Assembly (NCBI RefSeq): GCF_025947365.1
Contig: NZ_CP110012.1
Location: forward strand, 372,001 to 436,000
Reading direction: 5' to 3'
DNA length: 64,000 bases
Source of the DNA: Flavobacterium sp. N502540
Lineage (GTDB): Bacteria; Bacteroidota; Bacteroidia; Flavobacteriales; Flavobacteriaceae
In this document: positions 1 to 64,000 of the stretch, in pieces
Position numbering within the stretch: the stretch's first letter is position 1
Layout of the letters: every line of letters begins with the position of its first letter
The notes under the pieces: model-generated
Databases searched by the model: none
Told to the model about the DNA's origin: nothing
Seen by the model: only the letters and a program-made list of their open reading frames with translations
Made by a program: the position numbers and the translations under genes

Positions 1-333
1 AACGAAAGAAATATTATTGTTACCAACTTAGAAAGCATCAACTGGGAAACGATTAACGAGACTAAAAAGATCACCATTAGTCGAATTTTACAGGAATTAA
101 TGGTGAATATGAGAAAACACAGCAATGCCAGTATTGTTGGGATAAAATTTGAAAATAACGAGAAATCAATCGCTATAAACTATACCGACAACGGTAAAGG
201 TTTTGAAAAGGCCACTATTGCAAAAAATGGTCTGCAAAACATGGAACAACGCATCCAGGCCGTTAAAGGAACTATTACTTTTGATACAGCACCGGATAAG
301 GGATTTAAAGCAAACCTATCTATACCTAAATAA
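1..333 (+). CDS. Sensor histidine kinase, C-terminal ATPase part (5' end outside window)
   Basis: The reading frame is open from base 1 to the stop at 331-333, so the gene begins upstream of the window. The visible part is the C-terminal half of a HATPase_c domain: an N-box reading RILQELMVNMRKHSNAS, a G1 box YTDNGKGF and a G2 box GLQNMEQRI, ending in the usual short beta strand before the stop. This N-box style is typical of NarX/HisKA_3-type kinases that pair with LuxR-type regulators. Sensor and dimerisation domains lie outside the window, so the signal is unknown. A weak hairpin follows at 380-407. Confidence 0.85.
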   Translation, partial: NERNIIVTNLESINWETINETKKITISRILQELMVNMRKHSNASIVGIKFENNEKSIAINYTDNGKGFEKATIAKNGLQNMEQRIQAVKGTITFDTAPDKGFKANLSIPK

Positions 334-379
334 AATTCAATATTACAATTTGACTATGTAATAACTTGTATAAAAAAAA

Positions 380-407
380 AGCCTTTCAAGCTTACTCTCA
401 AAAGGCT
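380..407. terminator. Weak bidirectional terminator hairpin
   Basis: The arms AGCCTTT (380-386) and AAAGGCT (401-407) are separated by a 14-base loop. A run of nine A lies on the left, giving a U tract for the minus-strand transcript from the nucleotidase gene, and CTTTCCC lies on the right. It sits between two convergent genes, which fits a shared terminator, but the stem is short. Confidence 0.45.
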
Positions 408-480
408 CTTTCCCTTCAAAAAACAGGTTAATAAAAAACTAATCCTGTATACTATTTCGTCATTTTAAGGCAAATAAATT

Positions 481-1029
481 TTAGTTTAAATTAGATACAA
501 TGTCTTTTTCCAAAATTTCAACGGCTTCTTTCCAGTTGTTTACTCTTATATGATGCGTTTGATTAACGTTATGAAATGCCGTAAACATAATTGGCTTTCC
601 CATACAATGATCTAAATTTTTTCTGTGATCATCAATCATATAATCGGTATTGATAATTCGTTTGCTGCCACATAAAATAATATTTTCCCATGTGATAAAA
701 GGAAAATGCTCCGCCAGCCAGGCTACTTTCTCCGCCAGTGATACCGGAAACTCTGTCGCAGCAGAAACAATAAATATTTCAAAGTTTTCCTGTAATCGAC
801 GTAAACTTTCAACTGCGTCAGGTATTACCGGCAGATTTCTGAAAAAATTATTTGCATTCAAAACTTTACGCAAAAGCACCCTGTCACTAAAAGCTTCTTC
901 TTCGCTTAATCCCTGAATACTTTCTTTTGAAAGCGAGGTTCCGCTCTCTTCGTTATAATGTTTTATTAATTGTGCTTCAATGTCGGCAAGTACACCGTCC
1001 ATATCGATGGCAATAGTTTTCTTTTTCAT
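481..1029 (-). CDS. 5'(3')-deoxyribonucleotidase-like HAD phosphatase
   Basis: Likely dephosphorylates (deoxy)nucleoside monophosphates in the cytoplasm. HAD motif I appears as IAIDMDGVLAD right at the N-terminus, with the DMDGVLAD form typical of the NT5C family. Motif II is FIVSAAT, and the acidic motif near the C-terminus is YMIDDHRKNLD. Length is 182 aa, normal for this compact family. An upstream in-frame start exists at 1068, but ATG 1029 (MKKKTIAIDMDG) leaves the phosphatase core at the very start as in relatives. The gene is divergent from a DeoR-type regulator, and the 84-bp spacer carries TTGCAA palindromes, so both may be under that regulator. The precise substrate is not certain. 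Confidence 0.8.
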   Translation of the reverse strand: MKKKTIAIDMDGVLADIEAQLIKHYNEESGTSLSKESIQGLSEEEAFSDRVLLRKVLNANNFFRNLPVIPDAVESLRRLQENFEIFIVSAATEFPVSLAEKVAWLAEHFPFITWENIILCGSKRIINTDYMIDDHRKNLDHCMGKPIMFTAFHNVNQTHHIRVNNWKEAVEILEKDIVSNLN

Positions 1030-1040
1030 TTCGATTAATT

Positions 1041-1097
1041 TTGCAACAAATTTACGCAAATATTGCAAAGTATTGCAATTTTAACTTATTTTTGCAA
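1041..1097. promoter_or_regulatory. Array of four TTGCAA palindromes between divergent genes
   Basis: Self-complementary TTGCAA hexamers lie at 1041-1046, 1063-1068, 1073-1078 and 1092-1097, offset by 22, 10 and 19 bp. These are close to whole helical turns, so the sites would face roughly the same side of the helix. The whole array is inside the spacer between the minus-strand nucleotidase (start 1029) and the plus-strand DeoR gene (start 1114). An autoregulatory DeoR operator region is a reasonable inference; binding is not shown. Confidence 0.5.
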
Positions 1098-1113
1098 TAT
1101 AAATTTGCACAAC

Positions 1114-1863
1114 ATGAAAAAAGAGGAGCGTCAAAAAGTAATTTTAGAATACCTGTCAAAAGAACATCGACTTACCTTACAGGAACTTAGCGTCTACTTA
1201 AATGTTTCTGAAGACACAATAAGACGGGATGTAAAAGAACTTTCGGATCAGGGATTGTTAAAGGCTGTTCGTGGAGGGGCGGTTGCCCCGTCTCCGATTC
1301 CGCTTCATTTTAGAAACAGAGAGAAACATGACCTTGAAAACAAAAAAATAATAGCCGAAAAAGCAATCTCTTATTTAAAAGACGGACAGGTTGTTTTTAT
1401 CGATGGTGGAACAACTTCATTAGCTTTAGTGGCCAGTTTCCCTTATGATTTGAAAATAACGGTCATTACAAACAGTTTTCCTGTAGCGGCCCTAATTGAA
1501 GATTTACCCAATATCGAATTGATTTTTGCAGGAGGAAGAATGTGCAAAACTTCTTTCGCGACTGCAAGTATAGAAACCATAGATTTTTTTCGAAATTTTA
1601 GAGCCAACATTTGTATTCTCGGGCTTTGCAGCATCCATCACGAACGTGGTGTTACGGGAGTTTTACACGATGATTCTCAAATAAAAAGAAACATGATTCA
1701 GCACTCAGATTTTGTTATCGCTCTGGGCTCTATCGAAAAAGTAGGCACCGCCGAATCCTATTTTGTTTGTCCGATTAAAGATATTGACGTACTGGTAACC
1801 AATATTGATCCGAAGGATGAAACCTTAAAACCTTATCAAAATGCAGGAGTGACTCTTGTTTAA
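1114..1863 (+). CDS. DeoR/GlpR-family transcriptional regulator
   Basis: The N-terminal DeoR helix-turn-helix (about residues 5-60) carries the family signature VSEDTIRRDVKEL followed by the wing motif VRGGAVAP. The C-terminal DeoRC effector domain (residues about 75-235) contains FIDGGTTSLAL and VITNS. This domain is related to ribose-5-phosphate isomerase and binds a phosphorylated sugar or sugar derivative. Total 249 aa, standard length. ATG 1114 was chosen because the 17 residues preceding it in the open frame come from the spacer palindromes. It is divergent from the nucleotidase gene. glpD-glpK-glpF lies 26 kb away, and no direct evidence ties this regulator to glycerol. Confidence 0.88.
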   Translation: MKKEERQKVILEYLSKEHRLTLQELSVYLNVSEDTIRRDVKELSDQGLLKAVRGGAVAPSPIPLHFRNREKHDLENKKIIAEKAISYLKDGQVVFIDGGTTSLALVASFPYDLKITVITNSFPVAALIEDLPNIELIFAGGRMCKTSFATASIETIDFFRNFRANICILGLCSIHHERGVTGVLHDDSQIKRNMIQHSDFVIALGSIEKVGTAESYFVCPIKDIDVLVTNIDPKDETLKPYQNAGVTLV

Positions 1864-2034
1864 AAACTTTTTGGTTTCATTACGCACCATAACATCAGAA
1901 TTATCCCCCTAAAAGTCCCTCTTTATTTCTGTATCCTACTATAAAATTTGCTTTACTATTTTTTATAACTTTACATCTATCAATAAATTAACCCTAAAAA
2001 TCCATTCACTATTTGAAAATTAAACATCCGTAAA

Positions 2035-2844
2035 ATGCAATTCCAATATTTTTTGCCATCAGAAATTCTGAAGCCTTATATCAAACATTACTATATTTTT
2101 GAATCAGATTCGAATAAGGAGTTTGAAGACACAGTATTTCCGAGTGGCGAAATGGAAATTATTTTCAATCTTGGTGATGGCATTTGGGAATCATTGGTGG
2201 ACCAGACTTTCTACAAAACTCCAAAAATTGAATTATGGGGACAGATCACTAAACCTCTTGCCATAAAATCAAAAGGCAAACATACGATGTTGGGCATTCG
2301 GTTTTATACCCACACAGCAGCTTATTTTTTTAAGGATGAAATCGGAATATTCAACAATCAGATTTTCGATCTCGAGGATATAATTGGTAATCCAATAAAA
2401 AAATTGCAAGAACAGTTATTAGAAACGTCTGATATTAAAAAAAGAATCGAACTGATCGAAACATTCCTGATACAAAAAATCATAACAAACGATAAAAGAT
2501 CGGATAAGATCGAAAAAGTAGCTCACATCTTATCAAGTTTACTCAACGACCCGACTGAAAGCAATATCAATAGTATTTCAGTAAAATATGGTATAACGCC
2601 CCGTTATCTTCATAAACTAGTCTTTCAGCATACAGGGCTCGCTCCAAAAGCATTTAATAAAATCAAACGTTTCCAACACAGTCTTAAGCTCATTAACACT
2701 ACTGAATACCCCTTTACTTCTATTGCTTATGATTCCGGTTATTTTGATCAATCACATTTTATCAGGGATTTTAAATCCTTTACGGGAATTACGCCAACTT
2801 CCTATTTAGAGAACCAGTTCCCTATCAATCAATTAATTATCTAA
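2035..2844 (+). CDS. AraC-family regulator with DUF6597-type N-terminal domain
   Basis: A one-component transcription factor. The N-terminal half opens with FLPSEILKPYIKHYYIFES and includes PSGEMEIIFNLGD, a pattern typical of the DUF6597 sensor domain common in Bacteroidota. The C-terminal AraC HTH covers about residues 165-260 and contains the second-helix signature SIAYDSGYFDQSHFIRDFK followed by FTGITPTSY. At 269 aa it has the usual length. The DUF4440-type lipoprotein gene starts 155 bp downstream on the same strand and may be a target, but no operator was recognised. Confidence 0.88.
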   Translation: MQFQYFLPSEILKPYIKHYYIFESDSNKEFEDTVFPSGEMEIIFNLGDGIWESLVDQTFYKTPKIELWGQITKPLAIKSKGKHTMLGIRFYTHTAAYFFKDEIGIFNNQIFDLEDIIGNPIKKLQEQLLETSDIKKRIELIETFLIQKIITNDKRSDKIEKVAHILSSLLNDPTESNINSISVKYGITPRYLHKLVFQHTGLAPKAFNKIKRFQHSLKLINTTEYPFTSIAYDSGYFDQSHFIRDFKSFTGITPTSYLENQFPINQLII

Positions 2845-2999
2845 AAAGAATATACTGCATTACAGAATTAATTCTTAGTACTTTAGAAACTAAGCCCTTA
2901 GTACCTTAATTTAAAATTCAGTTCCGATTTGTACAATTCAGACGTTTTTACCCTGACTATCTTTGACAAAAATAATAGTCAATCTAAAAACTTTATACT

Positions 3000-3557
3000 A
3001 TGAATTCTTTTAATACTACATCAGAATTGAATCCAAAATCAACCTTTTTCTTAGTGCGTTTTTACGACGTATTTTTTAATCGAAACCTCCTTTATCTGAC
3101 CTTAAAATTCATTGTAATTGTCCTATTGCTTTCCGGCTGTAATTCATCTTCAAAAAATGAAACCGCAGATTTAAGCGAAGCAAAAAAAGCAATACAGGAA
3201 AGCAATGCTATTTATTTTGATTCTTTTAAAAACAATGATCCATCCCTATTCATAGACCGATATGCTGAAGATGCTTCTATCTTACTCCCGAACGCACCAC
3301 AAATTTATGGAAAAGAAGGTGCCGCCAAATTTTTCAGAAAAGCTTATGATGAATATGGCTTAAGAGGCGGAAAGTTTATCACCACAGCAGTATACGGTGA
3401 CGGCATAGCGTATGTTACCGAAGAAGGATTGTGGCAATCTTTAAACTCCAAAGGCGAATTAATGGACGATGGAAAATTTTTGGTTCTCTGGAAGAAAACT
3501 TCAAAAGGCTGGAAAATGTTCAGAGATTCTTTTAGCAGTAATCGTGAAGCTAAATAA
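3000..3557 (+). CDS. SnoaL-like/DUF4440 lipoprotein
   Basis: A predicted lipoprotein of 185 aa. A hydrophobic segment ends in the lipobox LLLSGC with the acylated Cys at residue 47. The mature part (about 60-180) looks like a DUF4440/NTF2-fold protein, with FDSFKNNDPSLFIDRYAEDA near the start and a C-terminal FLVLWKKTSKGWKMFRDSF strand pair. Such proteins are small binding or enzyme folds of mostly unknown role. The region before the signal segment is unusually long (about 30 residues), and no ATG/GTG/TTG start was seen in frame nearer the lipobox; a CTG lies near residue 33. The true start is therefore uncertain. Confidence 0.75.
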   Translation: MNSFNTTSELNPKSTFFLVRFYDVFFNRNLLYLTLKFIVIVLLLSGCNSSSKNETADLSEAKKAIQESNAIYFDSFKNNDPSLFIDRYAEDASILLPNAPQIYGKEGAAKFFRKAYDEYGLRGGKFITTAVYGDGIAYVTEEGLWQSLNSKGELMDDGKFLVLWKKTSKGWKMFRDSFSSNREAK

Positions 3558-3600
3558 TTGAAATAATCTCTTTTAAGTTCTTTTCAGCCGCAATTAAAAA

Positions 3601-3630
3601 AGCCTTTCAAGTATAAAATCTTGAAAGGCT
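3601..3630. terminator. Bidirectional rho-independent terminator
   Basis: Perfect 11-bp arms AGCCTTTCAAG (3601-3611) and CTTGAAAGGCT (3620-3630) enclose an 8-base loop, with A5 on the left and TTT on the right. It lies between the converging DUF4440 gene and the RND operon and can serve both. Confidence 0.8.
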
Positions 3631-3655
3631 TTTGTCTACAAATTAAAAAGCAATA

Positions 3656-5104
3656 TTATTTCCAACCACCGCCTAAGTCTCTGTAAACATGGACTGCAGC
3701 ATTCAATTGTTCTTTTTTAGTATCTACCAGTTCCAGTTTCGCTTCTAATGCATCTCGTTGTGTCATTAAAACCTCAAAATAATCTACTCTGGCCGATTTA
3801 AACAAATCGTTAGAAACGTCTATTGAAGTGTTCAGAGCATCTACCTGTTGCGATTTAAGATCATAACCTTTTTGTAAGTTTTCGATCTTTGAAAGCTGGT
3901 TAGACACTTCTAAATAAGCATTCAAAATGGTACGATCGTAATTGTACAAAGCCTGAAGCTGTCTTGCATTTGCGCTAGCGAATTCTGCTTTAATCGCATT
4001 TCTGTTGATCAGCGGTGCAGCCAGATCTCCGGCTAATGAATACAAAAGTGACTCCGGAAATGTTAACAAATAGGAAGGTTTAAATGCCTGTACTCCTATC
4101 GCCGCCGAAATGTTCAATGAAGGATAAAATTCGGCACGTGCCACTTTTACATCTAATTTTGATGCGACTAATTCTAATTCGGCCTGTTTCACATCGGGAC
4201 GATTGGCCAGTAATTGAGATGGAATTCCGGAACTCACTACAGTCGGTAATAAGCTCAGGAAGTTGTTTGCATTGGTTCTTTTAATTTCCTGTGGATATCT
4301 TCCCAATAAAAAGTTGATTTTATTCTCCGTTTCTTTTATTTGCTGAAGAATTCCAAATTCCAGACTTTTTGAAGTTAAAACTTCTGCTTCAAACTTCTTC
4401 ACGCCCAGTTCGGTCGCTCTTGCCGCCTGCTTCTGAATTTTTACAATTTCCAAAGCATTCGTCTGCAATTTGATGGTTTGTTTTACAATGTCCAATTGGG
4501 TATCCAAAGCCAGTAACTCATAATAAGAATCAGCTACTTCGGCAATAAGATTCGTAATTACAAAGTTCTTGCCTTCAACCGTTGCTAAATATCGGTTTAA
4601 AGCTGCTTTTTTAGAATTGCGCAGTTTTTTCCAGATATCTACTTCCCAGTTTGCATATGCCGAAATAGTAAAATCTCCCAGTGGATCTGGGGTCTTTACA
4701 CCTGGTTTGATATCTGTATTGGCATCACCCGCACCCTGACTGGTGTAGCGGCCCACTTTCTCTACTCCAGCTCCGGCACGAACACCAACAGTTGGCAATA
4801 GAAGTCCTTTTTTTACACGAATGTCATTTTTTGCAATCTCAATTTCCTGCAAAGTAATGTTTAATTCCTGATTGTTCTTAAGCGCAACATCAATTAGCTC
4901 TACCAGATTCTGATCTTTAAAATAATCTTTCCACGCTAATGTTGCTGTATTGTTGTTAGCATCCTGAATCTGAGCTGTTGTACCAAACGACTCAGGAACT
5001 GGTGTGCTTGTTGTTGTAGTCTCAGGAGCAGGGGCTTTACACCCTGCAACCATGAGACATGCACTCAATGCAATACTATATTGATATGATTTGAATTTAT
5101 ACAT
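3656..5104 (-). CDS. RND efflux outer-membrane lipoprotein (OprM/NodT family)
   Basis: The TolC-like outer-membrane channel of a tripartite multidrug pump, 482 aa. Lipobox LMVAGC sits at the end of the signal peptide; the repeated outer-membrane efflux domains follow, with TISAYANWEVDIWKKLRNS and the later SQLLANRPDVKQAELELVA characteristic of NodT-type channels. The open frame also allows a TTG start at 5116, but ATG 5104 (MYKFKSYQYS) gives a normal signal peptide. That start overlaps the end of the upstream permease gene by 8 bp, so translation is probably coupled. It is the last gene of the adaptor-permease-channel operon. Confidence 0.93.
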   Translation of the reverse strand: MYKFKSYQYSIALSACLMVAGCKAPAPETTTTSTPVPESFGTTAQIQDANNNTATLAWKDYFKDQNLVELIDVALKNNQELNITLQEIEIAKNDIRVKKGLLLPTVGVRAGAGVEKVGRYTSQGAGDANTDIKPGVKTPDPLGDFTISAYANWEVDIWKKLRNSKKAALNRYLATVEGKNFVITNLIAEVADSYYELLALDTQLDIVKQTIKLQTNALEIVKIQKQAARATELGVKKFEAEVLTSKSLEFGILQQIKETENKINFLLGRYPQEIKRTNANNFLSLLPTVVSSGIPSQLLANRPDVKQAELELVASKLDVKVARAEFYPSLNISAAIGVQAFKPSYLLTFPESLLYSLAGDLAAPLINRNAIKAEFASANARQLQALYNYDRTILNAYLEVSNQLSKIENLQKGYDLKSQQVDALNTSIDVSNDLFKSARVDYFEVLMTQRDALEAKLELVDTKKEQLNAAVHVYRDLGGGWK

Positions 5105-8100
5105 GATTGTTATCAATTTCTTCTGTTAATGGATTCTCTTCTTCATGTTTCACTAATTTGTATCTCTCTGCTATTTTTCCAAAGATGTAATACAAACCAG
5201 GAATCAAAAACACCCCACAAATCGTTCCGATAAGCATACCTCCTGCCGCAGCAGTACCAATCGTACGGTTACCAATTTTTCCGGGACCGGTAGCAAATGC
5301 AAGCGGTAATAAACCTGCGATAAAAGCAAACGAAGTCATCAGGATTGGACGGAACCTTGCTTTGGCTCCTTCCATTGCTGCTTCCAGAACTGATTTACCT
5401 GCAGCATGTCGCTGGATTGCAAACTCTACAATCAACACGGCATTTTTACCCAATAAACCAATAAGCATCACCATCGCTACCTGCGCATAAATGTTGTTCT
5501 CTAATCCTGTTAATTTCAGTAAAAAGAAAGCTCCAAAAATACCTGCCGGTAAAGAAAGAATTACAGATAATGGTAAAATAAAACTCTCGTATTGAGCTGC
5601 CAGTACCAGATATACGAATCCTAAACAGATCAGGAATACCCAGATTGCCTGATTCCCCTGTGCCACCTCATCGGCAGAAATACCTGCCCAGTCGATGTCG
5701 TATCCTCTAGGCAATTTTTTAGCAGCAACTTCCTGAATAACTTTAATCGCCGTACCGGAACTATATCCCGCTGCAGCAGATCCACTAATTTGTGTGGAAG
5801 TGTACATATTATGTCTTGTGATTTCAGAAAGTCCGTATACTTTTTCCAATCTCATAAAAGCGGAGTAAGGTACCATTTCATCACGGTTGTTTTTCACATA
5901 CAATTTTAAGATATCATCGGGCTGCGCACGATATTCCGGAGAAGCCTGAACAATTACTTTATAATTAATTCCGAATTTAATAAAACTGATTTCGTAGTTA
6001 CTTCCCACAAGAGTTGACAAGGTATTCATGGCATTTTCGATAGAAACTCCTTTTTGTTGTGCAAGATCATTGTCGACTTTCATCATGTATTGAGGAAAAC
6101 TCGAACTATAGAAACTAAACACGTTAGACAATTCAGGATGTCTGTTCAATTCAGCAACAAAGTCATTATTTACCTTTTCCATTTTTTTGTAATCTCCGGA
6201 ACCTGTTTTATCCAATAAACGAAGTTCAAATCCTCCGGCAGCACCATATCCAGGTACAGCAGGCGGTTGGAAAAACTCGATATTAGCTCCTGCAATATCT
6301 TTACATTTTTCCTCCATTTCATGCATGATCTCCAAAACAGATTCTTTTCGGTCGCTCCAATCCTTAAGGTTAACCAAACAAGTCCCTGAGTTTGCTCCTG
6401 TACCTTCAGAAAGAATTTCGTAACCTGCCAATGAAGAAACTGATTTTACTCCGTCTATATCTTCAGCAATTTTCTGAACTCGCTCTGCAATATTGTTGGT
6501 TCTTTCTAATGAAGAACCAGGAGGTGTCTGAATTACAGCATAGAACATTCCCTGATCCTCATTTGGAATAAATCCGGAAGGAACTGTACTGCTCACTAAC
6601 CATGTTCCGGCACAAAATCCTAACAAAGCAATTATAGTAACGGCTCTTCTGCTTACGATCTTACCTAATACATTTTGATATTTCCCCTGAGCCAGATTAA
6701 ACTTATTATTAAAACCATCTATAAAAACATTAACTGGTGTTTTCTTTTTAGGCAGAGCATGATTATTTTTTAACATCATGGCACAAAGTGCTGGTGTCAG
6801 GGTTAAAGCCACAATACCCGAAAGTATAATCGCCGTTGCCATAGTAACCGAGAACTGTCTGTAAAATACCCCAACCGGACCGGACATGAATGCCACCGGA
6901 ATAAATACCGCCGCCATCAGGAATGTAATCGCTATAATTGCCCCTGCAATCTCATGCATCGCTTTTTTAGTTGCTTTAAGGGGCGACAGATGTTCTTCTT
7001 CCATTTTGGCGTGAACTGCCTCGATCACAACGATCGCATCATCGACGACGACTCCAATTGCTAATACTAAAGCAAACAAAGTAATTAAGTTCAATGAAAT
7101 ATCTAAGAAAGTCATGAATACAAAGGTTCCAATCAACGATACCGGTACTGCAATTGCCGGAATAACAGTCGAACGCCAGTCTCCCAAGAAAAGAAATACC
7201 ACTAAACCTACCAAAATAAAAGCTTCTACCAGCGTGTGTATTACTTTTTCGATAGAGGCATCCAAAAATTTAGAAACGTCGTATGAAATTTCATAATCCA
7301 TTCCTTTTGGGAATTTTTGCTTAATTTTTTCCAATTTCGCTTTTACCTCCTCAATAACCTGATTAGCATTACTTCCAAAAGACTGTTTCAATACAATAGC
7401 TGCAGAAGGCTTACCATTTAAGTTCGAGTAAATGTCATACATCGAACTTCCGAATTCAATATTGGCAATATCTTTCAAACGTAAAAGTTCTCCGTTAGCA
7501 TTAGATTTTACCACAATATTTCCATATTGCTCTTTTGTGGTAAAACGTCCGGAATATTTCAATACATATTCAAATGCCTGAGAACGTTTACCTGAACTTT
7601 CTCCTGTTTTACCAGGAGAAGCCTCCAAACTTTGACTTGACAATGCTTCCATTACCTCATCGGCAGAGATTTTGTACGCCAGCATACGATCCGGTTTCAG
7701 CCAGATACGCATAGCATATTCACGAGTTCCCAAGATATCTCCGGAACCGATACCATTTACCCTTTTCAATTCTGAAAGTACGTTGATATCAGCATAGTTG
7801 TACAAGAACTTCATATCGGTATTTTTGTCTGTACTGTAAAGGTTCACGTACATCAACATACTTGGTACTTCTCGGGTAATTTTTATACCCTCTCTAATTA
7901 CCAATGGAGGTAATTTATTGGTAACCGAAGCTACACGGTTCTGAACGTTAATCGCCGCTTGGTTGGGATCTGTCCCTAAGTTAAAAACTACTTTTATTGT
8001 TGCCTCACCATCATTTCCGGCATCAGAAGACATGTATTTCATTCCCGGAACTCCGTTTAAAGCTCTTTCTAAAGGAATAATAACTGCCTTGATCATCAAT

Positions 8101-8264
8101 TCACCATTAGATCCGGGATAATCTGCAGTAACATTCACCATTGGTGGTGAGATTGTAGGGAATTGCGTGATAGGTAAATTCAATACCGACAATACTCCTA
8201 AAAAGACAATTATAAGCGATATTACTATCGACAGTACAGGTCTTTGAATAAATTTATTAAACAT
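5097..8264 (-). CDS. RND multidrug efflux permease (AcrB/HAE1 family)
   Basis: The inner-membrane proton-driven pump of 1055 aa, the normal size of the hydrophobe/amphiphile family. It opens with FIQRPVLSIVISLIIVFLGV (TM1). TM4 carries the paired proton-relay aspartates in GVVVDDAIVVIEAV. TM10 carries the partner lysine in LIGLLGKNAVLIVEFA. The porter-domain landmark GFIPNEDQG is present. These residues argue for a functional HAE1 drug exporter rather than a heavy-metal CusA type. The adaptor is encoded 24 bp upstream and the outer-membrane channel overlaps its 3' end. Substrate range cannot be read from sequence. Confidence 0.96.
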   Translation of the reverse strand: MFNKFIQRPVLSIVISLIIVFLGVLSVLNLPITQFPTISPPMVNVTADYPGSNGELMIKAVIIPLERALNGVPGMKYMSSDAGNDGEATIKVVFNLGTDPNQAAINVQNRVASVTNKLPPLVIREGIKITREVPSMLMYVNLYSTDKNTDMKFLYNYADINVLSELKRVNGIGSGDILGTREYAMRIWLKPDRMLAYKISADEVMEALSSQSLEASPGKTGESSGKRSQAFEYVLKYSGRFTTKEQYGNIVVKSNANGELLRLKDIANIEFGSSMYDIYSNLNGKPSAAIVLKQSFGSNANQVIEEVKAKLEKIKQKFPKGMDYEISYDVSKFLDASIEKVIHTLVEAFILVGLVVFLFLGDWRSTVIPAIAVPVSLIGTFVFMTFLDISLNLITLFALVLAIGVVVDDAIVVIEAVHAKMEEEHLSPLKATKKAMHEIAGAIIAITFLMAAVFIPVAFMSGPVGVFYRQFSVTMATAIILSGIVALTLTPALCAMMLKNNHALPKKKTPVNVFIDGFNNKFNLAQGKYQNVLGKIVSRRAVTIIALLGFCAGTWLVSSTVPSGFIPNEDQGMFYAVIQTPPGSSLERTNNIAERVQKIAEDIDGVKSVSSLAGYEILSEGTGANSGTCLVNLKDWSDRKESVLEIMHEMEEKCKDIAGANIEFFQPPAVPGYGAAGGFELRLLDKTGSGDYKKMEKVNNDFVAELNRHPELSNVFSFYSSSFPQYMMKVDNDLAQQKGVSIENAMNTLSTLVGSNYEISFIKFGINYKVIVQASPEYRAQPDDILKLYVKNNRDEMVPYSAFMRLEKVYGLSEITRHNMYTSTQISGSAAAGYSSGTAIKVIQEVAAKKLPRGYDIDWAGISADEVAQGNQAIWVFLICLGFVYLVLAAQYESFILPLSVILSLPAGIFGAFFLLKLTGLENNIYAQVAMVMLIGLLGKNAVLIVEFAIQRHAAGKSVLEAAMEGAKARFRPILMTSFAFIAGLLPLAFATGPGKIGNRTIGTAAAGGMLIGTICGVFLIPGLYYIFGKIAERYKLVKHEEENPLTEEIDNNHV

Positions 8265-8288
8265 TTTTTATTTTTTTAATGATTAAAC

Positions 8289-9371
8289 CTATTCTGCTTT
8301 TAAGCGTAAATTGTTCATTACCGCTTTAGGAGATTGGAATTCATATTTGATTTTGTCGTTCTCTTTTACTTTTTGAACTCCTTCAAGTAAAATTTTATCG
8401 GTATCGGCAAGTCCGGTTCTGATCACATACAAATCAGGGATTTCGCCTGTTATTGTGATTTCTCTTGAATTTACTTTATTGTTTTTATCGATCACAAAAA
8501 CATATTTTTTATCCTGAATTTCGTAAGTCGCTTTTTGAGGGATTACGATGGCATTCTTAAGCGGAACAATCATCTGAACCTGTCCTGTTTCTCCATTTCT
8601 AAGCAATTTTCCTGAATTAGGGAAACGTGCTCTGAATGCAATATTTCCGGTTTCATTATTAAATTCGCTTTCGATAACTTCTACATTTCCTTTTTCTTTA
8701 AAAGTTTCACCGTTAGCCAAAACCAAGCTTACTCTGTTATCAGCGCGGTCTTTTACATCGGTTTGATATTGCAGATATTCCGGTTCTGAAACATTGAAAT
8801 AAGCAAACATCTGACTATTGTCTGAAAGACTCGTCATCAATTCACCTTCATCAATAAGGCTTCCTAATTTTAATGGAATACGATCGATAGTTCCGTCAAA
8901 CGGAGCTCTGATTTCTGTAAATGACAAATGAAGTTTTGCCAGCGCAACTTCGGCTTTTGCAGATTGCAATTTTGCTTGTGCTACACTTAATTCGTTCTTA
9001 GAAACGATATTTTTATCTGCCAGTAATTTGGCATTTTGAAGTTCTATTTCTACTGATTTTTGTTCAGCTTGTGCTTTTAATAATTCTGCCTGATACATAT
9101 TTGGCATAATTTTAAACAACAGCTGTCCTTTTTTTACAAATTGTCCTTCATCCACAAAGATGTTTTGTAAAAAACCTTTTTCCTGAGCACGGATCTCAAT
9201 GTTACGTACTGATTTGATTTGTGAAACGTACTGTTTCGTAAACGAAGTGTCTATTTTTACCGGATTGGTAACAACAAATTTTTCTACTTCTTCTTTTTCT
9301 TCTTTTTTAGTTGTACAACTAGTTAGGCACACCAGGGCAATTAAGCCTGTGAACAAGATAATTCTTTTCAT
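8289..9371 (-). CDS. RND efflux periplasmic adaptor (membrane fusion protein)
   Basis: The AcrA-type adaptor of 360 aa that links permease and outer-membrane channel. Lipobox LVCLTSC near residue 19 predicts inner-membrane lipidation. A lipoyl half-motif (EGQFVKKGQLLFKI) is followed by an alpha-hairpin of about residues 95-145, the second lipoyl half (IRAPFDGTIDRIPLKLGSLI), then beta-barrel and membrane-proximal domains. It is the first of the three co-oriented pump genes. The 173 bp between it and the small secreted gene at 9545-9931 could hold the operon promoter, and no regulator gene is adjacent. Confidence 0.94.
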   Translation of the reverse strand: MKRIILFTGLIALVCLTSCTTKKEEKEEVEKFVVTNPVKIDTSFTKQYVSQIKSVRNIEIRAQEKGFLQNIFVDEGQFVKKGQLLFKIMPNMYQAELLKAQAEQKSVEIELQNAKLLADKNIVSKNELSVAQAKLQSAKAEVALAKLHLSFTEIRAPFDGTIDRIPLKLGSLIDEGELMTSLSDNSQMFAYFNVSEPEYLQYQTDVKDRADNRVSLVLANGETFKEKGNVEVIESEFNNETGNIAFRARFPNSGKLLRNGETGQVQMIVPLKNAIVIPQKATYEIQDKKYVFVIDKNNKVNSREITITGEIPDLYVIRTGLADTDKILLEGVQKVKENDKIKYEFQSPKAVMNNLRLKAE

Positions 9372-9544
9372 GATTTTAATGGAAATTAAGCGATTGAGTG
9401 CTTGGAATACAGTGATTCCTTTAGATGAAAAAATGCATCAGGCTCCCCTAGTCAGAACTTAACTTTCATATAAGATGAAGTAGCAAAAAATACATCAACA
9501 AAATATGCAGATCACAACTTAGGCAACCGATGTATATTGTTGAA

Positions 9545-9931
9545 TCAAATTCTTAATACTCGTTGAGTAATGTAGATAGGATTTGAGTTGCCAAAGAATG
9601 GCAAGAAGATTTTAAAACGATTATAATCGTTTGCAGCAGTCTGACTGGTAGCAAAGGAAAGATACCAACTGTCAAGTAAGCTGTAATTTGTTGCAAACAA
9701 ATGGTTTGAAAGGCCACCTTTAAGATCATCACTTCCAAGGCATTCTTCTTCAGTATCACAGTCAGCATCTTCTATGATTGAACTGCCCTGATCCTGATTG
9801 GTGAATTTCACACGGTGTCTTTTCTCAAGATGATGAGAATGAGAGTCTTTAGGAGTACCCGCATTAAGATATTGCCCTCCGCCAAGCAGAAGCAAATTCA
9901 TAAATACTAAAAAGACTATTAACTTTCTCAT
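9545..9931 (-). CDS. Small secreted His/acidic-rich protein, function unknown
   Basis: I do not assign a function. The 128-aa product starts with a clear signal peptide (MRKLIVFLVFMNLLLLGGG). The mature N-terminus contains a His cluster (DSHSHHLEKRHRVKF), then an acidic stretch (EDADCDTEEECLGSDD) with two Cys, then an aromatic C-terminal half ending in PIYITQRVLRI. The defined tail and balanced composition argue for a real gene rather than noise. It lies immediately upstream of, and co-oriented with, the RND pump genes, so it may be the first gene of that operon. A role in metal binding or envelope-stress sensing would be speculation. Confidence 0.65.
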   Translation of the reverse strand: MRKLIVFLVFMNLLLLGGGQYLNAGTPKDSHSHHLEKRHRVKFTNQDQGSSIIEDADCDTEEECLGSDDLKGGLSNHLFATNYSLLDSWYLSFATSQTAANDYNRFKIFLPFFGNSNPIYITQRVLRI

Positions 9932-10191
9932 TTGGGTGCGAAAGTAAGGAAAGTATCGAAAGAAAAAAAGATTTTTTTATAAGCTTTAACATTTAATAAA
10001 ACACGAAAACGTTTTCAGGGTTCTAATAGGCTGAAATTGTGATAAAAAGATATTCTTTCTTGCTGAAAAATCATAAAAAATTGAGTCTGATTCAGAATCA
10101 AATTGGGAACCTTTCAAAAATCCGAAAAAAACTACAAAAATCGCAAACAACTGACGTTGTTTCTTTTATTTCAAAAAATACGCCCTGTTTT

Positions 10192-10596
10192 CTAAAGTAA
10201 AATCTCCATTATGGTAAATTCCTGTCCTGCTTTTGCAAAAACCTGCCCCGTATCCTGCAGGCCTAATTTCTCATAAAAAGCTTTTTTGCTAACTCTGGCG
10301 TTACACCAAACTTTTTTCAATTTCTTTTCTTTTGCTAATTGCAAAATATATTTTACAAGTTCAGAACCTATGCCTTTCCCCTGATATTCTTCCAGCGTAG
10401 CCAGCTTTCTGAACTGCATTTCGTCATCATTGATGAAACAGGAAACAATTGAAACCAGCTTACCTTCTACAAAAAAGCCAAAGTGTAATCCTAAAACATC
10501 TTCTTCTAACTTTACAAACTCAAATGGCTGATCCGGCCACATTACTTCATGTCTGATTTGCCAGGTCTCTGAAGCTTCTATTGTTTTGATTCTCAT
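10192..10596 (-). CDS. GNAT-family N-acetyltransferase
   Basis: A small cytoplasmic acetyltransferase of 134 aa. The acetyl-CoA pyrophosphate-binding loop is EEYQGKGIGSELVKYIL, preceded by beta4 (MQFRKLATLEE), with a late motif YEKLGLQDTGQVF. Start ATG 10596 (MRIKTIEA) was preferred over a GTG nine codons upstream because the GNAT fold begins immediately there. The acceptor substrate is not predictable. A terminator at 10647-10673 separates it from the upstream minus-strand gene, so it is probably transcribed alone. Confidence 0.85.
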   Translation of the reverse strand: MRIKTIEASETWQIRHEVMWPDQPFEFVKLEEDVLGLHFGFFVEGKLVSIVSCFINDDEMQFRKLATLEEYQGKGIGSELVKYILQLAKEKKLKKVWCNARVSKKAFYEKLGLQDTGQVFAKAGQEFTIMEILL

Positions 10597-10646
10597 CGTT
10601 CTGCTTATTACTGTTTTACACACAAAGATATTTCATAAAAATAAAA

Positions 10647-10673
10647 AAAGGGAATCTAAGTTGATTCCCTTTT
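10647..10673 (-). terminator. Rho-independent terminator of the TPR-like gene
   Basis: The arms AAAGGGAATC (10647-10656) and GATTCCCTTT (10663-10672) lie only a few bases beyond the stop of the gene at 10677-11288. The plus-strand A-run to the left is a U tract in the minus-strand transcript. Confidence 0.7.
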
Positions 10674-10676
10674 GCA

Positions 10677-11288
10677 CTATTCTACTTTTATATAAAATCG
10701 CTCTGTATTATTGTCGGTTATTTTTTCAATACCCTCATCTCCCTTCTTACCAACATTAATGACATGTAATTCATTTCCATTTATGGTGCAATTCCAAACT
10801 GTACCATCAGATAAAATAATGTCCGAAAACAATGCATCTGATTTCTCTTTGTTGTAATACACTAATTTCTCAGACTTAATAAGTTTTTTTTCCTGCGTTT
10901 TCTTATTTTTCTCATACGAAAAGATTTCATCATCCTTAATCTCAATTAATTCCTCAAAATCTTTCTGAGAAGCTGCATTGTTTTGATTAGCAGCCCAAAC
11001 CGGCTTATCTCCAACCATCTTCCAGGTACCAATAGCCTGCTTTAAAAGATGTTCTCTCAAAACTGTTCTTAAGGTATCTACTTTTTTAATCGATTCCTGA
11101 CCTATTGCATTATCAGGTTTAATTTTTGAGGCAACGTAAAATAAGTCAATCGCTTTCTTATAATCCGCTTTTTCATAGTAATCTAAAGCTAATTCATATC
11201 TGCTTTTCTGAAATGCGATTTTAGCGTTATTTTGAGCAAAATTTTTAAAAGAGATTAATAAAACAATAAAAAATAGTTTCTTTTTCAT
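10677..11288 (-). CDS. Secreted TPR-like protein with lipocalin-like C-terminus, unknown function
   Basis: A 203-aa exported protein with signal peptide MKKKLFFIVLLISFKNFAQ. Residues about 25-60 (YELALDYYEKADYKKAIDLF) form at least one TPR-like helical hairpin. The C-terminal part starts with LKQAIGTWKMVGDKPVW, a pattern seen at the start of lipocalin-like strand domains, and is strand-rich to the end. No catalytic motif is apparent. It is probably a monocistronic gene, with its own terminator just downstream. Confidence 0.65.
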   Translation of the reverse strand: MKKKLFFIVLLISFKNFAQNNAKIAFQKSRYELALDYYEKADYKKAIDLFYVASKIKPDNAIGQESIKKVDTLRTVLREHLLKQAIGTWKMVGDKPVWAANQNNAASQKDFEELIEIKDDEIFSYEKNKKTQEKKLIKSEKLVYYNKEKSDALFSDIILSDGTVWNCTINGNELHVINVGKKGDEGIEKITDNNTERFYIKVE

Positions 11289-11467
11289 TAATAATGTAGG
11301 TTTTCATTTTTTTTGCAAACCTAGTTTTTTAATAGCAGACTTCCATCTCCTTTTTAACTTTTTTTTAATTCAAATATAAGAATTTACTTATAAAATATTA
11401 CAAAAGAAACTAAACAACTCTGATTACCATATAGTTACCTCCAATTTTTACTATTTTACCCTATAAT

Positions 11468-11860
11468 TTAGACTGAAAATAAATTTAAAACCTCCATTGC
11501 TTTATCTGTGTCTTTTTTAGCCACAAAGATATGATCATGATAAAAAGCAGCCACAACATTGCAGCCAATACCATTCTCAGAAAGCGCTTTAGAAAAAGCC
11601 GCTGTTAAACCTACTGCTTCTAATGAAGAATGCACAGTAAGTGTGATCCAGGACATCACAACGGAATAATCCAAATTCAAAACCTCTGCCATTTCTTTTT
11701 TCAATATTAAAGTAGTTGCTTCTTTTTCTTTGAAGAACATTACAATATCATCGATAGATAAGTTCTCGATCTTTTCTACTTTACAAAAGACATAATCTCC
11801 TAAATTATGCTGAGGTTTCATGCTTTTCAACAATTTTTCTAAATCTTTCTCTCCCGCCAT
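11468..11860 (-). CDS. ACT domain-containing protein
   Basis: A 130-aa cytoplasmic protein with two predicted ACT-like modules. The second is clearest, in the segment SWITLTVHSSLEAVGLTAAF followed by LSENGIGCNVVAAFYHDHIF. This resembles the small stand-alone ACT proteins of COG3602, thought to bind amino acids or other small ligands. No enzyme domain is attached. It lies 21 bp downstream of the esterase gene on the same strand, so the two may be co-transcribed, although a functional link is not obvious. Confidence 0.75.
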   Translation of the reverse strand: MAGEKDLEKLLKSMKPQHNLGDYVFCKVEKIENLSIDDIVMFFKEKEATTLILKKEMAEVLNLDYSVVMSWITLTVHSSLEAVGLTAAFSKALSENGIGCNVVAAFYHDHIFVAKKDTDKAMEVLNLFSV

Positions 11861-11881
11861 TTTGTTTTTTTTAAACGAATT

Positions 11882-13138
11882 TTATTTAAGTTTTTCCAGT
11901 TTTACTTTTGTTTCAGACGCATTTTCATCCAAAGCCAAGGCCTTTTCATAACTAACAATGGCATTTTTCTTATCTCCGTTTACTTCATAAAAATCTCCAA
12001 GTGAATCATATACATTTGCACTTTTAGGATAATTGGCAACATTTAACTTAAACAGATAGCCTGCCAAATCCATATCTTTTTTTCCTAAAGACTGGTAGCC
12101 ATATGCATTAACTGTATTTTCAGGGACATGAACTGTATAACCCAAATGTTTTGAAACATTCTCAAAGTGTTTTTCAATCTTAGTAAACACCGCTTTATTA
12201 AAATTAAACTGCTCAGAGATGGAAAGTTTTAACTGATTGAACTTAAATAGAAAACGCAGACCATCATAAGTCGCAATTAACGGCACAGATCCGTGATTAT
12301 CATCGCTGTAATATTGGTACTCATAATTCAGATTACTTTTTTTATTGTTCTCTAAAAAATCATTGAAATCTAAAATTGAACGGATATGTTTGGTAAGAAG
12401 TGATGTATCTTCTCTAACTTTTTCAATATTCATACCCTCATCCATCGTATTTGCAGCTGCCATAAATAAGGAAACTTTTGACAGGTTTTTATTGGCTAAT
12501 TTTTTCTTCGTTTCTGTTAAAAACTTCTGACGATCCCACCACAAACTTGGATCGATCGCAATATAAGAGTTAAACAAGTCGGTATGATTAGTCAGGATAT
12601 TCAAGGCTGTCAGTCCTCCGAAAGAATGTCCAATCAAGGTTTTAAAAGGTGCTGCGGGGTATTTACTGTCGATATACGGAATCAATTCTTTCTGAAGAAA
12701 TTCAACAAATTTTTCTCCTCCTCCAGACTGATCACTGAGGCTTTGGGGTACAAACGGGGGATCTACATCCGAATGTGTTGGGGTTAAATCACGATTCCTA
12801 ATGGTGTTTGTTATACCAACTATAATCATTTCAGGACAATTTGTGTTTCCGTTTGTCTCGCTTAATTCTTCAATAATTCCCACAACTGAACTAAAGTGTC
12901 CTTCTGCATCCAACAAATAAACTACGGGATACTTTTGTTTTGCTGAACCTATATTTCGTGCACTTTTAGGAAGATGAATCCATATTTTCCTATTTTCATT
13001 CAAAATTTTAGACGAAATACTATCTATGGTTCCTATTTCAATTTTAGTCTTATTCTGAGAAAAGGCAAAACCCGTCACCAATACGAATAAACTGAAGAAT
13101 AGTATTTTTTTTCTAAAAACAATTTGCAAACTTTCCAT
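11882..13138 (-). CDS. Secreted esterase (IroE/Fes-like alpha/beta hydrolase) with TPR tail
   Basis: A 418-aa exported hydrolase with a signal peptide ending near FAFSQ. The alpha/beta-hydrolase domain has the entry strand KYPVVYLLDAEGHF, nucleophile elbow GHSFGGL and catalytic His region DDNHGSVPL, matching the esterase D/IroE family that cleaves ester bonds of siderophores and acyl esters. The last ~90 residues form TPR-like helices (SANVYDSLGDFYEVNGDKKN), an arrangement common in Bacteroidota. ATG 13138 is used; a GTG codon immediately before it is less likely. Siderophore hydrolysis is possible but not implied by any neighbour. Confidence 0.85.
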   Translation of the reverse strand: MESLQIVFRKKILFFSLFVLVTGFAFSQNKTKIEIGTIDSISSKILNENRKIWIHLPKSARNIGSAKQKYPVVYLLDAEGHFSSVVGIIEELSETNGNTNCPEMIIVGITNTIRNRDLTPTHSDVDPPFVPQSLSDQSGGGEKFVEFLQKELIPYIDSKYPAAPFKTLIGHSFGGLTALNILTNHTDLFNSYIAIDPSLWWDRQKFLTETKKKLANKNLSKVSLFMAAANTMDEGMNIEKVREDTSLLTKHIRSILDFNDFLENNKKSNLNYEYQYYSDDNHGSVPLIATYDGLRFLFKFNQLKLSISEQFNFNKAVFTKIEKHFENVSKHLGYTVHVPENTVNAYGYQSLGKKDMDLAGYLFKLNVANYPKSANVYDSLGDFYEVNGDKKNAIVSYEKALALDENASETKVKLEKLK

Positions 13139-13200
13139 CACTTTTTAACTGATTTAAAATTCGTTACTAAAAATTTAACATTCGCTTCTATTACAAACAA

Positions 13201-13231
13201 AAGCCGCCTTTTCTACTGAAAAAAGCGGCTT
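13201..13231 (-). terminator. Rho-independent terminator of the M1 peptidase gene
   Basis: AAGCCGC (13201-13207) pairs with GCGGCTT (13225-13231), extended by T/A pairs towards the loop. In the minus-strand transcript a U-rich tract follows. It lies just downstream of the stop of the peptidase gene at 13245. Confidence 0.7.
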
Positions 13232-13244
13232 CTATTGTATTCTT

Positions 13245-15116
13245 TTAATTTACGGACCAATTGTTATCTAATGGGCTCGCATCCATAAAAATTCCTCCGT
13301 CAAGAGCCACTTTTTTGATTGGCTTACTGCTCTTAACTGTTATAGTTGCAAGTTTTTGATTTGCTTCCCAAACAGCCGGTGTATGATGAATCGTTTCTGT
13401 CGTGTTATCTGTATAAGTCACAATCATATCAAACGGAATGGCAAAACCACCAATATTAGCAACCGTAACAACATTCTTAGCGACCTTTTTCACTGAAAGA
13501 TCTAAGTAATTATTAGAGAAGAACCAATTGTTAAAAAACCAATTCAGATTTTTCCCTGAAGCTGTATTCATCGAATTAAAATAATCCCACGGAATTGGGT
13601 GTTTTCCGTTCCAGTTGTCCATGTATGCATGTAATGATTTTTTAAATAAATCATCCCCCAGCAAATCTTTTAAAGCAAGGTAAGACAGGGAAGCTTTTCC
13701 ATAAGAGTTATTCCCGTAGCCCGCGCCTGAAACTTGTGTCGACATTGAAATTATTGGCTGATCTTCTTCTGCAGACGGATCTTTTATGTAGCCTGTTACT
13801 CTAAATTCTTTATAAAACTTATCTGCAGCTTCTTTTCCATGTTCAGCAATTCCAATCAGGTATTCAAAAGTTGTTGCCCAGCCTTCGTCCATAAAAGCAT
13901 AACGCGTTTCGTTGATTCCCATATAAAAAGGAAAATAAGTATGAGCTACTTCATGATCCTGAACCAATTGCGCAAAAACAGGATCACCCATTTGCGAATC
14001 ATTACACATCATTGGATACTCCATATCGGCAAAACCCTGAAAAGCGGTCATCTTAGAAAATGGATAGGGAACTCCCGGCCAGCTGTGTGAAAAGAAACTT
14101 AATGCAAATTGATTGTTTTTCACCGAATCAACAAAATCAGTTCCTTTGACATCGTAAGCTGCCTGAACGCTTGCACGGCGGTTTGTTTTTTTATCTACTA
14201 TTACACTGCTCGCATCCCACAAATAGTGATCGCTTAAACCAAAACAAACATCTGTAATATTTTTAGCTTCAAACTTCCAGGTATTCCAGTCGTTTTGTTT
14301 GGTCACCACACCACTTTTTAATTCCTGCTCATTGGCAATGTGCAGAATTTCATCAGTTATGTACGATTTTTTTAGACGAGCCGAGAATTCCGGTTGCAGA
14401 ACCTCGTCCGGATTTAAGAAATCACCGGTAGCATAAACCACATAGTTTTTAGGCGCTTTAACGCTAAAACTATAATCATTAAAATCGTTATAAAATTCCT
14501 GACGGTCGGTGTGTGGTAATCTGTCCCAGCCATTATAGTCATCAAAAACACTCACACGTGGATAACTGTAGGCTACAAAAAAAGTAGTTTCGTCTATTTG
14601 CCCTTCTCTTCCACTCTCTTTAGACAGCGGATAATTCCAATCGATTGTAATAGTTGTTTTTGAGTTTGGTGCAATAGGTTTCATTAATTTTACATTTCCT
14701 ACGGTTCCCCAACCTTTAGCATCTTCTTTATAGGCCTGACCTGCGATGTTCAAAGAGGTAATAGTAAGTCCTTCGCTTAAAAAATCATTACTCACACTTC
14801 CACCTCTGGGAGAGGAAGGTTTATGCAGGTTGTTGACAAATCTAACGACCAGATTTTTTAAACTATCCTTACTGTTATTTTCATATACGATTGTTTCGGT
14901 TCCGCTCACTAATCTTGTTTTCGGATCTACCATAATGTCCATGGTGTACTTTCCATGATTCTGCCAGTAGTTTTTCCCTGGTTTTCCGTCTGTCGATCGG
15001 GTTCCTTTTGCGTAAGCCTTTTTTATATTTCTGGGCATGTAAAGCTCTTGTGCAAAGCTTTCCTGTGCCAAAAACAAAAATGTAATTGATGCAAAATAAA
15101 ATAATCCTTTTTTCAT
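13245..15116 (-). CDS. M1-family zinc metallopeptidase (aminopeptidase)
   Basis: A 623-aa exported peptidase. The zinc site is the HEVAH of VQDHEVAHTYFPFYMG, with the third ligand Glu in the downstream DEGWATTFEYL. The substrate-binding GxMEN-like motif is varied to GFADMEYPMM. An N-terminal beta-saddle domain precedes the catalytic domain, and a short all-beta C-terminal domain ends the protein; the large helical C-terminal domain of classical aminopeptidase N is absent. ATG 15116 gives a clean signal peptide (MKKGLFYFASITFLFLAQES). An ATG at 15173 would add 19 polar residues before it and is less likely. Confidence 0.9.
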   Translation of the reverse strand: MKKGLFYFASITFLFLAQESFAQELYMPRNIKKAYAKGTRSTDGKPGKNYWQNHGKYTMDIMVDPKTRLVSGTETIVYENNSKDSLKNLVVRFVNNLHKPSSPRGGSVSNDFLSEGLTITSLNIAGQAYKEDAKGWGTVGNVKLMKPIAPNSKTTITIDWNYPLSKESGREGQIDETTFFVAYSYPRVSVFDDYNGWDRLPHTDRQEFYNDFNDYSFSVKAPKNYVVYATGDFLNPDEVLQPEFSARLKKSYITDEILHIANEQELKSGVVTKQNDWNTWKFEAKNITDVCFGLSDHYLWDASSVIVDKKTNRRASVQAAYDVKGTDFVDSVKNNQFALSFFSHSWPGVPYPFSKMTAFQGFADMEYPMMCNDSQMGDPVFAQLVQDHEVAHTYFPFYMGINETRYAFMDEGWATTFEYLIGIAEHGKEAADKFYKEFRVTGYIKDPSAEEDQPIISMSTQVSGAGYGNNSYGKASLSYLALKDLLGDDLFKKSLHAYMDNWNGKHPIPWDYFNSMNTASGKNLNWFFNNWFFSNNYLDLSVKKVAKNVVTVANIGGFAIPFDMIVTYTDNTTETIHHTPAVWEANQKLATITVKSSKPIKKVALDGGIFMDASPLDNNWSVN

Positions 15117-15258
15117 AAGCTGGTTTTTGGTTTGAGAATTTAAATGATGAATATTAGACCTCTTTTTTTTCATAATGTTACACGATTTTGTAAAATTAAA
15201 CTTTAAAAAAACATAGAGTCTCAGTATCTTAAGATTTTAGCAACTTCAAAAAAGAAAA

Positions 15259-15288
15259 ACCGTCTCCTTCAAAAAAGAAGAAGACGGT
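15259..15288 (-). terminator. Rho-independent terminator of the gapN-like gene
   Basis: ACCGTCTCCTTC (15259-15270) pairs with GAAGAAGACGGT (15277-15288) around a short A loop with one mismatch. A-rich plus-strand sequence to the left is a U tract in the minus transcript. It lies 28 bp past the stop of the aldehyde dehydrogenase gene. Confidence 0.75.
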
Positions 15289-15315
15289 CTCTACAATTAA
15301 TATATAACCTTGGAA

Positions 15316-16896
15316 CTACAAAATATAATCGGTATTAATAAAATTCGATTCCCTGCTGTTTAGCAATTCCTGTAAAATTTCATTGTTATAAGCGATATCT
15401 TTTGAAGCCACAAACGTACGGATAGAAAAAGAACGCAAGGCATCCGGAATACTTAAAGTTCCTACAGCAGAATCTTTACGCCCTGTAAACGGGAAGGCAT
15501 CAGGGCCACGCTGACAAGAACTGTTGAGGTTTACTCTGCATACTAAATTTACTAAGGCATCAATAAGCGGTGCCAAAGTTTTAATATCTTTCCCAAACAG
15601 ACTCACCTGTTGTCCGTAATTGGATTCAGCCATATCTTCAAGCGGTTCATTGATATCTTTGAAAGAAATAATGGGAACCACCGGTCCAAACTGCTCTTCG
15701 TGATACACTCGCATTTCTTTATTTACCGGATACAGAACTGCCGGAAAAATATAATTTTCACTATGCTTCCCTCCTTTTTCGTTCAATACTTTTGCCCCCT
15801 TATGTATGGCATCATCAATTAAGCTCTGAATGTATTTTGGTTTGTCCGTTTCCGGAAGCGGTGTTAAAGAAACTCCTTTTTCCCAAGGATTTCCAAATGC
15901 GAGACCGTCTACCTTTTCAGCAAAACGTTTATTAAATTCCTCAGCAATAGATTCGTGTACGTACAGAACTTTTAGTGCTGTACAGCGTTGTCCGTTAAAC
16001 GATAAACTTCCGGTAATACATTCCTGAATCGCTAAATCTAAATCGGCGTCGGGCAAAATAATAGCCGGATTCTTCGCTTCCAGACCTAAAATTAAACGCA
16101 GTCTGTTTTTATTTGGATGCTGATCCTGTAATGCTATTGCTGATTTACTGTTTCCGATTAACGCTAAAACGTCAATTTTTCCCGACTTCATAATAGGCGA
16201 AGCTACTTCTCGGCCACGGCCGTAAACAATATTAATGACTCCTTTCGGAAAACTGCTTCTGAACGCTTCCAACAAAGGCGAAATACATAAAACACCATGT
16301 TTTGCAGGTTTAAAAATCACAGTGTTTCCCATAATTAAAGCGGGAATCAATAATGAAAAAGTCTCATTCAAAGGATAGTTATAAGGTCCAAGACACAAAA
16401 CCACCCCCAAAGGACCGCGACGAATCATGGCATTTACGCCCTGCACTTTTTCAAAATGAGAGCTACGTCCGTTCAGTTCCTTATAACTGTCAATTGTATC
16501 CTGAATATATTCGACCGTTCTGTCAAACTCTTTTTGCGAATCACCCAGATTCTTTCCAATTTCCCACATCAAAAGTTTCACCACCTCTTCGCGGGTTTCC
16601 TTCATTTGTTTTACGAAATTCTCCATGCATTTAATGCGGTCAACCACTTTCATCGTTGGCCATAAGCCCTGACCTTTGTTATAAGCAGCATTGGCAGCTT
16701 CTACTACTTCAGCAGCCTCTTTCTCTTCCATGAACGGAATCGATCCTAATAAAGTTGGCGTATATTTTTCGGTTGAGGAAATGGTCGAAAAAACCGGGGT
16801 TGTCTGTCCCGTCCATGGTTTTAATTCTCCATTTACAAGATAAGTATCTTGATTGATCAAATTTTTAATTTGAAATTCTTCGGGTATTAAACTCAT
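15316..16896 (-). CDS. gapN: NADP-dependent (non-phosphorylating) glyceraldehyde-3-phosphate dehydrogenase, ALDH superfamily
   Basis: Predicted to oxidise glyceraldehyde-3-phosphate to 3-phosphoglycerate with NADPH production, bypassing the ATP-yielding GAPDH/PGK step. The ALDH fold is complete at 526 aa. The oxyanion Asn lies in [13 protein letters not shown], the cofactor Lys in VIFKPAKHG, the general-base Glu in [10 protein letters not shown], and the catalytic Cys in [11 protein letters not shown] third ALDH landmark is [13 protein letters not shown]. The pattern matches flavobacterial proteins annotated as NADP-dependent G3P dehydrogenase, but a different aldehyde substrate cannot be excluded from motifs. 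It is transcribed alone between two terminators. Confidence 0.8.
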
Positions 16897-16944
16897 AATT
16901 TGGTCTGTTATAGTTTGGTTATTAATAGCATTTGAAAAAGAAAA

Positions 16945-16965
16945 AAGAGGCTTTTTAGGCCTCTT
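16945..16965 (-). terminator. Rho-independent terminator of the rhodanese gene
   Basis: AAGAGGC (16945-16951) pairs with GCCTCTT (16959-16965) around a TTTTTAG loop. The A-rich plus-strand flank is a U tract in the minus direction. It is only 8 bp past the rhodanese stop. Confidence 0.75.
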
Positions 16966-16973
16966 CTTCTGTC

Positions 16974-17285
16974 TTATGGGTTTACGGTTTCACCTTCCCA
17001 ATCCAGAATTCCACCAAGCAAATTGTAGGCATTACTAATCCCTAACTCATTCATAATCTGACATGCTTTGGCGCTTCTGGCACCAGAACGGCAATACACA
17101 TAATAATTTTTGTTTTTATCAAGCTCTTCGATTTCATAAATAAACCCTTGTCCTTTATTAATGTCGATGTTTACGGCATTTTCAATGTAGCCGTCATTAA
17201 ATTCGTCTTCAGTTCTTACGTCCAGTATAACTGCATTCTCGTCAGCAGTCAGCTGATTAACCCAATCTTCTTGTGATAAATTCAT
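16974..17285 (-). CDS. Single-domain rhodanese-like sulfurtransferase
   Basis: A 103-aa cytoplasmic rhodanese. The structural entry [22 protein letters not shown] is followed by the active-site loop [12 protein letters not shown] with the persulfide-forming Cys at residue 65. The CRSGAR loop is six residues, as in active thiosulfate:acceptor sulfurtransferases. It is divergent from a Crp/Fnr regulator whose other neighbour is a TauE/SafE exporter. That suggests sulfur transfer or persulfide handling shared with the downstream genes at 24-27 kb. Confidence 0.9.
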
Positions 17286-17739
17286 AGTAAATGTGTTTTT
17301 GTAAAATTACGACGTTTCTATTGATTAAAAACGTGCCAAATGCGATTTCGATTATTATTCTCAGAAAACGTTTTAGAGAAAGTACTATAATCAGTGAAAA
17401 GCAAATTTACTTACTATTTTTAAAAATATAGTCTATAAATTCGATAGAAAATAGGATTTTTTCATTTACATAAAATGCGTCTTAAATATAATTTTCTGAT
17501 AATTTATACCGTTGCAATCCCCTATCTTTGTAATAAATTATAGGTTTTAATTTTAATTTGCTAAAGTCTACTCAAGCTGTTGGCATTAATTTCAACACAT
17601 AGAATCATAGATTTTTTCTTTACTTAGAACTCAAAACAGATAATTTATTATTTCGCATAGCTTTGTGTTTTTATAAAAAGTGAAATGCCTTTTTTAAAGA
17701 TCTGAACGCTATGTTCCTATGTGTTTAAACAAAAAAATC
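17286..17739. repeat. 454-bp divergent spacer with a large word-built palindrome
   Basis: No gene is apparent. The arm at 17594-17610 (AACACATAGAATCATAG) is mirrored by 17709-17726 (CTATGTTCCTATGTGTTT), about 100 bp apart, with a further partial inner match (CGCATAGCTTTGTG, near 17655). The right arm ends 13 bp before the crp start. A -7-like box TATCTTTG occurs at 17523-17530. The left third carries the rhodanese promoter region, in which I recognise no operator. Confidence 0.55.
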
Positions 17740-18372
17740 ATGTTAAAAGATATATTTCCTAATTTTTCCAACGACCTTATTACGGCAATTGAAGACAACT
17801 CAAGTCCGCAGAATTTTGAAGCGGGAACCATTTTAATGCGCACCGGACAATACATTAAAAATACGGTGTTAATTACTAAAGGAAAAATTAAAATCTATCG
17901 CGAAGGCGAAGATGGCGGTGAATTTTTAATGTACTACTTACAACCGGGACAAGCCTGTGCTATTTCGATGATCTGCACTGCTAAAAGCGAAAAGAGTCAG
18001 ATTATGGCAAAAGTTGTCGAAGACGTTTCGGTTATAATGATTCCGCTCCAATTAATGGACAAATGGATGATGGAACACAGGACCTGGTATGAATTTGTAA
18101 TTGATACCTACCGAAGTCGTTTTGAAGAAGTTTTGGAGGTCGTTGACAATATCGCTTTCCGTTCTATGGACGAGCGTTTGGAATTTTATCTCAAAAGACA
18201 TTCTGATGCCTGCGGATGCTCTGAAGTAAATCTGTCTCATCAGGAAATTGCAACGGAATTGAATACTTCCAGAGAGGTAATCTCCCGACTCCTTAAAAAA
18301 ATGGAACAACGCGGCCTAGTCAAACTGAACCGCAATCAAATTGAGCTATTGAACACAAATTTCACGAATTAG
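17740..18372 (+). CDS. Crp/Fnr-family transcriptional regulator
   Basis: A 210-aa one-component regulator. Residues about 15-110 form the cNMP-binding-type beta barrel (FEAGTILMRTGQYIKNTVLI). Residues 145-205 form the winged helix with recognition helix ATELNTSREVISRLLKKMEQ. The cAMP-contact residues of E. coli CRP are not evident. Cysteines at CAISMIC and DACGC might sense redox or sulfur state, but no FNR-type four-Cys cluster is present. ATG 17740 is chosen over an upstream ATG (17719) that lies in the repeat. Located between rhodanese and TauE genes, it is a plausible sulfur-responsive regulator; that is inference. Confidence 0.88.
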   Translation: MLKDIFPNFSNDLITAIEDNSSPQNFEAGTILMRTGQYIKNTVLITKGKIKIYREGEDGGEFLMYYLQPGQACAISMICTAKSEKSQIMAKVVEDVSVIMIPLQLMDKWMMEHRTWYEFVIDTYRSRFEEVLEVVDNIAFRSMDERLEFYLKRHSDACGCSEVNLSHQEIATELNTSREVISRLLKKMEQRGLVKLNRNQIELLNTNFTN

Positions 18373-18421
18373 CACAAAGTTTTTTTTAACCGTTAACGTA
18401 TTAAATTAATTAAGTTATAGT

Positions 18422-18459
18422 GCTTAAGTTTCTTTAATGTTTTAGAAAGAAACTTAAGC
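18422..18459. repeat. Perfect 14-bp inverted repeat upstream of the TauE gene
   Basis: GCTTAAGTTTCTTT (18422-18435) and AAAGAAACTTAAGC (18446-18459) are exact inverse complements around a 10-base loop. There is no T tract, so it is a poor terminator. It lies 50 bp past the crp stop and 107 bp before the TauE/SafE start, so it may be an operator, an RNA-end stabiliser or a repeat copy. Confidence 0.6.
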
Positions 18460-18565
18460 TTAATTACCTTAACATCTAAATGGTAAAATTTATTTCATCT
18501 CTTCTGTGATAAATGTTACTGTAGGTTTCTATTGAACAAAGCATCTTTGCATTAAAACAACTGCA

Positions 18566-19351
18566 ATGGAATATTTGGGATATTTTGCTTCGATAATTAT
18601 TGGAATTTCACTGGGCCTTATTGGCGGCGGCGGGTCTATATTAACCATCCCGATTTTAGTGTATTTATTCAAAGTAAATCCGGAACAGGCTACTTCTTAT
18701 TCTTTATTTATTGTGGGATTAACCGCCATGTTTGGAAGTTACAGTCATTACAAAATGGGGAATCTTAAACTTAAATCGGCTTTGTACTTTGCCATTCCCT
18801 CTGTCATTTCGATTTTGATTATTAGGGAGGTTATTTTTCCTCAAATTGCTTCTACTCTGTTTTCTATAGCTTCGTATTCGGTTTCCAAAGATTTTCTCAT
18901 TATGATTATCTTCTCGGTATTGATGATTACGGCAGCGATTTCTATGATCCGAAAAAACAAACCTGAAATAAAAGCCACCGAAACTAATTATATTCAATTA
19001 AGCCTAATTGGCTTTTTAGTTGGAATTGTAACCGGATTTTTGGGTGCCGGAGGCGGTTTTCTAATTATTCCTGCACTGCTTTTCTTCGCTAATTTGCCCA
19101 TGAAACAAGCCGTGGGAACTTCTCTACTAATTATTACGATCAATTCTTCTATAGGATTTAGCGGTGATTTGTATATCGGTACTCCTATTGATTATACTTT
19201 TTTATTAGGAGTTTCGGCAATGGCGCTTTTCGGAATGTTTATAGGAAGTCAGCTTTCTAAAAAAATCGACGGGGCAAAACTAAAACCTATTTTTGGATGG
19301 TTTGTTCTCGTAATGGGCTTTTATATTATTACAAAAGAGGTTTTGTTTTAA
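18566..19351 (+). CDS. TauE/SafE-family sulfite/organosulfonate exporter
   Basis: An inner-membrane protein of 261 aa with about eight hydrophobic segments arranged in two homologous halves. Each half opens with a Gly-rich motif: IGGGGSILTIPILVYL near residue 20 and LGAGGGFLIIPALLFF near residue 160. The family exports sulfite, sulfonates or related anions. The Crp/Fnr gene is directly upstream with a rhodanese gene beyond it; persulfide-metabolism genes lie 5 kb downstream. This composition resembles BigR-type operons, where a TauE protein removes sulfite made by the persulfide dioxygenase. Confidence 0.9.
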   Translation: MEYLGYFASIIIGISLGLIGGGGSILTIPILVYLFKVNPEQATSYSLFIVGLTAMFGSYSHYKMGNLKLKSALYFAIPSVISILIIREVIFPQIASTLFSIASYSVSKDFLIMIIFSVLMITAAISMIRKNKPEIKATETNYIQLSLIGFLVGIVTGFLGAGGGFLIIPALLFFANLPMKQAVGTSLLIITINSSIGFSGDLYIGTPIDYTFLLGVSAMALFGMFIGSQLSKKIDGAKLKPIFGWFVLVMGFYIITKEVLF

Positions 19352-19471
19352 AAGTTTCAAGTTTCAAGCAGATTAGGCAGATTTTTATTTTAGTTTACTT
19401 GTAGAATATCTTTGCTAAAGATGTAAAAAAAAGCATAAAAACTTTATTTTTAAACCAAATAATCACAATCA

Positions 19472-19572
19472 TTGTCATTTCGACAAAGGAGAAATCTCCG
19501 CGAGAAGCTCTACAAAGATTGACTTTCGTTGCGGAGTTACTTGCGGAGTTTCCTCGTACCTTGGAATGACAA
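19472..19572. repeat. GTCATTTCG-family palindromic repeat, copy 1
   Basis: An imperfect long palindrome. The left arm begins TTGTCATTTCGACAAAGGAG (19472), the right arm ends with CCTTGGAATGAC. It is the most degenerate of three copies in the window; the others are at 23250-23365 and 43864-43966. It lies between two converging genes. A short TTTCAAG tandem (19353-19372) precedes it. Confidence 0.7.
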
Positions 19573-19605
19573 AAGTGCACAGGCTAACTTTACATTCAAA
19601 CCTTT

Positions 19606-20052
19606 TTACTTCCACCAATAATAATAGTTATGCTGATCGTCGTATTCAAAACCACAGCGCGGATATAACTGATTGCCAATATCATTTGTCTTTTCGGTTT
19701 CCAGCATCAAGCCACAAGCATTTGTTTCCTCACACCATTCTTTACTGCGATCAATTAATGCTACAGAAAATCCTTTACCTCTGTAATCGGGATGCACAAA
19801 AAGATCATTTAGTAACCATAGTCTTTGCATTTTAGTAGAGCTAAATATTTTATAAAGCTGTACAAAGCCAACTGCTTTTCCGTCTGCAATCGCTAAAAAA
19901 ATATCCGACTCATTATGCAACAATCGTTCTTTAAGAAATGCTTTTCCTGCCTCAACATCAGATTTCTGACGATAGAAAACACGATAGAGGTCAAAAAGTT
20001 CGGCTGTTTCATTAAGATCTTCAATACTTGCTTTTTTGATTTGGTAATCCAT
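19606..20052 (-). CDS. GNAT-family N-acetyltransferase
   Basis: A 148-aa acetyltransferase. The acetyl-CoA binding loop is VHPDYRGKGFSVALIDRSK, preceded by the strand LWLLNDLFV and followed by MLETEKTNDIGNQLYPRCGF, the alpha4 region typical of the COG0456-like subgroup. The open frame extends much further upstream, but the sequence before ATG 20052 (MDYQIKKASIEDL) is low-complexity non-GNAT sequence. The substrate is unknown. It is isolated between repeat-rich spacers. Confidence 0.85.
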   Translation of the reverse strand: MDYQIKKASIEDLNETAELFDLYRVFYRQKSDVEAGKAFLKERLLHNESDIFLAIADGKAVGFVQLYKIFSSTKMQRLWLLNDLFVHPDYRGKGFSVALIDRSKEWCEETNACGLMLETEKTNDIGNQLYPRCGFEYDDQHNYYYWWK

Positions 20053-20683
20053 TATTTTAAATTTTGAGATTAAAAGAACGAAAATATTGCAAAATCTAAA
20101 CTCTTTTATAGTCCAGATTTCATAAAACGGGATCATCCAGAGCTTAATTCTTTTCAGGAGATTCTTAAAAATTATCTCTTTTACTATTTCTGTTAAACCC
20201 TGAATTTTGATCAATATGAAAACCCAAAGAAAATACAACCTAAAAATTACTCACATTCTAAACCTTGCGCTCTGAAAGAGCCTTGGCAACAACATGGTGG
20301 GAAGCATTATGAATAAAAAAGATTATGATGATAAGCCCTGAAAGGGCGAAAGCCTAATCTCAAAAAAAAATATCCTTTATATATTTTTGAGAAACATTTA
20401 TTCTTCTTTAATCTATTACTACTCATTTTCTTTAGCCCTTTCAGGGCGATATTCACTTCTTCTTAATTCGTAGTGCGATGCACTACGTTAATACTTTAAG
20501 GCTTTCAGCCTATTTTTAAAGGTTTCAAATCACAAATTTTATAAGAATAATCTTTTACAACTTTACCTAACAACTCTTTTTTTGCTAAAGCCATCTCGGA
20601 ATCAAACAAAAAAACCGTTGGTTAAAACCAACGGCTATGCATATCATTAATTCGTGAAATTTTTGAATTCGCGGCTATAAAAT
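20053..20683. repeat. 631-bp spacer with nested palindromes
   Basis: No gene is apparent. GCCCTGAAAGGGC (20335-20347) and GCCCTTTCAGGGC (20435-20447) are exact inverse complements and each is nearly self-complementary. Two hairpins follow: GTAGTGC/GCACTAC (20470-20486) and AGGCT-TTC-AGCCT (20499-20511). A CTCTGAAAGAGCC element sits near 20270. A degenerate ATTCGTGAA...GAATTCGCGGC half-element (20650-20674) resembles the repeats around the GxxExxY gene. The cydB terminator is at 20615-20634. Confidence 0.7.
20615..20634 (-). terminator. cydAB: Rho-independent terminator of cydAB
   Basis: CCGTTGGTT (20615-20623) pairs with AACCAACGG (20626-20634). The plus-strand A-run to the left becomes a run of seven U in the minus transcript. 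It lies 50 bp downstream of the cydB stop. Confidence 0.8.
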
Positions 20684-21760
20684 CTAATGTTCTCCATACC
20701 CGATATCATCCATCTTCCCGCTAAAAACACGGTATTGAATAACAAAATAGACGATCACTAAAAACAATGCAATGAAAAACCAATTCATCCCGGCGCTCAG
20801 TCCGTATTCATGAGCCGCAGTGTTGTAAATGGTTAAGGACGGATTTACATGATTCGTAGAAGGCAAAACATTCGGAAAAATGGAAACGGCAGTTGAGGCA
20901 AATCCACCTACCAAAAACAGAGATGAAAACAAAAATCCATAGCCGTCTTTTTTCCACGAACGTACTTTGAATAATCCTAAAATCCCAACAAAAGTCATCA
21001 ATGGAAAAAACCAAAGAATTGGATTCTCTACAAAATTATGGAAAGGCTTTGGCTCAATAAAATGCCAGATCTGCAATGAAATGCACACCAAAACCAACAA
21101 AACAATATTCAATTTAAAAACAACATTTTTAAGCTGTGGATTCAAAGCTGAATTAGTTTTAAAGATGATCCAGTTCGCACCGTGGATGGTTAAGGAAACT
21201 ACACTCACAATCCCCAGAAAAAGTGTAAACCAGTCTATAATCCCTAATTCACTTGCCTGCGGACTAAAAGTTGGATTCCACAATGGCAAAAAGAAATAAT
21301 GTGCCTCCTGGGTTGAAACGCCGTTGGTAACCATTCCAAGGTTGACACCACGCACGATATTCCCCAAGGCAATTCCGAAGAATAAAGCCAACAGTAAACT
21401 CGCCATTCCGAAAGCCTTATCCCAGATTGCTTCCCACATGGGATGATGCACCTGTCCGCGCATTTCCAAACCAATGGCACGAAAGATCAGTAACCATAAA
21501 ATCATGATCAAAGGCAGATAAAATCCGCTGAAAGAAGAAGCATACAAAGTAGGAAAAGCAAAAAACAAAACTCCTCCTGCAGCGATAATCCATACTTCGT
21601 TGGCATCCCAAAACGGACCGATTGCATTTGTAATTGCTTTTTTATCTTTTTCTGTTTTGGCAAAAAATAAATGAATAATTCCTGCTCCAAAATCATAACC
21701 GTCTAACACAATATAAACGGCCAAAATTCCCATTAAAACTATGTACCAAAAAAATTCCAT
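20684..21760 (-). CDS. cydB: Cytochrome bd quinol oxidase subunit II
   Basis: The partner subunit of the bd-type terminal oxidase in the inner membrane, 358 aa with about nine TM segments. The N-terminus carries VLDGYDFGAGIIHLFF, then FWDANEVWIIAAGGVLFFAF and the loop RAIGLEMRGQVHHPMWE, all characteristic of CydB. It begins 2 bp after the cydA stop, so the two are translationally linked. No cydX-like small ORF was recognised between its stop and the terminator. Confidence 0.96.
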   Translation of the reverse strand: MEFFWYIVLMGILAVYIVLDGYDFGAGIIHLFFAKTEKDKKAITNAIGPFWDANEVWIIAAGGVLFFAFPTLYASSFSGFYLPLIMILWLLIFRAIGLEMRGQVHHPMWEAIWDKAFGMASLLLALFFGIALGNIVRGVNLGMVTNGVSTQEAHYFFLPLWNPTFSPQASELGIIDWFTLFLGIVSVVSLTIHGANWIIFKTNSALNPQLKNVVFKLNIVLLVLVCISLQIWHFIEPKPFHNFVENPILWFFPLMTFVGILGLFKVRSWKKDGYGFLFSSLFLVGGFASTAVSIFPNVLPSTNHVNPSLTIYNTAAHEYGLSAGMNWFFIALFLVIVYFVIQYRVFSGKMDDIGYGEH

Positions 21761-21762
21761 AC

Positions 21763-23106
21763 TTATATATTTTCAGTTATGACTTCAGTGTGAGGTCCTT
21801 TATTGATAATTTTTCCAATCAAAAGCAAAAACAGCATTCCCAATAAAAGATACAATCCTATAAAACCCAATAAAGTAAATAGTGTATTTCCGGAAGATAC
21901 GGTTGGAGAGGCTCCGGCTGCAGTTCTCATTAAATTATAAACAAGCCAGGGTTGTCTTCCCAGCTCCGCCGTATACCATCCGGTAGTATTGGCAATGTAG
22001 GGGAATGGCATCATGAAGAGCAAGGACCAAAGAATCCATTTGGTTTCGTACAATTTACCTCTGATCAATTGAAACAAGGCCAAAGACATCAAACCAATAA
22101 AAACTGTTCCAAGTCCCACCATAATATGATACGCATAATATAAACCTGAAATATTAGTTGGATGGAGATCTTCTTCAAACTGATCCAATCCCTTTATTTC
22201 CTGCTCCCAGTTTCCATAAGTCAGGAAACTTAAAATATTAGGTACGGCAATTTTATTATCTAATTTTTTGTCTTTCACATCGGGCTGACCGATTAAAACA
22301 ATTTCAGATCCTTTTTTCTCAGTATGGAAAATTCCTTCCATTGCCGCGAAAGTTACCGGCTGATATTTCACCACATTCTTGGCTAATAAATCTCCTGTTG
22401 GAACAGCCACAATCATACTTGAAATCAATCCAAATATCACTCCCGTTTTGAGAAACAATTTTCCGAAAACAATATTCTTTTTGCTTAAAATATAGAAAGA
22501 ACCAATTCCCGCCACAACAAAAGAACTTGTAATTAAAGAAGCGGCCTGATTGTGCAGATACGATGGCCATAACCAGGGGTTTAAAAACAATGCTTTGAAA
22601 TTGGTCAGTACAAATTTCCCGTTCTCCAGAATCTCATAGCCTACCGGATTCTGCATCCACGAATGTGTTGCGATAATTAAGTAACCACTTGCCCAGGAAC
22701 CGATACAGATTAGTAATCCCGTAACAAAATGCCATTTATGTCCCAGTAATTTTTCTCCAAACAAAAACAGACCTAAAAAAGAGGATTCCAGAAAAAACGA
22801 AAACATACCTTCCATGGCTAATGTCTGACCGATAATCCCTCCGGTTAACTCGGAGAACTTTGCCCAGTTGGTCCCAAATTGAAACTCCATCGGAATTCCA
22901 GTTACCACCCCCATCGCAAAATTCAGGGCGAAGATTTTCATCCAGAAATGGGTGGCATGATTGTATTGTTCGTTTTTAGTTTTGAGATATTTCCATTTGA
23001 AGTACACAATGATCAGCGAAAGACCCATTGTAAGTTGCGGAAAAAGATAGTGAAAAGTAATTGTGAAGGCGAATTGCATTCGGTCATAAAAAAGCATTTC
23101 TTCCAT
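21763..23106 (-). CDS. cydA: Cytochrome bd quinol oxidase subunit I
   Basis: The quinol-oxidising, heme-bearing subunit, 447 aa (short Q-loop class). The high-spin heme ligand is His19 in QFAFTITFHYLFPQLTMG, as in characterised CydA proteins. Further landmarks are PMEFQFGTNWAKFSELTGGI, the helix HSWMQNPVGYE, and GRQPWLVYNLMRT near the C-terminus. The enzyme reduces oxygen to water with quinol, generates proton motive force without pumping, and tolerates sulfide, cyanide and nitric oxide. Its position among sulfur-handling genes fits sulfide-resistant respiration; that link is inference. Confidence 0.97.
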   Translation of the reverse strand: MEEMLFYDRMQFAFTITFHYLFPQLTMGLSLIIVYFKWKYLKTKNEQYNHATHFWMKIFALNFAMGVVTGIPMEFQFGTNWAKFSELTGGIIGQTLAMEGMFSFFLESSFLGLFLFGEKLLGHKWHFVTGLLICIGSWASGYLIIATHSWMQNPVGYEILENGKFVLTNFKALFLNPWLWPSYLHNQAASLITSSFVVAGIGSFYILSKKNIVFGKLFLKTGVIFGLISSMIVAVPTGDLLAKNVVKYQPVTFAAMEGIFHTEKKGSEIVLIGQPDVKDKKLDNKIAVPNILSFLTYGNWEQEIKGLDQFEEDLHPTNISGLYYAYHIMVGLGTVFIGLMSLALFQLIRGKLYETKWILWSLLFMMPFPYIANTTGWYTAELGRQPWLVYNLMRTAAGASPTVSSGNTLFTLLGFIGLYLLLGMLFLLLIGKIINKGPHTEVITENI

Positions 23107-23249
23107 AGTGGTAATTTATTTATGAAGTCCAACAAATTTACCCATTAAAACCCGAAAGTCCTGCCTTTAAAAAAAGTTTATCGCCCGATATTTGTTAAAC
23201 TTTTCAACAATTTAGCTGTACAAACTGCACTTATGTTTTTAAGCCAGAA

Positions 23250-23365
23250 TTGTCATTTCGACCGAAGGAAGAAATCGCATTAGGAAATCCGCAAACAAAA
23301 TAGCCAATCTTTGTCGAGCTTCTTGTATCATTGCGTGCGATTTCTCCCTTCGGTCGAAATGACAA
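23250..23365. repeat. GTCATTTCG-family palindromic repeat, copy 2 (best copy)
   Basis: 30-bp arms at 23250-23279 and 23336-23365 match as inverse complements at 29 of 30 positions; the arm begins TTGTCATTTCGACCGAAGG. The 56-bp centre holds AATCTTTGTCGAGCTTCTTG, related to the centre of the other copies. It lies 144 bp upstream of cydA and 11 bp past the HD-protein stop; a transcript crossing it would form a very stable stem. Confidence 0.85.
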
Positions 23366-23376
23366 GATCATCCATA

Positions 23377-23970
23377 CTATTCTTTCTTCAAAATCCCTTT
23401 TTCAACACTTTCGTTTATTAATCCTTCGGCATAACTCCATAATATTCTAGAACCTTCTTTGATCACGCTCTTTTTCTCGTACACTTTATCATAACTTACA
23501 CCAAACTCTTTCCAGGTTCCTCCATTGTTAGAAGTATTCTGTAATAAAGGCTCTAAACGATCCATAGATCTGGCAAATTTAGCTTCGTTAGTTTCACCTG
23601 CTTCAAATTCTTCCCAAATAGCAATTAATTCTTCGGCCTGTTTTTTCGGGAGCAAACCAAAAATACGATTCGCCGCCAATCGTTCTTCATCAGTGTTAGA
23701 ATGATTTTTCTGTGAATCATATATAAAGGTATCACCTGCATCAATTTCTACAATATCGTGTATCAAAACCATTTTCACGACTTTCAAGACATCAATCGGG
23801 GCATCTGAATGTTCGGCCAAAACGATTGCCATTAAAGCCAAATGCCAACTGTGCTCTGCGTCATTTTCGTTTCGGTCACTATTAAACAGCTTCGTTTTTC
23901 GCTGAATGTATTTTACTTTATCAATTTCTTTTATAAAAGCAATCTGATTCAATAAATCTTCTGTATTCAT
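23377..23970 (-). CDS. HD-domain nucleotidase-like phosphohydrolase (YfbR/HDDC2 type)
   Basis: A 197-aa metal-dependent phosphohydrolase. The HD signature is split as H...HD: AEHSWHLALMA supplies the first His and MVLIHDIVEIDAGDTF supplies the His-Asp pair. The pattern matches 5'-deoxynucleotidase YfbR / HDDC2-like proteins that hydrolyse dNMPs. The family length is about 190-200 aa, as here. ATG 23970 (MNTEDLLNQIAF) was chosen over an upstream start whose added residues have no family resemblance. It is transcribed away from the metallo-beta-lactamase fusion gene. Confidence 0.85.
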   Translation of the reverse strand: MNTEDLLNQIAFIKEIDKVKYIQRKTKLFNSDRNENDAEHSWHLALMAIVLAEHSDAPIDVLKVVKMVLIHDIVEIDAGDTFIYDSQKNHSNTDEERLAANRIFGLLPKKQAEELIAIWEEFEAGETNEAKFARSMDRLEPLLQNTSNNGGTWKEFGVSYDKVYEKKSVIKEGSRILWSYAEGLINESVEKGILKKE

Positions 23971-24147
23971 TTTGTAACTGTTTATGTGTTTTAAAATGAC
24001 ATTCGTCATATGCAAAATTATAAGTTAAAGCTTAATTGCACGAGTTTAAATCAAATAATATCACTTCTATGATAAAATCCGCTTTTTATTTCACCCCGAA
24101 ATTAAATTTCTGTAACAATAGTCACTTAATTTCCCGAAAAACAGACT

Positions 24148-24155
24148 TACCTTTG
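24148..24155 (+). promoter_or_regulatory. Probable -7 promoter box
   Basis: TACCTTTG matches the Bacteroidota -7 consensus TAnnTTTG and lies 26 bp before the ATG of the metallo-beta-lactamase fusion gene. A clear -33 TTTG was not found. Confidence 0.4.
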
Positions 24156-24181
24156 TATCACATTATTTTAGATTTCAAATC

Positions 24182-25597
24182 ATGAAAATAGAACAAATTT
24201 ACACCGGCTGCCTTGCGCAGGGTGCCTATTATATTACTTCAAATGGCGAAGCCGCAATTATTGATCCGTTAAGAGAAATTCAGCCTTACTTAGACCGTTT
24301 AGAGCGTGATCAGGTAAAATTGAAATATATTTTTGAAACGCATTTTCACGCCGATTTTGTTTCCGGACATGTCGATTTAAGCAAAGAAACTCAGGCGCCA
24401 ATCGTTTACGGACCCAACGCTGCCTGCGAATTTGACTGTATTTCGGCAAAAGACGGACAAGAATTCAAAATTGGAAATATCACCATCAAAGCGCTGCATA
24501 CTCCGGGTCATACCATGGAAAGCACCACTTATTTACTGATTGATGAAAACGGAAAAGATCACGCCATTTTCTCTGGAGACACTTTATTTATTGGAGATGT
24601 TGGACGTCCGGATTTAGCTCAGAAAGCTGCCGGAATGACACAAGACCAATTAGCCGGGATTTTATACCACTCGCTACGCGATAAAATTATGACTTTGGCT
24701 GATGATGTGATCGTTTATCCTGCACATGGTGCGGGAAGCGCCTGCGGAAAAAACATGAGCAAAGAAACGGTTTCTACAATAGGAAATCAAAAAGTGAACA
24801 ACTATGCGTTGCGCGCCAATATGACCGAGGCTGAGTTTATTGCTGAGGTCACAGACGGATTATTGCCGCCTCCCGCCTATTTCAGTATGAATGTGGCGAT
24901 GAACAAACAAGGTTACGAAAGTTTTGAAACGGTTTTGTACAATGGAATGAAAACCATAAAAGCAGAAGAATTTGAAGCCGTAGCTGAAGAAACAGGCGCT
25001 TTGATTCTGGATACCAGAAGTGCTGCCAATTTTAGTAAAGGATTTATTCCGCAATCTATTAATATTGGAATCAATGGTGATTTTGCTCCTTGGGTCGGAA
25101 CTTTAATTGGTGATGTAAAACAACCTATTATTTTGGTAACGGAAACCGGTCTTGAAGAAGAAACCGTAACCCGTTTAAGCCGAGTAGGATTTGACTCGAT
25201 TATTGGTCATTTAGAAGGAGGTTTTGAAGCCTGGCAAAAAGCAGGTTACGAAGTGGACACCGTAAACAGAATCACTGCTCAACAATTTTCAAATGAGTTC
25301 AAATTCGGAGAAGACAAAGTAATCGACATTCGTAAAGAAACGGAATATGCTGCAGAGCACATCGAAGACGCTTACAGCAAACCATTGGCTTATATTAATG
25401 ATTGGGTAAAAGACATTAACCCGAACGAACATTTTTATCTGCATTGCGCCGGAGGATATCGCAGTATGATTGCTGCTTCGATTTTACAGGCTCGCGGTTT
25501 CAGAAATTTTAGCGAAATTGAAGGCGGTTTTGGAGCCATTTCTAAAACAGAAACTCCAAAATCAGATTTTGTTTGTCAAAGTAAAGTGTTAAAGTAA
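24182..25597 (+). CDS. Metallo-beta-lactamase/double-rhodanese fusion, persulfide dioxygenase-like
   Basis: A 471-aa fusion. Residues 1-240 form an ETHE1/Blh-like metallo-beta-lactamase fold with the metal motif THFHADFVSGH (His54, His56, Asp58), then HTPGHT, GDTLFIGDVGRPDL and YPAHGAGSACG. ETHE1 proteins oxidise glutathione or other persulfides to sulfite. The first rhodanese (about 260-355) has TETG where the active Cys loop should be and is probably non-catalytic. The second (about 365-460) has an intact loop HCAGGYRS. Two YeeE/YedE transporters follow, giving an operon very like BigR-type sulfide detoxification sets. Cofactor thiol and exact reaction are inferred. Confidence 0.9.
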   Translation: MKIEQIYTGCLAQGAYYITSNGEAAIIDPLREIQPYLDRLERDQVKLKYIFETHFHADFVSGHVDLSKETQAPIVYGPNAACEFDCISAKDGQEFKIGNITIKALHTPGHTMESTTYLLIDENGKDHAIFSGDTLFIGDVGRPDLAQKAAGMTQDQLAGILYHSLRDKIMTLADDVIVYPAHGAGSACGKNMSKETVSTIGNQKVNNYALRANMTEAEFIAEVTDGLLPPPAYFSMNVAMNKQGYESFETVLYNGMKTIKAEEFEAVAEETGALILDTRSAANFSKGFIPQSINIGINGDFAPWVGTLIGDVKQPIILVTETGLEEETVTRLSRVGFDSIIGHLEGGFEAWQKAGYEVDTVNRITAQQFSNEFKFGEDKVIDIRKETEYAAEHIEDAYSKPLAYINDWVKDINPNEHFYLHCAGGYRSMIAASILQARGFRNFSEIEGGFGAISKTETPKSDFVCQSKVLK

Positions 25598-25735
25598 CAA
25601 AGGTAAGGGGGTACAAAGGCGCAAAGTTTTTTCTTTGAATCTCTAAATCTTTGCCTCTTTGCACCTAAAAAATAAAGATATAAACAACAAAGGTTTCTCC
25701 TTTGAACCTCTGAACCTCTACCTCTTTGAACCTAA
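25597..25735. repeat. CAAAGG/CCTTTG word-built palindromic spacer
   Basis: The 150-bp gap between the fusion gene and the first YeeE/YedE gene is filled by iterated words such as CAAAGG, GCAAAG, CTCTTTG and GAACCTC, with complementary halves that can fold back on each other. The same family occurs at 57873-58172. The gap does not contain an obvious promoter or terminator U tract. Confidence 0.7.
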
Positions 25736-25747
25736 AAAAAAATAAAA

Positions 25748-26311
25748 ATGCTAGAAATCTTAAAAGAACCTTGGCCTTGGTACGTTTCCGGGCCGCTTAT
25801 CGGATTAACTGTTCCTGTTTTATTGATTCTCGGAAATAAATCTTTCGGAATCAGTTCCTCACTTCGTCACATTTGTGCGGCTTGTATTCCGGCTAATATT
25901 TCTTTCTTTAAATACGACTGGAAAAAAGAAAGCTGGAATTTATTCTTCGTTTTCGGAATTTTCCTGGGTGGAGTCATTGCTGCTTATTTCCTGGCAAATC
26001 CAAATCCAATAGAAATTAGTCCCGAATTATCAACGAAATTAGCTGCCTACGGAATCACCGATTATAACGGTTTAGTTCCTGCACAATTATTCTCCTGGGA
26101 AAGTTTATTCACGCTTCGTGGTTTTATCATGATTGTGGTAGGCGGATTTTTGGTAGGTTTTGGAACACGTTATGCGGGCGGATGTACTAGCGGACATGCC
26201 ATTATGGGAATTTCAAATTTACAGTGGCCATCTTTAGTAGCGACAATCTGTTTTATGATTGGAGGCTTTGTAATGACACTTTTGATCTTACCTTATATTC
26301 TTTCACTTTAA
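25748..26311 (+). CDS. YeeE/YedE-family half transporter, subunit A
   Basis: An inner-membrane protein of 187 aa, half the size of full-length YeeE thiosulfate transporters. It has about five hydrophobic segments. The family motif GTRYAGGCTSGHAIMG carries the functional Cys146, and a second Cys pair occurs as HICAAC (residues 43 and 46). In thiosulfate uptake proteins these Cys residues relay the anion through the membrane. The second half is the next gene, starting 10 bp downstream, so the two probably form a heterodimeric transporter of thiosulfate or a related sulfur species. Confidence 0.88.
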   Translation: MLEILKEPWPWYVSGPLIGLTVPVLLILGNKSFGISSSLRHICAACIPANISFFKYDWKKESWNLFFVFGIFLGGVIAAYFLANPNPIEISPELSTKLAAYGITDYNGLVPAQLFSWESLFTLRGFIMIVVGGFLVGFGTRYAGGCTSGHAIMGISNLQWPSLVATICFMIGGFVMTLLILPYILSL

Positions 26312-26321
26312 AATTTCAAAA

Positions 26322-26798
26322 ATGAGTTTAGAAAATAAAATAGTCGACGGCGAGGGAATCAATGCAAGCCAGAAAAAAGAAACAGTCTTTGGAAATCTTA
26401 AATATTTAATCGTTGGTATCTTTTTCGGAATCGTATTCGTAAAAACTGAAATCATAAGCTGGTTCCGTATCCAGGAAATGTTCCATCTTGAATCATTTCA
26501 TATGTACGGTGTAATTGGAAGTGCAGTTGCTGTTGGAGTAATCTCCGTATTTCTTATTAAAAAGTTCAACATAAAAACACTGCAAGGCGAAAAAATCGAA
26601 ATTCAGCCCAAAACATTCAGCAAAGGACAAATTTATGGGGGTCTTTTATTTGGTTTTGGATGGGCCATTACCGGCGCTTGTCCCGGACCACTATTTGCTC
26701 AAATTGGTACTGGTGCAACTGTTATTATTGTAACGCTGATAAGTGCCATCTTTGGAACCTGGGTTTATGGTTTTATTAAAGACAAATTGCCTCACTAA
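26322..26798 (+). CDS. YeeE/YedE-family half transporter, subunit B (DUF6691-like)
   Basis: A 158-aa membrane protein with about four hydrophobic segments that complements the preceding half transporter. The conserved motif is GFGWAITGACPGPLFAQIG with Cys120, equivalent to the second Cys motif of full-length YeeE. It begins 10 bp after subunit A and ends before a strong hairpin, so it closes the operon that starts with the metallo-beta-lactamase/rhodanese fusion. Direction and substrate (thiosulfate, sulfide or persulfide) are not decided by sequence. Confidence 0.88.
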   Translation: MSLENKIVDGEGINASQKKETVFGNLKYLIVGIFFGIVFVKTEIISWFRIQEMFHLESFHMYGVIGSAVAVGVISVFLIKKFNIKTLQGEKIEIQPKTFSKGQIYGGLLFGFGWAITGACPGPLFAQIGTGATVIIVTLISAIFGTWVYGFIKDKLPH

Positions 26799-26823
26799 TA
26801 TTCTTACTTATATTATACAAATC

Positions 26824-26856
26824 AAACCCGACAAGTTTTAAAAACCTGTCGGGTTT
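26824..26856 (+). terminator. Terminator hairpin, AAACCCGACA family, copy 1
   Basis: AAACCCGACAAGTTTT (26824-26839) pairs with AAAACCTGTCGGGTTT (26841-26856) with a single mismatch and almost no loop. It follows the YeeE/YedE operon. A close relative follows the next gene at 27416-27450. Confidence 0.75.
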
Positions 26857-26871
26857 ACTAATAGCTAACAG

Positions 26872-27393
26872 ATGAGCCACACAACAGAAAATTTAATATT
26901 AAGAAAAGCAGTTAGCTCTGACGTGCCTTTCATTTGGGAGATTCTTCAAGATGCTATCGAACAGCGAAGACTGGACGGAAGTACACAATGGCAAGACGGT
27001 TATCCTAATGAACTTACCATTCATACCGATATTAAAAACGATCATGGGTACGTTCTTACAGAAAACGACACTATCTTATCTTATGCAGCGATTCTTTTTG
27101 ATAAAGAACCTGCCTACGAAGTCATAGAAGGCCACTGGCTCACTGATGGCGACTACGGAGCCATTCATCGTGTTGCCGTATCGAAACTCGCAAAAGGTAA
27201 AGGTATTGCAACCAAACTGTTTGAAAAGATAGAAAGTTTATGTCTCGAACAGAACATATACAGTATAAAGGTAGACACGAATTTTGACAATATTCCAATG
27301 CTTAAAATTTTAGACAGACTGAAATATACCTATTGTGGTGAAGTTTTTTTCAGAGGAGGAGCACGAAAAGCGTTTGAAAAAAAACTGATTTAG
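26872..27393 (+). CDS. GNAT-family N-acetyltransferase
   Basis: A 173-aa acetyltransferase of the RimI/Phosphinothricin-like group. N-terminal LILRKAVSSDVPFIWEILQD is a typical GNAT beta1-alpha1 start, IHRVAVSKLAKGKGIATKLF is the acetyl-CoA loop, and KVDTNFDNIPMLKILDRLKY is the alpha4-beta6 region. It begins 16 bp after one AAACCCGACA hairpin and is followed 23 bp later by a second copy, so it is an isolated unit bracketed by similar hairpins. The substrate is unknown. Confidence 0.85.
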   Translation: MSHTTENLILRKAVSSDVPFIWEILQDAIEQRRLDGSTQWQDGYPNELTIHTDIKNDHGYVLTENDTILSYAAILFDKEPAYEVIEGHWLTDGDYGAIHRVAVSKLAKGKGIATKLFEKIESLCLEQNIYSIKVDTNFDNIPMLKILDRLKYTYCGEVFFRGGARKAFEKKLI

Positions 27394-27415
27394 AAAATAG
27401 AACAATAAAATAAGT

Positions 27416-27450
27416 AAACCCGACAGATTTCAAAATCCTCTGTCGGGTTT
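27416..27450 (+). terminator. Terminator hairpin, AAACCCGACA family, copy 2
   Basis: AAACCCGACAGA (27416-27427) is an exact inverse complement of TCTGTCGGGTTT (27439-27450), followed by TATTTTG. It terminates the GNAT gene and is nearly identical in its stem to the hairpin at 26824-26856. Confidence 0.75.
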
Positions 27451-27586
27451 TATTTTGCCTGCGATTAAGTTCTGTCGTTTTTTTTTTAGACATTTTTTTC
27501 TACTAAGAGTATTATCTTCATTTTACTTTCATTAAGTTTACAATACCAGATTTAATCTTACAAAAAAGCGAACCAATCACAGTCCT

Positions 27587-29164
27587 ATGAAACGCTCAGA
27601 ACAATTGTCGAAACTAGAAAATACGGAACACTGGGATGTAATCATAATTGGCGGGGGAGCAAGCGGTTTGGGGACTGCTCTTGATGCCGCAAGCCGGGGT
27701 TATAAGACCATTTTGCTTGAAGCAGTCGATTTTGCAAAGGGAACCTCCAGCCGAAGTACCAAATTAGTTCATGGAGGCGTTCGCTATTTAGAACAGGGAA
27801 ATATTCATCTGGTCATCGAAGCCTTAAAAGAAAGAGGATTACTTGCCAAAAACGCTGGTCATTTAGTAAAAAATCAATCTTTTATAATTCCGAATTACAA
27901 CTTCTTTGCCGGTTTATTCTACACCATCGGATTGACTGTTTATGATTTATTGGCAGGGCGTTTAAGTTTGGGGCGATCAAAATACCTTTCCAGAAAAAAA
28001 ACAATTGAAATGCTTCCTGCTGTAGCAGAAAGAAATCTAACAAATGGCGTAATTTATCATGATGGTCAATTTGACGATTCCCGACTGGCGATAAACATTG
28101 CTCAAACAGCTATTGAAAAAGGAGCCTGCCTTTTAAATTATGTCAAAGTTGTTAATTTACTAAAGAATGATAACAACCAAATCATCGGTGTTGAAGCCAT
28201 AAATCATGAAACTGGCAAGAAGTACGAAATCAAAGGGTCGGCTATTATCAATGCGACCGGAGTTTTTACAAATGCCATCATGAAACTTAACGACACCGTG
28301 TACAAAAAATACATTGTGCCAAGTCAGGGAATTCATCTCGTATTTGATCAATCCTTTTTACCGGGTGAACACGCTTTGATGATCCCTAAAACAAGTGATG
28401 GAAGAGTTTTGTTTGCCGTTCCCTGGCACAATCGAATTGTAGTCGGAACCACTGATACCTTAATTCGAAAACACAGTCTCGAACCCATTGCGCTAGAGAG
28501 TGAAATTGAATTTGTTTTGGAAACTGCTCAACGTTTTCTGGCTAAAAAACCAACGAGAGCCGATGTTTTATCTGTTTTTGCCGGTTTACGCCCTTTGGCG
28601 GCTCCGGAAGAAGAAGGCAAAAGCACCAAAGAAGTTTCCCGAAGCCATAAAATCATTGTTTCAGAAACCGGATTAATCACAATTACCGGAGGCAAATGGA
28701 CTACTTACAGAAAGATCTCTGAGGATATTATCGATAAGGCTATCAAAATAGGCAAACTGCCTAAAAAAACTTGTATTACCGCGCATCTTCCGATTCATGG
28801 AAATAAAGCCACTACAAATTCAGACAGAACAAATCATTTATATATCTATGGATCAGACCTTCCTGAGATAATAGAATTGCAGAAGAGAGAGCCTGAACTG
28901 AAAGAAAAATTACATCCGGATCATGAATTTACAATGGCCGAAGTTGTTTGGGCTATTCGATATGAAATGGCAAGAACGGTAGATGACATTCTCGCAAGAC
29001 GTGTTCGCTTGTTGTTTTTAGATGCCAGAGCTGCCATTACTTCTTCTGAAAAAGTAGCGCGCCTTCTGGCAAAAGAACTCGGACATGATGAAACCTGGAT
29101 CCTTAGAGAAATGACCAACTTTCATGGAATTGCAAAAGGTTTTCTTCTAAAAGAATTTCAATAG
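27587..29164 (+). CDS. glpD: Glycerol-3-phosphate dehydrogenase (FAD, quinone-linked)
   Basis: A membrane-associated flavoenzyme of 525 aa oxidising sn-glycerol-3-phosphate to dihydroxyacetone phosphate and passing electrons to quinone. The FAD Rossmann motif is [20 protein letters not shown], followed by the GlpD signature [20 protein letters not shown]. Later landmarks are [20 protein letters not shown] and the C-terminal [13 protein letters not shown] region. The C-terminal helical domain ([20 protein letters not shown]) is present. It is the first gene of glpD-glpK-glpF, with glpK starting 28 bp downstream. Confidence 0.95.
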
Positions 29165-29192
29165 ATTTTTATTAACTTACGAATATAAGATC

Positions 29193-30689
29193 ATGCAGGA
29201 CAAATTAATTCTGGCTTTGGATCAGGGAACTACTTCTTCCAGAGCCATTGTATTCAATCATAAAGGAGAAATAGTCAGTATTTCTCAAAAGCCATTTAAG
29301 CAAATTTTTCCAAAACCGGGATGGGTCGAACATGATCCTAACGAAATCTGGTCTTCGCAAGTAAGTGTCGCTGCCGAAGTAATAGCAAAAGTTGGAATTA
29401 CAGGCCGCGAAATTGCAGCCATAGGAATTACCAACCAGCGGGAAACTACCATTGTCTGGGATCGCGAAACAAGTGAACCTGTCTACAAGGCTATTGTCTG
29501 GCAAGACCGCAGAACGGCAAAATACTGCGACGAACTAAAAGCAAAAGGACATACAGAAATGATCCAGAAAAAAACCGGATTAATTCTCGATGCTTATTTC
29601 TCCGGAACCAAAGTAAAATGGATATTGGATAATGTTCCCGGAGCACGCGAAAAAGCAGAACAGGGAAAACTTTGTTTTGGAACTGTAGATACCTGGTTAA
29701 TTTGGAAACTAACCCGAAGTAAATTGTTTATGACGGACGTTTCTAATGCCAGCAGAACTTTGTTATTCAATATAAATACTCTGGACTGGGACGACGAGTT
29801 ACTGGCACTATTTGATATTCCGAGAGCCATGCTGCCTGAAGTAAAAGAAAGCAGTGCTATATACGGAGAAACGAGCACTACCCTATTCTCAACAAAAATT
29901 CCAATTAGTGGAGTTGCCGGAGATCAGCAGGCAGCTCTTTTTGGTCAGCTGTGTACCAACTCCGGGATGATTAAAAACACGTATGGAACAGGCTGTTTTA
30001 TGCTGATGAATACCGGTGAAAAACCTATTTTTTCAGCCCACAACTTATTAACTACAATTGCATGGAAAATCAACGGAAAAACTACCTATGCTTTAGAAGG
30101 TAGTGTTTTTGTTGGAGGGGCAGCCGTACAATGGTTACGAGACGGCGCAAAAATAATCAATTCATCAGATGAAATTGAAGCTCTCGCAGCAACTGTGCCT
30201 GACAATGGCGGCATTTACTTTGTTCCTGCTCTGACCGGTTTAGGAGCTCCGCATTGGGATCAATACGCGAGAGGTGCCATTGTTGGAATCACCAGAGGTA
30301 CAACAAATGCACATATTGCCAGAGCCACTTTAGAAGGAATTGCTTATCAGGTAAACGATCTGCTCAAAGCTATGGAGGCAGATTCCGGATACAAAGGAAT
30401 AGAACTACGGGTAGACGGTGGTGCAGCCGCAAATAATTTATTAATGCAATTTCAATCAGACATATTTGGTTCTAATGTAACCCGACCTACCACATTAGAA
30501 ACTACCGCTTTGGGAGCCGCATACCTGGCAGGACTAGCTGTAGGGTATTGGTCGAGTTTGGATGATCTGAAAGAACAATGGTCGATAGACAAAGTATTTT
30601 CTCCGAAAATGGATCAGGCAAAAGTAGACTTATTGGTCAAAAATTGGGACAGAGCTGTTGGTCGCGCCTCGCATTGGATTGAAGAATAA
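29193..30689 (+). CDS. glpK: Glycerol kinase
   Basis: A FGGY-family kinase of 498 aa phosphorylating glycerol with ATP. The N-terminal phosphate loop is [19 protein letters not shown]; the FGGY signature 1 region is [12 protein letters not shown]; the second ATP-binding segment is [13 protein letters not shown] with [14 protein letters not shown]. The C-terminal [19 protein letters not shown] is typical. It lies between glpD and glpF, so imported glycerol is trapped as the GlpD substrate. Confidence 0.97.
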
Positions 30690-30717
30690 ATTTTAATTAC
30701 TAACTAAACCGTAAAAA

Positions 30718-31449
30718 ATGACTCCTTTTATAGCAGAAATTTTAGGCACAATGATTATGATTTTATTAGGGAATGGTGTTGTGGCAAACGTCTTACTTAA
30801 AGATACCAAAGGAAACAATTCAGGTTGGATGGTGATTACATCAGCTTGGGCATTTGCCGTTTTTGTGGGCGTTACTATCGCGGGACCAATTAGCGGTGCT
30901 CATTTAAATCCTATTGTTACATTAGGTTTGGCCCTGATTGGAAAATTTAACTGGAATCTGGTTCCGGCTTACGTCCTTGCTCAAATGATTGGAGCAATGT
31001 CAGGTGCTTTTTTAGTGTGGTTGTCTCATAAAGATCATTTTGCAGCAACAGAAGATGAAGGAACTACACTTGCCTGTTTCTCTACCTCGCCGGCAATCAA
31101 AAACAATCTCTCCAACTTAATCAGTGAAGTAATTGCGACTTTTGTTTTACTTTTTTCAGTCTTTTATATTGCCGGACCAAGTCTGCAAATCGCAACCGAT
31201 GCTAATGCAACAATTGGTTTAGGAACTATTGGAGCACTTCCGGTAGCGATAGTCGTCTGGGCAATTGGTCTGTCATTAGGAGGAACTACAGGTTATGCCA
31301 TAAACCCCGCAAGAGATTTAGGCCCGAGAATCATGCATGCTATTTTACCTATAAAAGGAAGTAGTAACTGGACGTATGCCTGGATTCCTATTGTGGGCCC
31401 CATAATTGGTTCGGGATTGGCTGCCGCACTATATCTGGCGATTAATTAG
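30718..31449 (+). CDS. glpF: Glycerol uptake facilitator, MIP/aquaporin family
   Basis: An inner-membrane channel of 243 aa with six TM helices and two half-helices. The second NPA box is canonical (GYAINPARDLGPR), and the Asp after NPAR is the residue that marks aquaglyceroporins. The first box reads SGAHLNPIVTLG, with Ile66 in place of the usual Ala, a constriction-site change. It starts 28 bp after glpK and completes the operon for glycerol entry, phosphorylation and oxidation. Confidence 0.93.
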   Translation: MTPFIAEILGTMIMILLGNGVVANVLLKDTKGNNSGWMVITSAWAFAVFVGVTIAGPISGAHLNPIVTLGLALIGKFNWNLVPAYVLAQMIGAMSGAFLVWLSHKDHFAATEDEGTTLACFSTSPAIKNNLSNLISEVIATFVLLFSVFYIAGPSLQIATDANATIGLGTIGALPVAIVVWAIGLSLGGTTGYAINPARDLGPRIMHAILPIKGSSNWTYAWIPIVGPIIGSGLAAALYLAIN

Positions 31450-31823
31450 TACTTAACAAACTGAAAGTTCTGAAATTTAGGACTCATGGGTTTCTCCTAT
31501 TATGAGCTCGCGTGAGGGATAAAAGCTATCTGCCGAAGCAGTGCGGATAGCCCGACAGCATCCTGATAAGAGGGCGTATAAGCACAACGTAACTTTGCCC
31601 TCTTATCGGGATGGTGGCACGCCCTGCTCACTATTTAATTATTTCTTTATATAAGATTTTGCTAAGGTTTAATATTTTGAAAAAGCTTAGTTGGTTTTAA
31701 ATAATCATTAAATAATTCACAAATCTTACATTAAATTAAAAACTTATAGTATTTTTACTCTAGTTCTATAGGCTTTGTGAAGTTTGGAATTAGCGTTATT
31801 TTTAATTAACAAAAAATTAACGA
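31450..31823. repeat. Spacer with a GC-rich structured element
   Basis: No gene is apparent. Positions 31505-31630 are clearly richer in G+C than the surroundings. They contain a strong inverted repeat, CATCCTGATAAGAGGGC (31559-31575) against GCCCTCTTATCGGGATG (31597-31613), an exact match bar one base. Outer partial pairing runs between GAGCTCGCGTG and GGCACGCCCTGCTC. The element resembles a dispersed flavobacterial repeat rather than a known ncRNA. From 31640 on the spacer is AT-rich promoter sequence for the MarR operon. Confidence 0.65.
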
Positions 31824-31872
31824 TACATTTGTATATACAAATATGAAAAGTTATACATTTGTATATACAAAT
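31824..31872 (+). promoter_or_regulatory. Double palindromic operator overlapping -7 boxes of the MarR operon
   Basis: The perfect 16-bp palindrome ATTTGTATATACAAAT occurs twice, at 31827-31842 and 31857-31872, exactly 30 bp apart. Each copy overlaps a TACATTTG box (31824-31831 and 31854-31861) that fits the Bacteroidota -7 consensus TAnnTTTG. A MarR dimer bound here would block RNA polymerase, so autorepression of marR-nitroreductase-yceI is likely. Confidence 0.75.
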
Positions 31873-31887
31873 TATACACTTACGACT

Positions 31888-32349
31888 ATGACAATTGAAG
31901 AGGTTATAAAAAGTACAGTTAAGATGGATAATGCGAGAAAAGTTATTCTGAATATCATGTACACGCAAAATGTGATTCAGGATCATTTCAACGAATTAAT
32001 AAAACCGTATGATCTGTCCGGAGAGCAATATAATGTACTGCGCATATTAAGAGGACAAAAAGGAAACCCTGCTAATATGTGTGTGATACAGGAGCGCATG
32101 CTGGCCAAAACGAGCAACACGACCCGATTAGTAGACAAATTATTATTGAAAGATTTCGTTACCAGAAATGTTTGTCCCGGTAATCGACGTAAAATTGAAG
32201 TTCTAATCACCCAAAAAGGATTGGATGTATTGAAAGAATTAGATCCGAAAGTAGACGAGCACGAGCGTTTGTTTGCCAAGAACATAAGCCCAGAAGAATT
32301 AGAATTATTAAACCAATTATTAGAGAAATACAGAACCCAACAAAATTAA
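31888..32349 (+). CDS. MarR-family transcriptional regulator
   Basis: A 153-aa winged-helix repressor. It has a dimerisation helix region, then the DNA-binding part YNVLRILRGQKGNPANMCVI and LAKTSNTTRLVDKLLLKDFV, followed by the wing CPGNRRKIEVLITQKG. ATG 31888 (MTIEEVIKSTV) is preferred to an in-frame ATG at 31843, which lies within the operator. The two 16-bp palindromes directly upstream are its likely binding sites. The nitroreductase gene follows after 4 bp and YceI after it. Confidence 0.92.
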   Translation: MTIEEVIKSTVKMDNARKVILNIMYTQNVIQDHFNELIKPYDLSGEQYNVLRILRGQKGNPANMCVIQERMLAKTSNTTRLVDKLLLKDFVTRNVCPGNRRKIEVLITQKGLDVLKELDPKVDEHERLFAKNISPEELELLNQLLEKYRTQQN

Positions 32350-32353
32350 AATT

Positions 32354-32986
32354 ATGAGTACATTATTAGACAATCTAAACTGGAGATATGCAACAAAGAA
32401 ATTTGATGCTACCAAAAAAATATCTTCACAAGATTTAAACACTTTAAAAGAAGCTGTTAGATTAAGTGCTTCTTCATACGGATTACAACCCTACAAAGTT
32501 ATTATCGTTGAAAATCCGGAAATCAGAGAAAAATTAAAAGCTGCTGCTTACGGACAGACACAAATTACAGATGCTTCTCAAATATTTATTTTCGCTAACG
32601 ACTTAAATCTTGGAGCGGATTCTGTAGATGCTTACATCAACACCATCAGTGAAACAAGAGGTGTACCTGCTGATGCTTTAGGAGGATTCAGTGACATGAT
32701 GAAAGGTACTATTTCAAATCTGTCTGTTGAAGCTAAAAATATCTGGACAGCAAAACAAACTTATATCGCTTTAGGTACTTTATTGAGTGCTGCTTCTGAA
32801 TTAAAAATCGATGCAACTCCAATGGAAGGGTTTAATGCTGCTGCCTTTAATGAAATTTTAGGTTTTGACAAATTAGGCCTAAACACTTCTGTTATTGCAA
32901 CTGTGGGATACAGACATGATGAGGACGAAACTCAACACTACAAAAAAGTTAGAAAATCACACGAGAATTTATTTATCACTATATAA
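32354..32986 (+). CDS. Nitroreductase-family NAD(P)H-dependent oxidoreductase
   Basis: An FMN-dependent oxidoreductase of 210 aa resembling NfsB. It opens with LNWRYATKKFDATKKIS, the typical start with Arg and Lys for FMN phosphate. Then come RLSASSYGLQPYKVIIVENP, the C-terminal DATPMEGFNAAAFNEIL and the final VGYRHDEDETQHYKKVR. The family reduces nitroaromatics and quinones. It sits between MarR and YceI, and the three-gene set suggests response to an electrophile, quinone or similar stress. The inducer is unknown. Confidence 0.92.
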   Translation: MSTLLDNLNWRYATKKFDATKKISSQDLNTLKEAVRLSASSYGLQPYKVIIVENPEIREKLKAAAYGQTQITDASQIFIFANDLNLGADSVDAYINTISETRGVPADALGGFSDMMKGTISNLSVEAKNIWTAKQTYIALGTLLSAASELKIDATPMEGFNAAAFNEILGFDKLGLNTSVIATVGYRHDEDETQHYKKVRKSHENLFITI

Positions 32987-33016
32987 TTATTATTAATCAA
33001 AATCAATTTTAACAAA

Positions 33017-33583
33017 ATGAAAAATTTAAAGACAATTGCAATAGCATTATTCGTAGCAGTAGCTGGACTTTCAGTAAACGCACAAACTAAAAAAATCGAC
33101 GTAAAAGCAAGTACTATCAAATGGGTAGGTAAAAAAGTAACCGGAGAGCACTCAGGAACTGTAAACTTCAAAGAAGGAGCTGTAGTTTTCAAAGGAAAAA
33201 AATTAACAGGTGGTAATTTCACTGTTGATATGACTTCATTAACAGCAACAGATTTAACAGGAGAGTACCAAGGAAAATTAAACGGTCACTTAAAAGCTGA
33301 CGATTTCTTTGGAACTGAGAAATTCCCAACTGCAAAATTAGTTTTCAAAACTATCGGAGCAAAATCAACTGATGTTTACACAGTAACTGCTGATTTAACT
33401 ATAAAAGGAATCACTAAACCTGTAACTTTTGATATCGCTGTGAAAGGAAATACTGCTACAACAGCTTTCAAAGTGGACAGAACTAAATACGACATCAAAT
33501 ACAACTCTGGTAACTTCTTCCAAAACTTAGGAGACAAAACTATCAATGACGAATTCGAATTGACTGTAGCTTTAAAATTCTAA
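33017..33583 (+). CDS. YceI-family periplasmic protein
   Basis: A 188-aa exported protein with signal peptide ending near LSVNAQ. The YceI lipocalin-like barrel begins IDVKASTIKWVGKKVTGEHS and includes the strands GGNFTVDMTSL, LKADDFFGTEKFPTAKLVF and ADLTIKGITKPVTFD, typical of the family that binds isoprenoids or amphiphiles. It is the last gene of the MarR operon and is followed by a terminator. A partner role for a quinone-like ligand would match the nitroreductase but is inference. Confidence 0.93.
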   Translation: MKNLKTIAIALFVAVAGLSVNAQTKKIDVKASTIKWVGKKVTGEHSGTVNFKEGAVVFKGKKLTGGNFTVDMTSLTATDLTGEYQGKLNGHLKADDFFGTEKFPTAKLVFKTIGAKSTDVYTVTADLTIKGITKPVTFDIAVKGNTATTAFKVDRTKYDIKYNSGNFFQNLGDKTINDEFELTVALKF

Positions 33584-33619
33584 TAGCATAAAAAACAGCA
33601 ATTCTTATTATTATAAGAA

Positions 33620-33650
33620 AAACCCCAATAGTTTAACACTGTTGGGGTTT
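33620..33650 (+). terminator. Rho-independent terminator after yceI
   Basis: AAACCCCAA (33620-33628) pairs with TTGGGGTTT (33642-33650), with an inner AGT/ACT pairing, followed by ATTTTT. It lies 37 bp after the yceI stop. Confidence 0.85.
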
Positions 33651-33790
33651 ATTTTTACATTTTTCCCAAAAAAATAACATTCATAATATTCCCCTAACGC
33701 TTTCGTAATACCATACTGGACTTTGATTAACATTGGCCTTCTACTTTTGAACTTATTAAAAATCAAAAACTGGAAATCAAAATCATAGTT

Positions 33791-35071
33791 ATGAAAGCAA
33801 AAATACATCTTATAGTTGTCACCGTTCTTAGTACTTTTTTTCTACAGGCACAACAACAGCCTAAAGGTATTATTGGTACCTCAAACTGGATGAACAACTG
33901 GACCAATTTTAAACCTGCCAATACCGAATATAGCGAAGCCACAAACATTATTGCAGGAACCATTAACAAAGACACCAAACTCCTTAAACGCAATACATAT
34001 CAATTAGTTGGAGTTGTTTACGTTACCAACAATGCTGTATTATCTATCGAACCGGGAACTGTAATACGAGGCGACGATAAAACATGTGGAACTCTGGTAA
34101 TTACAAATGGATCAAAAATTGTAGCCGAAGGTTTAGAAACAGACCCTATTGTTTTTACTTCCAATAAAGAAACTACCCAAAGAAAACCGGGAGACTGGGG
34201 TGGAATTATCATTTTAGGAAAAGCACCAATCAATACTCTCGGAGGAGTACATACGCTGCCTTTCGATCTGGAGCCAATGCTAAACCACTATGGCGGTCAG
34301 GATGCCGAAGACAACTCGGGAGTTTTAAAATATGTACGTATTGAATATTCCGGCCGAAAATTAAGTGCTGCCAAAGAACTTAATGGACTTTCGCTTGCCG
34401 GAGTGGGAAAAAAAACAATTTTAAGCAATATTCAGATTAGTTACTCTAATGACGACTCTTTCGAATGTTATGGTGGAGATTTAAACCTGAATAATCTGGT
34501 TTCTTATCGAACTACTGATGATGATTTTGATTTTACTCAGGGTGCACAAATCAACATCAATAACAGTATTGCTATTCGTCATCCCTTTTCATCGGATATT
34601 TCGGGCTCAAGATGTTTTGAAGTTGATTCTTATGACAAAATAGGAAATACAGACATGAGTAAAAAATTAACTAAAATAAATGCCAGTAATATTACACTTA
34701 TAAATCTGGAAGAAAATAATCAGGGACTTGTGAGAGAATCAGTCTATGTGAGAGAAAACACCTTTTTTAATTTTACGAACAGTATAGTTTCCGGATTTAC
34801 ACCTTTTGTACTACTGGAAGGAAATATTGGAAACGGCGACGTTAATTTAGGGAAAATTACCCTTAAAAACTTAATCGTAAATAATTGTAATGGCGGAATC
34901 ACAAGGGAAGCCGGCGGAGCTAATGCTGCAATTGAAAGTTATTACAACAATCCCATTTTTGACCTTAATTTTACTAAAATCAAAAACAGCGAATTGTTTA
35001 CAACACCAAATATCAAAGGAAGTCCGGACTTTAGGATGAACGTAAACAACACCATAGCCATTGGTAACTAA
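33791..35071 (+). CDS. Secreted right-handed beta-helix-like protein, unknown function
   Basis: A 426-aa protein with signal peptide MKAKIHLIVVTVLSTFFLQAQ. The body has repeated strand-turn units (VVYVTNNAVLSIEPGTVIRG, TLVITNGSKIVAEG, GDWGGIIILGKAPIN) similar to flavobacterial proteins predicted to form parallel beta-helices. The central YSNDDSFECYGG and YRTTDDDFDFTQGAQ are Asp-rich and could bind a divalent metal. No type IX sorting tail is seen at the C-terminus. The gene stands alone between a terminator and the trp leader region. No enzymatic role can be assigned. Confidence 0.75.
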   Translation: MKAKIHLIVVTVLSTFFLQAQQQPKGIIGTSNWMNNWTNFKPANTEYSEATNIIAGTINKDTKLLKRNTYQLVGVVYVTNNAVLSIEPGTVIRGDDKTCGTLVITNGSKIVAEGLETDPIVFTSNKETTQRKPGDWGGIIILGKAPINTLGGVHTLPFDLEPMLNHYGGQDAEDNSGVLKYVRIEYSGRKLSAAKELNGLSLAGVGKKTILSNIQISYSNDDSFECYGGDLNLNNLVSYRTTDDDFDFTQGAQININNSIAIRHPFSSDISGSRCFEVDSYDKIGNTDMSKKLTKINASNITLINLEENNQGLVRESVYVRENTFFNFTNSIVSGFTPFVLLEGNIGNGDVNLGKITLKNLIVNNCNGGITREAGGANAAIESYYNNPIFDLNFTKIKNSELFTTPNIKGSPDFRMNVNNTIAIGN

Positions 35072-35148
35072 GGCCTTGAAATAACCAAGCAGCAACAAAA
35101 TTTAACAAATTTTAAAATTTAAAGAAGTTTTTTTTTACTTTTTATATC

Positions 35149-35177
35149 TTGTAATTCAAATTACATTTATATATTTG
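35149..35177 (+). promoter_or_regulatory. trp operon promoter
   Basis: A -33-like TTG (35149-35151) is followed after 18 bp by TATATTTG (35170-35177), an exact match to the Bacteroidota -7 consensus TAnnTTTG. Transcription would start near 35180-35185, about 10-15 bases before the leader-peptide ATG. Confidence 0.65.
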
Positions 35178-35194
35178 TGAAATCAAAATAAGAT

Positions 35195-35251
35195 ATGAAA
35201 ACAATAATGAACAATACTTGGTGGTGGAAGAATTTACGTCAAACGTCGTGA
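35195..35251 (+). CDS. trpL: trp operon leader peptide with three consecutive Trp codons
   Basis: The short frame at 35195-35251 encodes MKTIMNNTWWWKNLRQTS (18 aa), with TGG-TGG-TGG at 35219-35227. It lies between a consensus-like promoter and a rho-independent terminator, 120 bp ahead of trpE. Three adjacent Trp codons in an 18-codon ORF here cannot reasonably be chance; they are the sensor of a transcription attenuator. When charged tRNA-Trp is scarce, a ribosome would stall here and favour antitermination. Confidence 0.9.
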   Translation: MKTIMNNTWWWKNLRQTS

Positions 35252-35288
35252 ACAAAGCTTCCTATGGTACTGTAAAACTATAAATATA

Positions 35289-35321
35289 AAAGGCTTGTCA
35301 TCACGACAAGCCTTTTTTTTT
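35289..35321 (+). terminator. trp attenuator terminator
   Basis: The perfect 11-bp stem AAAGGCTTGTC (35289-35299) / GACAAGCCTTT (35305-35315) has a 5-base loop and a run of nine T ending at 35321. It lies 38 bases after the leader-peptide stop and 50 bp before trpE. A possible antiterminator is 35251-35262 (ACAAAGCTTCCT), which could pair with part of the 5' arm with bulges; that pairing is a guess. Confidence 0.9.
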
Positions 35322-35371
35322 GGTCCAAACTCTGATAAGAAAATTTATTAAAAATAAAAAAACGAAATACT

Positions 35372-36772
35372 TTGAAACCATTTACACTCAACACACACTA
35401 CAAGCAAATTCTGGCAGACACCATTACGCCAGTAAGTGTTTACTTTAAAATCCGCGACAAATTCCCAAATAGCTTACTATTGGAAAGTAGTGATTATCAC
35501 GGAAATGACAACAGTTTCTCTTACATCTGCTGCAATCCCATTGCAACCATTAAAATTGAGAACGAAACCATTTCAAAAACTTTTCCAGACGGAACTAAAG
35601 AACGAATCTCTATCGACAGTTCAACGAATATTCCGGAAATTATTCAGGAATTTTCAAGCCAATTCCAATCAGAGAAAAATGATTTTAAATTTATCAATAA
35701 TGGTTTATTTGGATACATCTCTTACGATGCCGTTCGTTATTTTGAAAAAGTTACGATTGCCAAAAAAGACAGAGCTACTTTAATTCCGGATGTATTTTAT
35801 GCTGTTTATCAAAACATCATTGCCATCAATCACTTTAAAAATGAAGCATACATTTTTTGTCATAGTGTTGATGAAAGAAATAATATTTCGGAGATCGAAC
35901 AATTGTTACAATCCAGAAATATAGCCTCTTATAAATTCACCAAGGAAGGCGAAGGTTTCTCTAATTTAACCGATGAAGAATTCAAACACAATGTAGCTTT
36001 AGCCAAAAAACACTGCTTCCGTGGAGATGTTTTTCAACTGGTACTTTCACGTCGTTTTACCCAAGGTTTCAAAGGCGATGAATTCAACGTGTATCGTGCT
36101 TTACGAAGTATAAATCCTTCTCCGTACTTATTCTTCTTCGATTATGGCGATTTCAAAATATTCGGATCTTCACCTGAGGCACAAATAATTGTAAAAAACA
36201 GAAAAGCCGAAATTCATCCTATAGCCGGAACTTTTAAAAGAACCGGAAATGACGAACAGGACGCTGTTTTAGCCAAACAACTTTCAGAAGATAAAAAGGA
36301 GAACAGCGAACATGTGATGCTTGTCGATTTGGCCAGAAATGATTTAAGTCGAAACGGGCATGATGTAAATGTTGAAAAATACAGAGAAGTTCAGTTTTTC
36401 TCGCATGTAATTCATTTGGTTTCAAAAGTAACCGGTTATTTACATGAAAAAGCAACCACTATGCAGGTCGTAGCCGATACTTTCCCGGCAGGAACCTTAA
36501 GTGGTGCTCCAAAACACAGAGCCATGCAACTGATCGAAGATTATGAAAAAACAAATCGTAATTTCTACGGAGGAGCCATAGGGTTCATGGATTTTGAAGG
36601 TAATTTCAATCACGCTATTATGATTCGAACTTTCCTCAGTAAAAACCACCAATTACACTGTCAAGCTGGTGCCGGAATTGTTGCCAGTTCTGACGAAGAA
36701 AGTGAAATGCAGGAAGTCTACAACAAACTAAGAGCATTGAATACAGCCTTAGAGATGGCGGAGAAAATATAA
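35372..36772 (+). CDS. trpE: Anthranilate synthase component I
   Basis: Converts chorismate to anthranilate using ammonia supplied by TrpG; 466 aa. The feedback-site motif is LLESSDYHGND. The chorismate-binding C-terminal half has GSSPEAQIIV, IAGTFKRTGNDEQD, LVDLARNDLSRNG and GTLSGAPKHRAMQLIEDYE. The frame begins with TTG at 35372 (MKPFTLNTHYKQILAD), and no in-frame ATG is near, so initiation appears to use TTG. It is the first structural gene after the trp attenuator. The gap to the next gene is filled by a TTTCAAG-type repeat. Confidence 0.96.
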   Translation: MKPFTLNTHYKQILADTITPVSVYFKIRDKFPNSLLLESSDYHGNDNSFSYICCNPIATIKIENETISKTFPDGTKERISIDSSTNIPEIIQEFSSQFQSEKNDFKFINNGLFGYISYDAVRYFEKVTIAKKDRATLIPDVFYAVYQNIIAINHFKNEAYIFCHSVDERNNISEIEQLLQSRNIASYKFTKEGEGFSNLTDEEFKHNVALAKKHCFRGDVFQLVLSRRFTQGFKGDEFNVYRALRSINPSPYLFFFDYGDFKIFGSSPEAQIIVKNRKAEIHPIAGTFKRTGNDEQDAVLAKQLSEDKKENSEHVMLVDLARNDLSRNGHDVNVEKYREVQFFSHVIHLVSKVTGYLHEKATTMQVVADTFPAGTLSGAPKHRAMQLIEDYEKTNRNFYGGAIGFMDFEGNFNHAIMIRTFLSKNHQLHCQAGAGIVASSDEESEMQEVYNKLRALNTALEMAEKI

Positions 36773-36780
36773 GTTTTTTT

Positions 36781-36838
36781 GTTTCAGATTTCATTTCCGT
36801 TACTGAAACCTGAAACCTGAAACTTGAAACTTGAAACA
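36781..36838. repeat. GTTTCAG/CTGAAAC word-built repeat in the trp operon
   Basis: Tandem near-identical heptamers (GAAACCT, GAAACCT, GAAACTT, GAAACTT) follow an opposing GTTTCAG-TTTC start, so the segment can partly fold back. Same family as 39121-39190. Confidence 0.75.
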
Positions 36839-36876
36839 AAACTAAAAAACAACCATAAACACAACCTAAAAAAACG

Positions 36877-37326
36877 ATGAAGAACATTATTCCATTTTTG
36901 ATTGCCATTGTATTATTTACTTCCTGTGAAGCTAAAAAAGAATCGAACACACTTCCTTTAAGCGGAACCTGGCGTTTGATATCAGCTGAAACCACCGAAA
37001 AAGATTCTACGTTCTCAACTTTCAATCCAAAGACAAAAATGATTAAAATTATAAATGATAGCCATTTTGCTTTTTTTAATCATGATTTAAACAACGGCAA
37101 GGATTCAACGAATGCAGTATTCTTTGGTGGAGGGGGAAAATATACTTTAAAAGACAGTATTTATACCGAAAATCTGGAATACTTCAATAACCGTCAATGG
37201 GAAAACAATAAGTTTGAGTTTGTTGTAAAAATTAAAAACGATACTCTGATTCAAAAAGGAATTGAAAAATTAGAAAAATTAGGAATCGATCGAATTATCA
37301 CTGAAAAGTACGTTCGGGAAAAATAA
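36877..37326 (+). CDS. Small lipoprotein with lipocalin-like fold inside the trp operon
   Basis: A 149-aa predicted lipoprotein: MKNIIPFLIAIVLFTSCEAK, lipobox Cys at residue 17. The mature part begins LPLSGTWRLISAETTEKD and continues in strands to the end (FFGGGGKYTLKDSIYTENL), like the small lipocalin-like proteins common in Flavobacterium. No biosynthetic role in tryptophan synthesis is expected. It lies between trpE and trpG, separated from both by word-built repeats, so it may be a passenger gene of the operon. Confidence 0.75.
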   Translation: MKNIIPFLIAIVLFTSCEAKKESNTLPLSGTWRLISAETTEKDSTFSTFNPKTKMIKIINDSHFAFFNHDLNNGKDSTNAVFFGGGGKYTLKDSIYTENLEYFNNRQWENNKFEFVVKIKNDTLIQKGIEKLEKLGIDRIITEKYVREK

Positions 37327-37332
37327 ATAAAA

Positions 37333-37400
37333 ATCAGTTGTCAGTCTCAGTATTCAGTCTCAGTAAACTAAGTACCTGAGAAGCTTAGCAACTTAGAACC
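37333..37400. repeat. CTCAGT/CTTAG word-built repeat in the trp operon
   Basis: Iterated CAGTCTCAGTATTCAGTCTC is followed by the complementary words CTAAGTACCTGAGAAGCTTAG and CTTAGAACC. A related CTTAGCATCTTAG stretch occurs at 48884-48915. Confidence 0.65.
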
Positions 37401-37408
37401 TAAAAAAA

Positions 37409-37975
37409 ATGAAAAAAATATTAGTTATAGACAATTACGATAGTTTCACTTATAATTTAGTACACTATCTGGAAGATTTGAACTGTGAAGTTACTGTATA
37501 CAGAAACGATGAGTTTGATATTGATGAAATCGCCTCTTTTGAAAAAATACTTCTTTCTCCGGGTCCGGGAATTCCGGATGAAGCAGGGTTGTTGAAAGCG
37601 GTGATTCAGAAATATGCTCCAACAAAAAGTATTTTAGGCGTTTGTTTAGGACAACAGGCTATCGGAGAAGTTTTTGGAGGAACACTTTCAAACCTGGACA
37701 AGGTATACCATGGTGTCGCTACAAATGTAAAAACTGTAGTTTCAGACGAAATTTTGTTCGAAGGTTTAGGCAACGAATTCGAAGTTGGTCGTTACCATTC
37801 CTGGGTTGTTGATGCCAACTTGCCCGATGTTCTTGAAGCCACTTCAGTTGATGAAAACGGACAAATCATGTCTTTAAGACACAAAACTTTTGATGTTAGA
37901 GGCGTTCAGTTTCATCCGGAAAGTGTTCTGACACCAAAAGGAAAAAGGATTTTAGAGAATTGGATTAAGAGCTAG
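37409..37975 (+). CDS. trpG: Anthranilate synthase component II (glutamine amidotransferase)
   Basis: Supplies ammonia from glutamine to TrpE; 188 aa. The class I amidotransferase nucleophile is Cys79 in SILGVCLGQQAIGEVFGG, the catalytic His-Glu is in GVQFHPESVLTPKG, and the oxyanion region is SPGPGIPDEAG. It starts with KILVIDNYDSFTYNLVHYLE, the hallmark of TrpG/PabA. The same protein may serve p-aminobenzoate synthesis, but its place in the trp operon supports TrpG. Confidence 0.95.
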   Translation: MKKILVIDNYDSFTYNLVHYLEDLNCEVTVYRNDEFDIDEIASFEKILLSPGPGIPDEAGLLKAVIQKYAPTKSILGVCLGQQAIGEVFGGTLSNLDKVYHGVATNVKTVVSDEILFEGLGNEFEVGRYHSWVVDANLPDVLEATSVDENGQIMSLRHKTFDVRGVQFHPESVLTPKGKRILENWIKS

Positions 37976-37980
37976 ACAAT

Positions 37981-38119
37981 AGTCAAAAGTTTTAAAGTCG
38001 AAAGTTCCAAAGTCAAATACTTTACCTTTCCTATTAAAACTTAAAACAATAATCAATTCCAAAAAAAACATCAAATTTTGAAGACTTTATGGCCTTCGAC
38101 TTTAGACTTTAAGACTTAA
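37981..38119. repeat. AAAGTC/GACTTT word-built palindrome in the trp operon
   Basis: The 148-bp gap between trpG and trpD has AAAGTCGAAAGTTCCAAAGTC on the left and CTTCGACTTTAGACTTTAAG on the right, so the outer parts are complementary. No U tract follows. Confidence 0.75.
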
Positions 38120-38123
38120 ATAA

Positions 38124-39116
38124 ATGAAAAACATACTAAATAAATTAATCAATCACGAAGTGCTTTCGAAAGAGGAAGCCAAAGACGTGTTGCTTAACAT
38201 CTCAAGCGGGGCTTACAACCCAAGTCAGATTTCGGCATTTTTGACTGTATTTATGATGCGAAGCATAACAATTGATGAGCTTTCCGGATTTCGCGAAGCT
38301 TTATTAGAATTGTGTATTCGTGTGGATTTATCGGCCTACAATGCTATTGATTTGTGCGGAACGGGTGGTGACGGAAAAGATACTTTCAACATTTCGACTT
38401 TAGCTTCATTCGTAGCTGCAGGAGCAGGAATAAAGGTAGCAAAACATGGAAATTATGGGGTCTCCTCTATTTCGGGATCAAGCAACGTGATGGAAAAAAT
38501 GGGAATAAAATTCAGCAACGATCCGTCATTTTTAGAAAAATGTATCGATCAGGCAGGAATTTGTGTTTTACACGCTCCTTTATTTCACCCAGCCATGAAA
38601 CATGTAGGACCAATCCGAAAAGAGCTGGCTGTAAAAACATTTTTCAACATGTTAGGGCCAATGGTAAACCCATCTTTTCCTAAAAATCAATTAGTTGGTG
38701 TCTTCAATTTAGAGCTAGCCCGAATGTATGCTTATTTATATCAAAACACCGACGTTAATTTTACCATCTTACATTCGCTTGACGGTTACGATGAAATCTC
38801 GTTAACCGGCCCGACAAAAATCATTACAAGCGATATGGAGGGTATGCTGAAACCGGAGGATTTTAACGTTCGTCTTTTATCGCAAAGAGAAATTGAGGGA
38901 GGAAGAACCATCGAAGAATCGGCAGATATGTTTGTCAGCATTATTTCCGGAAAAGGAAGTGAGGCTCAGAATAATGTGGTTTGTGCAAATGCAGCAATGG
39001 CCATTTCAACCGTAACCAAATGCTCACCTAAGGAAGGTTTTAAGCAGGCCAAAGAAAGTTTGTTTTCCGGAAAAGGGCATCAAGCGCTTAAAAAATTACA
39101 AGAACTAAGTAAGTAA
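38124..39116 (+). CDS. trpD: Anthranilate phosphoribosyltransferase
   Basis: Transfers the phosphoribosyl group of PRPP to anthranilate; 330 aa. The PRPP-binding motif is DLCGTGGDGKDTFNIST, followed by KHGNYGVSSISGSSNVMEKM (the KHGN motif) and HPAMKHVGPIRKELAVKTFF, where the anthranilate-binding Arg lies. FNMLGPMVNPSFP is also typical. The order trpG-trpD-trpC follows the pathway. Confidence 0.96.
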   Translation: MKNILNKLINHEVLSKEEAKDVLLNISSGAYNPSQISAFLTVFMMRSITIDELSGFREALLELCIRVDLSAYNAIDLCGTGGDGKDTFNISTLASFVAAGAGIKVAKHGNYGVSSISGSSNVMEKMGIKFSNDPSFLEKCIDQAGICVLHAPLFHPAMKHVGPIRKELAVKTFFNMLGPMVNPSFPKNQLVGVFNLELARMYAYLYQNTDVNFTILHSLDGYDEISLTGPTKIITSDMEGMLKPEDFNVRLLSQREIEGGRTIEESADMFVSIISGKGSEAQNNVVCANAAMAISTVTKCSPKEGFKQAKESLFSGKGHQALKKLQELSK

Positions 39117-39120
39117 AAAA

Positions 39121-39190
39121 TAGTTTCAAGTCTTTTTTGTTTCAGGTTTCAAGTTGTTGAAACCGGGAACTTGAAACCTGAAACCTGAAA
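39121..39190. repeat. TTTCAGG/CCTGAAA word-built perfect hairpin in the trp operon
   Basis: The 17-bp arms at 39139-39155 and 39168-39184 are exact inverse complements (GTTTCAGGTTTCAAGTT on the left) around a 12-base loop. The right arm is followed by another CCTGAAAAC unit. It fills the trpD-trpC gap and lacks a T tract. Confidence 0.85.
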
Positions 39191-39201
39191 ACAATAAAAT
39201 A

Positions 39202-39981
39202 ATGAACATTTTAGATAAAATAATAATTGATAAAAAACGAGAAGTCGTCCTTAAAAAATCAATCATTCCGGTTTCACAATTGGAAAGTTCCATTTTTTTT
39301 GGAAGAGAAACGATTTCTTTAAGTCAAAAACTAAAGACAAGTTCGACAGGAATAATTGCGGAGCACAAACGCCGTTCACCGTCTAAATCTGTAATCAATC
39401 ATAGCTTCACAGTGGAAGAAGTTGTTAAAGGATATGAGAATGCAGGCGCCTGTGGAATTTCAGTTTTAACCGACGGAAAATACTTTGGCGGTTCATTAGA
39501 CGATTTACTTCTGGCAAGAGCAAGTGTAAATATTCCTCTTTTGCGAAAAGAGTTTATTGTCGATGAATATCAGATTTTAGAAGCCAAAGCATACGGAGCC
39601 GATTTAATTTTACTGATTGCGGCAGTTTTAACCCGCGAAGAAATCAAATCGTTATCAGACTTTGCTAAACAATTAGGATTAGAAGTTTTACTGGAAGTAC
39701 ACAATCAGGAAGAATTAGAGAAATCTATAATGCCAAGTCTAGATATGATTGGCGTGAACAACAGAAATCTGAAAACTTTTGAAGTAAGTCTGGATTTCAG
39801 CAAACAGCTGGCCTCTCAAATCCCGAATGATTTTGTAAAAGTTTCAGAAAGCGGAATTTCGTCTATTGAAGCAATTTCTGAATTAAGACCCTATGGTTAC
39901 AGCGGTTTCCTAATCGGAGAAAACTTTATGAAAACAGATAATGCCGGTCAGGCAGCAACTGAATTTATTAGACAGCTGTAG
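39202..39981 (+). CDS. trpC: Indole-3-glycerol phosphate synthase
   Basis: A TIM-barrel enzyme of 259 aa closing the indole ring. It opens with the N-terminal helix ILDKIIIDKKREVVLKK. The catalytic Lys-containing motif IIAEHKRRSPSKS is followed by ISVLTDGKYFGGSLDDL, PLLRKEFIVDEYQI, MIGVNNRNLKTFEV and the phosphate-binding end GFLIGENFMKT. It is a separate gene here, not fused to TrpF as in E. coli. Confidence 0.96.
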   Translation: MNILDKIIIDKKREVVLKKSIIPVSQLESSIFFGRETISLSQKLKTSSTGIIAEHKRRSPSKSVINHSFTVEEVVKGYENAGACGISVLTDGKYFGGSLDDLLLARASVNIPLLRKEFIVDEYQILEAKAYGADLILLIAAVLTREEIKSLSDFAKQLGLEVLLEVHNQEELEKSIMPSLDMIGVNNRNLKTFEVSLDFSKQLASQIPNDFVKVSESGISSIEAISELRPYGYSGFLIGENFMKTDNAGQAATEFIRQL

Positions 39982-40066
39982 GCTGTAGGCAGTAAGCTTT
40001 AAGCCGTAAGCTGAAAACCGAAAAACTTTCTTAACATTACTAATTTAGCCTAAAGCTTAAAGCATA
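39982..40066. repeat. GTAAGCTTTAAG/TAAAGCTTA word-built palindrome in the trp operon
   Basis: Words GCTGTAGGCTGTAGGCAG and TAAGCTTTAAGCCGTAAGCT are followed about 40 bp on by the complementary AGCCTAAAGCTTAAAGC. It fills the 98-bp trpC-trpF gap. Confidence 0.7.
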
Positions 40067-40079
40067 AAAATAAAAAAAA

Positions 40080-40742
40080 ATGAAACTAAAAATATGCGGT
40101 ATGAAATATCCCGACAATATACTCGAAACAGGAGCACTCCTGCCCGATTATATGGGATTTATTTTCTGGGAAAAATCCGCACGTTATTTTGACGGAACGA
40201 TTCCGGAATTGATTCATACCATCAAGAAAACCGGTGTTTTTGTAGATGAAACGGTTGATAACGTACTATCAACAGCTGACAAATACCATTTACAGGCCGT
40301 TCAGTTACACGGAAAAGAAACCGTAGAATTTTGCCGGGAACTGAGAGCTAAGATCGATGCCAAAATTGATGTAACTATTGAAATCATCAAAACATTCTCG
40401 ATAGATGAAAATTTTGATTTTGAAGTTCTGGCACCTTTTGAAAAGGTTTGCGATTATTTTCTGTTTGATACAAAAGGAAAATTACCTGGCGGAAACGGAA
40501 CCACTTTTGACTGGAAAATATTAGAAAATTATAAATCTGAGAAACCAATCTTTTTGAGCGGTGGCATCGGAATTGAAGAAATACCTGCGATAAAGAACCT
40601 CAAAGTACCTATTTATGCTATCGACGTAAACAGTAAATTTGAGACAGAACCAGGATTAAAAAATACAACTCTATTAAGAAAGTTTCAGAAAAATCTAAAA
40701 CCTGCTACTTTAAACCCAAAACAACTATACAATGAATTATAA
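40080..40742 (+). CDS. trpF: Phosphoribosylanthranilate isomerase
   Basis: Amadori isomerase of 220 aa. It starts KLKICGMKYPDNI with the catalytic Cys in KICGM. The second catalytic residue is the Asp in YFLFDTKG, and the phosphate-binding segments are KLPGGNGTTFDW and IFLSGGIGIEEI, ending with YAIDVNSKFETEPGLKN. Its last 11 bp overlap the start of trpB, implying translational coupling. Confidence 0.95.
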   Translation: MKLKICGMKYPDNILETGALLPDYMGFIFWEKSARYFDGTIPELIHTIKKTGVFVDETVDNVLSTADKYHLQAVQLHGKETVEFCRELRAKIDAKIDVTIEIIKTFSIDENFDFEVLAPFEKVCDYFLFDTKGKLPGGNGTTFDWKILENYKSEKPIFLSGGIGIEEIPAIKNLKVPIYAIDVNSKFETEPGLKNTTLLRKFQKNLKPATLNPKQLYNEL

Positions 40743-41913
40743 CGTTAACGAAAAAGGATATTACGGAGAGTTTGGAGGGGCTTACATTCCTGAAATGCTT
40801 TATCCGAATGTAGAAGAATTACGTCAGAATTATCTAAAAATAACAAGCGAGCCAGATTTTAAAGCAGAATTTGACCAATTACTAAAAGATTATGTAGGTC
40901 GTCCTAGTCCGCTTTATTTTGCAAAACGTTTGTCAGAGAAGTACAATACCAAAATTTATCTAAAAAGAGAAGATTTAAATCATACCGGAGCACACAAAGT
41001 CAATAATACTATTGGACAAATTCTGGTTGCCAAACGTCTGGGTAAAAAAAGAATTATCGCTGAAACTGGTGCCGGTCAGCATGGTGTGGCAACAGCTACG
41101 GTATGTGCTTTAATGGGACTGGAATGTATCGTGTATATGGGTGAAATTGACATCGCGCGTCAGGCACCAAACGTGGCACGTATGAAAATGTTAGGCGCAG
41201 AAGTCCGTCCGGCACTTTCAGGTTCCAAAACGTTAAAAGATGCTACCAATGAGGCTATTCGTGATTGGATTAACAATCCTGTAGATACACATTATATCAT
41301 AGGCTCAGCAATTGGACCACACCCCTACCCTGATATGGTTACCCGTTTTCAAAGTGTTATTTCAGAAGAAATCAAATGGCAGTTAAAAGCAAAAGAAGGA
41401 CGTGAAAATCCTGATTATGTAGTAGCTTGTATCGGTGGAGGAAGTAATGCAGCCGGAACCTATTATCACTTTCTGCACGAACCTGAAGTGGGGATTATTG
41501 CCGTAGAAGCTGCCGGAAAAGGGGTTGACAGCGGTCACAGCGCTGCCACCAGTAAATTAGGAAAAATGGGGATTATTCACGGCTGTAAAACCCTTTTGAT
41601 GCAAACTCCGGACGGACAAATTACCGAACCGTATTCTATTTCTGCAGGTCTTGATTATCCCGGAGTTGGTCCTATGCATGCACATCTGGCGCAAACGGGT
41701 CGCGGAGAATTCTTTTCTGTAACTGATGATGATGCAATGAACGCAGGTTTACAGCTTACCAAATTGGAAGGAATTATTCCGGCAATTGAAAGTGCACATG
41801 CTTTTGCTGTTTTAGATCAGAAGAAATTCAAACCAAGCGATATTGTAGTTATCAGTCTTTCCGGTCGCGGAGATAAGGATTTAGATAATTATATTGAATA
41901 TTTTAAATTGTAA
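40732..41913 (+). CDS. trpB: Tryptophan synthase beta subunit
   Basis: The PLP-dependent enzyme that joins indole and serine; 393 aa. The PLP Lys is residue 89 in HTGAHKVNNTIGQ. The PLP-phosphate loop is CIGGGSNAAG, and the N-terminal GYYGEFGGAYIPEML is the classical TrpB1 start. It overlaps trpF by 11 bp. TrpA lies 1.15 kb downstream, separated by two unrelated genes, which is unusual because trpB and trpA are generally adjacent. Confidence 0.97.
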   Translation: MNYNVNEKGYYGEFGGAYIPEMLYPNVEELRQNYLKITSEPDFKAEFDQLLKDYVGRPSPLYFAKRLSEKYNTKIYLKREDLNHTGAHKVNNTIGQILVAKRLGKKRIIAETGAGQHGVATATVCALMGLECIVYMGEIDIARQAPNVARMKMLGAEVRPALSGSKTLKDATNEAIRDWINNPVDTHYIIGSAIGPHPYPDMVTRFQSVISEEIKWQLKAKEGRENPDYVVACIGGGSNAAGTYYHFLHEPEVGIIAVEAAGKGVDSGHSAATSKLGKMGIIHGCKTLLMQTPDGQITEPYSISAGLDYPGVGPMHAHLAQTGRGEFFSVTDDDAMNAGLQLTKLEGIIPAIESAHAFAVLDQKKFKPSDIVVISLSGRGDKDLDNYIEYFKL

Positions 41914-41926
41914 TAAAATAGCAACT

Positions 41927-42247
41927 ATGGAAAAGTTATTCTCTTACGGAACATTGCGATCAAAAGAAATTCAAATGCGTCTTTTTAATAAGGTACTGAC
42001 TGGAACCCGAGATCAGCTTCACGGTCACAAACTAAAAAGTCTGCAAATCGAAGAAGAATTTGGAATGGCAGATTATGTTGTAGTCGTACCCAGCGCAACC
42101 TCTACGGATCCTATACACGGTGTTGTTTTTGACGTCACAAATGCCGATTTAGCCAAAGTAGATCTATTCGAATCTAATGCGTATAAAAGAGTTCAGGTAA
42201 CCTTAAATTCCGGAACAATTGCCTGGATTTATATCGAAAACAAATAA
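41927..42247 (+). CDS. Gamma-glutamylcyclotransferase-like (AIG2/GGCT) protein
   Basis: A 106-aa protein of the AIG2-like fold. It starts EKLFSYGTLRSKEIQMRLF with the YGTL substrate-binding loop, followed by GVVFDVTNADLAKVDLFES, where an acidic residue (Asp/Glu of the VDLFE segment) is expected to be catalytic. ATG 41927 was chosen because the 11 residues before it in the open frame come from the end of trpB. It starts 13 bp after trpB, so it is co-transcribed with the trp genes without an obvious metabolic role there. Confidence 0.82.
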   Translation: MEKLFSYGTLRSKEIQMRLFNKVLTGTRDQLHGHKLKSLQIEEEFGMADYVVVVPSATSTDPIHGVVFDVTNADLAKVDLFESNAYKRVQVTLNSGTIAWIYIENK

Positions 42248-42256
42248 TTCTATACC

Positions 42257-42994
42257 ATGATTCTGGCAGCAGCACAAACAAAACCATTCCGCGAGGATAT
42301 TGATTCCAACTTATTAGAGCACTATCGTCTTATTGAACTAGCCGTTCAGAATGGAGCAAAATTAATTGCATTTCCTGAAATGTCAATCACAGGTTACGAA
42401 AGGGAGTACGCTCAAAAACTGGCTTTCCAAAAAGACGATTCGAGATTAGATCATTTAAGAAAATTAGCTGTAGAAAACAATATCGTCATCATTGCAGGAG
42501 CGCCAATCCAAATTGGATCAGAATTATTTATCGGTGAATTTATTATTGCTCCGGACAACTCTGTTTCGATATACACCAAGCAATTTTTGCATGAAGGAGA
42601 AGACGATTTTTTTCAATCTTCATTTGATTATAATCCGATGATTGAAATTGAGAATCAGAAAATTTCATTTGCTATTTGTGCTGATATTGACCATCCACTG
42701 CATCCGCAAAATGCATGTAAGAGAGAAACAAATATTTATATTGCCAGTATTTTCTTTTCGCCAAACGGAATTCCAAATGCTTACAGGCATTTACAAAGTT
42801 ATGCCGAGAAACACCAATTGAATGTGCTGATGTCTAATTTCAGTGGAGAATCGTGGGGATCACCATCGGCCGGACAAAGTGCTTTCTGGAATAATAAAGG
42901 TGAACTTATTGAACAAATGAATGATACAGATACCGGACTTTTATTGGTGGAATATCAAAACGAAAACTGGACCAGTAAAGTTGTAAAAAATTAG
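42257..42994 (+). CDS. Carbon-nitrogen hydrolase (nitrilase superfamily)
   Basis: A cytoplasmic amidase-like enzyme of 245 aa. The catalytic triad is visible as Glu in LIAFPEMSITGYE, Lys in IYTKQFLHEGE and Cys in FAICADIDHP. The superfamily hydrolyses amides or nitriles, or condenses amines with acyl groups; the substrate is not predictable. It begins 9 bp after the AIG2-like gene and lies between trpB and trpA. Confidence 0.88.
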   Translation: MILAAAQTKPFREDIDSNLLEHYRLIELAVQNGAKLIAFPEMSITGYEREYAQKLAFQKDDSRLDHLRKLAVENNIVIIAGAPIQIGSELFIGEFIIAPDNSVSIYTKQFLHEGEDDFFQSSFDYNPMIEIENQKISFAICADIDHPLHPQNACKRETNIYIASIFFSPNGIPNAYRHLQSYAEKHQLNVLMSNFSGESWGSPSAGQSAFWNNKGELIEQMNDTDTGLLLVEYQNENWTSKVVKN

Positions 42995-43067
42995 TACAAA
43001 TCCCTTAATCCGGGAGAAGATAAAATTTAAACCTATCTAACTTTTGTTAGGAGAAAAAATAAAAACA

Positions 43068-43829
43068 ATGAACAGAATAACTCAAAAATTACAAGAAGAT
43101 AAAAAGATTCTTTCTATTTATTTCTCAGCGGGATATCCAAATTTGAATGATACCGTTCCCATCATTCAGGATTTAGAAAAAAATGGTGTTGATTTAATCG
43201 AAATTGGCTTGCCTTTTAGTGATCCTTTGGCTGATGGTCCAACCATTCAGGCGAGTTCAACACAGGCCCTTCACAATGGAATGACTACCCAAATTCTTTT
43301 TGATCAGTTGAAAAACATCCGCGAAAGCGTAAAAATTCCGTTAATTATTATGGGATACTTTAACCCGATGCTGCAATACGGAATCGAAGATTTTTGTAAA
43401 AAATGTGCCGAAATTGGTATCGACGGCTTAATTATTCCGGATTTACCAGTTGATGTTTACGCAGCCGAATACAAAGTAATTTTCGAAAAATACGGTTTAA
43501 TCAATGTTTTCCTGATTACCCCACAAACGTCAGAAGAGCGCATACGTTTTATCGACAGTGTTTCAAATGGATTCATTTATATGGTGAGTTCTGCCAGCGT
43601 AACGGGTTCTCAGGCCGGTTTCGGAAACACTCAGGAAAATTATTTCGAAAGAATTGCCCAAATGGATCTTAAAAACCCACAAATCGTAGGTTTTGGAATT
43701 TCAAATAAAGAAACATTCAATCAGGCTACCAAATATGCCAAAGGTGCCATTATCGGAAGTGCCTTTATCAAACATTTGTCTGAGAATGGAAGCAGAAAAA
43801 TTGCAGAATTTGTTGGAGAGATTAGATAA
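43068..43829 (+). CDS. trpA: Tryptophan synthase alpha subunit
   Basis: Cleaves indole-3-glycerol phosphate to indole and GAP; 253 aa TIM barrel. Catalytic Glu45 is in VDLIEIGLPFSDPLADGPTI, with Asp56 in the same segment. The phosphate-binding end is GFGISNKETFNQ with GAIIGSAFIKH. ATG 43068 (MNRITQKLQEDKK) is used; the frame also opens at a TTG eight codons earlier. It closes the operon, followed by a repeat and a strong terminator. Confidence 0.96.
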   Translation: MNRITQKLQEDKKILSIYFSAGYPNLNDTVPIIQDLEKNGVDLIEIGLPFSDPLADGPTIQASSTQALHNGMTTQILFDQLKNIRESVKIPLIIMGYFNPMLQYGIEDFCKKCAEIGIDGLIIPDLPVDVYAAEYKVIFEKYGLINVFLITPQTSEERIRFIDSVSNGFIYMVSSASVTGSQAGFGNTQENYFERIAQMDLKNPQIVGFGISNKETFNQATKYAKGAIIGSAFIKHLSENGSRKIAEFVGEIR

Positions 43830-43863
43830 TTAATTTTTCTACTAATATATAATACCGTCTAGT

Positions 43864-43966
43864 TTGTCATTTCTCCTTCGTCGAAATGACACTCGTAATT
43901 CGACAAAGATCGACTATTATGCATGAGGATTTCTTATGTAATTTCTCCCTTCGGTCGAAATGACAA
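43864..43966. repeat. GTCATTTCG-family palindromic repeat, copy 3
   Basis: The arms start TTGTCATTTCTCCTTCGTCG (43864) and end CCCTTCGGTCGAAATGACAA (43966). The right arm is almost identical to the right arm of the copy at 23336-23365. The centre contains TTCGACAAAGATCGAC, again like the other copies. Confidence 0.8.
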
Positions 43967-43976
43967 AACCCCATTA

Positions 43977-44010
43977 AAAGCTGAAAACAGACCTGTTTTC
44001 AGCTTTTTTT
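43977..44010 (+). terminator. Strong rho-independent terminator of the trp operon
   Basis: A perfect 14-bp stem AAAGCTGAAAACAG (43977-43990) / CTGTTTTCAGCTTT (43993-44006) is followed by a T run to 44010. It lies 148 bp after trpA, beyond the GTCATTTCG repeat. Confidence 0.9.
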
Positions 44011-44058
44011 GTACAAAATTATCAAGCCTAAACCGTGTTAATATTTTGTTAAAACAAA

Positions 44059-44097
44059 ATTAAACAACTGTTTAATTTAAACACTTGTTTAATTTTG
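44059..44097 (+). promoter_or_regulatory. Tandem TetR operators overlapping the promoter
   Basis: Two palindromes, ATTAAACA-AC-TGTTTAAT (44059-44076) and TTAAACA-CT-TGTTTAA (44077-44092), have centres 17 bp apart, and the second overlaps a TAATTTTG -7 box (44090-44097). A third related half (AAAACAAAAT) precedes them. They lie 22 bp before the TetR start and are the probable autoregulatory operators. Confidence 0.75.
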
Positions 44098-44118
44098 TAC
44101 CCGATTAGAAACACTACC

Positions 44119-44748
44119 ATGTCAGACTTCGAATTAAACGATAAAAAAATTCAAATTCTGGAAGTTGCTGAAAAGCTATTCTCAGAAAAAGGATTTGAAG
44201 GGACTTCGATACGGGATATCTCCAAACATGCAAAAATTAATATTGCAATGGTTTCGTATTACTTTGGCTCTAAAGAAAGACTACTGGAAGCCCTTATTAT
44301 CTACAAAACTGCCGATTTAAAGCTTCAGCTTGAAAATTTATTACAGGAAAATATCGAACCTCTCGATAAAGTCAATAAATTAATCGAAATTTACATTACA
44401 AGAATCAGCTGTAACAAAGGGATTTTCAGAGTATTACACTTCGAGCTTAACTCTAAAAAAAGAGAAAAAAGTATGATCGCCTTCACAGAACTTAAAAAAG
44501 GAAATTTAAAATCGGTTGAAAGTATTATTGCACAGGGTCAGTCTAAAGGAGTTTTTAGAAAAGATGTAATTATTCCGCTCATCACTCCTACTATCATTGG
44601 AACCTTTTTTCACTTTCACATGAATAGGCCTTTTTTTGAGGAACTATTAAATTTAAAAACAGAAGAGATGTACAACGAGTACATCAAAACCAGTCTTACA
44701 AAGCACATTCAACAAACTATAAAAGCGCTACTTGTTTATGAAAATTAG
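44119..44748 (+). CDS. TetR-family transcriptional repressor of the adjacent efflux operon
   Basis: A 209-aa TetR regulator. The N-terminal HTH is KIQILEVAEKLFSEKGFEGT followed by SIRDISKHAKINIAMVSYYF, the classical TetR helix-turn-helix with YYF. The remaining ~150 residues form the variable ligand-binding helical domain. ATG 44119 (MSDFELND) was chosen over an ATG eight codons upstream. Its 3' end overlaps the TolC-like gene by 11 bp, so it is the first gene of the efflux operon and likely represses it. Confidence 0.93.
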   Translation: MSDFELNDKKIQILEVAEKLFSEKGFEGTSIRDISKHAKINIAMVSYYFGSKERLLEALIIYKTADLKLQLENLLQENIEPLDKVNKLIEIYITRISCNKGIFRVLHFELNSKKREKSMIAFTELKKGNLKSVESIIAQGQSKGVFRKDVIIPLITPTIIGTFFHFHMNRPFFEELLNLKTEEMYNEYIKTSLTKHIQQTIKALLVYEN

Positions 44749-46057
44749 TCAATTAATGCTCTTTGGGGTTTTCTTCATCGGAATTTCGTCAATAGAAGCA
44801 CAAGAGAAAACAAGTTTAACCTTAGGCGAGGCCGTACAAATGGCCTGGGAAAAAAGTAACGAAGTTACACTTGCCAACTCTAAGGTAAACACAAAAAAAT
44901 ACGAATTAAAAAGCGTAAAAGACAATCAATACCCGGATATTAAAATTTCCGGTCAGTACCAACGTCTTACGAAGGCATCGATTAGTATGCCAAATCAAGG
45001 TGAAAATGCATCGATAGCATCTCCGGACAGAGCAATCTTTGGAATGGCAACTTTGAGCCTGCCTTTATTTTCAGGATTCAAAATTCAGAATAGTATTGAT
45101 GCCTACGATAACTTATACGAAGCGGAAAATGCTACAGCTGCAAAAACAAAAGAGGATGTTGCTTTAAAAGTAATTACCTATTACACTGCTTTGTATAAAG
45201 CTCAAAAAACATTGGATGTTTTAAATGAAAATCAAAAAAGTGCGAAACAACGTGTTACTGATTTTACAGAATTGGAGAAGAATGGAATTATTCCAAGAAA
45301 TGATTTATTAAAGTCCCAATTACTGGTTTCAAAAACGCAATTATCTATTGATGAAGCGACTAACAATCTTAACAATATCAACTTCTATCTAACCACTTTA
45401 TTAAAGTTAGACCCTAACACGAAACTGCAGGTTAATGAAGCTGATTTTTTCAACTTAAAAACAAGTAATGCGCCAACATCAGATGCAATAGCTCTTGAAA
45501 ACAGAAAAGATTTGGAAGCAATTCGTTTGCAGCAAAAAGCTACTGAGTCAAATATCAAAGTAGCAAAAGCAGCCTATTATCCTACATTAGCCTTACTTGG
45601 CGGTTATACAGCTCTGGACCTAAAAGACATTATAACGGTGAGATATGCTATGAACTTTGGATTAGGTTTAACTTATGACTTATCCGGAATTTACAAAAAC
45701 AGTGCTCATGTACGAGTAGCGGAAAGCAAAGCTCTAGAAGTTAAAAATAGTGAGGCTGTAATGACGGATCGTATTAAAGTTGAAGTTCAAAAATCAATTG
45801 AAGATTATGATTTGGCTATAAATCAAAGTGTGGTTTATGATGAAGCGCTTCAACAAGCAAGTGAAAATTACAGACTTGTAAAAGATAAGTTTGACAATGG
45901 TTTATCAGACACTAATGATTTGGTTGAAGCTGACGTTGAACAGTTAAGCGCTAAAATAAATACAGCACTATCAAAAGCTACTATTATTCAAAAATATTAC
46001 GAATTACTTTCGGTATCCGGACAATTATCACAATCATTCAATCTTTCTAAAATATAA
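44738..46057 (+). CDS. TolC-family outer-membrane efflux channel
   Basis: A 439-aa outer-membrane channel with signal peptide MKISQLMLFGVFFIGISSIEA, without a lipobox Cys. The OEP repeats start LTLGEAVQMAWEKSNEVTLA and include AFGMATLSLPLFSGFKIQN-like and KFDNGLSDTNDLVEADVEQ segments. It overlaps the TetR gene by 11 bp and is followed by EmrA- and EmrB-like genes, giving a complete type I-like MFS tripartite exporter. Confidence 0.93.
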   Translation: MKISQLMLFGVFFIGISSIEAQEKTSLTLGEAVQMAWEKSNEVTLANSKVNTKKYELKSVKDNQYPDIKISGQYQRLTKASISMPNQGENASIASPDRAIFGMATLSLPLFSGFKIQNSIDAYDNLYEAENATAAKTKEDVALKVITYYTALYKAQKTLDVLNENQKSAKQRVTDFTELEKNGIIPRNDLLKSQLLVSKTQLSIDEATNNLNNINFYLTTLLKLDPNTKLQVNEADFFNLKTSNAPTSDAIALENRKDLEAIRLQQKATESNIKVAKAAYYPTLALLGGYTALDLKDIITVRYAMNFGLGLTYDLSGIYKNSAHVRVAESKALEVKNSEAVMTDRIKVEVQKSIEDYDLAINQSVVYDEALQQASENYRLVKDKFDNGLSDTNDLVEADVEQLSAKINTALSKATIIQKYYELLSVSGQLSQSFNLSKI

Positions 46058-46069
46058 TCGACAGCTCTC

Positions 46070-47149
46070 ATGGAAAAGAAAAAAACAAATACTAAATTCA
46101 TCATTATACTAGCCGTTTTGGTTTTAGTGGGCGGAACTTACGGAATAACTAAGTACATGCATTCTTTAGCTCACGAAGAAACGGACGATGCTCAAATCGA
46201 GAAAAAAATGAATCCGATTATTCCAAGAGTATCGGGATATATTAGTAAAGTATACGTAAAAGATAATGATTTTGTAAAAAAAGGTGATACTTTGTTTACG
46301 ATTGATAAAAGAGATTATCAGTTAAAAATCGATGAGGCTAATGCTGCTTTATTAGGTGCTGAAGGACAATACGAAGCTGCAAAAGCTGATATTGGAAGCG
46401 CCAATGCAAGCATCTCTGTATCGGATGCGCAAATGAAATCTGCAACAGGTTCTATAGAAAGCGCAAAAATCAGATTAAGACAAATTACAAACGACTACAA
46501 CCGTTACAATAATTTGTACAAAACACATACGATTACAAAACAACAATACGAACAGGCTCTGTCTGCAAAAGAAGAAGCTGAAAACCAGGTACGTGTTTTG
46601 CAAGATCAACAACGAGCTAGTTCTTACCAAAAAACAGTAATTCAATCCAAATCAAAAGTTTCTGACAAACAAACTGAAGTAGCTTCCGCTAATATCAAAA
46701 AAGCGAAAACAATGTTAGATGTTGCTCATTTAAACCTTAGCTATACGGTTGTAACTGCTGCAATTGACGGTCAGGTTTCTAAAGTAGATATTCAACCGGG
46801 ACAATTAGTTCAACCGGGACAATCTTTATTTTACATCATCAACAACAATGAAGCTTGGGTTGTGGCTAACTTTAAAGAAACACAATTGAACAAAATGGTT
46901 GCCGGACAAAAAGTAAGTCTAAAAGTTGATGCTTATCCAAACTATGAGTTTAAAGGAACTGTAACTTCGTTTTCTCCTGCAACAGGATCACGTTTTTCTT
47001 TATTACCTCCTGATAACGCAACCGGTAACTTCGTAAAAACAATTCAAAGACTACCCGTAAAAATTAGTTTAGACGAATCAAACGATCCGGAGAAAGTAAA
47101 ATTACTAAGACCAGGGATGAATGTTGATGTAGATGTACATTTAAAATAA
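46070..47149 (+). CDS. EmrA/HlyD-family membrane fusion protein
   Basis: The periplasmic adaptor of 359 aa, anchored by one N-terminal TM helix (FIIILAVLVLVGGTYGITKY). It has the EmrA start HEETDDAQIEKKMNPIIPRV, the lipoyl half IDKRDYQLKIDEANAALL, a long coiled-coil hairpin (about residues 95-215) and the second lipoyl half AAIDGQVSKVDIQPGQLV. It links the MFS permease encoded directly downstream to the TolC-like channel encoded upstream. Confidence 0.95.
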   Translation: MEKKKTNTKFIIILAVLVLVGGTYGITKYMHSLAHEETDDAQIEKKMNPIIPRVSGYISKVYVKDNDFVKKGDTLFTIDKRDYQLKIDEANAALLGAEGQYEAAKADIGSANASISVSDAQMKSATGSIESAKIRLRQITNDYNRYNNLYKTHTITKQQYEQALSAKEEAENQVRVLQDQQRASSYQKTVIQSKSKVSDKQTEVASANIKKAKTMLDVAHLNLSYTVVTAAIDGQVSKVDIQPGQLVQPGQSLFYIINNNEAWVVANFKETQLNKMVAGQKVSLKVDAYPNYEFKGTVTSFSPATGSRFSLLPPDNATGNFVKTIQRLPVKISLDESNDPEKVKLLRPGMNVDVDVHLK

Positions 47150-47153
47150 AATA

Positions 47154-48740
47154 ATGGCAGCAGTACAAGCAGACGAAGATTTAGTAGAATACGGATACAG
47201 ACGTGTCATCATTACGATTACGGCAGTACTTTGTGCCTTGCTTGAAATTGTAGATACGACAATTGTAAACGTAGCACTAACAGACATGCGAGGTAGCCTT
47301 GGCGCTACTTTAACTGATGTGGCCTGGGTAATTACAGCATACGCCATCGCGAATGTGATTGTAATTCCGATGACGAGCTGGCTTTCGCAACAATTTGGAA
47401 GACGTAATTATTTTGTGGCTTCTATCATAATATTTACGGTCTGTTCCTTTTTATGCGGAAACGCCACCAACATATGGGAACTGGTAGCCTTTAGATTTGT
47501 TCAGGGTATGGGTGGAGGCGCCTTACTCGTAACCGCACAGACCATTATCACCGAAAGTTATCCTGTAGCAAAACGTGGAATGGCTCAGGCTATTTACGGA
47601 ATGGGGGTAATTGTTGGACCAACTTTAGGACCGCCATTAGGAGGATATTTAGTAGACAACTACTCCTGGCCTTATATTTTTTACATTAATATTCCATTGG
47701 GGATTATCGCTACAATTTTAGCTTTAACGTTTGTAAGAAGTCCTAAATATGGAGAAAAATTAAAAGCCAATCAGGTTGACTGGTGGGGAATTATATTGCT
47801 TGCAGCCTTTATCGGGTCTTTGCAATTCGTTCTGGAGCATGGACAACAAGACGATTGGTTCAACGATTCAACTATCATAACTTTAAGTGTGGTTACGGTT
47901 TTAGGATTGGTCTTATTTATCTGGAGAGAGCTTACTTATAAATATCCCATCGTAAACTTAAGTGTTCTAAAGGACGGAAATCTTAGAATAGGAACCGTAA
48001 TGTGTTTCATTCTTGGTTTTGGTCTGTACGGATCTACTTTAATTATCCCAATCTACACGCAGTCTATTTTAGGATGGACCGCAACAGATGCCGGATTATT
48101 ATTGATTCCGGGATCTATTACCACAGCAGTCATGATGCCTTTTGTGGGGAATATGATTCAGAGAGGAGTTCCTCAGGGATATATGGTGGGAGTAGGATTT
48201 TTGGTCTTCTTTTTCTTCACCTTTATGATGCAGACCCGAATGACACCCGATACCGGAGTTGAACATATGTACTGGCCTTTAATTTTAAGAGGAATTGGTT
48301 TAGGATTACTTTTTGTACCTATTACTACACTCTCTCTATCTACCTTAAAAGGAAAACATATTGGTGAAGGAGCTGCTTTTACCGGAATGATGCGACAATT
48401 AGGAGGTTCTTTTGGTATTGCAATCATTACCACTTTTATCACCCGTTTGAGTCAGGAACACCGAGTGAACTTACTAACCAATTTAGATCCTGCAAACTAC
48501 GATGTGCAACAACGTATTGCCGGAATGCAAAGAGCTTTTATGTCTAAAGGATATAGCGCAGATGTTGCACTGAAAAAAGCCTATCAGGTACTGGAATATT
48601 CTGTAATGAAACAAAGTACCGTAATGGCTTATATGGATATTTTCATGTATCTCGGAATTATGTTCTTATGCTGTATTCCAATTATTCTTTTAATCAAAAA
48701 AGGAAAAAACAAGATTAATCCTGCCGATGCAATGCATTAA
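47154..48740 (+). CDS. EmrB/QacA-family (DHA2) MFS drug exporter
   Basis: An inner-membrane drug/proton antiporter of 528 aa with 14 predicted TM segments. The DHA2 motif D1 is LLEIVDTTIVNVALTDMRGS, motif A is SQQFGRRNYF, and motif C is GPTLGPPLGGYLVDNYSWPY. It begins 4 bp after the adaptor gene. With TolC and EmrA partners it should extrude hydrophobic compounds across both membranes. The operon ends at a strong terminator. Confidence 0.96.
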   Translation: MAAVQADEDLVEYGYRRVIITITAVLCALLEIVDTTIVNVALTDMRGSLGATLTDVAWVITAYAIANVIVIPMTSWLSQQFGRRNYFVASIIIFTVCSFLCGNATNIWELVAFRFVQGMGGGALLVTAQTIITESYPVAKRGMAQAIYGMGVIVGPTLGPPLGGYLVDNYSWPYIFYINIPLGIIATILALTFVRSPKYGEKLKANQVDWWGIILLAAFIGSLQFVLEHGQQDDWFNDSTIITLSVVTVLGLVLFIWRELTYKYPIVNLSVLKDGNLRIGTVMCFILGFGLYGSTLIIPIYTQSILGWTATDAGLLLIPGSITTAVMMPFVGNMIQRGVPQGYMVGVGFLVFFFFTFMMQTRMTPDTGVEHMYWPLILRGIGLGLLFVPITTLSLSTLKGKHIGEGAAFTGMMRQLGGSFGIAIITTFITRLSQEHRVNLLTNLDPANYDVQQRIAGMQRAFMSKGYSADVALKKAYQVLEYSVMKQSTVMAYMDIFMYLGIMFLCCIPIILLIKKGKNKINPADAMH

Positions 48741-48762
48741 TAACAATTGATTTATAATACGT

Positions 48763-48799
48763 AAAAACGCCGAATTCAAAAATCGAATTCGGCGTTTTT
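48763..48799 (+). terminator. Strong rho-independent terminator of the efflux operon
   Basis: A perfect 15-bp stem AAAAACGCCGAATTC (48763-48777) / GAATTCGGCGTTTTT (48785-48799) has a 7-base loop. It lies 22 bp after the EmrB-like stop. Confidence 0.9.
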
Positions 48800-48827
48800 C
48801 TTTTAAATATATTCGATCCATCATAAA

Positions 48828-48915
48828 GGGATTAAAATCCCTCCCTACAATATGATTCGAGCCTACTGCTCTTCAAAAAATCTCAGAAACTTAGCATCTT
48901 AGTCACTTAGAACCT
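48828..48915. repeat. GGATTAAAATCC repeat, copy 1, plus a CTTAG word stretch
   Basis: GGGATTAAAATCCC (48828-48841) is a palindrome followed by TCCCTACAATATGATTCGAG and CTACTGCTCTT. The same series occurs at 53132-53180. The segment from 48884 (CTCAGAAACTTAGCATCTTAG) belongs to the CTTAG word family also seen in the trp operon. Confidence 0.65.
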
Positions 48916-48925
48916 TTAAAAAAAT

Positions 48926-49684
48926 CTATCTCGTAAAAACCAGATGATTCCCCTTCGAAAGGTTAGCATCAAACTGATAACCTTCGTAATTAAATCCTTT
49001 TAAATCTTCAATAGTTTCAGCATTAGTATCAATAATATAACGCACCATCATCCCTCTAGCCTTCTTCGCAAAGAAACTGATCATTTTGAGTTTTCCGTCT
49101 TTATAATCTTTAAAGTCCGGCGTGATCACAGGAACTTTTAAAGCTTTCACATCTACCGCTGAGAAGTACTCGTTACTCGCTAAATTAACAAACAACTCTC
49201 CTTTAGATAACTCTTTATTTAATGCTTTTGTCACAGTTGGTTTCCAAAACTCGTGTAGATTTTTATACTCCCCTACCGATAATTTTGTTCCCATTTCCAG
49301 ACGGTAAGCCTGCATTAAATCTAATGGTTTCAAAACTCCGTAAAGTCCCGACAGAATTCGAAGTTTACTTTGAAGAACGTCCAGTTTCTCCACCGGAATA
49401 GTATAAGCATCTAAACCAGTATAAACGTCTCCATCAAAAGTATACACTGCCGGACGGGCGTTTTCAGGCGTAAACGGTGTTTTCCAATCCTGATTTCTTT
49501 TCCAGTTCAAATCAGATAACTTATCTGAGATCGACATTAATTCTGATAATTCAGCAGGTTTTTTAGTCTTTAATATTTTATGAACCACGCGGGCTTCTTT
49601 TAAAAAAGCAGGTTCTGTATGTTGAGTAGTAGGTAATTCTTTTTCGAAATTTAATGACTTCGCAGGCGATATAACAATTTTCAT
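48926..49684 (-). CDS. yaaA: YaaA-family peroxide stress protein
   Basis: A 252-aa DUF328 protein. It begins MKIVISPAKSLNFEKELPTT, the diagnostic YaaA N-terminus, and contains TFDGDVYTGLDAYTI, LRILSGLYGVLKPLDLMQAY and VNLASNEYFSAVD. In E. coli YaaA lowers free intracellular iron and limits Fenton damage during H2O2 stress; it has a DNA-binding fold. It appears monocistronic, with the repeat-rich spacer upstream. Confidence 0.95.
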   Translation of the reverse strand: MKIVISPAKSLNFEKELPTTQHTEPAFLKEARVVHKILKTKKPAELSELMSISDKLSDLNWKRNQDWKTPFTPENARPAVYTFDGDVYTGLDAYTIPVEKLDVLQSKLRILSGLYGVLKPLDLMQAYRLEMGTKLSVGEYKNLHEFWKPTVTKALNKELSKGELFVNLASNEYFSAVDVKALKVPVITPDFKDYKDGKLKMISFFAKKARGMMVRYIIDTNAETIEDLKGFNYEGYQFDANLSKGNHLVFTR

Positions 49685-50152
49685 GTGTGCATTTTTATAT
49701 ACCTCAAAAATACAAATTGAATTTTTAAAAATAACAGATCTGAATTGATTTGTTCGATCGCATTATAAAGGTTCCTTTTCGCCACGAATTCACGAATTAA
49801 CTTTTTTAAATTAAATAAAATCCGTGAGTTGTTTCGCATATTCACATTACTAAATATTTATTTTGCCACAAATTTTCGCTAATTTCTGTTTCTATACCTA
49901 ATCTAATTCACAGAAATTCGTGTAATTAGTGGCAACCTTTCTTCTATTAATAAAATCCTAGCACACAAACTGTGAATTTATTCAAAAAAGTGAGCCTTAG
50001 ATTATAATAGGCATTTTCTATGTCGTAAATTTGCAACCATAAAATTCCAAAAACATTTTCAATGCAAAATTGAAAGTTGTATTCTAAATAATAGCCACGA
50101 ATTAACTTTTTTAAAATAATTCGTGAATTCGTGGCAGAGAAAAATTTAGATC
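49685..50152. repeat. Spacer with three GCCACGAATT palindromic repeats
   Basis: No gene is apparent. Three elements share the arm GCCACGAATTCACGAATT or its inverse: 49781-49828, 49865-49933 (arms GCCACAAATT...AATTAGTGGC) and 50094-50135. The last ends ATTCGTGAATTCGTGGC only 18 bp before the GxxExxY gene. A matching half-element lies directly after that gene at 50529-50545, so the gene is bracketed. Confidence 0.8.
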
Positions 50153-50527
50153 ATGACAAAAATCTTGTACCAGCTGGAAAGTTATCAAATAATGGGAATT
50201 TTATTTGATGTTCATAGAAATTTAGGTGGAGGCTTTTCTGAAATCGTATATAAAGATGCTTTAGAATATGAATTTAAGAAAGCGAATATTCCATTTGAAA
50301 GAGAAAAAGAATATTTGGTAAACTATAAAGACATAATATTGAATCACAGATTTTATGCTGATTTTATTTTGTTTGATAAAATTGTACTTGAAGTAAAATC
50401 GAGTGAATTTTTACATCCAAAATACATTTCACAATGTCTTAATTATCTCAAAGTTTCTAAAACGCATTTAGCAATTTTAGCGAACTTCAATTCTGTCTCA
50501 CTTGAATACAAACGTATTATTTTATAA
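50153..50527 (+). CDS. GxxExxY protein, putative PD-(D/E)XK nuclease-fold
   Basis: A 124-aa member of the GxxExxY family (TIGR04256), abundant in Bacteroidota and uncharacterised. The name motif is GFSEIVY at residues 27-33, with Glu30. A nuclease-like active site is visible as Asp70 (RFYADFIL) then Glu80-Val-Lys82 (VLEVKS), with Gln94 in SQCLNYLK, the arrangement of PD-(D/E)XK restriction endonuclease folds. All key residues are intact. The gene is flanked on both sides by ATTCGTGAATTCGTGGC-type repeats and is inserted between yaaA and the CCA-adding enzyme. Nuclease activity is inferred from fold motifs only. Confidence 0.85.
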   Translation: MTKILYQLESYQIMGILFDVHRNLGGGFSEIVYKDALEYEFKKANIPFEREKEYLVNYKDIILNHRFYADFILFDKIVLEVKSSEFLHPKYISQCLNYLKVSKTHLAILANFNSVSLEYKRIIL

Positions 50528-50528
50528 A

Positions 50529-50545
50529 ATTAGTGAATTCGTGGC
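50529..50545 (+). repeat. Half-element of the GCCACGAATT repeat, containing the next gene's start codon
   Basis: ATTAGTGAATTCGTGGC differs by one base from ATTCGTGAATTCGTGGC at 50119-50135. It starts 1 bp after the GxxExxY stop. The GTG at 50541-50543 inside it is the probable start codon of the CCA-adding enzyme. Confidence 0.75.
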
Positions 50546-51968
50546 TATACAAACAAATTATAAAACTGCTTTACAACATAAAATCTTCGATATCATTTCG
50601 AAGGCATCCCGGGAACTCAACGTTGACAGTTACGTCATCGGAGGTTTTGTTCGGGATTTACTTTTAAACAGAGGTTCAAAAAAAGATATTGATGTTGTTG
50701 CTGTAGGCAGCGGTATTGAATTGGCTTTAAAAGTTTCTGAATTATTGCCCAACAAACCAAAGGTACAAGTTTTTAAAACCTATGGAACTGCCATGCTTCG
50801 TTTTGAAGATACCGATATTGAATTTGTCGGAGCAAGAAAAGAATCTTACAGTTCAGACAGCCGAAATCCAGTAGTGGAGAACGGAACTCTGGAAGACGAT
50901 CAAAACCGTCGTGATTTTACGATTAATGCTTTGGCTTTATCATTAAACGAGGAAAACTTCGGAGATCTTTCTGATCCTTTTAATGGTTTGTCTGATTTAG
51001 AGAACAAAATCATCAAAACCCCTTTAGATCCGGACATCACTTATTCTGATGATCCACTGCGCATGCTGCGTGCGATTCGTTTTGCCACACAATTGAATTT
51101 CGAAATCGAAGAAAATTCATTAAATGCCATCACAAAAAATGCCGATCGCATTAAAATTATTTCAGGTGAGAGAATTGTTGACGAATTAAACAAAATTCTC
51201 TCCACTCCTAAACCTTCAACTGGCTTTTTGCTATTGTACAAGACGGGACTTTTAGATTTAATTTTACCTGAATTAACAGCATTAAATCAAGTCGAAGAAA
51301 TTGAAGGTCATACTCATAAAAACAACTTTTATCACACACTGGAAGTGGTCGATAATATTTGCCCGAATACAGACGATGTATGGTTACGCTGGGCAGCTTT
51401 ATTACACGATATTGGAAAAGCACCTACAAAACGTTTCAATAAAAAACAAGGCTGGACTTTTCACGGGCATGAGTTTTTAGGTGGGAAGATGACTAAAAAA
51501 ATCTTCGAACGTCTGCACATGCCGTTGAATCACAAAATGAAATTTGTGCAAAAAATGGTTATCATGAGTTCGCGCCCGATTGTTTTGGCTGACGACATCG
51601 TAACCGATAGTGCAGTGCGCCGTTTGGTGTTTGATGCCGGTGAAGATGTCGAAAATCTAATGACTTTGTGTGAGGCAGATATCACCACCAAAAATCCGTC
51701 AAAGTTTAAAAAATACCATAAAAACTTCGAAATCGTCCGCAAAAAAATCGTTGAAGTCGAAGAACGCGATCATGTTCGTAATTTTCAACCGCCCATTTCG
51801 GGTGAAGAAATTATGGAAATCTTTGATTTGAAGCCTTCAAGAGAAATCGGAATTTTGAAAGAAGCTGTAAAAGAAGCAATTCTCGAAGGTGACATTCCAA
51901 ATGAATATCAGGCTGCTTATGATTTTGTGATTAAAAGAGCTGAGAAGTTAGGCTTAAAAAAAGTATAA
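50541..51968 (+). CDS. cca: CCA-adding tRNA nucleotidyltransferase with HD domain
   Basis: Adds or repairs the 3' CCA of tRNA; 475 aa. The nucleotidyltransferase core has YVIGGFVRDLLL and the metal-binding DxD as KKDIDVVAVGS, followed by RRDFTINALAL and the RNA-binding head DPLRMLRAIRFATQL with GERIVDELNKIL. An HD phosphohydrolase domain follows (LLHDIGKAPTKRF, HGHEFLGG). The start is uncertain: no ATG exists near the conserved N-terminus, so GTG 50541 (reading MAIQTNYKTALQHK) is chosen over TTG 50502, which would overlap the upstream gene by 26 bp. Confidence 0.92.
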   Translation: MAIQTNYKTALQHKIFDIISKASRELNVDSYVIGGFVRDLLLNRGSKKDIDVVAVGSGIELALKVSELLPNKPKVQVFKTYGTAMLRFEDTDIEFVGARKESYSSDSRNPVVENGTLEDDQNRRDFTINALALSLNEENFGDLSDPFNGLSDLENKIIKTPLDPDITYSDDPLRMLRAIRFATQLNFEIEENSLNAITKNADRIKIISGERIVDELNKILSTPKPSTGFLLLYKTGLLDLILPELTALNQVEEIEGHTHKNNFYHTLEVVDNICPNTDDVWLRWAALLHDIGKAPTKRFNKKQGWTFHGHEFLGGKMTKKIFERLHMPLNHKMKFVQKMVIMSSRPIVLADDIVTDSAVRRLVFDAGEDVENLMTLCEADITTKNPSKFKKYHKNFEIVRKKIVEVEERDHVRNFQPPISGEEIMEIFDLKPSREIGILKEAVKEAILEGDIPNEYQAAYDFVIKRAEKLGLKKV

Positions 51969-51991
51969 AGAATTAAGTATTATTTTATAAA

Positions 51992-53017
51992 ATGAAAAAA
52001 GAAAATAAATCAGTAATCATCTGGTTGCTATCAGGTTGTGTTTTACTATTTTTAATGGTTGTTGTTGGCGGAATTACCCGTCTGACCAACTCAGGTTTAT
52101 CCATGACCGACTGGCATTTGGTAACGGATACTTTTCCTCCACTGACAGAAGCAAAATGGAATGAAGCATTTGAACAATACAAGAAATTCCCTGAATATCA
52201 AAAAATCAACATACACAACGATTTTCAGCTTTCAGATTATAAATTCATCTATTTCTGGGAATGGTTTCACCGCTTTATCGGTCGTATTATCGGACTGGTT
52301 TTCTTTGTCCCTTTTGTTTATTTTTTAATTCGAAAAAAACTCGATCGTCCAACCATAAACAAATGTATTGTTCTTTTGGCAATGGGAGGTTTTCAGGGGT
52401 TCTTAGGCTGGTTTATGGTACGCAGCGGATTAATCGATAATCCGGATGTTAGTCATTTCAGACTTTCTCTTCATCTTACTTTTGCCTTTATTACTTTTGC
52501 TTATACACTTTGGGTTGCCTTAGATTTAATTTATCCGGAACGCAATGTTTATAAAATAATTCCGCTTCGTAATATCGCAAGAATTGCTCTTGTCGCTTTA
52601 CTGATTCAAATTATTTACGGCGGATTTGTAGCCGGTCTTAATGCCGGTTTAATACACAATCACTGGCCTTTAATGAGTGACGGACAATTTATTCACGATT
52701 CCGTTTTTATTGAACAATCTACTCTGGTTAAAAACTTAATCGAAGGAAAAAGCGGAGTTCAGTTTGTACATAGAACTTTTGCTTATGTAGTAGTGGCTCT
52801 TATCCTTTTCTTATATTACAAAGGAACTCAAGTTTCTCTTACCAGAAATCAGTCTAAAGGAATCAACGTTCTTCTTGTTTTTGTTTTCATTCAGTTCTTA
52901 CTGGGCGTTTTTACACTTTTATACAGCGTCCCTTTAGCTTTAGGATTAATTCATCAAATTATGGCCTTTTTCCTTTTGAGTGCCATGACCTACACTTTGC
53001 ACCGATTAAGTAAATAA
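51992..53017 (+). CDS. ctaA: Heme A synthase (COX15/CtaA family)
   Basis: Oxidises the heme O methyl group to give heme A for cytochrome c oxidase; 341 aa with about eight TM helices. Typical motifs are VGGITRLTNSGLSMTDWHLV, the heme-ligand His motifs WEWFHRFIGRIIG, FRLSLHLTFAF and VHRTFAYVV, and the C-terminal LIHQIMAFFLL. It begins 23 bp after cca and ends before a strong terminator, so cca and this gene may be co-transcribed. Confidence 0.95.
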   Translation: MKKENKSVIIWLLSGCVLLFLMVVVGGITRLTNSGLSMTDWHLVTDTFPPLTEAKWNEAFEQYKKFPEYQKINIHNDFQLSDYKFIYFWEWFHRFIGRIIGLVFFVPFVYFLIRKKLDRPTINKCIVLLAMGGFQGFLGWFMVRSGLIDNPDVSHFRLSLHLTFAFITFAYTLWVALDLIYPERNVYKIIPLRNIARIALVALLIQIIYGGFVAGLNAGLIHNHWPLMSDGQFIHDSVFIEQSTLVKNLIEGKSGVQFVHRTFAYVVVALILFLYYKGTQVSLTRNQSKGINVLLVFVFIQFLLGVFTLLYSVPLALGLIHQIMAFFLLSAMTYTLHRLSK

Positions 53018-53034
53018 TAACTTAAATTATACAG

Positions 53035-53067
53035 AAAGAGCTGGAAAAAAATTCCAGCTCTTTTTTT
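53035..53067 (+). terminator. Strong rho-independent terminator after heme A synthase
   Basis: A perfect 12-bp stem AAAGAGCTGGAA (53035-53046) / TTCCAGCTCTTT (53052-53063) with an A5 loop and a T run to 53067, 17 bp past the stop. Confidence 0.9.
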
Positions 53068-53131
53068 ATACCAATATATGCTTAAAATATGTGTTGGGCC
53101 TATGGCTTTCTATATGGGACGCATTAATTTT

Positions 53132-53180
53132 GGACGGATTAAAATCCGTCCTACAAAATGTGTCGAGCTATGGCTCTTTT
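53132..53180. repeat. GGATTAAAATCC repeat, copy 2
   Basis: The palindrome GGACGGATTAAAATCCGTCC (53132-53151) is followed by TACAAAATGTGTCGAGCTAT and GGCTCTTTT. The series of words matches 48828-48873 closely. It lies in the spacer between two converging operons. Confidence 0.7.
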
Positions 53181-53273
53181 CTTAAATTATTGAACCTACT
53201 GAAACACATCAAAAAATTCCGAAAGAATGGCAAATAATACAGCACGAGATTTTAATCCATTGAAATAAAAAAA

Positions 53274-54041
53274 TTACCCCAACCAATTTTTAAAGTCCTG
53301 CACTTTCTCGCGGCTCACAATTACCTCATCCTCTTTATAAGTAGGTAAAATTACCTTTAACCGTGAATTGGTATAAACTTGAATTTCTTTTATGGCGGTA
53401 AGCGGAACAATGAATTTTCGGCTAACGCGAAAGAAATCTTTTTTATCGATTTCCTGCTCCAGGATTTCCAAAGTCGAATCAATTAAATAATTTCTATTAT
53501 CAAAAGTATGAATGTAGGTTCCTTTATTTTCACTAAAGAAACACTCAATTTCGTCTGTTGTAATAACCTTTAAATGCTGTCCAATTTTAACCGTAAACCG
53601 TTTTTTATAATTCTTTTCAAAAGGGTTCGACAACATTTGGCGAATTTGTTCAAAATCAAGCTGCAAATTTGAAGTATCCGCAGTTGTTTTAGGCAATCTT
53701 GTTCTGAATTTCGCAACAGCAACTTCCAGATCATCTTCATCAATGGGTTTTAAAAGATAATCAATACTGTTTAATTTAAATGCTTTTAGGGCGTATTCAT
53801 CATAAGCCGTGGTAAAAATAATGGCGCTCTGAATATTTATTTTTTCGAAAATTTCAAACGATAAACCATCAGACAATTGAATATCCAGAAATATGAGATC
53901 CGGATGTTCATTATTTTCAAACCAATAAACGGATTCTTCAACAGAATGTAACATGGTCTTTACAGCAATATCTAACTTTTCTAGTTTTCGTTGTAGTAAT
54001 CTTGCTGCCGGTTTTTCGTCTTCTATAATTAATGTGGTCAT
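53274..54041 (-). CDS. LytTR-family response regulator
   Basis: A 255-aa two-component regulator. The receiver domain (1-120) has the acidic pair in LIIEDEKPAA, phospho-acceptor Asp53 in PDLIFLDIQLSDG, and FTTAYDEYALKAF with NSIDYLLKPI. The LytTR DNA-binding domain (about 150-250) contains RFTVKIGQHLKVI, the core IECFFSENKGTYIHTFDNRN, and FFRVSRKFIVPLTAI. It is the last gene of an operon starting with a LytS-type kinase, its probable partner. Five 2TM genes lie between the two. Confidence 0.95.
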   Translation of the reverse strand: MTTLIIEDEKPAARLLQRKLEKLDIAVKTMLHSVEESVYWFENNEHPDLIFLDIQLSDGLSFEIFEKINIQSAIIFTTAYDEYALKAFKLNSIDYLLKPIDEDDLEVAVAKFRTRLPKTTADTSNLQLDFEQIRQMLSNPFEKNYKKRFTVKIGQHLKVITTDEIECFFSENKGTYIHTFDNRNYLIDSTLEILEQEIDKKDFFRVSRKFIVPLTAIKEIQVYTNSRLKVILPTYKEDEVIVSREKVQDFKNWLG

Positions 54042-54077
54042 TTCGTAAGATGCAAAAATTAAAAATTCAGTTTAAAA

Positions 54078-54446
54078 TTACTTCCATTTATTTTTATTTT
54101 CAGCCTCTTTCTTCATTATTTTTTGAATTTTCTTTTGCTCCCAATCTCTATTGAAAAAAACATCAGGGCCAAAAACGGAAATTCCATGAATCACTAAAGC
54201 AATTCCCCAAAAAAATGCAGTCGAGTAAATTTCCCAATCACGGAATCCTCTAATTACAAAATGATCTCCTACATAACTTTGATTCAGACTTGAAACAATG
54301 ATGATAATGTTCACCAATATATAAACTCTTAAATGTGAATAAAAGCCTTTAATTCTTTTTACTTTTTTGTATGCCAAATTGAAACTTTCGTCTGTACTAA
54401 ACTCATGTGAATAATCTTCGTACATCTGTCTTCTAAACTGTCCCAT
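54078..54446 (-). CDS. 2TM domain protein (array member 5)
   Basis: A 122-aa protein with one 2TM domain: an N-terminal helix NLAYKKVKRIKGFYSHLRVY, two TM segments (VNIIIIVSSL and a Trp-rich second one ending ALVIHGISVFGPDVFF), and the C-terminal amphipathic helix DWEQKKIQKIMKKEAENKNK. It is nearly superimposable on its neighbour at 54465-54836, so the two look like a recent duplication. The role of free-standing 2TM proteins is unknown; the position between kinase and regulator suggests a sensory or modulatory part. Confidence 0.85.
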   Translation of the reverse strand: MGQFRRQMYEDYSHEFSTDESFNLAYKKVKRIKGFYSHLRVYILVNIIIIVSSLNQSYVGDHFVIRGFRDWEIYSTAFFWGIALVIHGISVFGPDVFFNRDWEQKKIQKIMKKEAENKNKWK

Positions 54447-54464
54447 ATTATTTTGATTTAAAAA

Positions 54465-54836
54465 TTATTGCCATTTTGTGTTATTGTTCTGTGCCTCTCT
54501 ATCCATATATTTTTGGATCTTTTTTTGTTCCCATTCACTGCTGAAAAAAATATCAGGACCAAATACGGTGAAAGCATGAATGACTAAAGCTACTCCCCAG
54601 CAGATCGCTGTCGAATAAGTACGCCAGTCTAACAATCCGTTTTCATAAACACTATGACTGAAATAATCTCTGTTTAAATTAGAAACTATAATGATGGCAT
54701 TCACAATCAAATACACTTTTAAGTGTGTGTAAAAGCCTTTGATTTTCTTCACTTTTCTGTAGGCTAAATTATAACTTTCGTCTGTACTAATTTCATCCTT
54801 GTAAACTTCGTACCTGTCTCTTCTATATCGTCTCAT
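54465..54836 (-). CDS. 2TM domain protein (array member 4)
   Basis: 123 aa, closest paralogue of the preceding entry; both share the start RRYRRDRYEVYKDEISTDES-like, the FYTHLKVYLIVNAIIIVSNL segment, a middle LLDWRTYSTAICWGVALVIH and the tail EWEQKKIQKYMDREAQ. Two TM helices are predicted with both ends in the cytoplasm. It is separated from its downstream paralogue by 18 bp. Confidence 0.85.
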   Translation of the reverse strand: MRRYRRDRYEVYKDEISTDESYNLAYRKVKKIKGFYTHLKVYLIVNAIIIVSNLNRDYFSHSVYENGLLDWRTYSTAICWGVALVIHAFTVFGPDIFFSSEWEQKKIQKYMDREAQNNNTKWQ

Positions 54837-54846
54837 TTTACTATAA

Positions 54847-55152
54847 TTATTGCCATTTATTTTTATTCTCTCTCTCTTTTTCCATCAGTTCTTTGATCTT
54901 TTTCTCTTCCCAGTCTTTTCCGAGAACCGGAAACACTTTAAAAACTTTCAGACCGTGAAAAACCACTCCAACTCCCCACCACATTAAGGGCCAGTAAAAC
55001 CATAAATGCCTTGGTGATGTATAAAGATTGATAAAAATCAGAACAAGATTTACAATAACGTATGCGGTTAAATTGCCATAGAAACCTTTGATTTCCTCCA
55101 CTCTCTTCTTGGCGAGGTAATATTTATCCTCTTCATTCAAATTTACTTCCAT
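54847..55152 (-). CDS. 2TM domain protein (array member 3)
   Basis: 101 aa from ATG 55152 (MEVNLNEEDK), which lies 2 bp after the stop of the upstream gene; an ATG at 55164 is possible and would overlap it. The domain shows YYLAKKRVEEIKGFYGNLTA, two TM helices, the inter-helix WFYWPLMWWGVGVVFHGLKV and the tail DWEEKKIKELMEKERENK. It differs from members 4 and 5 and is closer to members 1 and to the kinase-fused copy. Confidence 0.83.
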   Translation of the reverse strand: MEVNLNEEDKYYLAKKRVEEIKGFYGNLTAYVIVNLVLIFINLYTSPRHLWFYWPLMWWGVGVVFHGLKVFKVFPVLGKDWEEKKIKELMEKERENKNKWQ

Positions 55153-55154
55153 GA

Positions 55155-55484
55155 TTACTCCCATTTTTGTTTTTTTTCTTTTTTCTCTAAGATGCTCTTC
55201 ATTTTACGCTCTTCCCACTCTTCTCCAAAAATTTTAAAAGAAGCGAATATCTCTATTGCCGATACCACAAAAACAGTGGTCCAGATACTCATGACAAATC
55301 CGTTCAGATATTGTACAGGAAAAATATTAAGTGGAAGTCCAAAATAATCTTTTAAAATATAAAGTATAAGACCTGCACTATAGAAAATCACATGGGTGTA
55401 AAAAGCCTTTAACTTCACCACCTTTTTACTTGCCATCTTTTGAAGTTCGAAATCTTCCTGTTCCTTATTAAAATTAGTTTCCAT
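55155..55484 (-). CDS. 2TM domain protein (array member 2, divergent)
   Basis: 109 aa and the most divergent member. The entry helix reads LQKMASKKVVKLKAFYTHVI rather than KGFYGN, and the second TM region lacks the WGxGVxxHG pattern (it has SIWTTVFVVSAIEIFASFKI). The tail EEWEERKMKSILEKKEKKQK is conserved. It overlaps the upstream gene's end by 11 bp. Confidence 0.8.
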   Translation of the reverse strand: METNFNKEQEDFELQKMASKKVVKLKAFYTHVIFYSAGLILYILKDYFGLPLNIFPVQYLNGFVMSIWTTVFVVSAIEIFASFKIFGEEWEERKMKSILEKKEKKQKWE

Positions 55485-55788
55485 AATTATTCTCAGGTTT
55501 TCTTAATTTTTCTTTTTCCAAAATTTCTTTGATTTTCTTCTCTTCCCAATCTTTACTGAAAAAGGGCGGAATATCAAACACTGTCAGTCCATGAATGACT
55601 ACTCCTACTCCCCAACCCAAAACGCACCAGACAAACCATAAATATTCAGGAGAGGTTATAAGATTTATTGTTATCAGAATAATGTTTACCATAATGAAAA
55701 CCGCCAGATGCTCGTAAAACTCTCTAATTTCTTTTACTTTTTTCTTGGCCTGATAAAAACGTTCTGCTTCTATAAAATCCTTTTCCAT
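55474..55788 (-). CDS. 2TM domain protein (array member 1)
   Basis: 104 aa, starting 2 bp after the kinase stop, so tightly coupled. The domain has FYQAKKKVKEIREFYEHLAV, two TM helices, LWFVWCVLGWGVGVVIHGLT and the tail DWEEKKIKEILEKEKLR. It overlaps the next gene by 11 bp. Confidence 0.85.
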   Translation of the reverse strand: MEKDFIEAERFYQAKKKVKEIREFYEHLAVFIMVNIILITINLITSPEYLWFVWCVLGWGVGVVIHGLTVFDIPPFFSKDWEEKKIKEILEKEKLRKPENNYGN

Positions 55789-55790
55789 GG

Positions 55791-57149
55791 CTACTTCCAG
55801 TTTTTTTGTTTGTTTTCACGTTCCAGAATCTCTCTTATTTTTCGTTCTTCCCAATCTGAGCTGTACCCAAATACTTTAAAAGCATGCATGACAACTCCAA
55901 ACCCCCAACCTAAAGCCGAGAACCAAAACCACTGAAATCCAGGAGAGTACCTCAAATTTATAAAAATTAAAAATGGTACCACACAACAATATGAAATTAC
56001 GTTACCGTAAAAACCTTTTAGTTCCTCTACTCTTTTCTTAGCTCTGAAATAAGCTTTATTTTCATCGCTATATTCTGCACTTGTTTCCATAACTGTAATT
56101 TGTTTGGTTAAAATTGGAATTTTTACAGTGAAATTTTCTTCGTTTTGTTCAATCAGAACCTTTCTATTAGTTACAATTGAATATCGGTTAACAATGTTCT
56201 GCAATCCTACTCCCTGTCTGTCCTGTAAAACTTCTTTCTTCTGAAAATCATTTTGTATCGCCAGATAATCTCCCTCTACAAAAATCCTGATATGCAACGG
56301 TTTTTGCTCGCTAACGATATTGTGTTTTACCGTATTCTCTAATAAAAGCTGCAAGGATAGCGGAACTACTTTTGCATCGGGATTAATATTTGTCGTTGGT
56401 AATTCATAAAACAAACTGTTCTCGAATCGCATTTTAAGCAAATTCATATAGGTTTTAGCAAACGACAGTTCATCTTCAACAGAAACCAGCTCTTTGTCTT
56501 TTTGCTCTAAAACATAGCGATAGATTTTAGACAAAGATGTTGTAAATCGTTGTGCATTATCCGGGTTTTCTTCAATTAAAGAACTAAGAACGTTTAAACT
56601 GTTAAAAAGAAAATGTGGGTCTATTTGATTTTTTAAACTTTCGAATTTAGCATTTGCCGTTCCTGCAATAATTTTTTGCTGTGTTACCTCAAATTTGGAT
56701 GCCTGTTTCCACTTCACCATAAAGCTTCGGGCCTGCATAAAAGTGGATACTCCGAGAGACAGAATCACATAAAAGAGGTGAGCCCAAATCATCCTTTCAC
56801 TAAAAAACTGATCCGGCGGAAGATGCTGAACAAATACACAAACAACATAATTGATTCCCAAAACAACCGGAACGGTATACAATATAGTAATCAAAATTCC
56901 GTAGTACACCCTTAGATTGGTTTGTTCCAGCCAATCCCACTTTTTGTCTAAAAGAACGTTAATAAATCCATTGCCAAAGCCCAGTCCGAAAGAATAAAGG
57001 CAGCTTATTCCAAACGTATACAATACATTTTTCACGTTTAAATCGGTGCCTAAAAAAGCGCAGAACAAAACGGTAAAGACCATAGAAATCTTGAAACACA
57101 TAAGAGTTCCACTTTTTAATTCAGCAAACGAGTTTCTATGATCTTTCAT
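55791..57149 (-). CDS. LytS-type sensor histidine kinase fused to a C-terminal 2TM domain
   Basis: A 452-aa membrane kinase of the His_kinase (PF06580) class. The N-terminal 145 residues hold about four TM helices. The phospho-acceptor His179 is in KNQIDPHFLFNSLNVLSSLI, the N-box is LQLLLENTVKHNIV, and the G-box is GVGLQNIVNRY. After the ATPase domain, residues about 360-452 add a complete 2TM domain (FRAKKRVEELKGFYGN through DWEERKIREILERE). That places a second pair of TM helices after the catalytic domain, which is unusual. The next five genes encode the same 2TM domain alone, and a LytTR regulator ends the operon. Confidence 0.92.
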   Translation of the reverse strand: MKDHRNSFAELKSGTLMCFKISMVFTVLFCAFLGTDLNVKNVLYTFGISCLYSFGLGFGNGFINVLLDKKWDWLEQTNLRVYYGILITILYTVPVVLGINYVVCVFVQHLPPDQFFSERMIWAHLFYVILSLGVSTFMQARSFMVKWKQASKFEVTQQKIIAGTANAKFESLKNQIDPHFLFNSLNVLSSLIEENPDNAQRFTTSLSKIYRYVLEQKDKELVSVEDELSFAKTYMNLLKMRFENSLFYELPTTNINPDAKVVPLSLQLLLENTVKHNIVSEQKPLHIRIFVEGDYLAIQNDFQKKEVLQDRQGVGLQNIVNRYSIVTNRKVLIEQNEENFTVKIPILTKQITVMETSAEYSDENKAYFRAKKRVEELKGFYGNVISYCCVVPFLIFINLRYSPGFQWFWFSALGWGFGVVMHAFKVFGYSSDWEERKIREILERENKQKNWK

Positions 57150-57169
57150 TCTATTCTTTTGGTATTAAA

Positions 57170-57793
57170 TTATTTTTTACAATTCTTTTGCGTTTCCAAA
57201 GCTCTTTCTAATCCCCATTTTGGAGAAAAAGGTGTCGCTGGTTTAAAAGTAGCAAAAAGTTCGACAGCTTTATCCACTTGTGCACATAACGGTTTGGTAT
57301 CAACCCCTGACCATTTTGCTCCTCCAATCTGATAATCCGCTTCACCAAAAACAATTCTCGGATTATTCGGATCTATCGCTTTTCCTTTTGCATAAGCTTC
57401 CATCACCTTAGCCGAATATTTCATTCCGTTTGTCATTGGATCAGCTACTACCCACGCTGTATAGATTAGAGCCTGCATTGCATATAATTCGGCATTATTT
57501 TGATCCTTAATAAATTCCGTATCCAGTGCATCTTGCGCTTTCGTCAGCAGCAAATCGATTTTCGTTTTATCTTTTTCAGAAAATGCTGCTGTAGTGTTGA
57601 TTAAGGCTACATAGTAATTTGGCAGGTAACTGTTTTTTTCTGCTGCTGCAATTCTTTCAAACATAGCCGAAGCTTCCGTATTTTTTCCTTCTTTCCAAAG
57701 CCCGAAAGCTTTTCCCATTCCTTGTTCAAATTGTGTTTGTGCAGATATTAAACTGCAGATAAATAAAGTAATAATGGTAATAATCTTGGTCAT
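57170..57793 (-). CDS. Secreted TPR-like protein of unknown function
   Basis: A 207-aa exported protein with signal peptide MTKIITIITLFICSLISAQ. The mature part is helical with TPR-like periodicity (GLWKEGKNTEASAMFERIAA, AELYAMQALIYTAWVVADPM, YAKGKAIDPNNPRIVFGEAD). It resembles small flavobacterial proteins of no assigned role. It ends 20 bp before the LytS-type kinase and is co-oriented with it, so it is possibly the first gene of that operon. Confidence 0.75.
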   Translation of the reverse strand: MTKIITIITLFICSLISAQTQFEQGMGKAFGLWKEGKNTEASAMFERIAAAEKNSYLPNYYVALINTTAAFSEKDKTKIDLLLTKAQDALDTEFIKDQNNAELYAMQALIYTAWVVADPMTNGMKYSAKVMEAYAKGKAIDPNNPRIVFGEADYQIGGAKWSGVDTKPLCAQVDKAVELFATFKPATPFSPKWGLERALETQKNCKK

Positions 57794-58181
57794 GATTTCT
57801 TGTTTTTAAAGTTGTTAAATATTTTAAATTTTGATAATCTAAGTTTTTATTGATGATTAAAACTCTTTTTTTTTAGGTTCAAAGGTTCAGAGTTCCAAAG
57901 CGGCAAAGTTTTTATTTTCTTATCCGTTAACCTTTGTCTATTTGTTCCTTTTAATTTATACTTCAAAAGTATATCGGATTTTATTCTTTTAAAATTAAAT
58001 GATACCGAGTTGTTGATTTTGATGACTGAATTGTTTTTTTCTGAGGTGCAAAGATGCAAAGCTACAAAGGTTCAAAGATTCTAAACCTGGCTAAAGTATT
58101 TCTTGCACGAACCTAATTATGTCCTTCAATTTTCAAAACCTTTGGACCTCTGCATCTTTGAACCTTTGTAACTATAAAGCT
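57794..58181. repeat. 388-bp spacer with two CAAAGG/CCTTTG word-built palindromes
   Basis: No convincing gene. The first element (57873-57950) runs from AGGTTCAAAGGTTCAGAG to TAACCTTTGTC; the second (58040-58172) from AGGTGCAAAGATGCAAAG to CTGCATCTTTGAACCTTTG. Both belong to the family at 25597-25735. Between them lies AT-rich sequence that may hold the promoter of the 57793 gene. Confidence 0.7.
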
Positions 58182-60341
58182 TTAAAGATTCTTCAACTGA
58201 TTCTCGTTTTTATTCTGACTGATGGTCCAGAAGAAACCAACGAAGAAAAAGCGATCTGCGGTTGGTATAATGGCTTGTCTGTTATAAACTCCGTTGGTAT
58301 CGGGATTTCTTGCGTAATCATATCCAAAAACATTTTGAGTTCCCAATACATTTGAAACAGAGAAATACAGGATTTTTTGAGTGGTTAATAAATAGGCCCA
58401 GTTGAAGCTCAAACTATTATACGCTTTTGTTCTTCCATTCATGAACTGTGTCTGATTTGGATCGTTGTACGGACGTCCGGAGCTGAAACTGTTCGTAAAA
58501 CCAATCTGAGATTTCCAATCGGTAATAAAATATTTGGTTACGACAGACAGAGTATGATGAGCCACAAAACCAGGAGTTACCATCGCTGGAAAATTCTTGT
58601 ACTGTCTCTCTGAATCGATATAAGAATAAGAAATCCAGTATTCCAGGTTTTTATGCAGATTGCTGTCTCTCCAAAACAAATCCAATCCTTTTGCATAGCC
58701 CGAACCGTTGTTGTTGAAAACCGAATTATACTGAATATCTCTCGTATTGTATTGTACTAAATTGCTATAGTCTTTATAGTAAGCCTCTGCTCTAAAAGTT
58801 TGCCCCGGTTTGGTGAACTGATAATTCAAGATATAATGTCTCGCTTTTTCACTTTCAAACTGATGGTATTTAGAGTATTTAATATAATCGACTACTGGTG
58901 TCTGTGTAAAATCTCCGTAAGCAAATGAAAACTGACTCGTTTTCGAAATTTTATAAGCCAAAGAAGCTCTTGGAGCAATGTTTGTTTCGTTTAGCAAGCT
59001 GTTATTCGAAAGTCTGAAACCTACTTTTGCAGCCAGTTTTTTCGAGAATAATATATCTCCTTCCGTATAAAAAGCGGCAATATTAGAATCGTAGCCATTT
59101 GCTGTTTTTATAGTATTATTATCCGTATAATTTTCATTAAACTTTGTGATGAAATAATCGGCTCCAAATGACAACTTGAAATAATTCGAGATGTTTTTTC
59201 TCAATTTTAATTTTAGCTGAGCTGCATTTTCATTATTGTCCACATCATTAATATCAAACTTAATTTTGTTTTTGCTGTATCCGTAACTAACTCCTGATGT
59301 GAGTTGCCAGCCTGTTCCAAAATCTCCTTTATACGATGCATTCAAATAAAAGTTATTGTTGTCCAGATCCGTTCGGATAGGATTAGCGAAATTGACATTT
59401 TTCTGATTCAAATCGAATTTCTCCGCATCAAAAGCAGCGTAGAATTTAAAAATTCCTCTCTCAAAATTATAGCGATATACAGCCTCACCACCCAAAGACT
59501 GATACGGATTATTCCAATCTACGTTTTGCGGAATTACAGCCTGGTAAGGTGCCAGATTAATATAATTGGTATTGATACTGAACGAACTTTTTTTCCATTT
59601 TTGAGTATTCCCTACTCCCAAACCTACAGTCATTAAAGCAATATCCGTTTTATTCTGATCCGGTTCATCCTGAGTGTTTAGCAACAAAACGCTTGATAAG
59701 GCTTCACCATATTCTGCAGAATATCCTCCGGTTGAAAACGCAATTCCGCTAAACAAAAATGGCGAGAATCGGCTTCGGGTTGGCAAATTATTAGTCGTTG
59801 CACCATAAGGCTGTGCGACACGAAGTCCGTCTACAAAAGTTTGTGTTTCGCTTGCCTCACCTCCACGAACAAATAAACGCCCGTCTTCGCCAACGCTTTG
59901 TGTTCCCGGTAAAGTTTGTAATGCTGCAATAATGTTTCCCGCAGATCCGGCGGTAGTCACAATATCCAGAGGTTTTAAAACTGAAACTCTTGCTTTATCC
60001 CCCGATTCTAATGTCCCGGCGGTGATAACAACCGCATCAAGTGCATTTACATTCTCTCTCAGTTTCACTGTTTGATCTTTATAATTGGCAACGTCTATTT
60101 CCTGTTTGAATGTTTCGAAAAGCAAAAAACTCACTACCAAAAATTTATTTCCTTTTTCGCTGGTTTCGAATGAAAAGCTACCGTTTTCAGCACTTGTTGC
60201 GCCGTCATAAGTTCCGTCTATGTAAATATTAGCCCCCTGAACCGGCTTTCCTTTTTGATCAACAACTTTTCCTGAAATCGTATTCTGGGCAAAAGTAAAA
60301 ATGGTAAATAATAATAAAATAAAAGTAATTTTGGTTTTCAT
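58182..60341 (-). CDS. TonB-dependent receptor with carboxypeptidase-like regulatory domain
   Basis: A 719-aa outer-membrane receptor. Signal peptide MKTKITFILLLFTIFTFAQ precedes a CarboxypepD_reg-like domain (NTISGKVVDQKGKPVQGANI). The plug domain includes NIIAALQTLPGTQSVGEDGR and FVRGGEASETQTFVDGLRV, and the rest is a 22-strand barrel ending with aromatic FFVGFFWTI followed by a short tail. No SusD-like partner is adjacent, so a siderophore, cobalamin or small-molecule substrate is more likely than a glycan. It is 388 bp upstream of the TPR-like gene on the same strand. Confidence 0.93.
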   Translation of the reverse strand: MKTKITFILLLFTIFTFAQNTISGKVVDQKGKPVQGANIYIDGTYDGATSAENGSFSFETSEKGNKFLVVSFLLFETFKQEIDVANYKDQTVKLRENVNALDAVVITAGTLESGDKARVSVLKPLDIVTTAGSAGNIIAALQTLPGTQSVGEDGRLFVRGGEASETQTFVDGLRVAQPYGATTNNLPTRSRFSPFLFSGIAFSTGGYSAEYGEALSSVLLLNTQDEPDQNKTDIALMTVGLGVGNTQKWKKSSFSINTNYINLAPYQAVIPQNVDWNNPYQSLGGEAVYRYNFERGIFKFYAAFDAEKFDLNQKNVNFANPIRTDLDNNNFYLNASYKGDFGTGWQLTSGVSYGYSKNKIKFDINDVDNNENAAQLKLKLRKNISNYFKLSFGADYFITKFNENYTDNNTIKTANGYDSNIAAFYTEGDILFSKKLAAKVGFRLSNNSLLNETNIAPRASLAYKISKTSQFSFAYGDFTQTPVVDYIKYSKYHQFESEKARHYILNYQFTKPGQTFRAEAYYKDYSNLVQYNTRDIQYNSVFNNNGSGYAKGLDLFWRDSNLHKNLEYWISYSYIDSERQYKNFPAMVTPGFVAHHTLSVVTKYFITDWKSQIGFTNSFSSGRPYNDPNQTQFMNGRTKAYNSLSFNWAYLLTTQKILYFSVSNVLGTQNVFGYDYARNPDTNGVYNRQAIIPTADRFFFVGFFWTISQNKNENQLKNL

Positions 60342-60478
60342 GATTTTGGTTTTTGATAGAGCAAATGTATTTTAACATTTCCTGTTAAAAAATATTAAAT
60401 AACCCAATTGTAGAATTTTAAGGATGAGTTGTAAATATCTAATTTGTATCTTAGCTATGAATTCTAAAATCTTCATTT

Positions 60479-60937
60479 ATGTCAGAAAGCAAAAGAATTT
60501 CAAATCTGTATCAATCCATTTATAATGGAGATCCATGGCTGGAAGTTAACTTAACCAAAACTTTAGAAAACGTAACTGCCGCACAGGCCTACCGGAAAAT
60601 AAATCCTAACTTAAATACCATTTGGGAAATTACCAACCATTTGATCCAATGGAGGAGAAACATTCTAAATCGTATGCAGGGAGAGACAGTAATAACACCG
60701 GATCACAACTATTTTGTGCCTGTCTTGGACCCATCAGAAGCGGCTTGGGAGCAATCGCTTCAAAGTCTGGCAAAATCACAGGAAGCCTGGAATACTTTCT
60801 TTCAGGATTTTGATGATGCCGATTTGGCTAAAATTTATGTAAATAATGGTCATACTTATTATGAACATCTTCACGGAATTATTCAGCATGATGTGTATCA
60901 TTTAGGACAAATTGTTATCTTGAAAAAACTTCTTTAA
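60479..60937 (+). CDS. DinB-family protein
   Basis: A 152-aa four-helix-bundle protein. The metal-binding His triad is suggested by WEITNHLIQWRRNIL and HGIIQHDVYHLGQIVILKK; the latter is the classic DinB/YfiT C-terminal helix. Members include thiol-dependent transferases that use bacillithiol or mycothiol. It is divergent from the TonB receptor, with a 137-bp spacer, and is followed 11 bp later by the YciI gene. Confidence 0.88.
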   Translation: MSESKRISNLYQSIYNGDPWLEVNLTKTLENVTAAQAYRKINPNLNTIWEITNHLIQWRRNILNRMQGETVITPDHNYFVPVLDPSEAAWEQSLQSLAKSQEAWNTFFQDFDDADLAKIYVNNGHTYYEHLHGIIQHDVYHLGQIVILKKLL

Positions 60938-60948
60938 ATAAGTATGCT

Positions 60949-61407
60949 ATGAAAAAATTGTTTTCAATTTTTGCTTTATTGTTTTTAATCACTATTGGAT
61001 ACGGTCAGGAATCAGAAACTAAATTTGATGAAAAACTGGCTAAATCTCTGAATGCCGACGAATATGGAATGAAAAAATATGTCTTCTGTCTTTTAAAATC
61101 CGGAAGCAACACCACTGCATCCAAAGAAGAAAGCAAGAAACTGTTCGAAGGTCATATGGAGAATATCGGAAAATTAGCCAAAGAAGGAAAACTGGTTGTT
61201 GCCGGTCCTTTTATGAAAAACGACCGAAATTATCGAGGCATCTATATTTTTAATGTTGAAACTATAGAGGAAGCAAAAGCATTGGTAGCAACAGATCCTG
61301 CCATAAAAGCCAATCTGCTTGAAGCCGAATTAACCCCTTGGTATTCCAGCGCTGCTTTGCAGGAAACTTTAAAAATACACGACAAAATTGCCAAGAAAAA
61401 AATATAA
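60949..61407 (+). CDS. Secreted YciI-like protein
   Basis: A 152-aa exported protein: signal peptide MKKLFSIFALLFLITIGYGQ, then a YciI/DGPF-type ferredoxin-like domain with MKKYVFCLLKSGSN, LFEGHMENIGKLAKEGKLVV and AGPFMKNDRNYRGIYIFNVE. The His of the GHMENI segment corresponds to the conserved YciI active-site His. YciI proteins are usually cytoplasmic; the exported form is common in Flavobacterium. It is probably co-transcribed with the DinB gene. Confidence 0.88.
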   Translation: MKKLFSIFALLFLITIGYGQESETKFDEKLAKSLNADEYGMKKYVFCLLKSGSNTTASKEESKKLFEGHMENIGKLAKEGKLVVAGPFMKNDRNYRGIYIFNVETIEEAKALVATDPAIKANLLEAELTPWYSSAALQETLKIHDKIAKKKI

Positions 61408-61416
61408 AAACACTTT

Positions 61417-61983
61417 ATGAAAACTGAGAAGGAAAAAATGATTGCCGGAGAATATTATCTGGCCGGTGACCCTATTTTAGTAAAAGAACGCCGAAAAGCC
61501 AAAAACTTACTGCACCGCTTAAACGTTACTGAATATCGAATGACCAAAAAAGCCAAGGAAATTTTAGCAGAATTGATTCCGAATGCAGGCAAGAGTTTTT
61601 ATATCGAACCTCCTTTTCATTGTGACTATGGTTACAATATTTCATGTGGCGATAACGTTTATTTTAATGTAAACTGTGTTGTTTTGGACTGTGCTCCGGT
61701 AAATATTGGATCAAATGTGTTTTTTGCGCCAAACGTTCAAATTTATACCGCCACCCATCCGCTTGACGCTGAACTTAGAAAAACACTCGAAAATGCTTTA
61801 CCTATTTCTATCGGAGACGATTGCTGGATTGGCGGAAATACGGTAATCTGTCCGGGTATCACCATCGGAAAAGGCTGTGTGATTGGTGCGGGATCAGTAG
61901 TGACCAAAGACATTCCGGACAACTCGCTGGCCGTTGGAAATCCGGCAAAAATTATTCGAAAATTAAATCAGGAACCCCAATAA
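61417..61983 (+). CDS. Sugar O-acetyltransferase (Maa/LacA-type hexapeptide)
   Basis: A 188-aa left-handed beta-helix acetyltransferase. It opens KEKMIAGEYYLAGDPILVKE, the Mac domain start, followed by the FYIEPPFHCDYGYNISCGDN signature. The active-site His is in IYTATHPLDAELR, and the hexapeptide coils are DDCWIGGNTVICPGITIGKG and VVTKDIPDNSLAVGNPAKII. It acetylates a sugar such as maltose or galactoside. It begins 9 bp after the YciI gene. Confidence 0.93.
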   Translation: MKTEKEKMIAGEYYLAGDPILVKERRKAKNLLHRLNVTEYRMTKKAKEILAELIPNAGKSFYIEPPFHCDYGYNISCGDNVYFNVNCVVLDCAPVNIGSNVFFAPNVQIYTATHPLDAELRKTLENALPISIGDDCWIGGNTVICPGITIGKGCVIGAGSVVTKDIPDNSLAVGNPAKIIRKLNQEPQ

Positions 61984-61990
61984 AAAATCA

Positions 61991-62380
61991 ATGCTTACCT
62001 TAAATAAAGTTCACCATATTGCCATTTTATGCTCGGATTATCAAAAATCTAAAACATTCTATACCGAAGTTCTGGGACTCACTATTATTAGAGAAGTCTA
62101 TCGCGAGGAGCGTCAATCCTACAAACTCGATTTAGCTCTGAATGGTATTTATGTCGTCGAATTGTTTTCGTTTCCTAATCCGCCAAAAAGGCCTTCAAGA
62201 CCCGAAGCTGTTGGCTTGCGTCATTTAGCTTTTGAAGTCATTAACTTAGAGGAAACCATCGCTTTTTTAAATACTAAAAACATCGAATCAGAACCTATCC
62301 GAATCGATGAATTCACTGAAAAACGATTCACTTTTATTGCCGATCCTGACGAATTACCCATTGAATTTTATGAAAGGTAA
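61991..62380 (+). CDS. VOC-family glyoxalase-like dioxygenase/lyase (YaeR type)
   Basis: A 129-aa vicinal-oxygen-chelate protein. The metal ligands fit VHHIAILCSDY (His), GIYVVELFSF (Glu), VGLRHLAFEV (His) and DELPIEFYER (Glu). The sequence resembles YaeR/SMU1112c proteins. Activity is not known; glyoxalase I-like or dioxygenase chemistry is possible. It starts 7 bp after the acetyltransferase gene and ends the four-gene unit that begins with DinB. Confidence 0.88.
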   Translation: MLTLNKVHHIAILCSDYQKSKTFYTEVLGLTIIREVYREERQSYKLDLALNGIYVVELFSFPNPPKRPSRPEAVGLRHLAFEVINLEETIAFLNTKNIESEPIRIDEFTEKRFTFIADPDELPIEFYER

Positions 62381-62517
62381 GATCAAAACGAGCAGAAAAC
62401 ATTTTCTTTAACGGATAACTTTAACACAATATAGGGAGCGATTTGTATTAAAAACCGAATTTGATTAACTAATTTTGTAATCCGCATAAAAAATTGCGAT
62501 TTCAAAATCGATCTCTG

Positions 62518-63798
62518 ATGAACAAAACGGCGAAAATCAAAAAAAATCATCAATTTATTGTCCTCAAAAAATTAGTTATTGTTTCCATATTAATTGGCTT
62601 TCTTTCTGCCTTTTTAGGAATCTCACTCAAAAAAATTACCGAATATTACGAAGAAATTTTCTTTCATGAAGTCTCCGTAAATCCTGTTTTTTATATCATC
62701 TTCCCCGTTTTTGGATTGTCCGTTATTTACTTTCTCAGACAATATCTCTTTAAGAAAAAAGAAAACAAGGGTATTAAAGAGGTTTTCGAAAGTACCAAAT
62801 CCTCTTCCAAAAACTTGCCTTCTTATAAAATTCCGTCCCATTTTATCAACGGATTACTGACGGTCATTTTTGGAGGCTCTACCGGAATTGAAGTTTCAAC
62901 CGTAGTAGCCACCGCCACCATTGGTTCTGTTGCACAACAAAAAGAAAATGTATTTCGTAAATACAAGACCGAACTAATATGTGCAGGAGTTGCAGCAGGA
63001 GTAACCGCTTTATTCAGCAGTCCGATTGCGGGAATTTTATTTGCTTTTGAAGTAATCTCCAGAAAAGTAACCCGCGCTTTTATTATTTCCAATATTATTG
63101 CTGTTTCCATTGCTTTTGGTTTGCTCACCATCTTAAAAGAAGAGCCACTGTTTGCTGTATCTATTACCACCTGGCATTTAAAAGCCATTCCTTACTTCAT
63201 CCTTTTAGGAATTCTGGCCGGAGTAAATTCCGTTTATCTGACCCGTTGTGTTTTATTTTTTAAATCTCAATTCTCACGAATCGATACGCATTATTATAAA
63301 ATCTTAATTGGTTCAGTAGTTTTAAGTATTTCTCTTTTTATTTTTCCTCAATTGTATGGAGAAGGATATCACGCTATAAAAGGAATATTCAGCACTACTT
63401 CTGAAATTCCGTTAACTATAACTTTATCGCTGACATTGATTGGTATATTGATTCTTAAACCAATTGTAACCTCTATCACACTGGCTTCCGGAGGCGATGG
63501 CGGTGTATTTGCACCAAGCTTGTTCATTGGTGCTTTTTTAGGGTTACTGTTGGCATCTGTATTGAATACCTTTTTTCACGTACACGTAATTCCGGTAAAC
63601 TTTATGATTATTGGTATGGCAGCTGTATTGAGTGCCAGCATCCATGCCCCTTTTACAGCAATATTCTTAGTCTGTGGCTTAACAAACGATTATACTTTAT
63701 TTTTGCCAATTCTCGTAGTTTGCCTGATTTCTAAATATACCGCAAAAATGATTTATCCGTATACCGTATATTCTTATTCTCCCAGCATTTCAAAATAA
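62518..63798 (+). CDS. ClC-family chloride channel or proton/chloride antiporter
   Basis: A 426-aa membrane protein with about ten to twelve hydrophobic segments. ClC motifs are varied: the gating-Glu segment reads FGGSTGIEVSTVVATATIGS, keeping the Glu of GxEGP but with VS for GP; the third filter motif is GGDGGVFAPSLFIG, intact GxFxP. The first motif GSGIP is replaced by NKGIKEV. The Glu suggests transport rather than a plain channel, but the anion (chloride or fluoride) is not decided. ATG 62518 (MNKTAKIKKN) is used; a TTG at 62494 opens the frame earlier. It ends 6 bp before the HPP gene. Confidence 0.88.
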   Translation: MNKTAKIKKNHQFIVLKKLVIVSILIGFLSAFLGISLKKITEYYEEIFFHEVSVNPVFYIIFPVFGLSVIYFLRQYLFKKKENKGIKEVFESTKSSSKNLPSYKIPSHFINGLLTVIFGGSTGIEVSTVVATATIGSVAQQKENVFRKYKTELICAGVAAGVTALFSSPIAGILFAFEVISRKVTRAFIISNIIAVSIAFGLLTILKEEPLFAVSITTWHLKAIPYFILLGILAGVNSVYLTRCVLFFKSQFSRIDTHYYKILIGSVVLSISLFIFPQLYGEGYHAIKGIFSTTSEIPLTITLSLTLIGILILKPIVTSITLASGGDGGVFAPSLFIGAFLGLLLASVLNTFFHVHVIPVNFMIIGMAAVLSASIHAPFTAIFLVCGLTNDYTLFLPILVVCLISKYTAKMIYPYTVYSYSPSISK

Positions 63799-63804
63799 TA
63801 CATC

Positions 63805-64000
63805 ATGCCCGTTCCAAACATAAAAAGAGGTTACCGCAAAACACGTTACATTCTTTACAAAGAAACTTTAATTGACTACAAAGAACATTTTTGGTCGTTT
63901 CTGGGATCTTTTGTCGGAATTGGAATTCTCGCTTATCTGGAGTCAATACATTTTGGAGGAAGCGACCTTGTTTATCTTATTGGCTCATTTGGCGCTTCAA
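63805..64000 (+). CDS. HPP-family membrane protein, N-terminal part (3' end outside window)
   Basis: The frame starts at ATG 63805 and is open to the window end (65 codons). It begins MPVPNIKRGYRKTRYILYKE, then a TM segment FLGSFVGIGILAYLE and GSDLVYLIGSFGAS, which matches the start of HPP-family (PF04982) proteins, integral membrane proteins some of which transport nitrite. It follows the ClC gene by 6 bp, so the two are probably co-transcribed. Only a fragment is visible. Confidence 0.75.
   Translation, partial: MPVPNIKRGYRKTRYILYKETLIDYKEHFWSFLGSFVGIGILAYLESIHFGGSDLVYLIGSFGAS

What the first reader, a model, noticed from the sequence alone, without database searches (positions are those of the whole stretch)
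49781..50545. GxxExxY putative nuclease bracketed by GCCACGAATT palindromes: possible mobile repeat-plus-nuclease cassette
Seen: an intact GxxExxY gene (Glu30, Asp70, Glu80, Lys82) has ATTCGTGAATTCGTGGC 18 bp before it and ATTAGTGAATTCGTGGC 1 bp after its stop, and two more full palindromes of the same family lie further upstream. Known: GxxExxY proteins are often multi-copy in Bacteroidota and uncharacterised; in other bacteria REP palindromes are moved by a dedicated nuclease-like transposase (RAYT). Inferred: the gene and its repeats may form an analogous unit, with a PD-(D/E)XK enzyme acting on, or moved together with, the palindromes. A selfish cassette would explain the insertion between yaaA and cca.
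Basis: partly seen in the sequence, partly recalled or inferred. Interest (0 to 1): 0.75.

Follow-up and report, generated by a model that had tools for sequence, protein, structure and literature searches.

The report
Nuclease cassette with matched word-repeat ends
A tiny uncharacterised bacterial nuclease gene sits between mirror-image arrays of short DNA words; gene and words are inherited together, largely apart from the neighbouring genes, and gene-free copies of the same words are scattered through the genome, which points to a new family of small mobile DNA.

Summary
Confirmed and extended. The GxxExxY gene (50153-50527, catalytic residues intact) lies between GCCACGAATT-family repeats far above chance. 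All five full-length GxxExxY matches of this genome have flanking inverted repeats, each with other letters. Of 80 kept named loci, 48 of 77 usable score 14 or more for flanking inverted repeats, against 5 of 254 neighbour ORFs (4 of those 5 look like another cassette family). The ends are arrays of short words (CRCRRAG, or CRCRRATT as here). Word class needs one change on a tree of 123 nucleases. Upstream of cca, 19 Flavobacterium genomes carry one of three main words: 2 changes on the nuclease tree, 6 on the cca tree; cca and sua5 both reject the word groups as clades. So gene and ends travel together, largely apart from their neighbours. In 17 of 19 genomes (two ties) the cassette's word is also the commonest of the three elsewhere; most genomes without GxxExxY lack the repeats. 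The fold is nearest SSO0001 (Cas4-like). Best reading: a selfish cassette whose nuclease recognises its own words, with gene-free palindromes as dependants. No target-site duplication was resolved; binding, cleavage and movement are inferred.

The parts
49781..49799 (+). Half-repeat GCCACGAATTCACGAATTA, outermost arm; complement of 50117-50135
49865..49933 (.). Gene-free palindrome of the same word family (GCCACAAATTTTCGCTAATTTC...GTAATTAGTGGC)
   Evidence: DNA fold -13.7 kcal/mol, z -6.05; letters
50001..50036 (+). Stretch resembling the 3' end of the sua5-like gene that lies upstream of cca in most relatives; holds TAAATTTG
   Evidence: comparison by eye with 3' ends; not scored
50094..50135 (.). 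Left end of the cassette: full palindrome; two CACGAATT words in its right half (50118-50135)
   Evidence: (z -4.41)
50153..50527 (+). GxxExxY nuclease, 124 aa, PD-(D/E)XK with E30, D70, E80, K82, Q94, Y98
   Evidence: TIGR04256 123 bits, PF13366 109 bits; model pLDDT 95.3
50529..50545 (.). Right end of the cassette, ATTAGTGAATTCGTGGC, 1 bp after the stop codon
50541..50543 (+). Likely GTG start codon of cca (to 51968), inside the right repeat; GTGGC is kept there in four relatives that lack the nuclease gene at this site
   Evidence: use of this start codon is inference

Best explanation
The gene and its two ends are one selfish cassette. Each end is an array of short words (here CACGAATT, 8 bp apart; in the larger branch CRCRRAG at alternating spacings such as 9/12 or 10/11 bp, about 21 bp per pair, i.e. 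two helical turns), the two ends inverted. Shown here: anatomy, its recurrence in loci assigned to several phyla, joint inheritance of nuclease and words, a history different from that of both flanking genes, and abundance of gene-free palindromes of the resident word. Inferred: the Cas4/RecB-like nuclease binds its own words through repeated same-face contacts, cuts at or near the ends (or at the hairpin that the palindrome forms as single strand), and so lets the cassette and gene-free palindromes with the same words (non-autonomous relatives) be copied or moved into other intergenic places, preferably into existing palindromes, which would produce the nested palindromes and the repeated take-over of the sua5-cca gap.
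For: Flanking inverted repeats (score 14 or more) in 48 of 77 usable named loci against 5 of 254 neighbour ORFs and 517 of 5418 mismatched flank pairs; scores 14.5-46.5 for the five full-length matches in G000, each with other letters. Given a word in one arm, the other arm agrees at positions 1-7 in .96 .87 .98 .69 .87 .92 .98 (191 words) against .64 in linkers (315 of 493). Word class AG or ATT needs 1 change on a tree of 123 nucleases (shuffled mean 22). At the cca site words A/B/C need 2 changes on the nuclease tree, the minimum, 6 on the cca tree and 8 on the sua5 tree (15 genomes); cca rejects each word group as a clade (AU p 3e-7, 4e-4, 8e-4), sua5 too (2e-3, 6e-5, 6e-8), and the nuclease rejects a cca clade of four genomes (1e-12). 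In 17 of 19 genomes the cassette's word is the commonest, or tied commonest, of the three elsewhere in the genome (0 of 20,000 permutations). AG arrays: 4 of 22 genomes without GxxExxY, 68 of 79 with it. Full, palindrome-only and bare sites at thiH-thiG; palindromes and sites without one near trmB. Arms of another word lie beside the present cassette in G014 and G045.
Against: No target-site duplication or exact junction was resolved; the nearest empty sites are too diverged. Of 77 named loci, 29 score below 14, and same-strand (direct) repeats also score 14 or more in 20 of 77. The nuclease keeps part of the neighbours' history: its distances still correlate with cca (rho .30, 19 of 2000 permutations as high) and sua5 (.36, 1 of 2000). 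Several A labels rest on imperfect arms: of 9 A genomes 2 have the exact word on both sides, 6 on one side, 1 on neither. G031 and G074 break the matched-word rule; G049, G053 and G054 carry 35, 27 and 9 A words without a close relative of the window gene; G044 has no GxxExxY but 6 B and 9 C words; word C alone does not separate genomes with and without the gene (p 0.30). Permutations ignore phylogeny; independent pairs on the tree are too few (2-3) and not all agree for word A (same way 1.9, other way 0.3 on average). No binding or cleavage was tested.
Confidence: 0.7

Rival explanations
1. Passenger: the palindromes are moved by another machinery (an unlinked transposase, or replication slippage and template switching), and the nuclease gene is cargo that happens to sit in one of them.
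For: A second, unrelated small gene family (TIGR02436, four-helix bundle/S23) also sits between inverted word arrays (IR score of 14 or more in 22 of 29 usable loci), so the architecture is not tied to the nuclease alone. Some genomes keep many palindromes without a close gene.
Against: Word class is tied to nuclease clade (1 change in 123), AG arrays are absent from 18 of 22 genomes without GxxExxY although 20 of those 22 still have TIGR02436, and the TIGR02436 loci read use other words.
Confidence: 0.14
2. Homing rather than transposition: the nuclease cuts cassette-free alleles of one fixed site such as sua5-cca and is copied in by recombination.
For: The same gap is occupied again and again by cassettes whose tree disagrees with the neighbours.
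Against: Full-length copies lie at five unrelated places in G000, one of them thiH-thiG, and gene-free palindromes lie at dozens of places; the neighbours do not share the cassette's history.
Confidence: 0.12
3. No mobility: an old host gene whose flanking repeats evolve in concert through gene conversion or quasipalindrome correction.
For: Compensated changes in a palindrome at one orthologous site near trmB (an A/T pair in G053; C/G against A/T at the outermost pair in others; by eye). Part of the neighbours' history is kept.
Against: The words follow the nuclease gene and not the neighbours; copy number varies; word-matched gene-free copies occur genome-wide.
Confidence: 0.06
4. RNA-level device: the arms pair in the transcript, like the stem of an rRNA intervening sequence, and are kept for RNA stability or processing.
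For: The arms flank the ORF tightly, as in S23 intervening sequences (PMC4990558, passages read).
Against: Sense-strand G.U-type mismatches are not favoured over A.C-type (133 against 163 in 116 loci, p 0.09); no Rfam family reaches its cut-off.
Confidence: 0.05

Closest known systems
REP/REPIN palindromes with RAYT (TnpA-REP) transposase
   Same: A small nuclease-like gene associated with palindromes, plus many gene-free palindromes elsewhere in the genome (papers seen only as abstract beginnings in the listings; the rest recalled)
   Different: The enzyme is PD-(D/E)XK of Cas4/RecB type, not a HUH tyrosine nuclease; the ends are tandem word arrays, and words differ between copies in one genome
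S23/IVS intervening sequences and TIGR02436 four-helix-bundle genes
   Same: A small ORF between inverted repeats; mobility suspected, mechanism unclear (PMC4990558, passages read); TIGR02436 genes in Flavobacterium lie in similar word arrays
   Different: Other protein family and other words; intergenic, not in 23S rRNA
Cas4 / RecB-like nucleases (SSO0001, PDB 4ic1; called Cas4 from recall)
   Different: Stand-alone 124 aa with a single cysteine, so no four-cysteine iron-sulphur cluster
MITEs such as BrickBuilt of Porphyromonas gingivalis
   Same: Intergenic, inverted-repeat, gene-free, with tandem units (PMC4596501, passages read)
   Different: BrickBuilt ends match IS5-family elements; its 23-nt unit is unlike these words

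Membership tests
GxxExxY (TIGR04256 / PF13366) | Profile score above the curated cut-off | tested here: met
   123.2 bits against 35; 108.9 against 22
GxxExxY (TIGR04256 / PF13366) | G-x-x-E-x-x-Y and catalytic D, E, K | tested here: met
   G27, E30, Y33, D70, E80, K82 invariant in 35 rows
REP/RAYT system | HUH tyrosine (Y1) transposase | tested here: not met
   The Pfam scan gives PF13366 only
REP/RAYT system | GTAG or CGTC tag at the foot of the palindrome (title of PMC3733652) | tested here: not met
   The feet of the palindrome beside the gene read ATAGCCACG and CGTGGCAGA: no GTAG, and CGTG, not CGTC; read by eye in the window only
REP/RAYT system | Gene-free palindromes depend on the resident enzyme | tested here: inconclusive
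   Strong correlation, no experiment; G049, G053, G054 and G044 are exceptions
Classical IS/MITE | Target-site duplication | tested here: inconclusive
   Nearest empty sites too diverged
Classical IS/MITE | Terminal inverted repeats | tested here: met
   48 of 77 loci score 14 or more; window cassette 14.5
S23/IVS element | Located inside 23S rRNA | tested here: not met
   Intergenic, upstream of cca
S23/IVS element | Encodes S23 / TIGR02436 | tested here: not met
   The scan gives TIGR04256 only
Cas4 | Four-cysteine Fe-S cluster (recalled) | tested here: not met
   One cysteine in 124 aa
Known anti-phage defence protein | Match to a PADLOC-DB 2.0.0 model | tested here: not met
   0 families at E 0.01; systems described after 2023 were not tested

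The most novel reading that the evidence does not exclude
A new class of mobile DNA with its own code: a minimal Cas4/RecB-like nuclease reads short, helically phased words, each nuclease clade has its own word, and the words are switched only together with the nuclease; the same design, with a four-helix-bundle (S23) protein in place of the nuclease, would explain the IVS-type elements, so that two unrelated proteins run parallel families of word-array cassettes.
Probability: 0.35. Interest if true: 0.9.

Novelty: new variant of a known kind. Interest (0 to 1): 0.8.

Why it matters
GxxExxY is present in 79 of 101 Flavobacterium genomes and in loci assigned to several phyla, yet the word 'GxxExxY' is in only two papers of the searched library; the one opened mentions it in passing. 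Linking it to the palindromes gives the family a testable role, explains a class of intergenic repeats, and offers natural sets of matched enzymes and words for learning how a small nuclease reads DNA.

Tried and rejected
RNA-stem reading: the G.U test gave no support (for TIGR02436 the A.C type was even commoner, 53 against 29). Rfam: two matches far below cut-off. PADLOC none; PHROGs one weak match of unknown function. Sequence search of the PDB: none. Phages: no match; plasmids: 8 of 72,556 records, with one typed query protein. Target-site duplication: not resolvable at thiH-thiG or near trmB. Independent pairs on the tree: underpowered. One search used a fragment of the G025 gene; corrected, with the same 2 changes. 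Neighbour-ORF control: 4 of its 5 high scorers look like TIGR02436; two were scanned and confirmed, the other two are close copies by eye. Papers: 'GxxExxY' in 2 papers, PF13366 in 1 more; strings of the repeats in none; repeat-plus-nuclease and Flavobacterium-repeat word searches gave no description of this unit in the titles and abstract beginnings listed (the lists were capped); passages of PMC12306157 and PMC5524665 do not describe it. The library lacks most subscription journals, so absence from print is not shown.

Full report
Observation. The gene encodes a 124-aa protein of family TIGR04256/PF13366 with the catalytic positions kept. The left end is a complete palindrome (50094-50135) ending 17 bp before the ATG, the right end (50529-50545) starts one base after the stop; a further palindrome (49865-49933) and a half (49781-49799) lie upstream.

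Other copies in the genome. The 5.41-Mb genome has five GxxExxY matches over the family cut-off (one with two in-frame stops) and one weak match below it. All five over the cut-off have flanking inverted repeats (scores 14.5-46.5 with 300-bp flanks), each with different letters, e.g. CACGCAGATTTTAGGAGATTTAAGCAGAT, TCGCAAAGACTCAGAGTCGCAAAG, CCACGAATTCACGAATT. AATTCGTGGC occurs 74 times against 5 for the reversed control, mostly far from any GxxExxY match by their coordinates.

Wider survey. GxxExxY is in 79 of 101 Flavobacterium genomes drawn from the genus, up to 9 matches each. Of the 80, 3 were cut too short; 48 of 77 have an inverted-repeat score of 14 or more between 250-bp flanks, against 5 of 254 neighbour ORFs and 517 of 5418 flank pairs from different taxa; same-strand repeats reach 14 in 20 of 77. 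Four of the five neighbour ORFs look like TIGR02436 four-helix-bundle genes (two confirmed by profile), with other words. In 67 loci with 1-kb flanks CRCRRAG words pile up on the top strand before the gene and on the bottom strand behind it.

The words. In loci with an inverted-repeat score of 12 or more, given a word in one arm, the other arm agrees at positions 1-7 in .96 .87 .98 .69 .87 .92 .98 (191 words) and in linkers in .64 (315 of 493). Successive spacings alternate, most often (10,11), (11,10), (9,11), (12,10), (10,12), (9,12), so about 21 bp per pair, or (8,8). Mismatches do not favour G.U on the sense strand (133 against 163), so an RNA stem is not what keeps the arms alike. Of 131 loci 123 could be classed: AG (99) and ATT (24) words separate with one change on the nuclease tree (shuffled mean 22; FastTree, split support only 70, near-copies not removed). 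Of the 24 ATT loci 18 belong to the cca set L181-L207.

The cca site. Searching with the window protein gave 28 genomes of 101 with a match of 60% identity or more; in 26 of these 28 loci the cca motif lies downstream; in G035 the contig ends but sua5 lies upstream, and the G090 copy lies elsewhere or is unresolved. Sua5 (threonylcarbamoyl-AMP synthase family, named by eye) lies upstream in 23 of 28, yaaA in the window's genome and in G004, G006, G008 and G015. Words: A CACGAATT in 9 genomes, B CGCAGATT in 6, C CGCAAATT in 4, the rest mixed or variant. B and C arms are exact on both sides in 9 of 10; A is looser (both sides exact in 2 of 9, one side in 6, neither in G091). Even odd letters are shared by both arms (G093). 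On the cca tree the three words need 6 changes, on the nuclease tree 2, the minimum. AU tests: cca rejects A, B and C as clades (3e-7, 4e-4, 8e-4), sua5 does so too (2e-3, 6e-5, 6e-8; 8 changes, 15 genomes), and the nuclease rejects a four-genome clade that cca supports at 99/97 (1e-12; chosen after seeing the cca tree; sua5 has it at 40/80). Distances: cca-sua5 rho .65, cca-nuclease .30, sua5-nuclease .36 in 20 genomes; the last two are lower but still above most permutations (19 and 1 of 2000 as high). So nuclease and words share a history that differs from both neighbours, with some vertical signal left. Arms of another word beside the present cassette (G014, G045) suggest serial occupation of the gap. 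G004, G006, G008 and G015 lack the gene at this site but keep the right end, which holds the likely GTG start of cca.

Gene-free relatives. At thiH-thiG (ThiH by profile; ThiG by eye, not named by NCBIfam), G000, G004, G006, G008 and G009 align across the whole cassette, G015, G030, G036 and G031 have gene-free palindromes of CRCRRAG words, and G011 and G018 have a bare junction. Beside trmB (profile), 28 genomes were read by eye: most close relatives carry palindromes with changing words, some nested (G000, G052, G075, G079) or tandem (G091), while G077, G031, G005, G051 and G074 show none of this kind. Exact patterns in 101 genomes: AG arrays in 4 of 22 genomes without GxxExxY against 68 of 79 with it (p 6e-9); word A 1 of 22 against 38 of 79 (1e-4); B 3 of 22 against 24 of 79 (.05); C 5 of 22 against 21 of 79 (.30); G044, without the gene, has 6 B and 9 C. 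Copy number against repeat number with genome size held.55, 0 of 5000 permutations. Of 19 genomes with an A, B or C cassette, the same word leads elsewhere in the genome in 15, ties in 2 (G026, G045) and fails in 2 (G031, G074). On the tree, independent pairs are too few to test.

Mechanism. Shown: a unit of nuclease plus matched word ends, inherited largely apart from its neighbours, with word-matched gene-free palindromes. Inferred: recognition of the words by the nuclease, cutting, and insertion into other palindromes. The main gaps are a clean filled/empty junction and any biochemistry.

Noticed in passing
L210-L239; L106:2250, L102:2444, L109:2254, L167:1189: TIGR02436 four-helix-bundle (S23/IVS-type, Avd-like) genes also lie between inverted arrays of their own words (CTAAG/CTGAG, TTCAGT, CTTAGA types): IR score of 14 or more in 22 of 29 usable loci; the family is in 99 of 101 Flavobacterium genomes.
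   Followed up: partly
window 57875-58173: Arrays of AGGTTCAAAGGTTCAGAG-type words, partly inverted, like those around some TIGR02436 genes; no such gene was looked for between them.
   Followed up: no
window 26842-27430: Inverted repeat AAACCTGTCGGGTTTACTAAT/ATAAGTAAACCCGACAGATTT encloses a 173-aa ORF (26872-27393) with only weak matches to GNAT acetyltransferase models, all below cut-off.
   Followed up: partly
window 39139-39184, 23250-23365, 20335-20447: Three further palindromes of other word types (GTTTCAGGTTTCAAGTT; TTGTCATTTCGACCGAAGG; GCCCTGAAAGGGC).
   Followed up: no
L294 (G091, beside trmB): Tandem array of CACGAATT units with CGCAGATT-like words between them, at about 87-bp spacing.
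   Followed up: no
window 50001-50036: Possible remnant of the sua5 3' end upstream of the cassette, with TAAATTTG like a Bacteroidota -7 box (motif recalled).
   Followed up: no
G049, G053, G054: Many CACGAATT palindromes (35, 27, 9) but no close relative of the window nuclease; perhaps lost genes.
   Followed up: no
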